In this document: in pieces, positions 1-33,604 of the stretch | How the letters are laid out: each line of letters starts with the position of its first letter | How positions within the stretch are numbered: position 1 is the first letter of the stretch | Origin: an uncultured Alphaproteobacteria bacterium | GTDB lineage: Bacteria; Pseudomonadota; Alphaproteobacteria; Methylaequorales; Methylaequoraceae | Direction of reading: 5' to 3' | NCBI GenBank assembly: GCA_902540805.1 | Contig: CACBON010000012.1 | Location: 1-33,604 of the forward strand | DNA length: 33,604 nt | Program-made: the position numbers and the translations under genes | The notes under the pieces: model-generated | Databases searched by the model: none | What the model was told of the DNA's origin: nothing | Seen by the model: only the letters and a program-made list of their open reading frames with translations

Positions 1-633
1 TTTTGAAAATTTTTCAATATTTTCTTCTCTTGCTAAATAAACTTTGTCCCTTGTATGGAGACCAGATACCCATCTCCATGACAATGTATTGGACGCAGCA
101 TCAGCGTCTAATAGATTTTTATAAAAAAAATCTGCTCCTAGTTCCCATGGAAGGTTTAATGTGAAGATCCATATACTCGCAAACCACATTCTTGAATGAT
201 TATGAAGATATCCGGTTTTAGTTAACTCGTTTGACCAAAAATCAAAGCACTCTATTCCTGTTCTAGAGTTTACAGCTTTTTCATAATCTTTCTCTATATT
301 TGAACCATTGAGGTCTTTTTTTAAGGTATTTAAATTATCTATATAATCATTCCAAACTTCAGGTCTACTTTCTAACCAACCTTTCCAGTAGGTTCTCCAG
401 AAAACTTCTTGAATAAATTTTTCAATTAATTGAAAATTGTATTTTTTTAAACAAGATGTGATTACTTCTCTTTCATGAAGTATTCTTCTTTTTATAAAAG
501 GTGACAAAGAGGATACATTACTTCTGTTTTCAGGACCATTGTCGAAGTTTCTGTGTTTAGAATAGTCTTTTAATCCATTCTCGATAAATTCATCTAGTTT
601 TGATTTAGCAGATTGATAACTTGGAGGAATCAT
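1..633 (-). CDS. Photolyase/cryptochrome-like FAD-binding protein, 5' part only (cut by window start)
   Basis: I translated this from the reverse strand; the frame is open to base 1, about 211 residues. The product matches the C-terminal FAD-binding domain of photolyases and cryptochromes: a helical start with LSPFIKRRIL, then EVFWRTYWKGWLESRPEVW, then HNHSRMWFASIWIF, LPWELGADFF and DADAASNTLSWRWVSG, the conserved flavin-pocket region. It begins directly with this domain, so the N-terminal alpha/beta antenna domain of true photolyases is absent. In known families this points to a FAD-binding light-responsive or DNA-repair relative; actual repair activity is not shown. The start could also be the in-frame ATG at 651, but that ATG lies in the loop of a terminator-like hairpin, so 633 is preferred. 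Neither start has a good ribosome-binding site. Confidence 0.85.
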   Translation of the reverse strand, partial: MIPPSYQSAKSKLDEFIENGLKDYSKHRNFDNGPENRSNVSSLSPFIKRRILHEREVITSCLKKYNFQLIEKFIQEVFWRTYWKGWLESRPEVWNDYIDNLNTLKKDLNGSNIEKDYEKAVNSRTGIECFDFWSNELTKTGYLHNHSRMWFASIWIFTLNLPWELGADFFYKNLLDADAASNTLSWRWVSGLHTRDKVYLAREENIEKFSK

Positions 634-637
634 TTTG

Positions 638-664
638 AAAAAAGGCAGCATAAAACTGCCTTTT
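638..664 (-). terminator. Intrinsic terminator after the small exported-protein gene
   Basis: A 9-bp perfect stem (640-648 with 656-664, core GGCAG/CTGCC) with a 7-base loop is followed on the minus strand by a run of six T. It lies 3 bases past the stop codon of the 50-residue gene and just before the photolyase-like gene, so it could end the upstream transcript or attenuate the downstream one. Confidence 0.7.
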
Positions 665-667
665 AAT

Positions 668-820
668 TTAGTTTGATTTGGTTTCTTTAGTAGTTTCTGT
701 AGTTTCGTCGCTTGTTTCTTTAATTTCTTTATGACCTCCACTACAATGTGCAGCTTCGGAATAATTAGAGAAAAGAAGTGTTGAAATACAAAAAGATAAT
801 GCTATCAAAAATTTATTCAT
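668..820 (-). CDS. Small exported Cys/His and Thr/Glu-rich protein, 50 aa
   Basis: This short gene was found by reading the reverse strand. The product starts MNKFLIALSFCISTLLFS, a clear signal peptide with a probable cut after SEA, leaving a mature peptide of about 27 residues that begins AHCSGGHKE and ends in a polar Thr/Glu/Lys tail. The start is well supported: AAGGAG (827-832, minus) lies 6 bases before the ATG, one of the best ribosome-binding sites in the window. An intrinsic terminator follows the stop. The CxGGH motif could bind a metal, but this is a guess and I do not recognise a named family. The strong translation signal and the signal peptide argue that it is real. Confidence 0.75.
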   Translation of the reverse strand: MNKFLIALSFCISTLLFSNYSEAAHCSGGHKEIKETSDETTETTKETKSN

Positions 821-826
821 GGTTAA

Positions 827-832
827 CTCCTT
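827..832 (-). promoter_or_regulatory. Strong ribosome-binding site of the 50-aa exported protein
   Basis: On the minus strand this reads AAGGAG, 6 bases before the ATG at 820. Strong Shine-Dalgarno sequences are uncommon in this window, so it supports the small gene. Confidence 0.7.
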
Positions 833-871
833 TTTATTCATATAATTTGTAATTAATTTCTCAAAATCAAC

Positions 872-1039
872 CTATTTTGTGGAAGCTGAGTCATTTTTTT
901 TTATTTGCATTTTTTTAAACTTGTCAAAAACTTTATCTTTATTCACTAACATTCCAATTGTCGCACCAGTTATGAAGGCTCCAGCAGTTAATGCCCCTGT
1001 AACAAAAGCTGATTTTATTGCAAAGTTTATTAATTTCAT
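872..1039 (-). CDS. Small single-span membrane protein, 55 aa, hypothetical
   Basis: Read on the reverse strand, this gives MKLINFAIKSAFVTGALTAG, then AFITGATIGMLV, then a Lys-rich polar tail ending NDSASTK. The hydrophobic stretch (about residues 6-32) is rich in Gly, Ala and Thr with small residues regularly spaced, like a glycine-zipper membrane helix, and is followed by a basic, probably cytoplasmic tail. AGGA lies a few bases before the ATG. The plus-strand frame across the same bases gives only a Phe/Ile-rich shadow. It shares strand with the 50-residue exported gene 51 bases downstream and may be co-transcribed with it. No function is recognised; its size and composition resemble YtxH-like or small stress membrane peptides, which is only a loose resemblance. 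Confidence 0.6.
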   Translation of the reverse strand: MKLINFAIKSAFVTGALTAGAFITGATIGMLVNKDKVFDKFKKMQIKKNDSASTK

Positions 1040-1108
1040 ACTAATCCTATTCTATATTTTATATATTACTGTAATCTAATTCTTATACGATTTTATTAAC
1101 AAATTTTA

Positions 1109-1741
1109 ATGAAAAAAAAAATACTTTTCAAATATTATAATTTTTTATTACAAGATACTTATAACAGAACAATAAAGCATAACGGATTCACACCTTGTGG
1201 AGTATGCTGGAATAATAAAAAATCACAGTATATTAGGTTTGATATTTTAACTTCTCTACTAAAAAAGTTTTCATTCAATACTGGACTTAAGATCGCTGAC
1301 GTAGGTTGCGGTTACGCGGAATTGCTTAATTATCTCATTGAAAAGAACATAATATTTGAATATGAGGGTTATGACATTAATAAACAAATGATAAACTACT
1401 GCAAAAATAAATTCTTTAATTTCAATTTTTATTTAAATAATTCCCCAATAAATTATTGTGACGTTTCTATAATGTCTGGAACATATAATTATGCTGTAAC
1501 GGATAATATCGAATCATGGGAAAGTTATGTTATTCATAATCTTTCAGAATGCCTTAAAAAAAGTAGATTAGGCATAGCTTTCAATCTTCAATTTGAAAAA
1601 AAAAGAAACATAAGAAATAATATTTATTATACGAATGTTCAGTATATGTTCGGTTTGCTAAAACGTAAGTTCATAAAAATTGAAAAGTATTATTCATACG
1701 CATCTTCAAAAGATATTTACTTTTTAATCTATAAAAATTGA
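1109..1741 (+). CDS. Class I SAM-dependent methyltransferase, unknown substrate
   Basis: A 210-residue protein with the Rossmann-type SAM site: motif I ADVGCGYAELL near residues 63-73, and the acidic ribose-binding position in YEGYDINKQMI near 86-96. A later SGTYNY segment (about 127) and GIAFNLQFE are typical of an uncharacterised bacterial methyltransferase group with an N-terminal segment like CWNNKKSQYIRF. The substrate cannot be inferred; a small molecule or a protein side chain are both possible. It is transcribed alone on the plus strand, divergent from the small genes at 668-1039, and its 3' end overlaps the 3' end of trmL by 13 bases in convergent orientation. The start ATG follows an AT-rich leader with no ribosome-binding site. 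Confidence 0.75.
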   Translation: MKKKILFKYYNFLLQDTYNRTIKHNGFTPCGVCWNNKKSQYIRFDILTSLLKKFSFNTGLKIADVGCGYAELLNYLIEKNIIFEYEGYDINKQMINYCKNKFFNFNFYLNNSPINYCDVSIMSGTYNYAVTDNIESWESYVIHNLSECLKKSRLGIAFNLQFEKKRNIRNNIYYTNVQYMFGLLKRKFIKIEKYYSYASSKDIYFLIYKN

Positions 1742-2196
1742 AATTTATTTTGTCTCAATGCTTCATAGATGACTATGGCAACTGAATTTGCAAGATTCAA
1801 ACTTCTACTTCCATAAATCATTGGAATTGAAATTTTCTTTGAATTCTCAAATTCTTTTAAAATTTTTTTTGGAATACCCTTTGATTCCGACCCAAAAATG
1901 AAACAATCATTTTTAAAGTATTTTTTTTCTGTAAAAGTCTTTTCCCCATATTTGGTGACTATAAAATACCTTTTAAATAGGCCTTTATTAATGAAATCAA
2001 AAATATTTTCATGAACAGATATTTTTACATTTTTAATGTAATCCATGCCAGCTCTTCTCAAAGACTTTTCGTTTAAGCTGAATCCCATTGGTTTTATTAG
2101 GTGAAGACAACAACCAGTATTCGCGCAAAGTCGAATAATATTACCAGTATTAGGAGGAATTTCTGGATTAAAAAGAACAACTCCAAATAAATGCAT
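1729..2196 (-). CDS. trmL: tRNA (cytidine/uridine-34-2'-O)-methyltransferase TrmL
   Basis: A 155-residue SPOUT-fold enzyme that methylates the 2'-OH of the wobble base in tRNA-Leu isoacceptors in the family's known members. Hallmarks are all present: LFNPEIPPNTGNIIRLCANT near the N-terminus, IKPMGFSL, the knot-region FIFGSESKGIP near residue 100, and the C-terminal SAM-binding loop IPMIYGSRSLNLANSVAIV. The length is normal for TrmL/YibK. TATAAT (2204-2209, minus) lies 7 bases before the ATG, with no Shine-Dalgarno sequence, so the transcript may be leaderless even though a small gene sits 23 bases upstream on the same strand. A tRNA-Leu gene, its likely type of substrate, lies 3.2 kb away. 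Confidence 0.93.
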   Translation of the reverse strand: MHLFGVVLFNPEIPPNTGNIIRLCANTGCCLHLIKPMGFSLNEKSLRRAGMDYIKNVKISVHENIFDFINKGLFKRYFIVTKYGEKTFTEKKYFKNDCFIFGSESKGIPKKILKEFENSKKISIPMIYGSRSLNLANSVAIVIYEALRQNKFQFL

Positions 2197-2203
2197 TATT
2201 TAA

Positions 2204-2209
2204 ATTATA
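2204..2209 (-). promoter_or_regulatory. Candidate -10 box of trmL (leaderless arrangement)
   Basis: TATAAT on the minus strand ends 7 bases before the trmL ATG. A transcript would begin at or next to the start codon. No convincing -35 box is visible at the normal distance. Confidence 0.4.
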
Positions 2210-2219
2210 ATGGGATGAT

Positions 2220-2405
2220 CTAAACTAGAAAGTTTTTTAATACTTTTTTGTAATTAGATTCAGAGTTAAACCATTGAATGAGATTGCCTCCTGTGAAACC
2301 TGTCATTTTTACGTCAATAAACCATTGCTTTACGTCAACATCCCATCCATAAAAAACGTCAAGTTGGACACTTTTTTTATTAACAGATTTAAAGTTTCTA
2401 GGCAT
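2220..2405 (-). CDS. Hypothetical small protein, 61 aa
   Basis: A short protein with composition unlike the AT-driven shadows around it: it contains three Trp and several Gly and Asp residues, as in VFYGWDVDVKQWFIDV and TGFTGGNLIQWF. No signal peptide or membrane helix is seen. It lies 23 bases upstream of trmL on the same strand and 85 bases after the end of bioB. The ATG has no clear ribosome-binding site. I do not recognise the family. Trp-rich short segments and good spacing support a real gene, but the length leaves it uncertain. Confidence 0.5.
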   Translation of the reverse strand: MPRNFKSVNKKSVQLDVFYGWDVDVKQWFIDVKMTGFTGGNLIQWFNSESNYKKVLKNFLV

Positions 2406-2490
2406 ACATGATAAATAGTTATTTTAAAGTTAACTGCAATGGAGATTTTGCAAGTTTTAGACCAGAATTTAAATTGAATAAGATTTTTTT

Positions 2491-3498
2491 CTAATAATTA
2501 ACTGTTGAGGCAATCTTATCGGTAAATATTATCAAATATTTATTAATAAGTTCCTTTGAATTTGATTTGTTTATTTGTTTGAATTGTTTTATTAACTCTT
2601 TATCCCTCTCCATGTCGTTATTTTTTGTTGTGAGAAGTGAGTCACCGTAAAATATTGAATTGGCTCCAGACAAAAGGCAAAGCATTTGAGTTTCATTTGA
2701 TAGATATTTTCTTCCTGCTGACAATCTTATTCTAGATTTTGGCATTATAATTCTTGCTGTCGCAATCATAATTATCATTTCCTCTGGTTCAACTATTTTC
2801 TGATTTTGTAGAGGTGTCCCTTCAACAGGAACTAACGCATTAATTGGAACACTCTCAGGTTGAGGTTCTAAATTTGCCAATACTCTCAGCATTTCAGCTC
2901 TATCATTCCATGATTCACCCATTCCAATTATTCCCCCTGAACAAACACTAATTCCTGCCATACGAGCATTCTGAATGGTTTCTAACCTTTCGTCAAAAGT
3001 TCGTGTCGTAATAATTTTTTTATAATAATCTGGTGAGGTATCGATATTGTGATTATATGCATCAAGTCCTGCATCTTTAAGTCTTTCTGCTTGATCTTTC
3101 GTAATTGAGCCTAACGTAACACATGCTTCAAGATCAAGTGATTTGACTTTCTTTATCATTTCTATAACTGTATCAAGATCTTTTCCGTCTCTTAACTTTT
3201 TCCATGCAGCCCCCATACAAAATCTATTTGCTCCATTTTTCTTAGCTAACTTCGCAGCTTTTATCACTTCGGAAACATCTATAAGATTCTCTTTTTTTAA
3301 ATTTACATTGTAATGAGCTGACTGAGGACAATACTTACAGTCCTCGGGACAACTTCCTGTTTTAATTGAAATTAAAGATGCTAGTTGAACATCTCCATTT
3401 TCAAAGTTTTCTTTATGTATTTCTTGTGCTTTAAAAATAAGTTCGTTTAAAGGGAGTGAAAAAAGATTGTTGATTTGCTCAGAGGTAATTTTATTCAT
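2491..3498 (-). CDS. bioB: Biotin synthase BioB
   Basis: Radical-SAM enzyme that inserts sulfur into dethiobiotin to form biotin. The radical cluster motif CPEDCKYC (CxxxCxxC) follows SIKTG, and MGAAWK, LEACVTLG, AGLDAYNHNIDT, CSGGIIGMGE, PINALVPVEGTPL and RLSAGR are all BioB-specific blocks, including the Arg that holds the second (2Fe-2S) cluster. Three in-frame ATGs exist (3534, 3513, 3498). I chose 3498 because the upstream secreted-protein gene stops at 3500, the product then starts just before the conserved helix EQINNLFSLPLNELIF, and no start has a strong ribosome-binding site; 3513 is nearly as likely. No other bio genes are adjacent, but birA lies at 27508. Confidence 0.95.
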   Translation of the reverse strand: MNKITSEQINNLFSLPLNELIFKAQEIHKENFENGDVQLASLISIKTGSCPEDCKYCPQSAHYNVNLKKENLIDVSEVIKAAKLAKKNGANRFCMGAAWKKLRDGKDLDTVIEMIKKVKSLDLEACVTLGSITKDQAERLKDAGLDAYNHNIDTSPDYYKKIITTRTFDERLETIQNARMAGISVCSGGIIGMGESWNDRAEMLRVLANLEPQPESVPINALVPVEGTPLQNQKIVEPEEMIIMIATARIIMPKSRIRLSAGRKYLSNETQMLCLLSGANSIFYGDSLLTTKNNDMERDKELIKQFKQINKSNSKELINKYLIIFTDKIASTVNY

Positions 3499-3499
3499 T

Positions 3500-3994
3500 T
3501 TAATTTGATTCATAGTTGGGAAGAAACATTTCACCAGTACAAAAAAGATACTCTAACCTTACTTTCGAATCAATAGGTCCTTTAATTTGATAAGAAGATT
3601 CATCAATAAAAATATTTCCACCACCTATTAAAATTTCCTGAAAGAAGAAAGACATCGAATCCTGATTTGTTTCTCCAGACATAAAAAAATTTGGTTCAGA
3701 CTTGATTTTTTGAGTAACAATTTTGCTTAGTTCTAAGGAAGCTGTAATAATATTTGCTTTCTCCACTTGATTTTTTGATACAATTTTGAATTGAGTTAAA
3801 GTATTATTTCCTTCTGTTTTTTTTACATAGACCATTGCTTCAGTTAAAAATTCATTATGATTAAAAACGAAACTTAAACCACACTCTTCAGGAACATTAT
3901 TATCCAATTTGATAATTGAATTAACTTTAACTGCAGCTAATGCTATTTTAAAAGAAAATACAGAAATCACAAAAGTTAAGCAAAATTTTTTCAT
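3500..3994 (-). CDS. Secreted hypothetical protein, 164 aa
   Basis: The N-terminus MKKFCLTFVISVFSFKIALA is a good signal peptide with an ALA-A cut site, so the mature protein of about 144 residues should be periplasmic. It has two Cys after the signal, one near residue 38 (EECGLSF) and one near 152 (LFCTGE), far apart in sequence and able to form one disulfide. Alternating hydrophobic and polar stretches suggest a beta-rich fold. I do not recognise the family. It sits directly upstream of bioB and probably shares its transcript, but nothing links it to biotin. TATAAA (4009-4014, minus) lies 14 bases before the start, inside the oppositely oriented nnr gene. Confidence 0.75.
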   Translation of the reverse strand: MKKFCLTFVISVFSFKIALAAVKVNSIIKLDNNVPEECGLSFVFNHNEFLTEAMVYVKKTEGNNTLTQFKIVSKNQVEKANIITASLELSKIVTQKIKSEPNFFMSGETNQDSMSFFFQEILIGGGNIFIDESSYQIKGPIDSKVRLEYLFCTGEMFLPNYESN

Positions 3995-5383
3995 ATGAAC
4001 CAGCCGAATTTATACACAATAAACCAAATCAAAGAATCTGAAAATCTTTATATAAAAAAAAATTCATTAAACAAGTTATTTGACAATGCAACAACAAAAA
4101 TAATCACTTTCATAAAAAAAAATTATAAAAAAAAGAAAATTCTATTTGTTTGCGGTCCGGGAAATAATGGAATGGATGGAAAGTTAACATATAACAAAAT
4201 ATCAGAGAAATATCATGTAAGTATTTTTACATTTGATAGCAACGATAAGATAAACCTTAATAAATTTAAAAACTTAATTCAAAATTCGGAAATAATTTTT
4301 GATTGTATTTTTGGCACAGGATTAAATAAAAAAATCTCTGGAAACAACAAAAAAATCATAGAATTAATTAATAAATCAAATAAAAAAATAGTTGCAGTAG
4401 ATATTCCTAGTGGTTTGCATGGTGATTCAGGTGAAAGAATGGGCACATGCATTGTCGCTGACACAACGCTAGCAATGGGTTTTCTAAAACCAGGGTATTT
4501 TTTGCATCCTGCCAAAGAATTTATAGGGAAACTAGAATTACTTGATTTAGGTCTACCTGTTCCAAATTTTAAACCAAATATTAAACTAGTTAATAAAAAA
4601 AATATTAATAATATTCCTTCTCATAACTCTAACATTAACAAATACGATAAAGGTCATGTTTTGATTATAGGAGGAGAAATGGCTGGTGCCTCAAGACTAG
4701 TTGCATACTCTTCAAGAAAAACTGGATGCGGACTTTCAACAATTTCTGTTGAAGAAAAGAATTTGAAATTTTACTCTCAAACTGAACCTGGGACAATCAT
4801 CAAAATTTTTAACAATTCTGATTTAATCAACAAGGATGTTTTAGTAATAGGTCCGGGGTTAGGAAAAAGTTTCAAAATAAAAAAATTACTAGAAATTATA
4901 GATTTATTTCATGGACCCAAAATTTTAGATGCAGATGCGATAAGTATATTTGAAAATAAAAAAAAACAATTTTCAAAATTCTTAATGAAACAAAAAAACG
5001 TTATTTTGACTCCTCACACTGGTGAGTTTAAAAGAGTGTTTAATTATTCTAATAAATTATCAAAATTAAATAATTGCCTTGAAGCATCTAAACTGATTGG
5101 TAATTGTGTATTACTGAAAGGTAATGACTCTGTTATTGCATTTCCAAATGAAAATATATGGATTAATAATTTGGCAAATCAAAATTTAGCAACTGCTGGA
5201 TCAGGTGATGTTTTATGTGGAATTATTGCTGGACTTCTAGCGCAAAAAATGACAATAGAAGATGCGATGCCTGCATCATTGTTGATTCAAAGTAAAATTT
5301 CAAAAAATAAAAAAAATGTTGTTGTAGAGGATTTTTTAAGTGAAATTCCAATTGCTATAAATTCTTTAAAAAAAAATAATTGA
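3995..5383 (+). CDS. nnr: Bifunctional NAD(P)H-hydrate epimerase / ADP-dependent dehydratase
   Basis: This fused repair enzyme restores hydrated, inactive NADHX and NADPHX. The N-terminal YjeF epimerase domain (about residues 1-200) has CGPGNNGMDG, IFDCIFGTGL and VAVDIPSGLHGDSG. The C-terminal ribokinase-like dehydratase (about 215-462) has KGHVLIIGGEMAGASRLV, VIGPGLGKS, ILDADAISIF, VILTPHTGEFKRVF, LLKGNDSVIA and the catalytic loop ATAGSGDVLCGIIAG. The length of 462 fits the fused family, slightly short. The usual GNNGGDG loop reads GNNGMDG here. The start ATG touches the start codon of the minus-strand secreted gene, so its promoter or leader must lie within that gene, or the mRNA is leaderless. 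The tRNA-Leu/tig unit begins 39 bases downstream. Confidence 0.93.
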   Translation: MNQPNLYTINQIKESENLYIKKNSLNKLFDNATTKIITFIKKNYKKKKILFVCGPGNNGMDGKLTYNKISEKYHVSIFTFDSNDKINLNKFKNLIQNSEIIFDCIFGTGLNKKISGNNKKIIELINKSNKKIVAVDIPSGLHGDSGERMGTCIVADTTLAMGFLKPGYFLHPAKEFIGKLELLDLGLPVPNFKPNIKLVNKKNINNIPSHNSNINKYDKGHVLIIGGEMAGASRLVAYSSRKTGCGLSTISVEEKNLKFYSQTEPGTIIKIFNNSDLINKDVLVIGPGLGKSFKIKKLLEIIDLFHGPKILDADAISIFENKKKQFSKFLMKQKNVILTPHTGEFKRVFNYSNKLSKLNNCLEASKLIGNCVLLKGNDSVIAFPNENIWINNLANQNLATAGSGDVLCGIIAGLLAQKMTIEDAMPASLLIQSKISKNKKNVVVEDFLSEIPIAINSLKKNN

Positions 5384-5422
5384 TTTACGTTCAATAATGT
5401 TGTTTTTTATTTAGAACTATAA

Positions 5423-5507
5423 GCGGGCGTGGCGGAATTGGTAGACGCGCTAGATTTAGGTTCTAGTGACTTATGTCGTGTGGGTTCAAGTCCCTCCGCC
5501 CGTACCA
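5423..5507 (+). tRNA. tRNA-Leu (anticodon TAG)
   Basis: An 85-base tRNA with encoded CCA. The 7-bp acceptor stem GCGGGCG pairs with CGCCCGT (one G-T pair at the end). The anticodon stem CTAGA/TCTAG encloses loop TTTAGGT with anticodon TAG, reading CUN leucine codons. A variable arm typical of class II tRNA-Leu and the T-loop GGTTCAAGTCC are present. The trigger-factor start codon is only 6 bases after the CCA. Confidence 0.97.
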
Positions 5508-5513
5508 AAAATT

Positions 5514-6842
5514 ATGGATATTAAAGAATTAAAAAATACTGATAAGCTCTCAGTTGAGTGGTTAGTCACAATACCTTCTTCAAAAATTAACATTGAACTA
5601 GATAAAAAATATTTTGAGTTAATGAGCAAAGTAAATTTACCTGGTTTCAGACCTGGAAAAGTTCCTAAAACTATAATAAAAAAAAGATTTGGACAGAATG
5701 TTGTTTCTGAGGTTTTAGATAAAATTATAAATGAAACTCTAACTAATGTTGTAAAAGAAAAAAAACTTAAACCATCGGTTCAACCAAAAGTCGAGATAAA
5801 AAAATATGAAGAGGGAAATGAACTTCAATTTAGTGCAAGTTTTCAATTAATGCCAGATATTCCAGATTTTGATTTAAAAAAAATTATCGTTGAAAAATCA
5901 AAGTTAAAGATATCAGATAAAGACATTGACAACACGCTTTCTCAGATTGCCGACAAACATGAACGATTTACCCCTCTAAAAACAAAGAGAAAAACTAAAA
6001 CCGGCGATTTGGTGTTGTTTGATTACGAAGGAAAAATAGATAAAAAAAGGTTCAATGGAAGTTCCGGTAAAGACGAAACAGTTGTATTGGGATCAAATAA
6101 ATACATACCCGGTTATGAAGATCAGATGATCAATTTAGGAATAGGAGAACACAAAACTATTAAGGTTGTTTTTCCAGCCGATTACAGAGAAAAAAAAATT
6201 GCAGGAAAAAAAGCTGAATTTTCCCTTGAAATTAAGGATATTCAGGAAAGAGTCAAAAAAATTGAAATTGATGATAAACTAGCTGAGGAGTTAGGAGAAA
6301 AAAATTTGGATGAGTTGAAAAAAAAAATTGAAGAAAATATGAACAAAGATTTTGAAAATCTATCTCTTTTAAAAATGAGAAGAGAGGCAACTGAAAAAAT
6401 TCTTAAAAATTTTGAATTTCAAATTCCTTCTAAAATGATCGATGAAGAATTCAATTTTTTAAAGTCTCAAGCAGAGAAAAAAGATCAAAAAGAATCTGAG
6501 ATTAAAAAACTTGCCAATAGAAGAGTTAAATTGGGTTTAATAATAAATTCAGTTGCTGAAAAAAATGAAATAAAGATAACTGACTCTGATTTAACTCAAG
6601 CGGTAGTCGGTGAAGCAAGCAAGTACCCTGGACAAGAAAAACAAGTTGTTGAATTTTATAAAAACAATCCAAAACTTATGAATAACCTTAGAGGTGTTGC
6701 TTTGGAAGAAAAAGTTATGAAGTTTATTGTAAATAGTTGTGAAAAAAAAGAAAATGAGTGTACTATTGACGAACTCTTTAAATCCGATTTCTTACAGAAT
6801 GAGAAGAAAATGATTTCAAATAAAAAAAAGGAGAAAAAATAA
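5514..6842 (+). CDS. tig: Trigger factor (ribosome-bound chaperone and prolyl isomerase)
   Basis: A 442-residue chaperone that binds nascent chains at the ribosome exit. The ribosome-docking signature [17 protein letters not shown] lies near residues 44-60. The FKBP-type PPIase domain follows (about 160-245: [31 protein letters not shown]), then the long helical C-terminal arm domain and a Lys-rich end. The frame is open back into tRNA-Leu (to 5466), but that part encodes tRNA sequence; the ATG at 5514 begins [16 protein letters not shown] as in the family. No ribosome-binding site fits in the 6-base gap after the tRNA. The stop overlaps the clpP start by one base (TAATG), which suggests translational coupling in a folding and degradation operon. 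Confidence 0.95.
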
Positions 6843-7444
6843 TGAGTTCATTAATTCCAATGGTTGTTGAGCAAACAAATAGAGGAGAGAGATCATATGA
6901 TATTTTTTCTAGACTATTGAAAGAAAGAATAATTTTTCTTACTGGTGAAGTTAATGATGCCGTATCAAGTGTTATTTGTGCCCAATTTCTTTTTCTAGAA
7001 TCAGAGGATCCAAAGAAAGATATATTCTTGTATATTAACTCACCAGGTGGCGTCGTATCCTCTGGCTTAGCAATATATGATACTATGCAATATATCAGAC
7101 CAGATGTATCCACCCTTTGTATTGGTCAAGCCGCAAGTATGGGTTCTCTTCTATTAACTGCTGGTACTAAAGGAAAAAGATATTGTTTACCTCATTCTAG
7201 AATTATGACACATCAACCTTCTGGAGGTGTTCAGGGTCAAGCATCTGACATTGAAATTCATGCAAAAGAAATTGTAAATTTAAAAAAAAGTTTAAATAAA
7301 ATTTATGAAATACACACTGGCCAACAACTTAATACGATTGAAAAGATGATGGATAGGGACAATTTTATGAACGCAGATGATGCAAAAAAGTTTGGAATTG
7401 TTGATAAAGTTGTATCAGAGAGACCAGATTTAAAAAAAAAATAA
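6842..7444 (+). CDS. clpP: ATP-dependent Clp protease proteolytic subunit
   Basis: This 200-residue serine protease forms the two-ring barrel that degrades substrates unfolded by ClpX. The catalytic triad is visible: Ser99 in GQAASMGS, His124 in IMTHQPSGG, and Asp173 in [12 protein letters not shown]. The N-terminal loop [19 protein letters not shown] and the handle helix region are normal, as is the length. It overlaps tig by one base and is followed, after 61 bases with a possible promoter, by clpX. The order tig-clpP-clpX-lon is a widely conserved bacterial arrangement, so the proteins that fold and remove new polypeptides are made together. Confidence 0.97.
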
Positions 7445-7466
7445 AAATTTAATTTTGGAATAAAGG

Positions 7467-7492
7467 TTGCAGTATTTAAAATATTTTATAAT
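7467..7492 (+). promoter_or_regulatory. Possible clpX promoter
   Basis: TTGCAG (7467-7472) and a perfect TATAAT (7487-7492) lie in the only sizeable gap of the tig-lon block, with the clpX ATG 13 bases after the -10 box. The 14-base spacer is shorter than usual, so the -35 assignment is doubtful; the -10 alone is more credible. Confidence 0.35.
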
Positions 7493-7505
7493 GATAGAGT
7501 AATTA

Positions 7506-8765
7506 ATGGTTGATTCAAAAAATAATAAAAACACACTGTTTTGCAGTTTCTGTGGTAAAAGTCAGCATGAAGTTAGAAAGCTGATTGCTGGTCCAACAGT
7601 TTTTATCTGTGATGAATGTGTAGAATTATGTATGGATATCATCAGAGAAGAAAATAAAGTTGTTACTTCACCAAAAACTGGTCACGTAGAGACTCCCAAA
7701 GAACTCTATAATTTGCTTAATGATTATGTTGTTGGTCAAGACGATGCAAAAAAGATTCTTTCAGTCGCAGTTCATAATCATTACAAAAGAATCGACAACG
7801 CAACAATTAACTCAGATGTTGAACTTTCTAAATCAAATATTCTGCTGGTTGGTCCTACAGGGTCAGGTAAGACACTCGTAGCCCAAACACTCGCGAGAAT
7901 AATTGATGTACCATTTACAATGGCCGATGCAACAACTCTTACCGAAGCTGGTTACGTTGGAGAGGATGTTGAAAATATAATTTTAAAGCTTCTTCAAGCT
8001 GCTGATTATAATGTTGAAAGAGCTCAAAGAGGCATTGTCTATATTGATGAAGTTGATAAAATAAGCAGAAAGTCTGATAACCCCTCGATTACTAGAGATG
8101 TATCTGGAGAAGGGGTACAACAAGCATTACTAAAAATTATGGAAGGAACAGTCGCTTCTGTTCCGCCTCAGGGTGGAAGAAAACATCCTCAACAAGATTT
8201 TTTACAAGTTGATACTACAAATATTTTATTTATTTGTGGCGGAGCGTTCGCAGGTATAGACAAAATTATCTCTAACAGAGGAGACAAATCAAGTATTGGT
8301 TTTGAAGCTGAAGTAAAAGATAAATCTGAAAAAGAAATTGGTCACATCTTAAAAAAGTTGGAAACTGAAGATTTATTAAAGTTTGGTCTGATTCCCGAAT
8401 TTGTAGGAAGGCTTCCAGTTATTGCAACCTTAGATGATTTGAATGAAGAGAGTTTGGTTGAAATACTAACAAAACCTAAAAATGCACTGATTAAACAATA
8501 TCAGAAACTATTTGCTTTTGAGAATGTTAAGTTAGTGTTTACTGACGATGCTCTTAATTTAATTGCGAAAAAAGCTATAGAAAGAACAACCGGTGCAAGA
8601 GGATTAAGGTCAATACTTGAAAATATATTATTAGACACTATGTATAATTTACCAGGTGTTGAAGGTGTAAATGAGATTGTTGTAAATACCGAGGTAATAG
8701 AAAAAAATTCAAAACCCTTATATATATATGACAAATCTAACAAAGTAATTAACAAAAAAGCTTAA
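7506..8765 (+). CDS. clpX: ClpX, ATP-dependent unfoldase subunit of ClpXP
   Basis: A 419-residue AAA+ unfoldase. The N-terminal C4 zinc-binding domain has Cys13, 16, 35 and 38 (FCSFCGKSQ and CDECVELC). Walker A GPTGSGKT is at about 116-123, the pore-loop [10 protein letters not shown] follows, Walker B is YIDEVDKI, and the sensor and ClpP-binding IGF-type loop region (SSIGFEAEV) is present near residue 263. Arginine-rich [12 protein letters not shown] marks sensor 2. Full length for the family. The stop overlaps the lon start by one base (TAATG). It gives ClpP its substrates, including ssrA-tagged proteins in known systems. Confidence 0.97.
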
Positions 8766-11164
8766 TGACCAATTATAAAGATCCTTTTTGCGTACTCCCA
8801 CTAAGAGATATTGTTGTATTCCCAAACATGATAGTTCCGCTTTTCGTTGGGAGAAAAAAATCTATAAAAGCTCTGGATTATGCCGAAAAGTTTGAAAAAG
8901 AAATCTTTTTAGTCGCTCAAAAAGATGCAAATACAGACGAACCTCATTCAGCAGATATTTATACCCATGGTACTTTAGCTACTATTTTACAGTTGTTAAG
9001 ACTTCCAGACGGCACAGTTAAAGTTTTAGTAGAAGGTATTGAAAGAGCAAAAATATCACATTTTTCAGACAACAAAGAATTTCTTGAATCCTACCTAGAC
9101 CCCATAAATATGCCAAACGATTCCAATGATAAAGAACTTAATGCTTTATCCAGAACTGCAATCAATCAATTCGAAAACTATGTTAAGCTAAACAGAAAAG
9201 TTCCTCCTGAAATTTTAGTTACTCTTAATCAGATTTCTGATCTCAATAAGCTTGCTGATACAATGGCGGCTCATTTGAATAACAAATTATCTGAAAAGCA
9301 AGCACTTCTCGAAACAATTTCAATTAAAGATAGACTAACAAAAATAATTGAATTTATGGATGATGAAATTGGTGTTCTTCAAGTCGAAAAGAAAATTAGG
9401 GGTCGTGTTAAAAGGCAAATGGACAAGACACAAAAGGAATATTACCTTAACGAGCAAATGAAAGCTATACAGAAAGAACTGGGAGAATCAAATGATAGTA
9501 AAGATGAAATATCTGAAATTGAAGAAAAGTTAAAAAAAATCAACTTATCTGAAGAAGCTAAAGATAAAGTCAAATCAGAAATTAAAAAATTAAAAAGTAT
9601 GGGTCCTATGTCAGCAGAAGCGACCGTTGTACGTAATTATTTAGATTGGATAATTTCTTTGCCATGGAACACTAACATTGAAACGGATATTAATCTCAAT
9701 AAAGCCTTAAAAACTCTAGACAAAGATCACTACGGTCTTAAAAAAGTTAAGGATAGAATTATAGAATATCTAGCCGTTCAATCTAGAGTTAATAAACCTA
9801 AAGGTCCGATTTTATGTTTAGTAGGTCCACCGGGAGTTGGAAAGACATCTCTAGGTAAATCAATGGCCAAAGCCTTGGGAAGACCATTCCTTAAAGTTTC
9901 GTTAGGAGGAATAAGAGATGAATCAGAAATTAGAGGGCATAGAAGAACTTACATTGGTTCAATGCCTGGTAAAATAATTCAAAGCTTAAAAAAATCTAAG
10001 TATTCAAACCCTCTTTTTCTTCTAGATGAAGTCGATAAAATCGGTGCCGATTGGCGAGGTGACCCAGCATCTGCATTATTGGAAGTTCTTGATCCAGAGC
10101 AAAACAAGAATTTTAACGACCACTATCTTGAAGTTGACTTTGACTTGTCCAATGTAATGTTCGTAACCACCGCTAATACTTTGAACATCCCTCAACCCCT
10201 TGTTGATAGAATGGAAATAATAAGAATATCTGGTTACACTGAGAACGAAAAAATGAACATCGCTTCAAGATACTTATTACCAAAACAGTTAAACGAAAAC
10301 GGCATTAAAGGAAAAGAAATTAAAATTTCTGATTCAGCTATTGAGAGTATCATAAGACATTTTACAAGAGAGTCAGGAGTGAGGTCTTTAGAAAGAGAGT
10401 TATCAAAAATAATAAGAAAAGGTCTAAAGACAATTATAATGAATAATAAGAGAGTAATTTCAGTATCTAAAAACAATATAGATAAATTTTTAGGAGTTAA
10501 AAAATTCAAGCACGGGGAAATTGAAAACAAACCTTTAGTTGGTGTTTGTACGGGACTTGCCTGGACAGAAGTTGGCGGAGAATTATTGCAAGTCGAAGCA
10601 GTTATAATGCCTGGCAAAGGTAAGGCAATATACACTGGAAAGCTTGGAGACGTGATGAAAGAATCAGTACAAGCAGCCCAAAGCTATGTCCATTCTAATG
10701 CAACAAAATTTGGAATCTCTCCTAACCTTTTTGAAAAACACGATATCCACGTTCATGTTCCTGAAGGTGCTACTCCAAAAGACGGTCCATCAGCAGGAAT
10801 TGCAATGTTTACAACAATCATTTCTGCATTTACCGGAATCCCTGTTAAAAATAATATTGCGATGACAGGTGAGATAACGCTAAGAGGAAGAGTACTTCCT
10901 ATAGGAGGCCTTAAAGAAAAACTTCTTGCAGCGGTTAGGGGCGGAATAAAGGAAGTTTTAATTCCAAAAGAAAATAAGAAAGATCTTGCTGAAATCGATG
11001 AAAAAGAAATATTAAACAACATTGAAATTCACTTTGTTGATAGTGCGAACGAAATATTAAAAAAAGCATTCACAACAAAAATCGTTCCTTACAAACCATC
11101 AAAAAACAAGATTGGAATCCCAGAAAAATCTGTAAATCCTAAGGAAAATACTTTAAGACATTAA
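8765..11164 (+). CDS. lon: Lon ATP-dependent protease (LonA type)
   Basis: A 799-residue homo-oligomeric AAA+ protease that removes misfolded and regulatory proteins. In order: the N-terminal substrate-recognition domain starting VLPLRDIVVFPNMIVPLFVGR, a coiled-coil stretch around 190-260, Walker A GPPGVGKTSLGK near residue 353, Walker B LFLLDEVDKIG, and the C-terminal protease domain with the catalytic Ser in KDGPSAGIAMFT (about 675) and the catalytic Lys in LPIGGLKEKLLAA (about 718). Standard LonA length. It ends the tig-clpP-clpX-lon run; hupB follows after 89 bases with its own promoter. Confidence 0.97.
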   Translation: MTNYKDPFCVLPLRDIVVFPNMIVPLFVGRKKSIKALDYAEKFEKEIFLVAQKDANTDEPHSADIYTHGTLATILQLLRLPDGTVKVLVEGIERAKISHFSDNKEFLESYLDPINMPNDSNDKELNALSRTAINQFENYVKLNRKVPPEILVTLNQISDLNKLADTMAAHLNNKLSEKQALLETISIKDRLTKIIEFMDDEIGVLQVEKKIRGRVKRQMDKTQKEYYLNEQMKAIQKELGESNDSKDEISEIEEKLKKINLSEEAKDKVKSEIKKLKSMGPMSAEATVVRNYLDWIISLPWNTNIETDINLNKALKTLDKDHYGLKKVKDRIIEYLAVQSRVNKPKGPILCLVGPPGVGKTSLGKSMAKALGRPFLKVSLGGIRDESEIRGHRRTYIGSMPGKIIQSLKKSKYSNPLFLLDEVDKIGADWRGDPASALLEVLDPEQNKNFNDHYLEVDFDLSNVMFVTTANTLNIPQPLVDRMEIIRISGYTENEKMNIASRYLLPKQLNENGIKGKEIKISDSAIESIIRHFTRESGVRSLERELSKIIRKGLKTIIMNNKRVISVSKNNIDKFLGVKKFKHGEIENKPLVGVCTGLAWTEVGGELLQVEAVIMPGKGKAIYTGKLGDVMKESVQAAQSYVHSNATKFGISPNLFEKHDIHVHVPEGATPKDGPSAGIAMFTTIISAFTGIPVKNNIAMTGEITLRGRVLPIGGLKEKLLAAVRGGIKEVLIPKENKKDLAEIDEKEILNNIEIHFVDSANEILKKAFTTKIVPYKPSKNKIGIPEKSVNPKENTLRH

Positions 11165-11173
11165 AAAATGTGT

Positions 11174-11201
11174 TTGACTAGGTATAAAGTTTAGTTAGAA
11201 T
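11174..11201 (+). promoter_or_regulatory. Promoter of hupB
   Basis: TTGACT (11174-11179), a 16-base spacer and TAGAAT (11196-11201) match the housekeeping sigma consensus well. It lies just after the lon stop and gives hupB a leader of about 45 bases carrying a purine-rich ribosome-binding site. Confidence 0.6.
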
Positions 11202-11253
11202 TGAGTGAAGTATTAAAATTAATGCTTTTATAAATTTTAAAAGGGGGTCTAGC

Positions 11254-11526
11254 GTGAATAAAAACGATCTAGTTAACAAAGTTTCAGACCATACTGGTTT
11301 AAATAAAACAGATAGCGCAAAAGCAGTGGATGCTGTCTTTGATACAATTACATCTGAACTCAAGGGTGGTGGAGATATTAGACTTGTGGGCTTTGGTACT
11401 TTTTTGGTGTCAAAAAGAAAAGCAACTACTGGAAGAAATCCACAAACTGGAGCTTCTATTAATATTCCAGCTGCTAATGTTCCAAAATTTAGACCTGGAA
11501 AAAGTTTAAAAGAATCACTCAACTAA
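11254..11526 (+). CDS. hupB: HU-family DNA-binding protein
   Basis: A 90-residue nucleoid protein that bends and compacts DNA as a dimer. NKNDLVNKVSDHTGLNK forms the first helix, GGGDIRLVGFGTFLVSKR the saddle strand, and RNPQTGASINIPAANVPKF the DNA-wrapping arm with the conserved Asn-Pro at its tip. Translation starts at GTG; AAGGGGG (11241-11247) 6 bases upstream decides this start. Unlike most genes here it has a normal leader, a consensus promoter and an intrinsic terminator, as expected for an abundant, separately controlled protein. hupB after lon is conserved in many Proteobacteria. Confidence 0.96.
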   Translation: MNKNDLVNKVSDHTGLNKTDSAKAVDAVFDTITSELKGGGDIRLVGFGTFLVSKRKATTGRNPQTGASINIPAANVPKFRPGKSLKESLN

Positions 11527-11531
11527 AAATA

Positions 11532-11562
11532 AAATCACATCTTAATTTTTGAGATGTGATTT
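11532..11562. terminator. Bidirectional terminator between hupB and the uracil-DNA glycosylase gene
   Basis: An 11-bp perfect inverted repeat (AAATCACATCT at 11532-11542 and its complement at 11552-11562) surrounds a 9-base loop. It follows hupB by 5 bases and reaches into the stop codon of the convergent gene, so the same hairpin can serve both. The A and T bases at the stem ends act as the U tract in each direction. Confidence 0.75.
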
Positions 11563-12223
11563 AACATTTACTTAAAGTTTTTAAGACCTCGATCATCTTC
11601 ATTTCGTTGATTCTTCCTGTGTTCACATTTCTCGGGCTAGGATGATAACAAGCCAGTATTTTAAGTTTATTGTTTATGGAATATTCTGCGCCATGGACAA
11701 ACTTATAGATCGAAGATTTAATGTTAAAAAGTTTTAAACAACTATCAAAAGCAATTTTACCTAATGCTAAGATAATTTTTGCATTTCCCAAATATGAAAT
11801 TTCTTCGTTTAAATAAATTAAACATGTCTTCAACTCTTCAGCATTTGGCTTATCTTGAGGAGGTACACATTTTAGTGCAGGAGTCATATACACATTGTTA
11901 AGAGTTAGTCCGTCATTGAAATGTATTGAGTAAGGTTGATTAGATAGTTTCGCTTTATAAAGACACTTAAATAAGAAATCAGCGGACTTATCACCTGTAA
12001 AAACCCTCCCAGTTCTGTTGCCACCATGAGCTGCTGGAGCAAGACCAACAATAATAATTTTTGCATTAGGATCTCCAAATCCTATTACAGGTTTACCCCA
12101 ATAATGATCATTCATAAATCTTTTAGTTTTTTTGCGTGCCACACTTTCTCTGAAACTTACTAATCTTTGGCATTTTACGCATTTGATTATTCTTTCATTA
12201 AGTGATTTTAATGATTTACACAT
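11561..12223 (-). CDS. Family 5 uracil-DNA glycosylase (UDGb), Fe-S type
   Basis: A 220-residue base-excision repair enzyme that removes uracil, and in family members hypoxanthine, from DNA. Four Cys fit the iron-sulfur cluster: Cys15 and Cys18 (KCVKCQR), Cys119 (ALKCVPP) and Cys134 (LKTC). Motif 1 is GLAPAAHGGNRTGRVFTGD (60-78); the Ala-His-Gly form without a polar catalytic Asp or Asn is the family 5 signature. Motif 2 is HPSPRNVNTGR (194-204). The stop codon lies in the shared terminator hairpin with hupB. It is monocistronic and divergent from the tRNA-Val/Asp pair across 99 AT-rich bases. The longer family 4 (UDGa) assignment is less likely given motif 1. Confidence 0.9.
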   Translation of the reverse strand: MCKSLKSLNERIIKCVKCQRLVSFRESVARKKTKRFMNDHYWGKPVIGFGDPNAKIIIVGLAPAAHGGNRTGRVFTGDKSADFLFKCLYKAKLSNQPYSIHFNDGLTLNNVYMTPALKCVPPQDKPNAEELKTCLIYLNEEISYLGNAKIILALGKIAFDSCLKLFNIKSSIYKFVHGAEYSINNKLKILACYHPSPRNVNTGRINEMKMIEVLKTLSKC

Positions 12224-12322
12224 GATTGATTCCTTAATTCTTAATTTTAATTATAATTAAATCAGTATTAAAAATTAATTGTTTTAAATTTTATTAAAAT
12301 AATTTATAAACATATTGATTAT
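12224..12322. promoter_or_regulatory. AT-rich divergent spacer between the glycosylase gene and tRNA-Val
   Basis: These 99 bases are almost entirely A and T and must hold promoters for both directions. TATAAA at 12305-12310, 12 bases before tRNA-Val, is the best -10 candidate for the tRNA pair. No clear -35 box or hairpin is seen. Confidence 0.35.
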
Positions 12323-12398
12323 GGGCGGTTAGCTCAGCTGGGAGAGCGCCACGTTTACACCGTGGATGTCGGGAGTTCGATCCTCTCACCGCCCACCA
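12323..12398 (+). tRNA. tRNA-Val (anticodon TAC)
   Basis: A 76-base cloverleaf with encoded CCA. Acceptor GGGCGGT pairs fully with ACCGCCC, the D-loop region is AGCTCAGCTGGGAGAGC, the anticodon stem CCACG/CGTGG encloses TTTACAC with anticodon TAC, and the T-loop is GTTCGATCC. It is followed by tRNA-Asp after 4 bases, so both are cut from one precursor. Confidence 0.97.
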
Positions 12399-12402
12399 GC
12401 CT

Positions 12403-12479
12403 GGGGGTGTAGTTCAGTTGGTTAGAACGCCTGCCTGTCACGCAGGAGGCCGCGGGTTCGAGTCCCGTCACTCCCGCCA
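12403..12479 (+). tRNA. tRNA-Asp (anticodon GTC)
   Basis: A 77-base cloverleaf with encoded CCA. Acceptor GGGGGTG pairs with CACTCCC (one G-T pair), the anticodon stem CCTGC/GCAGG encloses CTGTCAC with anticodon GTC, the T-loop is GTTCGAGTC, and the discriminator base is G as usual for tRNA-Asp. Confidence 0.97.
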
Positions 12480-12532
12480 CCCATATAATGTCCTGTTTTT
12501 AAAAACTTATTTAATGATTTATTTTAAAAATG

Positions 12533-12538
12533 TATAAT
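12533..12538 (+). promoter_or_regulatory. Candidate -10 box of the 383-aa exported protein gene (leaderless arrangement)
   Basis: A perfect TATAAT ends 7 bases before the ATG at 12546, with no Shine-Dalgarno sequence between. The start of transcription would fall on or beside the start codon. The -35 region is only T-rich. Confidence 0.45.
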
Positions 12539-12545
12539 TGAATAA

Positions 12546-13697
12546 ATGAAAAAAACTAAATTTTTTGTACATGTATTCTTGTTTTTGTTGATAACTATGA
12601 AAGATATTTGTTCTCAAGAGGTTATTGATCTTGAAGATGCAGATAAGACTGACTTTGCTTCGCCTGGAAACATTGAAGCTGATACAGGTGATGAAGATTT
12701 ATGCGAGACTTCCCCGCATTCAGAACTTTTAAATTTATTAAATGTTAAATTAAAAAAGTTCAATCCAATTCCTGAAGATAGAAGAGGGGGTGAAGTTAGA
12801 GGTGGAGGAAATCAACTTACATCAGAAGAAATAACAACTAATTCCATAAGATTTTATGCAGAACAGTTAAAAGATGTAAAACCGGTAAAGATTAGAATAG
12901 AAACTTTTACTTCACTTGGCAAAGGACCTCTAACCTCATTGATAGATAGGTCATCAAAAGTTTTTTTAAAACACCCCACAGAATGTAAATTTTTTTCTCT
13001 ATATGGAGATCAGATTATAGGTTCTTATGCAATGACATTTGATAATATTTTAAGGTTATATGCAAATGCTGTTAATAAAGATAATCAAATTGCACAAGAT
13101 TTTATTAGAACGCAATTAGTTCCTGCTCCAATGTCGCTGGATGAAGCAATCAGATCATTATATGATGACTATGGGTATCAACAGAACATTATTGAATCTT
13201 TATTACCAGAGGATGTTAAAAACTTATTTTTTGGTGAAAATTCACTTGTAAGCATAGCTGACGTAGCAGAATCGAAATTACTTGCCTTTTCATTGTTGGG
13301 GGGGAAAATTGATAAATTTCAAAATTATGAAATTTTTATTGTGGCCCCAAAATCTAAGAAAGGTTTGCTAGGAAGTAATGAGACAATTGTAATATCGGGG
13401 AGTGGGCAAATTTATGAGGTTCCTTTACTAAACATCCCTTTAGCCCTTAATGTTATGAGATCATTAGGGTTTAACGCAAAAATAGTATTAATTACTCATC
13501 TTCACATTAGTAACGATTCATTTTGTAGAGTTGGTGATGGTGGTTCCTGGTATCACTATAAAGGAAAAATAAAGAAAGCTGGTTGTGATTTTCTGTCGAA
13601 TGCAATAATGTCATTAAGACAAAAAACACTTACACTTAGCGACGATTATGGAACATATAAATATAGTATTGATAGAGTTAATGAAATTTTAAAATAA
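12546..13697 (+). CDS. Exported protein of unknown function, 383 aa
   Basis: The N-terminus MKKTKFFVHVFLFLLITMKD followed by ICSQEV is a signal peptide with likely cleavage near residue 24; the bases before Cys23 do not form a lipobox. A strongly acidic stretch (about 28-55, EVIDLEDADKTD and DTGDEDLCE) is followed by a Gly/Arg-rich linker (GGEVRGGGNQ, near 81-90). The rest looks like an alpha/beta globular region with VPLLNIPLALNVMRSLGF and AKIVLITHLHISNDSF. Mature Cys residues include those in DLCE, TECK, SFCR and AGCDF. I do not recognise any family. It stands alone between the tRNA pair and nuoA, 43 bases before nuoA, on the same strand; that spot is often empty or variable in relatives, so a link to complex I is only a guess. 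Confidence 0.8.
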   Translation: MKKTKFFVHVFLFLLITMKDICSQEVIDLEDADKTDFASPGNIEADTGDEDLCETSPHSELLNLLNVKLKKFNPIPEDRRGGEVRGGGNQLTSEEITTNSIRFYAEQLKDVKPVKIRIETFTSLGKGPLTSLIDRSSKVFLKHPTECKFFSLYGDQIIGSYAMTFDNILRLYANAVNKDNQIAQDFIRTQLVPAPMSLDEAIRSLYDDYGYQQNIIESLLPEDVKNLFFGENSLVSIADVAESKLLAFSLLGGKIDKFQNYEIFIVAPKSKKGLLGSNETIVISGSGQIYEVPLLNIPLALNVMRSLGFNAKIVLITHLHISNDSFCRVGDGGSWYHYKGKIKKAGCDFLSNAIMSLRQKTLTLSDDYGTYKYSIDRVNEILK

Positions 13698-13740
13698 TTA
13701 ACTGTGAAAATGTTTTATTATTATTATATTATTAAAAAGT

Positions 13741-14100
13741 ATGATTATGACAGAGTATTTACCGATTTTAGTGTTTTTAATTCTTGCCTTTGGGATTTCC
13801 ATTGGTGCTCTATTTTCGTCTCTAGTTATTGGCGAGAAAAATGCTTATGCTGACAAAAACTCAACATACGAATGCGGTTTTGATCCATTTGATGACTCAA
13901 GAAGCCGTTTTGAAGTTAAATTTTATCTTGTTGCCATCTTATTTATTATATTTGACTTAGAAATAATTTTTCTCTTTCCTTGGGCAATCGCTTTCAAAGA
14001 GCTAGGGTTATTTGGTTACACTTCAATGATGTTTTTCCTTTTGGTTTTAACCATAGGGTTTATCTATGAATGGATGGAAGGAGCATTAGATTGGAATTAA
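13741..14100 (+). CDS. nuoA: NADH-quinone oxidoreductase subunit A
   Basis: A 119-residue membrane subunit at the junction between the peripheral arm and the membrane arm of complex I. Three helices are evident (about 6-30, 62-82 and 90-110). The loop [20 protein letters not shown] carries the conserved Cys and acidic residues near the quinone channel, and [12 protein letters not shown] is the conserved second helix. It opens the nuoA-N operon. A second ATG two codons in is an alternative start; neither has a ribosome-binding site. TATATT lies 10 bases upstream and may be the operon's -10 box, with no good -35. The nuoB start lies inside its 3' end. Confidence 0.96.
14078..14083 (+). promoter_or_regulatory. 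Ribosome-binding site that sets the nuoB TTG start
   Basis: AAGGAG lies inside the end of nuoA, 7 bases before the in-frame TTG at 14091. The upstream ATG at 14070 has no such signal, so the TTG is the better nuoB start. Confidence 0.55.
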
Positions 14101-14606
14101 AAAAAGTTAACGCCAATAATTTTGATGAACTGAGTAACCAAGTCAGTTCCAACGGTTTCCTAGTCACTAAAGTCAAGGACCTCATTAATTGGGCAAGATC
14201 TGGCTCTTTATGGCCTATGAGCTTTGGCTTGGCTTGTTGCGCTGTTGAAATGATGCAGTCAGCTGCCAGTAGATATGACTTCGATAGATTTGGTATTGTT
14301 TTTAGACCAAGCCCTAGACAATCTGATGTTATGATTGTTGCTGGGACACTTACAAATAAAATGGCCCCAGCTCTTCGAAAGGTTTACGATCAAATGCCGG
14401 AACCTAGGTGGGTAATTTCAATGGGTAGTTGCGCAAATGGTGGAGGCTATTATCATTATTCATACTCTGTGGTTAGAGGTTGCGATAAAATTGTTCCCGT
14501 CGATATTTATGTTCCAGGGTGTCCTCCAACCGCTGAAGCATTACTTTACGGAATATTGCAATTACAAAAGAAAATAATGAGAGATAATAAGATTATTAGA
14601 GTATGA
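14091..14606 (+). CDS. nuoB: NADH-quinone oxidoreductase subunit B (cluster N2)
   Basis: This subunit carries the terminal 4Fe-4S cluster N2, which hands electrons to quinone. The ligands are visible: the tandem Cys in [11 protein letters not shown], then [12 protein letters not shown], and the last in [11 protein letters not shown]. The start at TTG 14091 is chosen for its AAGGAG; the ATG at 14070 would add seven residues (MDGRSIR) and overlap nuoA by 31 bases instead of 10. The length of about 171 residues is typical for Alphaproteobacteria. The stop overlaps the nuoC start as ATGA. Confidence 0.96.
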
Positions 14607-15226
14607 AGAATCTAAATGAAAAATATATAAAAGAAATTTATCAATTAATTAAAAGCCTTTTAACATTTTGTAAATGTGAACTCACAATAATTAAGGGCGA
14701 AATAAGCCTAAATTGTTCAGTTAAGGATTTAACAAAAGTTCTTTTATTTCTTAAAGATAATCCATCTTTAGGTTTGGAATGTCTCATAGATATCGCTGCT
14801 GTTGACTTTCCCGAAAGATCATTAAGATTTATGGTCGTTTATAGTTTGTTAAGTGTTTCAAAGAACTTCCGTTTGAAGGTAAAAGTTAATGTGTCTGAGG
14901 ACGCTTCTTTACCTTCTGTTAACGAGATTTACTCCTGTGCCGGTTGGTGTGAGAGAGAAATATGGGATTTATTTGGTATCAGATTTAAGGATCACCCAGA
15001 TCTTAGAAGATTATTAACAGATTACGATTTTCAAGGGCATCCATTACGAAAGGACTTCCCTCTAACAGGTTTCACCCAGGTAAAGTATGACAATGAACTT
15101 AGCAGAATAGTTACAGAACCTGTTAAGTTAGATCAAGCTTACAGAAATTTTGACAACCTAAGTCCATGGGAAGGAATGGGAAAATACCTTCCTGGAGACG
15201 AAAAATCCGATCATAAAAATGACTAA
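14603..15226 (+). CDS. nuoC: NADH-quinone oxidoreductase subunit C (30 kDa)
   Basis: A 207-residue separate 30-kDa subunit, not fused to NuoD as in enterobacteria. The family signature follows [40 protein letters not shown] (Glu-Arg-Glu-x-x-Asp-x-x-Gly) and then [26 protein letters not shown]. It forms part of the quinone-reducing module with NuoB and NuoD and is located on the cytoplasmic arm. It overlaps nuoB by 4 bases and nuoD by 8. Confidence 0.96.
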
Positions 15227-16391
15227 GAGAGAGAATTATTCACTTAATTTTGGACCCCAGCACCCAGCTGCTCATGGAGTGCTTCGTTTGGTTTTGGAGC
15301 TCGACGGGGAGGTAGTGGAAAGAGCTGATCCTCATATTGGACTCTTACATAGAGGAACAGAAAAGCTGATAGAAAACAAAACCTACATCCAAGCTTTGCC
15401 ATACTTTGATAGACTTGATTATGTTTCACCAATGTGTCAGGAACATGCGTACGCTTTAGCTATTGAAAAACTTTTAGACATAGATGTTCCACTTAGAGGA
15501 CAATTCATACGAGTAATTTTTTCTGAAATTACCAGAATCCTAAATCATATTTTAAATCTAACAACATTTGCATTAGATGTCGGAGCGATGACACCATTTT
15601 TATGGTTATTTGAAGAAAGAGAAGTAATGATGGAGTTTTATGAGAGAGTTTCTGGCTCAAGACTCCACTCTGCATACTTTCGTCCAGGAGGTGTCCACAG
15701 AGATTTACCAGATGGTCTAGTCGAAGATATTGAAAGGTTTTGTGATAGATTCCCAAAAAAAATTGATGATCTAGAAAAACTATTGGAAACAAACAGAATT
15801 TTTCGGCAAAGGAGTGTTGATATTGGAAAAATAAATAAAGAAGAAGCACTAAATAGGGGTTTTTCAGGACCTTGCCTTAGAGCCTCTGGCGTTGAATGGG
15901 ATTTAAGAAGAAACCAGCCATACGATAATTATTCTGAATTAGATTTTAAGATACCTGTTGGAACCAACGGTGATTGTTTTGAGAGATTTCTCGTGAGAAT
16001 TGAAGAAATGAGACAGTCAATAATTATTATCAAACAATGCATAAAAAAACTTCCTAATGGCCCTTCGATTTCGAACGACCCAAGAATAGTTCCCCCAAAA
16101 AGAAACCAAATGAAATCCTCAATGGAATCTTTGATTAACCACTTTAAACTATTTACTGAAGGGTTTCATGTTCCTAGAGGTGAAACCTACACATGTGTTG
16201 AGGCCCCAAAAGGCGAGTTTGGTGTTTATCTTATTTCTGATGGTACAAACAAACCGTATAGGTGCAAAATAAGAGCTCCTGGTTTTGCTTTCCTTCAAGC
16301 CACAGAGTTTTTATCTAAAGGCCACATGCTTTCCGATCTTGTTGCAATTATTGGAAGTCTTGATATCGTTTTTGGAGAAATTGACAGATGA
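15219..16391 (+). CDS. nuoD: NADH-quinone oxidoreductase subunit D (49 kDa)
   Basis: A 390-residue subunit that lines the quinone-binding site with NuoB. The conserved N-terminal loop [21 protein letters not shown] contains the His that contacts the quinone head group. [58 protein letters not shown] and the C-terminal [27 protein letters not shown] are all family blocks. It is full length. The end overlaps nuoE by 4 bases (ATGA). Confidence 0.97.
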
Positions 16392-16978
16392 GTACAAGTA
16401 AATTTAAAATCATTGCTGAAGAAACAATACAACCACTGGCATTCAACTTTAATAGTGAAAATCTTGCTAGAGCAAAAAAAATAATCAAAATGTATCCCAG
16501 TAACTTTAAAGAAAGCTCAATAATGCCTCTTTTATCAATAGCACAATCACAAAACCACGGCTGGCTTCCAAAAAAAGCAATTGAATATGTATCTAATTTC
16601 ATAGAAGTTCCAGAAATCAAAGTACTTGAAATAGCAACATTCTATTCTATGTATAATCTTTCACCAGTCGGAAAATTTCACATCGAAGTTTGCACGACTA
16701 CACCTTGTATGTTGAGAGGATCAGATTCTATGATTGATTTATGTAAAAAAAAATTTGGACTTAAAATTGGTGAAATAACTGAAGACGGTTTATTTTCCCT
16801 CGGTCGCGTTGAATGTCTTGGAGCTTGTGTTAATGCACCTGTAGTAAAAATTAATGAGAATTATTATGAGGACTTAGATTCTGAAAGCCTAAACAAGCTT
16901 CTTGATAGTCTCAAAATGAATAAAAAAGTAAAAGTAGGTCCACAATCCAAGAGAAAAGGGTCTGAACCGGTTAAGTAA
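16388..16978 (+). CDS. nuoE: NADH-quinone oxidoreductase subunit E (24 kDa, cluster N1a)
   Basis: A 196-residue thioredoxin-like 2Fe-2S subunit of the NADH-oxidising module. The cluster N1a ligands are in [12 protein letters not shown] and [12 protein letters not shown], the normal C-x4-C and C-x3-C pairs. Before them lie [16 protein letters not shown] and the conserved [17 protein letters not shown]. The C-terminal tail is Lys-rich ([15 protein letters not shown]), a common short extension in Alphaproteobacteria. Two bases separate it from nuoF. Confidence 0.96.
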
Positions 16979-16980
16979 TT

Positions 16981-18246
16981 ATGAAAAAAGAAAACATAAT
17001 CTTTTCTAACCTTTATGGCAAACATGACGAATCAATCAAAGGTGCAATTAAAAGAGGTGACTGGAAAGATATAAAAAAAATTTTAAAATTGAATAAACAA
17101 GATCTAATTAACAAGATAAAAGATTCTGGTCTTAGAGGTAGAGGAGGTGCAGGCTTTTCTACGGGAATGAAGTGGGACTTCATGCCAAAAATATCAGGTA
17201 GACAACACTATCTTGTGATTAACGCTGATGAAGGTGAACCAGGAACTTGTAAGGACAGAGATATAATTAGAAATGAACCCCACAAGTTGGTAGAAGGATG
17301 CTTGATTTCAGGCTATGCAATTGGAGCTGACAAATGTTACATCTACATAAGAGGTGAGTTTTATAATGAAGCAAAAATTCTTCAAAAAGCAATTGACGAT
17401 GCATACGAAAGAGGTTTTTTAGGTAAAAATATACAAGGACTTAAAATTAATTTTGATATATATATTCACTATGGGTCTGGCGCTTACGTTTGTGGAGAAG
17501 AAACTGCTCTGATTGAAAGTCTTGAGGGGAAAAAAGGTCAACCCAGACTAAAACCTCCCTTTCCTGCAAATGTAGGTGTTTTTGGCAAACCAACTACAGT
17601 AAACAATGTCGAAACGATAGCTGTAGTTCCAACCATAATTAGAAGAGGCCCTGAATGGTTTTCTAGCCTTGGAAGGAAAAATAATACCGGCTCTAAGATT
17701 TTTTGTATTTCAGGGAATGTAAATAGACCATGTAACGTTGAAGAAGAACTAGGAGTCCCTCTCAAATATCTTGTTCAAAAGTATGCCGGAGATGTTATAG
17801 GCGGTTGGGACAATCTGTTGGCTATAATCCCTGGTGGTTCTTCAGTACCCCTTTTGCCAAAGTCAGAATGTGAAAATGTCCTGATGGACTTTGACTCATT
17901 AAAAAATGCTGGCTCCGGATTAGGGACCGGAGGTATAATTGTCATGAACAAACAAACCGACGTAGTTAGTGCAATTGCAAGACTTGCTGAATTTTATAAA
18001 CACGAATCTTGTGGTCAATGCACACCATGTAGGGAAGGAACAGGATGGCTCATGAGAGTAATGAAAAGGTTAGAAAATAATGAATGCACATTTGAAGAAG
18101 TTCAGATGCTCGAAGAAGTCACTCACCAAATTGAAGGACATACCATATGTGCGCTTGGAGATGCAGCTGCATGGCCAATTCAAGGTTTACTAAAACACTT
18201 TAAAAGGGATATTTTAAAGAGAATTCAAAAGAAAAATGTAGCATGA
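16981..18246 (+). CDS. nuoF: NADH-quinone oxidoreductase subunit F (51 kDa, FMN, N3)
   Basis: A 421-residue subunit that binds NADH and FMN and passes electrons to cluster N3. The glycine-rich NADH/FMN loop is [17 protein letters not shown], followed by [17 protein letters not shown] and [19 protein letters not shown]-like sequence (here [16 protein letters not shown]). The N3 ligands are in [14 protein letters not shown] plus the later Cys in [13 protein letters not shown]. Length and all motifs are normal. It lies one base before nuoG. Confidence 0.97.
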
Positions 18247-18247
18247 G

Positions 18248-20287
18248 ATGCCAAAAATTTTTATAAATGAAAAACCCATTGAAGTAGACGAAGGTATAAC
18301 CGTTCTTCAAGCTTGCGAGATCGCAGGGATAGAGATCCCACGTTTTTGTTATCATGAAAGACTGTCAATTGCAGGTAACTGTAGAATGTGTCTTGTTGAA
18401 ATGGAAAACTCCACAAAACCTGTTGCATCCTGCGCGATGCCAGTTGCAGAAGGAATGAATATAAAAACAAATTCAGAAATGGTTGAAAAAGCAAGAAAAG
18501 GGGTAATGGAATTCTTACTTATTAATCATCCACTAGATTGTCCAATCTGTGATCAAGGTGGAGAATGTGATTTGCAAGATCAAGCAATGGCCTATGGAAA
18601 AGGATTCAGCAGATTCGTCGAAAAAAAAAGAGCCGTAAAAGACAAACATTTAGGACCATTAATCAAAACACACATGACGAGGTGCATTCACTGCACAAGA
18701 TGTGTTCGTTTTTCAGAAGAGGTGGCTGGTAACAATCAACTAGGGACTGTTGGAAGAGGAGAAGATACAGAGATAACGAGTTATTTAGAAAAAACTATAG
18801 ACTCTGAGTTGTCAGGCAATGTTATTGATCTATGCCCAGTCGGTGCCCTTACTTCAAAACCATATGCTTTTGTTGCAAGACCCTGGGAATTAAAAAAAAC
18901 AAACAGTATTGATGTTTTCGATGCAGTTGGAAGTAACATAAGACTTGATTCTAAAGGGGATAAAATATTAAGGGTTCTTCCAAGAATCAACGAAGATATC
19001 AATGAGGAATGGATCTCTGATAAAACTAGATTTGCTTACGATGGTTTAAACCATCAAAGAATTGATAGATTCTACCTACGTGATAGTAGCGGTGATATTG
19101 ACGAAAGTTCTGAGGAAACAATTCTTAAGCTTTTAAAGTCAAAGCTTTCTGAAATAGATAAAAAGGAAATTTTCTCTCTTTGTGGAAATCTTTTAGATTG
19201 CGAATCAATATTTTCTTTTAAATCTTTCTTGAAAAAGATTAATTCTAATAATTTTGACTGTAGACAAGATAACTCTTTCTTTATTCCAAACAAAAGATCT
19301 TCTTATCTCTTTAACAGTTCTATTTCTGGAATAGACGATTCAGATTTATGCATAATCGTAGGTTCAGATCTTAGAAAAGAAGCTCCTATAATTGGAGCTA
19401 GACTTAGAAAAAAGTCTTTAGACAAAGACAAAAAGTATCCAGTATTAAGAATAGGATACAAATATGACCTTTCAATAAATACAATTGAACTGGGAAATAG
19501 TTATTCTTCAATTCTTAATTTACAAAAGAATATTTATAAAAAATTAATAGCTAGATCAAAAAAACCTCTATTTATTATTGGGCAAGGCCCCCTATGCTCT
19601 CCTGAGGGTGAAGAAATCTTCAATTATTTACTTTCACTTCATAACGATTTCATTAAGAAAAGTTCCTGGAATGGCTTTAATGTTCTTCAAAATTATTCAG
19701 GCAGGGTAGGAGCTTTAGATTTAGAATTTTATAATAAAAAAAATATTAAAAGAAATAACATCAATGACATTTACAATGGAAAGTACAAGGTTTTGTATTT
19801 ATTCGATGCTGACGAAATCGATTTTACTAAAATTCCAAAAGATACATTTGTAATTTATCAAGGACATCATGGTGATAAGGCTGTAAGCAGAGCAGATGTA
19901 ATCATCCCAATGCCTTGTTTTACAGAAAAAGAAGGAATTTATGTCAATCTTGAGGGTCGTGCACAAATTAGTAGACAGGTCAAAATGCCTATTAGTAATG
20001 TTGATCATAGTTGCGATTTTTTTAATAAGTTGTTATCAGAAATGGGTATTGAAAGTGAATACAATTCATTTCATGATTTAAGAAATTTAATGTTCAATCA
20101 ATATCCAAACCTAAAAAAAATAAATGAATGCAAATCAGAGAAAACATTCAATGTAAGCAATATAAATAGAAATTTTAGTAAAAACGATATTTTATCAAAT
20201 ATTTCAAATTTTTACATGACTGATTCTGTAAGTAGAAATTCTCCTACTATGTCTTCTTGTTCATTAGAGATTAATAATAATATTTAA
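18248..20287 (+). CDS. nuoG: NADH-quinone oxidoreductase subunit G (75 kDa)
   Basis: A 679-residue Fe-S subunit that forms the electron wire. The N-terminal 2Fe-2S ferredoxin domain (N1b) uses PRFCYHERLSIAGNCRMCLVE and the Cys in VASCAMPV. The His-ligated N5 and the N4 clusters use HPLDCPICDQGGECDLQ, TRCIHCTRCVRFSEE and VIDLCPVGALTSKPY. The extra N7 motif of some bacteria is not seen, as in mitochondria and Alphaproteobacteria. The C-terminal molybdopterin-oxidoreductase-like half (from about 220) is present but divergent, with a Ser/Asn-rich end. It lies 12 bases before nuoH. Confidence 0.96.
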   Translation: MPKIFINEKPIEVDEGITVLQACEIAGIEIPRFCYHERLSIAGNCRMCLVEMENSTKPVASCAMPVAEGMNIKTNSEMVEKARKGVMEFLLINHPLDCPICDQGGECDLQDQAMAYGKGFSRFVEKKRAVKDKHLGPLIKTHMTRCIHCTRCVRFSEEVAGNNQLGTVGRGEDTEITSYLEKTIDSELSGNVIDLCPVGALTSKPYAFVARPWELKKTNSIDVFDAVGSNIRLDSKGDKILRVLPRINEDINEEWISDKTRFAYDGLNHQRIDRFYLRDSSGDIDESSEETILKLLKSKLSEIDKKEIFSLCGNLLDCESIFSFKSFLKKINSNNFDCRQDNSFFIPNKRSSYLFNSSISGIDDSDLCIIVGSDLRKEAPIIGARLRKKSLDKDKKYPVLRIGYKYDLSINTIELGNSYSSILNLQKNIYKKLIARSKKPLFIIGQGPLCSPEGEEIFNYLLSLHNDFIKKSSWNGFNVLQNYSGRVGALDLEFYNKKNIKRNNINDIYNGKYKVLYLFDADEIDFTKIPKDTFVIYQGHHGDKAVSRADVIIPMPCFTEKEGIYVNLEGRAQISRQVKMPISNVDHSCDFFNKLLSEMGIESEYNSFHDLRNLMFNQYPNLKKINECKSEKTFNVSNINRNFSKNDILSNISNFYMTDSVSRNSPTMSSCSLEINNNI

Positions 20288-20299
20288 AATTTTAATCAG

Positions 20300-21289
20300 A
20301 TGATTATTGATATATTTATAATAATTTTAAAAATCATTCTTATAATTGTTCCACTTTTGATTTTCATTGCTTACTTAACTTATTTTGAGAGAAAAGTTAT
20401 TGGTGCTATGCAATTAAGAAAAGGTCCTAATGTCGTAGGTCCCTTTGGACTATTGCAACCCCTTGCAGACGGAATAAAATTACTTACTAAAGAGACAATT
20501 TTTCCCGATAATTCTAGTAAATTTTTATTTATTCTATCTCCTGTTTTGACTTTTGCGCTAGCACTTCTTGCATGGGCAGTTATACCTGTTGATTATAAAG
20601 TTGTTCTTTCAGATATAAATGTTGGATTAATGTATATTTTCGCTATATCTTCTCTCGGTATTTATGGAATTATTGTTGCTGGTTGGTCAAGCAATTCAAG
20701 ATATGCTTTTCTTGGTAGTTTAAGGTCAGCTGCACAAATGATTTCATATGAAGTTTCAATTGGTTTAATAATAATTTCAGTTTTACTGTCATCAGGTAGT
20801 TTAAACCTAACTGATATTGTGATGAGCCAGCAGGAGATGTGGTATGTGATTCCTCATTTTCCAATGTTTGTTATTTTCTTTATATCAACTCTTGCTGAAA
20901 CCAATAGGGCTCCATTTGATCTACCCGAAGCTGAATCTGAGCTTGTGGCGGGTTACAATGTTGAATATTCTTCAATGTCGTTTGGTTTGTTTTTCTTAGG
21001 AGAGTATGGAAACATGATTTTGATGAGTTCTATGTCAACTATACTTTTTCTTGGTGGTTGGTTGCCCCCGTTTGAATCCCTGTACCTTGATATAATTCCA
21101 GGATATATATGGTTTTTAGTTAAAGTTGTTGCCTTGTTATTTGTCTTTTTATGGGTAAGAGCTACTTTACCAAGATATAGATACGATCAATTAATGACAT
21201 TAGGTTGGAAGTTATTTCTTCCTTTGTCGCTACTATGGATTATAATAACATCATCATTTATGTTTTTTGCGCAATATGTCAAAGTTTAG
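20300..21289 (+). CDS. nuoH: NADH-quinone oxidoreductase subunit H
   Basis: A 329-residue subunit with about eight membrane helices that anchors the peripheral arm and forms much of the quinone tunnel. Conserved blocks: [32 protein letters not shown] near residues 30-60, [26 protein letters not shown], and the acidic loop [25 protein letters not shown], which links quinone reduction to proton movement. Normal length. The 3' end overlaps nuoI by 14 bases with the ATG start of nuoI. Confidence 0.97.
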
Positions 21290-21773
21290 AAGAATTATAT
21301 TTATAATTAAAGAATTTCTACTTATTGAAATTATATCAGGATTATTGTTAACCTTAAAGTATTTCTTTAAACCAAAAGTTACAATCAATTATCCATTTGA
21401 AAAAGGATTTTTAAGTTCACGATTCAGAGGTGAACATGTTTTAAGAAGGTACGAGTCCGGAGAAGAAAGATGTATTGCATGTAAACTTTGCGAAGCAGTT
21501 TGTCCAGCACAAGCCATAATTATAGAAGCCGAACCGAGGGAAGACGGATCTAGACGAACCACAAGATATGATATTGATATGACAAAATGTATTTACTGTG
21601 GTTACTGTCAAGAATCTTGTCCTGTTGATGCTATCGTTGAAGGCCCTAATTACGAGTTTGCAACTGAAACACGCGAAGAATTAATTTATGATAAAGAAAA
21701 ATTATTAGAAAATGGTGACAAGTGGGAAGTTGAAATTGCAAGGAACCTAGAAAAAGAATCCAAATATTTATGA
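21276..21773 (+). CDS. nuoI: NADH-quinone oxidoreductase subunit I (clusters N6a, N6b)
   Basis: A ferredoxin-like subunit with two 4Fe-4S clusters that bridge NuoG and NuoB. Ligands are in [16 protein letters not shown] and [16 protein letters not shown], two complete CxxCxxCxxxCP sets. [15 protein letters not shown] and the amphipathic N-terminal helix that lies on the membrane are present. The ATG at 21276 (MSKFRRIIF) is preferred to an in-frame TTG three codons earlier. It overlaps nuoH by 14 bases and nuoJ by 4 (ATGA). Confidence 0.96.
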
Positions 21774-22354
21774 CCGCAACATTGTTTTATATCTTTTCGA
21801 CTGTAACTATCTTATCCAGTTTCTTTGTAGTTTTTTCATCAAATCCTGTTCATTCAGTTCTGTTTTTGATCTTTTCCTTTTTTAATGTGGCAATAATTTT
21901 TTTACTTTCAGACGCTGAATTTATTGCTATGACATTGATTATAGTTTACGTTGGAGCAGTTGCCGTTCTTTTTTTATTTGTAGTAATGATGCTTAATATT
22001 AATGAAGTATTAGTTAAAGAAGGTTTTTTAAGATATTTTCCACTTGGGTTACTTTTAATGTCTGTTTTTTTAACAGAATTGATTGTTGTTTTTAAAGATT
22101 TAGAGTTTTTTAGCAGTAATAACTCAGGGATAAGTATAACTAATTTATTGGATCAAGGTCACGAGAACACAAAATCCATAGGACTTTTTTTATATACTGA
22201 ATTTTTCATTATTTTTCAGATCTCAGGTTACTTACTTTTAGTTGCTATGATCGGAGCTATTGTTCTTGCATACGATAACCAATTAAGCGTAAAATCACAA
22301 AGTATTTTAAAGCAAAAACAAGTAAAGAAAGATGATATAATCAAACTAAAGTAA
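21770..22354 (+). CDS. nuoJ: NADH-quinone oxidoreductase subunit J
   Basis: A 194-residue membrane subunit with five predicted helices. [19 protein letters not shown] and the conserved third helix [24 protein letters not shown], which contains the pi-bulge region tied to coupling, identify it. The C-terminus is Lys-rich and cytoplasmic. It sits 4 bases before nuoK. Confidence 0.96.
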
Positions 22355-22358
22355 TTTA

Positions 22359-22661
22359 ATGACTTCATCAAATTATCTAATCTTATCCTCAATAATATTT
22401 TCAATTGGCTTTCTTGGGATTTTCATAAATAGAAAAAATATAATATCAATTTTAATGTCAATAGAACTTATGCTTTTAGCTACAAATATAAACTTTGTTG
22501 GATTTTCAAATACTCTAGACGACTTATTTGGACAAATATTTGCTTTGTTTATCCTGGTGGTTGCTGCCGCTGAGGCAGCCATTGGTCTTGCCATATTAAC
22601 AATTTTTTTTAAGAAATCTGGGTCGATAAGTATTGACACTATAAATAAATTAAAAGGATAA
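22359..22661 (+). CDS. nuoK: NADH-quinone oxidoreductase subunit K
   Basis: A 100-residue subunit with three membrane helices, related to MrpC of cation/proton antiporters. The two buried acidic residues of the proton path are visible in [19 protein letters not shown] (Glu in helix 2) and in [18 protein letters not shown] (Glu in helix 3). Length is typical. Its stop codon overlaps the region that holds the nuoL ribosome-binding site. Confidence 0.96.
22652..22658 (+). promoter_or_regulatory. Ribosome-binding site that sets the nuoL TTG start
   Basis: AAAAGGA lies 7 bases before the TTG at 22666. An ATG at 22662 is only 3 bases away and opens a 12-codon out-of-frame stretch, so the signal serves the TTG. 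Confidence 0.55.
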
Positions 22662-22665
22662 ATGT

Positions 22666-24588
22666 TTGTTTTTATTATCAATATTTCTTCCATTGCTTAG
22701 TTATTTTGTTTGTATTTTTTTAAACAATCTAGTTAAAGATAAAACATTAAACTTCGTTTCATGCGGATTAATGGTTTTTTCCAGTATTTGTTCAATTTTT
22801 GCATTTATTTTTTTCCATTTTGATGGTGAAAAAAGTTTAGTAATAACGAACTGGATTTCCTCAGGAAGTTTGAATGTTGATTGGTCATTAAATTTAAATC
22901 TTTTGACAGCAACAATGATAATAATGGTAAATTTTGTCTCCACATTGATTCATGTGTACTCCGTTGGTTATATGTCAAAGGATCCTCGTAGAATAATATT
23001 TATGGGATATCTTGGTTTGTTCACTTTTTTTATGCTTTTTCTTGTTTCCTCCTCGAATTTAATTCAGCTTTTTGTTGGATGGGAAGGCGTTGGATTGACC
23101 TCTTATTTACTGATTGGTTTTTGGAGCCATAAGGATGAAGCTAATAAGGCATCTTTAAAAGCTTTCATTGCTAATAGAGTTGGAGATTTTGGATTGTTAA
23201 TTTCTCTATTTACAATTTTTATTGTCTTTGGGACGATAAATATAAATGAAATTTTACTATTGGTAAACTCTCATAGTCAATCTTATTTCAATTTTTTTGG
23301 ATTTCAAGTTCACTCTATAACCCTTATTGTTGTCACAATGTTTGTAGGTTGCATGGGAAAGTCTGCTCAATTTGGACTACACGTATGGCTTCCGGATGCC
23401 ATGGAGGGTCCAACACCAGTATCGGCACTTATTCATGCAGCAACAATGGTAACAGCTGGTGTTTTTCTTTTAATCCTTATGTCTCCTCTAATTGAAACCT
23501 CTAAGTTTTCTCAAAATTTAATTCTGTTAGTAGGTACATTAACATGTTTATTTGCTTCTTGTGTTGCAATTTTTCAAAATGACATAAAACGTATTATTGC
23601 TTATTCAACTTGCAGTCAGTTGGGTTACATGTTTATGGCTATCGGTGTTTCTGCTTATTCGGTTGCGTATTTTCATCTCCTTTCTCACGCTTTCTTTAAA
23701 GCTCTTCTTTTTTTGGGGGCAGGTTCAGTTATTCATAGTATGTCTGATGAGCAAGATATAAAAAAAATGGGTGGAATTTATAATAGAATTCCATTGACTT
23801 ATACCGCAGTAATAATTGGATCTCTTGCATTAATGGGACTCCCTTTTTTCAGTGGATATTTTTCAAAAGATTTGATTTTGGAGTTTATTTATTTGTCAGA
23901 AAGTGATTTTAAACTATTTGCATTCGGGATTGGTATTTTTGGGGTCTTTCTAACATCTCTTTACTCATCAAGATTGTTAGTTAGGGTTTTTCACGGAGAA
24001 AATAATTCTGATGAAAAAGTTTATGCACACATTCATGAATCTCCGATGGTAATGTTAATACCTTTAGTTATTTTAGCTTTTTTTTCTATTTTCTTTGGGA
24101 TGATTTTTCATAATTTTTTTGTTGGTCCTTCAATAGAATCGATATGGTCAAAATTTATGTTTGTTGATTCCGAAATGCATCAAGCCTATTCTATTGGAAA
24201 CGTTCCAAAACTAATGAAAAAACTTCCTTTAATAATGATTTGTTTAAGCGTAATTGTTGTATTTTTATTTTATTTTAAATTTTCAAGAACTAAGGAAATG
24301 TTAAAAGAAAAGTTAAAATTCTTTGTAAAGTTCTTTTATTATAAATGCTATATTGATGAGTTGTATGAAATAATAATAATTAAACCAAGCTACTATTTAG
24401 GAAGAGGTTTTTGGAAATCAATTGATATTGACTTAATAGACAATTTGGGGCCAGATGGAATTTCAAGATTTGTAAGTTCCCTTGGAATTAAAGTTTCCAA
24501 ACTTCAGTCAGGTTATCTTTATCACTACGTGTTATCAGTTGTCATAGGTTTAACTTTATTTATAAGCATATATATTTATATTTTTTAA
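22666..24588 (+). CDS. nuoL: NADH-quinone oxidoreductase subunit L (antiporter-like)
   Basis: A 640-residue distal proton-pumping subunit with 16 or so membrane helices and the long lateral helix near the C-terminus. Conserved blocks include the Glu of FVGWEGVGLTSYLLIGFW, the Lys of CMGKSAQFGLHVWLPDAMEGPTP-type sequence (residues about 228-250), ALIHAATMVTAGVFLL, YSTCSQLGYMFMAIG and HAFFKALLFLGAGSVIH. Translation begins at TTG, supported by AAAAGGA. The stop overlaps the nuoM start by one base (TAATG). Confidence 0.97.
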   Translation: MFLLSIFLPLLSYFVCIFLNNLVKDKTLNFVSCGLMVFSSICSIFAFIFFHFDGEKSLVITNWISSGSLNVDWSLNLNLLTATMIIMVNFVSTLIHVYSVGYMSKDPRRIIFMGYLGLFTFFMLFLVSSSNLIQLFVGWEGVGLTSYLLIGFWSHKDEANKASLKAFIANRVGDFGLLISLFTIFIVFGTININEILLLVNSHSQSYFNFFGFQVHSITLIVVTMFVGCMGKSAQFGLHVWLPDAMEGPTPVSALIHAATMVTAGVFLLILMSPLIETSKFSQNLILLVGTLTCLFASCVAIFQNDIKRIIAYSTCSQLGYMFMAIGVSAYSVAYFHLLSHAFFKALLFLGAGSVIHSMSDEQDIKKMGGIYNRIPLTYTAVIIGSLALMGLPFFSGYFSKDLILEFIYLSESDFKLFAFGIGIFGVFLTSLYSSRLLVRVFHGENNSDEKVYAHIHESPMVMLIPLVILAFFSIFFGMIFHNFFVGPSIESIWSKFMFVDSEMHQAYSIGNVPKLMKKLPLIMICLSVIVVFLFYFKFSRTKEMLKEKLKFFVKFFYYKCYIDELYEIIIIKPSYYLGRGFWKSIDIDLIDNLGPDGISRFVSSLGIKVSKLQSGYLYHYVLSVVIGLTLFISIYIYIF

Positions 24589-26069
24589 TGATAAGTCTTC
24601 CAATACTTCCAATTCTGATTGCACTTCCATTAATTGGTTTAGTCTTTATTTTTCTATCATCAGAAAAAGACGAAAACGCAGAACAATCAAAAAAATCGGC
24701 ACTGTGGACTAGCACAAGCAATTTCTTTTTATCTCTTTATCTTCCAATAAACTTTGATAAATCTATCCCTCATTTTCAATTTGTTAATTCTTTCTCATGG
24801 TTTAACAACGATAGTTTAAGGTTTTCTCTTGGAGTTGATGGATTGTCAATGCCGTTCATAGTTTTATCTACTTTTTTAATATTAGCATGTATTATTTTTA
24901 TTTTGCCGCAAGCAAAGAAAAATATGAAAATGTATCTTGCTTCTTTCTTGGTTCTAGAATCTTTTTTGATAGGAACCTTCAGTGCACTTGATTTGTTTTC
25001 TTTCTATATTTTTTTTGAATCAATTCTAATTCCTATGTATTTAATAATAGGTTTTTGGGGTGGAGAAAGAAGAATTTATTCTGCATATAAATTTTTTCTT
25101 TATACTCTTTTGGGGTCGGTATTAATGCTAATTGCCATAATTTTCCTTTATCAAGAGTTTGGCACCATTAGTATACCAAAACTTTTAGACTATACACTTC
25201 CATTTTACATTCAAATATGGTTATGGATTGCTTTCTTTTCATCATTTGCTATAAAAATTCCTATGTGGCCTTTTCATACCTGGCTTCCAGATGCCCATGT
25301 TGAAGCTCCAACAGAGGGATCAGTAATCCTAGCTGGAATTCTTTTAAAACTTGGTGGATATGGCTTTATAAGATTTAATTTATCAATACTTCCAGATGCA
25401 TCTATTTTTTTCACACCTTTTATTTTCTTTTTATCAGTTGTAGCAATCATTTATACTTCATATATTGCTCTTGTTCAGGAGGATATGAAAAAATTAATTG
25501 CATACTCATCAGTTGCTCACATGGGGTTTGTAACACTTGGCATTTTTTCAGCAAATATCCAGGGACTTCACGGAGCAATAATCCAAATGATATCACACGG
25601 TATTATTTCAGCGGCATTATTTTTTTCTATTGGAAGTATTTATAATAGATACAAAACAAAAAGAATAAACTTTTTCGGGGGGTTGAATTTAAAGTTACCC
25701 AAATTTTCAGTGGTCTTTCTTATTTTTACTCTTGGCTCAATAGGTTTGCCTGGAACATCAGGTTTTGTTGGTGAATATTTAACACTCTTAGCTGTTTACA
25801 GTAAAAACACTATCGTGGCTTTTATTTCTACTATAGGTATAATACTCTCAGCTTCATATATGCTTAAGCTTTATAAAAGAGTTTTTCTTGGTGGTTTAAG
25901 TGAGAATTTAGATAATAAAAATGACGATATTAATATCTACGAATTATTTCTATATATTGTTTTAGTGATACTCATTTTCATTATTGGCATTAAACCGGGG
26001 TTGATTTTAAGTTACACTACCGCATCATTAGAAAGAATAATACAGTTATACCCTATTTCAATTTTTTAA
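24588..26069 (+). CDS. nuoM: NADH-quinone oxidoreductase subunit M (antiporter-like)
   Basis: A 493-residue proton-pumping subunit with about 14 helices. SLGVDGLSMPFIVLSTFL, the Glu of YIFFESILIPMYLIIGFWG, the Lys of FAIKIPMWPFHTWLPDAHVE, and KKLIAYSSVAHMGFVTLG mark the two channel halves. ISHGIISAALFFSIGSIY is the helix with the later charged residues. Normal length. It is followed by nuoN after 9 bases. Confidence 0.97.
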   Translation: MISLPILPILIALPLIGLVFIFLSSEKDENAEQSKKSALWTSTSNFFLSLYLPINFDKSIPHFQFVNSFSWFNNDSLRFSLGVDGLSMPFIVLSTFLILACIIFILPQAKKNMKMYLASFLVLESFLIGTFSALDLFSFYIFFESILIPMYLIIGFWGGERRIYSAYKFFLYTLLGSVLMLIAIIFLYQEFGTISIPKLLDYTLPFYIQIWLWIAFFSSFAIKIPMWPFHTWLPDAHVEAPTEGSVILAGILLKLGGYGFIRFNLSILPDASIFFTPFIFFLSVVAIIYTSYIALVQEDMKKLIAYSSVAHMGFVTLGIFSANIQGLHGAIIQMISHGIISAALFFSIGSIYNRYKTKRINFFGGLNLKLPKFSVVFLIFTLGSIGLPGTSGFVGEYLTLLAVYSKNTIVAFISTIGIILSASYMLKLYKRVFLGGLSENLDNKNDDINIYELFLYIVLVILIFIIGIKPGLILSYTTASLERIIQLYPISIF

Positions 26070-26078
26070 GAGAAGAAC

Positions 26079-27506
26079 TTGTTTGTAATACCAGAAATAT
26101 TTTTAGCTATTTGCGCAGTTATCATTTTATTCATAACTCCTTTTTTGAAAAAAAATAGCTATTTGACCATTTCATATTTAAGTCTTTTTGTGGTTTTACT
26201 ATCGCAATTCCTAATTTTAAAAGATATATTTTATTCAGAGATAATTTTTAATGGTTTCTTCATTGTTGATTCCTTTGGTTCTTTTCTTAAATCACTAATA
26301 CTAATAGGAGCTGGTTTAATATTTTACTTTTATCTCACTGTTAATAATCCAAAATCACTTAAAAGACCTGAGTTTGCAATTATTCTCTTAATATCAATTG
26401 TTGGTATGCTTTTGATGATTTCATCAAATGATCTGTTATCTCTTTTTATGTCAATGGAACTTCAAAGTCTTTCTTTATACATTTTAGTTTCGTTTAGTAG
26501 GGATGATTTTACATCTTCAGAAGCAGGCGTGAAATATTTTATTATTGGAAGTTTATCTACTTGTATATTTTTATTTGGAACTAGTCTTGTGTATGGTTTG
26601 GTAGGTTCTACAAGTTTTAACGAAATAAGTGTATTTATGTCTGACCTCTACTCAACTCCAACAATGTTAATAGTTGGTTTAATTTTTATTCTTGTTTCAT
26701 TGTCGCTTAAAATTTCTGCAGCTCCATTTCATATGTGGACACCTGATGTTTATCAAGGTGCTCCCTCAATAATAACAACATTACTTTCTACCCTTCCAAA
26801 AATTGCCGCCTTTGGAGTTTTGATTAGATTGCTAGTTTATCCCTTTGGAGAAATAATAGTTGATTGGGGAAAAATCTTAATTATCCTTTCGATATCTTCA
26901 ATGCTAATAGGATCTCTAGGCGCATTAAGACAAACTGATTTAAAAAGATTAATGGCTTATAGCACTATTAATCATATTGGTTTCATTTTGATGGGTTTAA
27001 TACCTGGATCAGAGGATGGAATTACATCTATTTGTATATACTTGATATTTTACGTAACAATGAATTTGGGAATTTTCTTGTTTATTTTAAATATGCAAAG
27101 GGATCAAGTCAGTGTCACATCTATAAAAGATCTCTCAGGATTATATCGCTCACAACCACTAACAGCAGGATGTATTTCAATAATATTATTTTCAATGGCT
27201 GGTATTCCACCAATGGCAGGTTTCATCGGAAAACTTATTATACTTAATATTGTAATTGACAATAATCTGTTTTTCTTGGCTGTAATTGCAGTTCTGACCT
27301 CAGTGATTGCGGCGTTTTATTATATAAGGTTAATAAAGTCTATATTTTTTGATGATCCATTAGAGGAGTTAGATACTATAGGTAATGATCATTCAAAATA
27401 TATGTTGTGTGGTTTTGCGTTTTTTAATTTAACTGTAGTTTTTTATCCTCAATTTTTTTTAAATTTGTGTGCTTCAGTTACTTTGTCTCTTTTTGCGGTA
27501 AAGTGA
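26079..27506 (+). CDS. nuoN: NADH-quinone oxidoreductase subunit N (antiporter-like)
   Basis: A 475-residue proton-pumping subunit, 14 helices expected. Family blocks: SMELQSLSLYILVSFSRDD with the key Glu, EAGVKYFIIGSLSTCIFLFG, KISAAPFHMWTPDVYQGAP with the key Lys, and KRLMAYSTINHIGFILMG. The frame starts at TTG (FVIPEIFLAICAV), following AGAGAAG a few bases before; this weak site leaves the exact start uncertain. It ends the nuo set, and birA begins one base later, so the operon continues. Confidence 0.96.
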   Translation: MFVIPEIFLAICAVIILFITPFLKKNSYLTISYLSLFVVLLSQFLILKDIFYSEIIFNGFFIVDSFGSFLKSLILIGAGLIFYFYLTVNNPKSLKRPEFAIILLISIVGMLLMISSNDLLSLFMSMELQSLSLYILVSFSRDDFTSSEAGVKYFIIGSLSTCIFLFGTSLVYGLVGSTSFNEISVFMSDLYSTPTMLIVGLIFILVSLSLKISAAPFHMWTPDVYQGAPSIITTLLSTLPKIAAFGVLIRLLVYPFGEIIVDWGKILIILSISSMLIGSLGALRQTDLKRLMAYSTINHIGFILMGLIPGSEDGITSICIYLIFYVTMNLGIFLFILNMQRDQVSVTSIKDLSGLYRSQPLTAGCISIILFSMAGIPPMAGFIGKLIILNIVIDNNLFFLAVIAVLTSVIAAFYYIRLIKSIFFDDPLEELDTIGNDHSKYMLCGFAFFNLTVVFYPQFFLNLCASVTLSLFAVK

Positions 27507-27507
27507 T

Positions 27508-28227
27508 ATGGATTCAGGTTTTTTTGATCTTTACTTTTTTAAAAATCTTGAAAATTCAAATGATAAAATCAAAGAGGTCGTTAAAAAAAATGATAATACC
27601 AATTTAGCACTTTTATGTTTAAATCAGATGAAAGGAAGAGGAAGAAAAGGCAGAGTTTGGAAAAGTAAGGAAGGTGACCTTACATGTTCAATTTTAATAA
27701 AAAAAAAATTAGATATCTCTGAAGTTGGACGAATAAATATTATAATTGTTTCAATACTTATTAATATATTTGAAGATTTAGGTATAGATACGGTTAAATT
27801 TAAATGGCCAAATGATATCATAATCAATAAAAAAAAAGTTGCTGGAATTTTAATTGAAACAAGTATTTCAAATAATACTGTTACTCAATTTGTAATAGGT
27901 ATTGGGGTAAACATAAAATCATGGCCGAATGGTTTTGGTTGTTCTTCAACCTCTTTATTTGAAAACGGATTGAACATAGAAGCTCATAAACTATTTTTTA
28001 GTATAATTAAAAGATTATATTACTTTATTGAAAATTACTCAAAAATTGAGTTTTTGCTTTTAAGTGAAAGATTGTCAAATTATTTTTTTGATAAAAAGTC
28101 ATTAATAAATATTTACAATGGAAAAAATAAAAGTGCAGGTTTTTTTTCAAAAATTGGACCTTTGGGTGAATTGATTATAAAAAGTAACAATAAAAATTTA
28201 ACTATAACTTATGGTGAGATCGTCTAA
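27508..28227 (+). CDS. birA: Biotin--[acetyl-CoA-carboxylase] ligase (no DNA-binding domain)
   Basis: A 239-residue enzyme that activates biotin with ATP and attaches it to carboxylase carrier domains. The biotinyl-AMP loop is MKGRGRKGRVWKSKEGD (GRGRxGR), and FKWPNDIIINKKKVAGILIE carries the catalytic Lys region; IGIGVNIKSWP follows. The N-terminal helix-turn-helix of the E. coli type is absent, so it should not act as a repressor. It starts one base after nuoN and overlaps coaX by one base. birA after nuoN is a common alphaproteobacterial arrangement. bioB at 2491 can supply its substrate. Confidence 0.94.
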   Translation: MDSGFFDLYFFKNLENSNDKIKEVVKKNDNTNLALLCLNQMKGRGRKGRVWKSKEGDLTCSILIKKKLDISEVGRINIIIVSILINIFEDLGIDTVKFKWPNDIIINKKKVAGILIETSISNNTVTQFVIGIGVNIKSWPNGFGCSSTSLFENGLNIEAHKLFFSIIKRLYYFIENYSKIEFLLLSERLSNYFFDKKSLINIYNGKNKSAGFFSKIGPLGELIIKSNNKNLTITYGEIV

Positions 28228-28982
28228 TGAACCTCACAATCGATATTGGAAATACAAATGTTATGATTTGTATTTTTAAGAATAATCAAATTATTAAATG
28301 TGATAAAGTAAATGTGATAAATTTCTCAAAAAATAAACAATATAATTTTTTTAAAAAACTTTTTTTGAAATATAAAATATTAAACGTACTTATTTCTTCT
28401 GTTGTGCCAGGTATCTCAGAAAAATTTTTTGAAATATTTGAGACATTAAAAGTCGATTTTTTTCAAATAAAAAATTTATTGAGAATTTGTAATTTAAAAA
28501 CAAATATTAGGAATAAAAAATCCATAGGTAACGATAGATTAATAAATATAATATACGCTAAACATTTATATGCAAAATCGAAAGTAATAATCGATTTTGG
28601 TACAGCCACCACAATTGATGTTTTGGACAAACATGGTGTATATGATGGTGGTGTTATTACCCCTGGAATTGATCTTTCTCTAAAATCGTTACAAATGGGA
28701 ACAGCTAAACTTCCTCTTGTAAACTTTAAAAAAACGAATGCAGTTGTCGGTAAAAGTACTAAAGAGGCTATTCAATCTGGCTTTTTTTGGGGTTATGTGT
28801 CTATGATACAAGGACTAACTCAAAAAATACAAAAAGAGAAGAAAACTAAGTTTAAAATTATACTTACTGGAGGTAATGCTAAATTCTTTGAGAGTTGCTT
28901 TGATAATGTTATTAAAATTGACGAATATTTTAACTCAAAAGGTTTAAATTATATTACTAATACTTACTTTAAAAAATTATGA
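28227..28982 (+). CDS. coaX: Type III pantothenate kinase
   Basis: A 251-residue enzyme that phosphorylates pantothenate, the first committed step of CoA synthesis. The ATP-binding motif LTIDIGNTNVMICIF opens the protein. IGNDRLINIIYA, IIDFGTATTIDVLD with the catalytic Asp, and YDGGVITPGIDLSLKSL (pantothenate and cation site) follow, then a Gly-rich LTGGNAKF. Type III enzymes need a monovalent cation and are not inhibited by CoA. It overlaps birA by one base and rnj by four. Confidence 0.95.
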   Translation: MNLTIDIGNTNVMICIFKNNQIIKCDKVNVINFSKNKQYNFFKKLFLKYKILNVLISSVVPGISEKFFEIFETLKVDFFQIKNLLRICNLKTNIRNKKSIGNDRLINIIYAKHLYAKSKVIIDFGTATTIDVLDKHGVYDGGVITPGIDLSLKSLQMGTAKLPLVNFKKTNAVVGKSTKEAIQSGFFWGYVSMIQGLTQKIQKEKKTKFKIILTGGNAKFFESCFDNVIKIDEYFNSKGLNYITNTYFKKL

Positions 28983-30628
28983 ATTATACAAAAAAAGATC
29001 TTTTATATTTGCCCTTAGGTGGATCTGGCGAAATTGGAATGAACTGTAACTTATATCACTATGAAGACAAATGGATAATGGTTGATTTAGGTGTAACTTT
29101 TAGTGACAACGATTCAAATAATTATGATTTAATAATGCCCAATATCGATTTTATTCTCGAAAGAGTTGATAAACTTTCAGCACTTATACTTACACACGCT
29201 CATGAGGACCATATTGGTGCAGTACCTTACTTATTAAAAAAACTAAAAAATGTTCCAATATATGCAACATCATTTACCGCATCTGTACTAAAAAGAAAAT
29301 TCACGTCAGTTGGTTTAACAGATTTTCAAATTAATTTAATGGAATATGGAAAGGAAATACGTATCGATGACTTTATTCTAGAAATTTTTTGCATGACCCA
29401 TTCAATACCAGAATCTAACGCAGTAATGATAAAAACTAAACAAGGGAATATCTTTCATTCAGGTGATTGGAAACTTGATCCACGTCCTTTGATTGGAAAG
29501 CCATTAGATGAAACCAACCTGAAAAATTTTATAAATGAAGGAGTTGATGTCATGGTTTGTGATTCAACAAACGTATTTGAAGTTAACTCTTCAGGAAGTG
29601 AAGCAGAAGTAAGAGATAATCTGCAAAAAATATTTTCTGAAAAAAAAAAAGGAAAAATTATTATTACGTGTTTTGCATCAAATGTTGCAAGAGTTGAAAC
29701 TATTCTAAAAGTATCAAAAAACTCAAACAAATGTTGTTTATTTCTAGGTAGATCATTACAAAAAATAGTTGAGTCAGCAAAAGAGAACAATCTTTTATTA
29801 GGATTTAATAATATTTTAACAGAAAAAGAAGCAGAAATGATTTCTGAAGACGATTTAGTTGTAATTTGTACAGGTAGTCAAGGTGAAAATAGAGCTGCAT
29901 TGAGTAGACTTGTTGAGGGAAGGCATAGGTATTTTAAACTAGAAAAAAATGATACTGTAATTTTTTCTTCTAGAGAAATTCCAGGTAATGAAAAAAGAAT
30001 AAATCAGATTAAATCGGTTGTTTCAAGGAATGGTTGTACTCTGCTAGACGACTCCAATGCTAAAGTTCATGTTTCTGGTCATCCATCAAGAGGTGAACTA
30101 AAAAAAATGTATGACTTGGTTCTTCCAGACATGTTGATTCCAATTCATGGAGAATATAGGCATTTAAATGAACATATAAAATTTTCAAAAAAATGTGGAA
30201 TTAAAAATCAATTGCTAGTGGAAAATGGAGATCTTGTTAAATTAAGTAAAGATTCAACAAAGTGTATTGTAACCAAAGTGCACAATGGAAGAAATGTTTT
30301 AAAAGGTAATAAAATCATTCCAATTAATCACAAGTTATTAAAAGATTTAGATTTTATTTCTACTAACGGTGAGGTGTTTGTTAATTTGATAATGAGTATC
30401 CAGGATAGATTATTAACTGATCCAGTAATCTATAGCAAATCAATATTATTGGAGGAAAGCAGTAAAAATGAACTTAGCCAAATCCTATCCGATTCTATTA
30501 AGAGTTTATCTAATAAGTCTATTGATGACGAGGTTTTATGTAATGAAATAAAAATTCAAATAAGAGGATATTTAAAAGATAAAATTGGATTAAAACCTCT
30601 AACCTGTGTTGAGATTGTTAGGATTTAG
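28979..30628 (+). CDS. rnj: Ribonuclease J family protein
   Basis: A 549-residue metallo-beta-lactamase/beta-CASP nuclease with 5'-exonuclease and endonuclease roles in RNA decay and rRNA maturation. GGSGEIGMNCNLYHY is the start block, LTHAHEDHIGAVPYL is the HxHxDH zinc motif near residues 73-78, GNIFHSGDWKLDP gives the fourth ligand, and the beta-CASP motifs include CDSTN, FASNVARVE and VSGHPSRGELKKMYDLV with the terminal His ligand near HGEYRHL. The length is typical. It overlaps coaX by 4 bases. A run of eleven A at about 29640-29650 keeps its frame. Confidence 0.95.
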   Translation: MNYTKKDLLYLPLGGSGEIGMNCNLYHYEDKWIMVDLGVTFSDNDSNNYDLIMPNIDFILERVDKLSALILTHAHEDHIGAVPYLLKKLKNVPIYATSFTASVLKRKFTSVGLTDFQINLMEYGKEIRIDDFILEIFCMTHSIPESNAVMIKTKQGNIFHSGDWKLDPRPLIGKPLDETNLKNFINEGVDVMVCDSTNVFEVNSSGSEAEVRDNLQKIFSEKKKGKIIITCFASNVARVETILKVSKNSNKCCLFLGRSLQKIVESAKENNLLLGFNNILTEKEAEMISEDDLVVICTGSQGENRAALSRLVEGRHRYFKLEKNDTVIFSSREIPGNEKRINQIKSVVSRNGCTLLDDSNAKVHVSGHPSRGELKKMYDLVLPDMLIPIHGEYRHLNEHIKFSKKCGIKNQLLVENGDLVKLSKDSTKCIVTKVHNGRNVLKGNKIIPINHKLLKDLDFISTNGEVFVNLIMSIQDRLLTDPVIYSKSILLEESSKNELSQILSDSIKSLSNKSIDDEVLCNEIKIQIRGYLKDKIGLKPLTCVEIVRI

Positions 30629-30636
30629 ATTATAAT
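30609..30636 (+). promoter_or_regulatory. Internal promoter for mce-DUF1467-proS-lolC (leaderless arrangement)
   Basis: TTGAGA (30609-30614), a 16-base spacer and a perfect TATAAT (30631-30636) form the best-matching promoter in the window. The -35 box lies inside the end of rnj, and the mce ATG follows the -10 box after only 6 bases, so transcription would begin at or within the start codon. Confidence 0.55.
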
Positions 30637-30642
30637 ACTCTA

Positions 30643-31047
30643 ATGATTACAAAATTCAACCACGTTGCTATAGTTGTTCCAGATTTAAATGCTGCAAAAA
30701 AAAAGTATAAAGAAGTGTTAGGTGCTAAAGTTTCTGAAATTTCTAATTATATAGAACATGGCGTGAGCGTTGTATTTGTAGAATTAGAAAATACAAAAAT
30801 TGAACTTATGCATCCTTATGGAAATAATTCTCCAATTACTAAGTTTTTAGAAAATAACAAAAACGGATCAATCCATCATATATGTATTGAGGTAAAGGAC
30901 ATTAAAAAATCAGTTGAAAAACTCAAGAAAAATAGAATAAGAATTTTAGGTGATGAAACACCTAAAATTGGAGCTCACAACAAACCAGTAATTTTTTTAC
31001 ACCCAAAAGACTTTTATGGTACATTAATAGAGCTTGAACAGGAGTAG
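30643..31047 (+). CDS. mce: Methylmalonyl-CoA epimerase
   Basis: A 134-residue vicinal oxygen chelate (glyoxalase-fold) enzyme that interconverts (R)- and (S)-methylmalonyl-CoA in propionyl-CoA breakdown. Two beta-alpha-beta modules are seen: FNHVAIVVPDLNAAKKKYKEVLGA with a metal His, VVFVELENTKIELMHPYG with the metal Glu, SIHHICIEVKDI with the second His, and FLHPKDFYGTLIELEQ with the last Glu. Length and motifs fit the family. It may be read from its own promoter at 30609. DUF1467 begins 2 bases later. Confidence 0.92.
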   Translation: MITKFNHVAIVVPDLNAAKKKYKEVLGAKVSEISNYIEHGVSVVFVELENTKIELMHPYGNNSPITKFLENNKNGSIHHICIEVKDIKKSVEKLKKNRIRILGDETPKIGAHNKPVIFLHPKDFYGTLIELEQE

Positions 31048-31049
31048 AT

Positions 31050-31268
31050 TTGTTCGGTCTTGAAATAATAGTTATATTTGTAGTGATCTGGTGGTTAGTG
31101 TTATTTACTATTCTCCCTCTAGGTGTTCAAAAAGAAGATAAAATATTAGGGGGAAATGATCCTGGTGCTCCAAAAAATCCGATGTTAAAAAAAAAGATAA
31201 TTCTAACATCAGTTATTTCATTTTTCTTGTCCATTATTGTATCTATTATAAAAAATGAAGTTTTCTAA
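31050..31268 (+). CDS. DUF1467 family membrane protein
   Basis: A 72-residue protein with two membrane helices: FGLEIIVIFVVIWWLVLFTILPLG at the start and a second near residues 50-66. The loop between them has GVQKEDKILGGNDPGAPKNP, the DUF1467 signature, and a KKK stop-transfer cluster. Function is unknown; it is largely confined to Alphaproteobacteria, where it sits between mce and proS as here. It starts at TTG after CAGGAG-like bases (AACAGGAGTAGATTTG), a good ribosome-binding site inside the end of mce. Its 3' end overlaps proS by 14 bases. Confidence 0.9.
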   Translation: MFGLEIIVIFVVIWWLVLFTILPLGVQKEDKILGGNDPGAPKNPMLKKKIILTSVISFFLSIIVSIIKNEVF

Positions 31269-32544
31269 TTTTTTTATACCGACACTCAAAGAATCACCCA
31301 GTGATGTGAAAATGCGTTCTCATGATTTAATGATAAGGTCAGGAATGATTAGGCAAGAAACCTCAGGAATATATAGTTGGATGCCTTTAGGATTTAGAGT
31401 ATTAAAAAAAATTATTGATAAAATTGAATTTCTACACGATGAAAAAGGAATTAATCAAATGTTAATGCCTACAGTTCAGAGTTCAGATATCTGGAAAATA
31501 AGTAATCGCTATGATACCTATGGAAAAGAAATGTTGAGAATTATTGATAGAAATAATAAAGACCTTCTATACGGGCCTACAAATGAGGAAATGATTACAG
31601 CAATAGGGAAACAATATATTAAAAGTTATAAAAACCTACCAAGAAGATTTTATCATATACAGACAAAATTTAGAGACGAGATTAGGCCTAGATTTGGTGT
31701 AATGAGGGCAAGAGAATTTTTAATGAAAGACGCATATAGCTTTGATATTGACGAAGTTAGTGGAGAGAACACTTATTGTGAATTTTTTAAGCTTTATATA
31801 GAAATTTTTAATCAACTTGGTATTCCAGTTATACCTGTTAGAGCTCCAAGTGGAGAAATTGGTGGCAACTTATCCCATGAGTTTCATTTAGTTGTTAGCA
31901 CAGGTGAATCAGAAATTATTTTAGATAGTAAACTTTTAGATCAAAATTATGAGAGTTTTGAATTAGATCAAATTTTAAGTTTAAACTCTTATACAGAGGA
32001 TTATTTTCAAGAAATAGAAAATAAGAAAAATCTTAAAAACTTTAGAAGTATTGAATTAGGACATATTTTTTTATTTGGAACAAAATACTCAAGCTCTTTT
32101 GACTTCAATGTTGATTCCGAAAATGGAAAATTTATGCCGTATATGGGTTCATATGGAATTGGAATTTCACGAATACCGGCCGCGGCTATAGAACTTTCAA
32201 ATGACAATGAGGGTATTATATGGCCTAAAGCAATATCACCGTTTTCAGTGCATCTGATTAATTTAAATGTTGACGATTCTGAGTGTTCAGAGTTTTGCGA
32301 GAAATTTTATAAAGAAATTAAGGCAAGAGATATTGATATAATTTATGATGATAGAAACGAAAGACCTGGAAAAAAGTTTTCAGACGCTGATTTAATTGGA
32401 ATTCCATTACAGGTTATTTGTGGCAATTCCTTTAAAAAGGATCGTAAGATAAGTATTTTAAAGAGGTCAAATAAAGATCAATTTGATATTGGAGTTGAAA
32501 AAGCAATAGAAAAAATTATTGAGATGATTGGATGTAATGAATGA
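31255..32544 (+). CDS. proS: Prolyl-tRNA synthetase, short alphaproteobacterial type
   Basis: A 429-residue class II synthetase. The class II motifs are present: motif 2 YHIQTKFRDEIRPRFGVMRAREFLMKDAYSFD-type sequence (about residues 134-165) and motif 3 GSYGIGISRIPAAAIE near 300. TSGIYSWMPLGFRVL and LLYGPTNEEMIT are proline-site blocks. It lacks the roughly 180-residue editing insertion of E. coli ProRS, as in alphaproteobacterial and mitochondrial enzymes, so it cannot itself clear Ala-tRNA-Pro; a free-standing editing protein would be needed elsewhere. The C-terminal anticodon-binding domain begins near 335. Overlaps lolC by 4 bases. Confidence 0.95.
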   Translation: MKFSNFFIPTLKESPSDVKMRSHDLMIRSGMIRQETSGIYSWMPLGFRVLKKIIDKIEFLHDEKGINQMLMPTVQSSDIWKISNRYDTYGKEMLRIIDRNNKDLLYGPTNEEMITAIGKQYIKSYKNLPRRFYHIQTKFRDEIRPRFGVMRAREFLMKDAYSFDIDEVSGENTYCEFFKLYIEIFNQLGIPVIPVRAPSGEIGGNLSHEFHLVVSTGESEIILDSKLLDQNYESFELDQILSLNSYTEDYFQEIENKKNLKNFRSIELGHIFLFGTKYSSSFDFNVDSENGKFMPYMGSYGIGISRIPAAAIELSNDNEGIIWPKAISPFSVHLINLNVDDSECSEFCEKFYKEIKARDIDIIYDDRNERPGKKFSDADLIGIPLQVICGNSFKKDRKISILKRSNKDQFDIGVEKAIEKIIEMIGCNE

Positions 32545-33604
32545 TTTCTATTTTCGAGATATGGATTTCCTTAAAATATCTTTTTCCAAAAACAAAAGAA
32601 AAATTCTTCTCTGTTGTAACACTTTTTTCTTTTCTAGGAATTTCATTGGGGGTTGCTACCTTGATTATAGTAATGTCGGTAATGAATGGCTTTAGAGAGG
32701 AACTTACGTCTAAAATACTCGGTATTAATGGTCATTTAAAGATAAAGTCAACGTTCAGTGACGGTTTAAAAAATGATTCGCAATTGCCACAAAAAATAGT
32801 CGAATCCAATAAAAGCTTACTTGTACATAAAGTTGTATCAAGTCAGGGGTTATTGAGTTTTAAAAAATATTCAAGTGGAGTTTTAATTAAAGGGGTAACA
32901 GAAAACTTTTTCTTAGAAAGAAATATTCTTACAAAGACAATTTCTAGCAAATTTATAAGTGATTTCAAGAATAATGAAGGAATTTTTGTTGGAGAGAAGT
33001 TAAAAAAAAACTTGGTCTTAATATAGGCGATTATTTGACAATTTTATCATCACAAAACTATGAGACTGTTTTCGGAAATCTTCCAAGGTCAGCAAATTTT
33101 AAGATTATTGGTTTTTTTGATATTGGTATGTACGAATATGATACGTCTTTGATTTTTATGCCAATTAATTTACTTCAAAAGTTTTTAGATAATAATAAAA
33201 GAATTGATCATTACGAAATCATTGTTGATAATTTTAGTGACGTGGAATTGATTAAAACAAATTTACAACAAATCATACCGGATTATCTCAGAATTGTAGA
33301 CTGGCGTGAATTAAATCCTTCTTTATTTAATGCAATAGAAGTAGAGAGAAATGTTATGTTTTTGATACTTTTATTAATCATACTTGTCGCCGCATTTAAT
33401 TTAATTTCTTCAATGATGATTTTAGTTTCTAATAAAAAAAAAGATATTGGAGTGTTGAGAGTATTAGGAATTTCAAACTTTCAGCTTTTGAGAATTTTTG
33501 TTTTAAACGGTTTTCTAATCGGTTTTCTTGGAACTATTCTTGGTGTTGTATTAGGACTATCATTCTGTCTAAATATAAATGAAATAAAAAGTATTATTGA
33601 ATTT
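32541..33604 (+). pseudogene. lolC: Lipoprotein-releasing ABC transporter permease LolC/LolE, partial, with a frameshift
   Basis: The product begins FEIWISLKYLFPKTKEKFFS, has a first membrane helix near 20-45 ending in VMSVMNGFREEL, and a periplasmic domain, as in LolC/LolE, which lift lipoproteins out of the inner membrane for transfer to LolA. The first frame stops at 33026 after KLKKNLVLI. From 33011 the -1 frame continues open to the window end with clear LolC/E sequence: KLGLNIGDYLTIL, TSLIFMPINLLQKFL, VERNVMFLILLLIILVAAFN and KKKDIGVLRVLGIS. The break lies in a run of nine A (33002-33010), where ten would keep the frame. It could be a sequence error, a true mutation, or a site of slippage; the rest of the gene shows no decay. 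The ATGA overlap with proS suggests co-translation. Confidence 0.85.
33001..33012 (+). other. A9 run with A_AAA_AAC heptamer at the lolC frameshift
   Basis: In the upstream frame the codons are TTA AAA AAA AAC TTG. A slip back by one base on A AAA AAC puts CTT GGT CTT AAT next, exactly the frame that encodes the rest of the protein. Adding one A during transcription has the same effect. Confidence 0.5.

Follow-up and report, generated by a model that had tools for sequence, protein, structure and literature searches.

The window analysed here, a stretch of 33,604 nucleotides, comes from a draft genome of 1.21 Mb that is 75% complete. It carries tig, the gene for trigger factor, directly behind a gene for tRNA-Leu (Table 1). 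The protein encoded from position 5514 is matched by all three of the Pfam families Trigger_N, FKBP_C, and Trigger_C. Among the matches listed from named genomes, its nearest relative is that of the single cell AG-349-G20 (96% identity); the trigger factor gene of HIMB59-MED-G10 shows 65% identity. The genes tig, clpP, clpX, and lon follow one another on one strand with one-base overlaps (the start of clpP overlaps the stop codon of tig by one base), the exception being the 61 nt ahead of clpX. On the other side of the tRNA lies a gene whose product we take, from the look of its sequence, to be an NAD(P)HX epimerase/dehydratase.

Table 1. Features of the tRNA-Leu-tig locus, numbered from the first base of the window.
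Feature	Position	Strand	Basis or remark
Candidate NAD(P)HX epimerase/dehydratase gene, 462 aa	3995..5383	+	Directly upstream of tRNA-Leu
Conserved promoter-like block, ATTGATTTA-N5-AATAATGTTGTTTTTTA	5379..5409	+	Alignment of 27 loci
tRNA-Leu, anticodon UAG, CCA encoded at 5505-5507	5423..5507	+	ARAGORN (anticodon TAG, 5423-5507, + strand); Rfam tRNA model (5423-5504, 53.7 bits)
Spacer AAAATT, proposed endonuclease cutting zone, without Shine-Dalgarno motif	5508..5513	+	
tig, trigger factor, 442 aa, ATG at 5514	5514..6842	+	
clpP, 200 aa, Shine-Dalgarno motif present	6842..7444	+	Name from sequence and preliminary description
clpX, 419 aa	7506..8765	+	Name from sequence
lon, 799 aa	8765..11164	+	Name from sequence

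The preliminary description of this DNA had placed the CCA end of the tRNA at 5507 and the tig ATG at 5514, with AAAATT between them. The DNA itself, ARAGORN, and Rfam reproduce this exactly. It had also considered that tig might begin further downstream. The first residues of the protein align with those of its relatives at the same position, so the start at 5514 is right, and the next in-frame ATG lies 108 nt further on; together these two observations rule out a later start. The statement that no promoter fits in AAAATT holds as well, the spacer being just 6 nt long. Codirectional genes with 6 nt between CCA and ATG and no room for a promoter are what a bacterial tRNA-mRNA co-transcript calls for.

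The arrangement is not confined to the window. In the window's family, 27 loci were examined, and every one has the gene for tRNA-Leu(UAG) directly before tig (the count leaves out a tig fragment in G003, and four genomes of the family gave no tig match). The same order is seen in the three genomes ranked next (L028-L030), where the gaps are 64, 161, and 24 nt. We then took the next best 80 after L030 of the 177 genomes with a match, some of which share a family or genus, and inspected 200-600 nt upstream of tig. The same-strand pair is present in 73 of these 80 alphaproteobacterial genomes, and the other seven have no tRNA-Leu in the 600 nt before tig. Judged by this distribution, tRNA-Leu(UAG)-tig is an old alphaproteobacterial gene pair.

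The spacing, which the preliminary description had suggested comparing across relatives, narrows towards the window. The distance between the tRNA end and the ATG is 22-384 nt (median 69) in the 73 genomes of the class survey, with values below 40 nt in 8 of them. In other genera of the family, 14 loci are readable and show 10-24 nt; the window's own genus has 5-9 nt (12 of 12 loci). L014 has unread bases in the spacer, and for L015, whose frame is broken, the gap (10) was determined by eye. In L025, another in-frame ATG lies 4 nt after the tRNA. We rejected the idea that genome size simply sets the gap across the class, since the correlation between the two in the class survey is not significant (Spearman 0.13, p 0.28). 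We also looked for a conserved spacer sequence within the genus. The spacers differ, so no cutting site is conserved there, and a conserved cutting motif in the spacer is ruled out.

Upstream of the tRNA, the alignment of the 27 family loci reveals the block listed in Table 1. Its first part, ATTGATTTA, is exact in 25 of the 27 loci, and AATGTTGTTTTTT is found with at most two mismatches in 24-25 of them (including L001-L024), even where tig identity falls to 57%. Conservation of the block is weaker in L025-L027. Part of the block shares bases with the stop codon that ends the upstream gene (5381-5383), and the 13 nt between block and tRNA are variable. We infer that the block is the promoter of the tRNA-Leu-tig unit, with either hexamer as a possible -10 element. 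A scan with the sigma-70 consensus found 8 sites in 2.4 kb against a mean of 10.5 in shuffled sequences; the scan has low power, and the consensus may not fit this organism. None of its sites falls within the block; a weak one at 5352-5380 reaches as far as the block's edge. The block is AT-rich and fits the sigma-70 consensus poorly; it may show the form that promoters take in this group.

Transcription could also enter from the upstream gene and drive both the tRNA and tig by read-through, in which case the block would not be a promoter. A same-strand open frame does end 39 nt before the tRNA, and in four other genomes of the family (G012, G019, G015, and G007) one ends 32-46 nt before it. 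The non-coding bases in between are nevertheless strongly conserved, as expected of a promoter, if more weakly so in L025-L027. Of the explanations considered here, read-through from upstream is the one to which we assign the lowest probability.

A core Shine-Dalgarno 4-mer precedes 3 of the 32 window ORFs of at least 100 aa that were counted, with start codons that were set by rule and may be wrong in some cases. This suggests that initiation in this genome is mostly independent of Shine-Dalgarno pairing. No such 4-mer is present in any of the 12 spacers of the genus; in the other genera of the family, a motif of the AGGA, AAGG, or AGGT type directly follows the tRNA in 7 of 14 readable loci. 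The preliminary description had argued from the lack of a ribosome-binding site in the spacer. The motif is indeed absent before tig, as it is before leaderless messages, but the argument carries little weight, since 29 of the 32 window ORFs are likewise without it. Its absence before tig is therefore no pointer to processing, and a special status of tig in this respect is ruled out. The cited part of PMC4681348 classes leaders shorter than 10 nt as leaderless; the predicted tig message, with a leader of at most 6 nt, would qualify if its 5' end lies within 5508-5513.

The strongest new evidence comes from the other tRNA genes. We collected tRNAs with their flanks from five genomes of 1.2-2.0 Mb (loci L031-L053 from the window's genome and L237-L326) and scored ATG-initiated ORFs of at least 90 codons. 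The genomes were that of the window (G000), one of the same genus (G012), two of the same family (G019 and G015), and one of another family (G128, a single contig of 1.21 Mb). The first four are not independent samples. Unique tRNAs and total matches numbered 23/23 in G000, 28/31 in G012, 27/31 in G019, 28/39 in G015, 31/32 in G128, and 10/33 in G007. With G007 excluded from the sum and four tRNAs near locus ends dropped, 133 tRNAs were judged.

A codirectional ORF begins between positions -3 and +20 relative to the tRNA end in 41 of these 133 cases. The proportion is 7/20 in G000 (8/23 when tRNAs near locus ends are included), 9/28 in G012, 9/27 in G019, 6/28 in G015, and 10/30 in G128. Upstream of the same 133 tRNAs, no divergent ORF starts within 20 nt and none within 40 nt; 7 start within 60 nt and 26 within 100 nt. 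For positions drawn at random from these loci, with both strands used and real gene starts included, the ATG of a 90-codon ORF falls in the -3 to +20 interval in 453 of 10960 cases (4.1%). Compaction alone would bring divergent genes close too, and thus does not predict this asymmetry. Because divergent genes stay more than 40 nt away, a distance that leaves the space promoters need, and codirectional genes do not, the downstream genes appear to be read from the tRNA transcript. The asymmetry is our main new evidence, and it supports co-transcription more strongly than the single case of tig does.

Neither of two control genomes shows a strong asymmetry of this kind. In G187, an alphaproteobacterium of 36% GC and 2.0 Mb, ATG starts within 20 nt were found for 0 of 29 tRNAs in either orientation, and within 40 nt for 1 of 29 codirectionally against none divergently. 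With any start codon (ATG, GTG, or TTG), none of 32 unique tRNAs has a start within 25 nt. In G058, with 68% GC, the counts for ATG within 20 nt are 3/29 codirectional and 1/29 divergent, and with any start codon 7 of 30 tRNAs have an ORF within 25 nt. A Pfam search of these seven ORFs gave no match, and we take them for frames that stay open by chance at high GC content.

In the small genomes, the close downstream ORFs are mostly real genes, judging by the Pfam searches of those in G000 and G128 and of two in G012. Six of the eight in the window's genome have matches above the cut-off (DUF502, ABC transporter, DSBA, CutA1, trigger factor, and DUF6538), as do 8 of the 10 in G128; the ORFs behind tRNA-Asn and tRNA-Val in G012 match an epimerase family and DctP. 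Two G000 ORFs gave no match; one follows tRNA-Phe and the other tRNA-Arg(tct), and relatives of these ORFs follow the corresponding tRNA in G012, G019, and G015. Counting G007, the 44 close ORFs form 22 clusters, and several tRNA-gene pairs are shared by three to four genomes of the family. Of the 10 close pairs in G128, only tRNA-Leu-tig is common to the window's family, and the pairs of the two lineages are therefore nearly all different.

Some individual cases deserve mention. Three loci of G128 (L255, L292, L297) have a gene of the HisRS type 5 nt after tRNA-His, a gene of the poly(A) polymerase/CCA-adding type 6 nt after tRNA-Gln, and a gene for an AMP-binding enzyme that begins 1 nt after tRNA-Leu(caa), where a cut must therefore be exact to the base. 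In the window's genome, four tRNAs begin 2-6 nt after a long open frame on the same strand (L048, L051, L038, L053), and some tRNAs may be cut from the 3' ends of messages. By the ends that ARAGORN assigns, CCA is encoded in 20 of the 23 tRNAs of this genome; tRNA-Phe, one tRNA-Met, and tRNA-Ala(ggc) seem to have no complete CCA (L035, L036, L049).

The recurrence bears on an alternative that the preliminary description had raised, namely a promoter inside the tRNA-Leu gene. Such a promoter would give tig a separate transcript with a triphosphate end in the 3' half of the tRNA or in the spacer. Conservation does not speak against it, since the tRNA sequence is constrained anyway. The hexamer CTATAA abuts the tRNA in 9 of the 12 genus loci and could in principle serve as a -10 element for transcripts that begin within the tRNA, but it is absent there from the other three and from 15 loci of other genera. 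From 5381 to 5586, the low-power consensus scan detected nothing on the + strand that resembles a sigma-70 site. As the layout recurs behind many tRNAs, a promoter of this kind would be needed in each of about a dozen tRNA species. We disfavor an internal promoter and consider it very unlikely.

According to the preliminary description, the tig message comes from the tRNA transcript and is released by maturation of the tRNA 3' end. The first part, co-transcription of tig with tRNA-Leu, is well supported by the layout, the conserved block, the class-wide occurrence of the pair, and the recurrence behind other tRNAs. The second part, release by 3' processing, we call likely from the sequence. 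For its further suggestion, a tie between tRNA-Leu output and the making of the folding and degradation machinery, these comparisons offer no support. Our preferred reading, which we hold to be rather probable, is that tRNA-Leu, tig, clpP, clpX, and lon form one transcript and that a cut in the spacer releases a near-leaderless mRNA. Transcription would start at the promoter between the upstream gene and the tRNA, placing tRNA-Leu(UAG) as the first cistron of the tig-clpP-clpX-lon unit. RNase P would form the 5' end of the tRNA. An endonuclease, most likely RNase E, would cut the A/U-rich spacer, and an exonuclease such as RNase PH would trim the tRNA back to CCA. The part beyond the cut would be an mRNA that bears a monophosphate at its 5' end and has no more than 6 nt ahead of the AUG. 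Its translation would not involve Shine-Dalgarno pairing, which seems to hold for the majority of genes here.

RNase Z is probably not needed for tRNAs with an encoded CCA. In the eight genomes searched, it gave no match above the curated cut-off and weak partial matches in seven. Genes for RNase E/G are present in seven of the eight, with no RNase E found in G019 (92% complete), and genes for RNase PH are present in all eight. In E. coli, according to the cited part of PMC4681348, RNase Z or RNase E cuts tRNAs with an encoded CCA a few nucleotides downstream, and exonucleases then trim them. On this model, the cut at our locus would fall after CCA and before the tig AUG. Fold prediction leaves the first 30 nt of the released tig mRNA unpaired. 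For the precursor, it pairs CCA with a UGG that contains the last two bases of the AUG.

A shared transcript does not by itself require a productive cut. Translation could proceed on uncut read-through RNA, or the cut could be the first step of decay; the short gap would then reflect compaction inside an operon, with no mechanism of its own. The window is indeed compact, with 19 of 25 same-strand ORF neighbors at most 14 nt apart or overlapping. Most of its ORFs have no Shine-Dalgarno motif, so none is missed at tig, and the motifs that follow the tRNA in 7 of the 14 other family loci would work on cut or uncut RNA. Yet a ribosome on the tig AUG would cover the 3' side of the acceptor and T arms of the tRNA, and the acceptor stem is predicted to be paired in the precursor. 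Furthermore, a tRNA made in this way can function only once it has been released from the shared transcript, and every such release takes a cut near CCA. Translation of the uncut RNA, or a cut that merely begins decay, is to our mind unlikely.

Returning to release by a cut in the spacer, messages behind many tRNA genes are probably cut out of tRNA transcripts in the same way. We put forward a wider proposal tentatively, and consider it more doubtful than the reading of the tig locus itself. In marine streamlined Alphaproteobacteria, tRNA excision would act as a partial genome-wide punctuation, with about a third of the tRNA genes serving as 5' leaders whose removal leaves near-leaderless mRNAs. 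It would have arisen at least twice separately, because only tRNA-Leu-tig of the 10 pairs in G128 is shared with the window's family. The promoter of the tRNA would then also set the supply of the protein encoded downstream, such as trigger factor or, in G128, the HisRS behind tRNA-His. The cut, if shown, would explain how genes are expressed whose upstream gap is too short for a promoter or a Shine-Dalgarno motif. Test cases are at hand in the 22 clusters of tRNA-gene pairs, and the tRNA-Leu(UAG)-tig pair is worth testing in alphaproteobacterial species that are easily grown.

Transcripts that join tRNAs and mRNAs are known from E. coli, where thrU-tyrU-glyT-thrT-tufB and metY-rimP-nusA-infB have tRNA genes first and protein genes after them, and where tRNA processing cuts the joint transcript. 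As in these operons, the tRNA at our locus comes first and is followed by protein genes with central functions. The E. coli mRNAs keep a normal leader with a ribosome-binding site, whereas the tig message would be left with no more than 6 nt. Among the matches listed from the open-access literature, we found no report of abutting tRNA genes used in this way in bacteria. The median intergenic length in 'Candidatus P. ubique' is 3 nt, as stated in the cited part of PMC2704228. The predicted tig message resembles the bacterial leaderless mRNAs described in the cited part of PMC4681348 in that its leader would have at most 6 nt and its 5' end would lie next to the AUG. Those mRNAs were called, in that part of the paper, from mapped transcription starts; the tig mRNA would instead be processed from a tRNA transcript and carry a monophosphate end.

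The locus shares several features with mitochondrial genomes, where tRNA genes likewise lie directly next to protein genes, separated by a few bases or by none. The tRNA punctuation model for mitochondria was reportedly proposed by Ojala et al. in 1981. As in that model, the arrangement recurs behind many tRNAs (41/133 within 20 nt, against 0/133 divergent within 40 nt), and tRNA excision would yield leaderless or near-leaderless mRNAs. Most genes are not bounded by tRNAs here, as the window has three tRNA genes to 32 counted ORFs. In contrast to mitochondria, only about a third of the tRNAs have a close downstream gene, the tRNAs seem to have their own promoters, the spacers are mostly 1-20 nt rather than zero, and the setting is a bacterial cell. 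Proof of the cut would mean that genome shrinkage has brought a bacterium to part of the mitochondrial logic of expression, with tRNAs as the processing marks that release near-leaderless messages.
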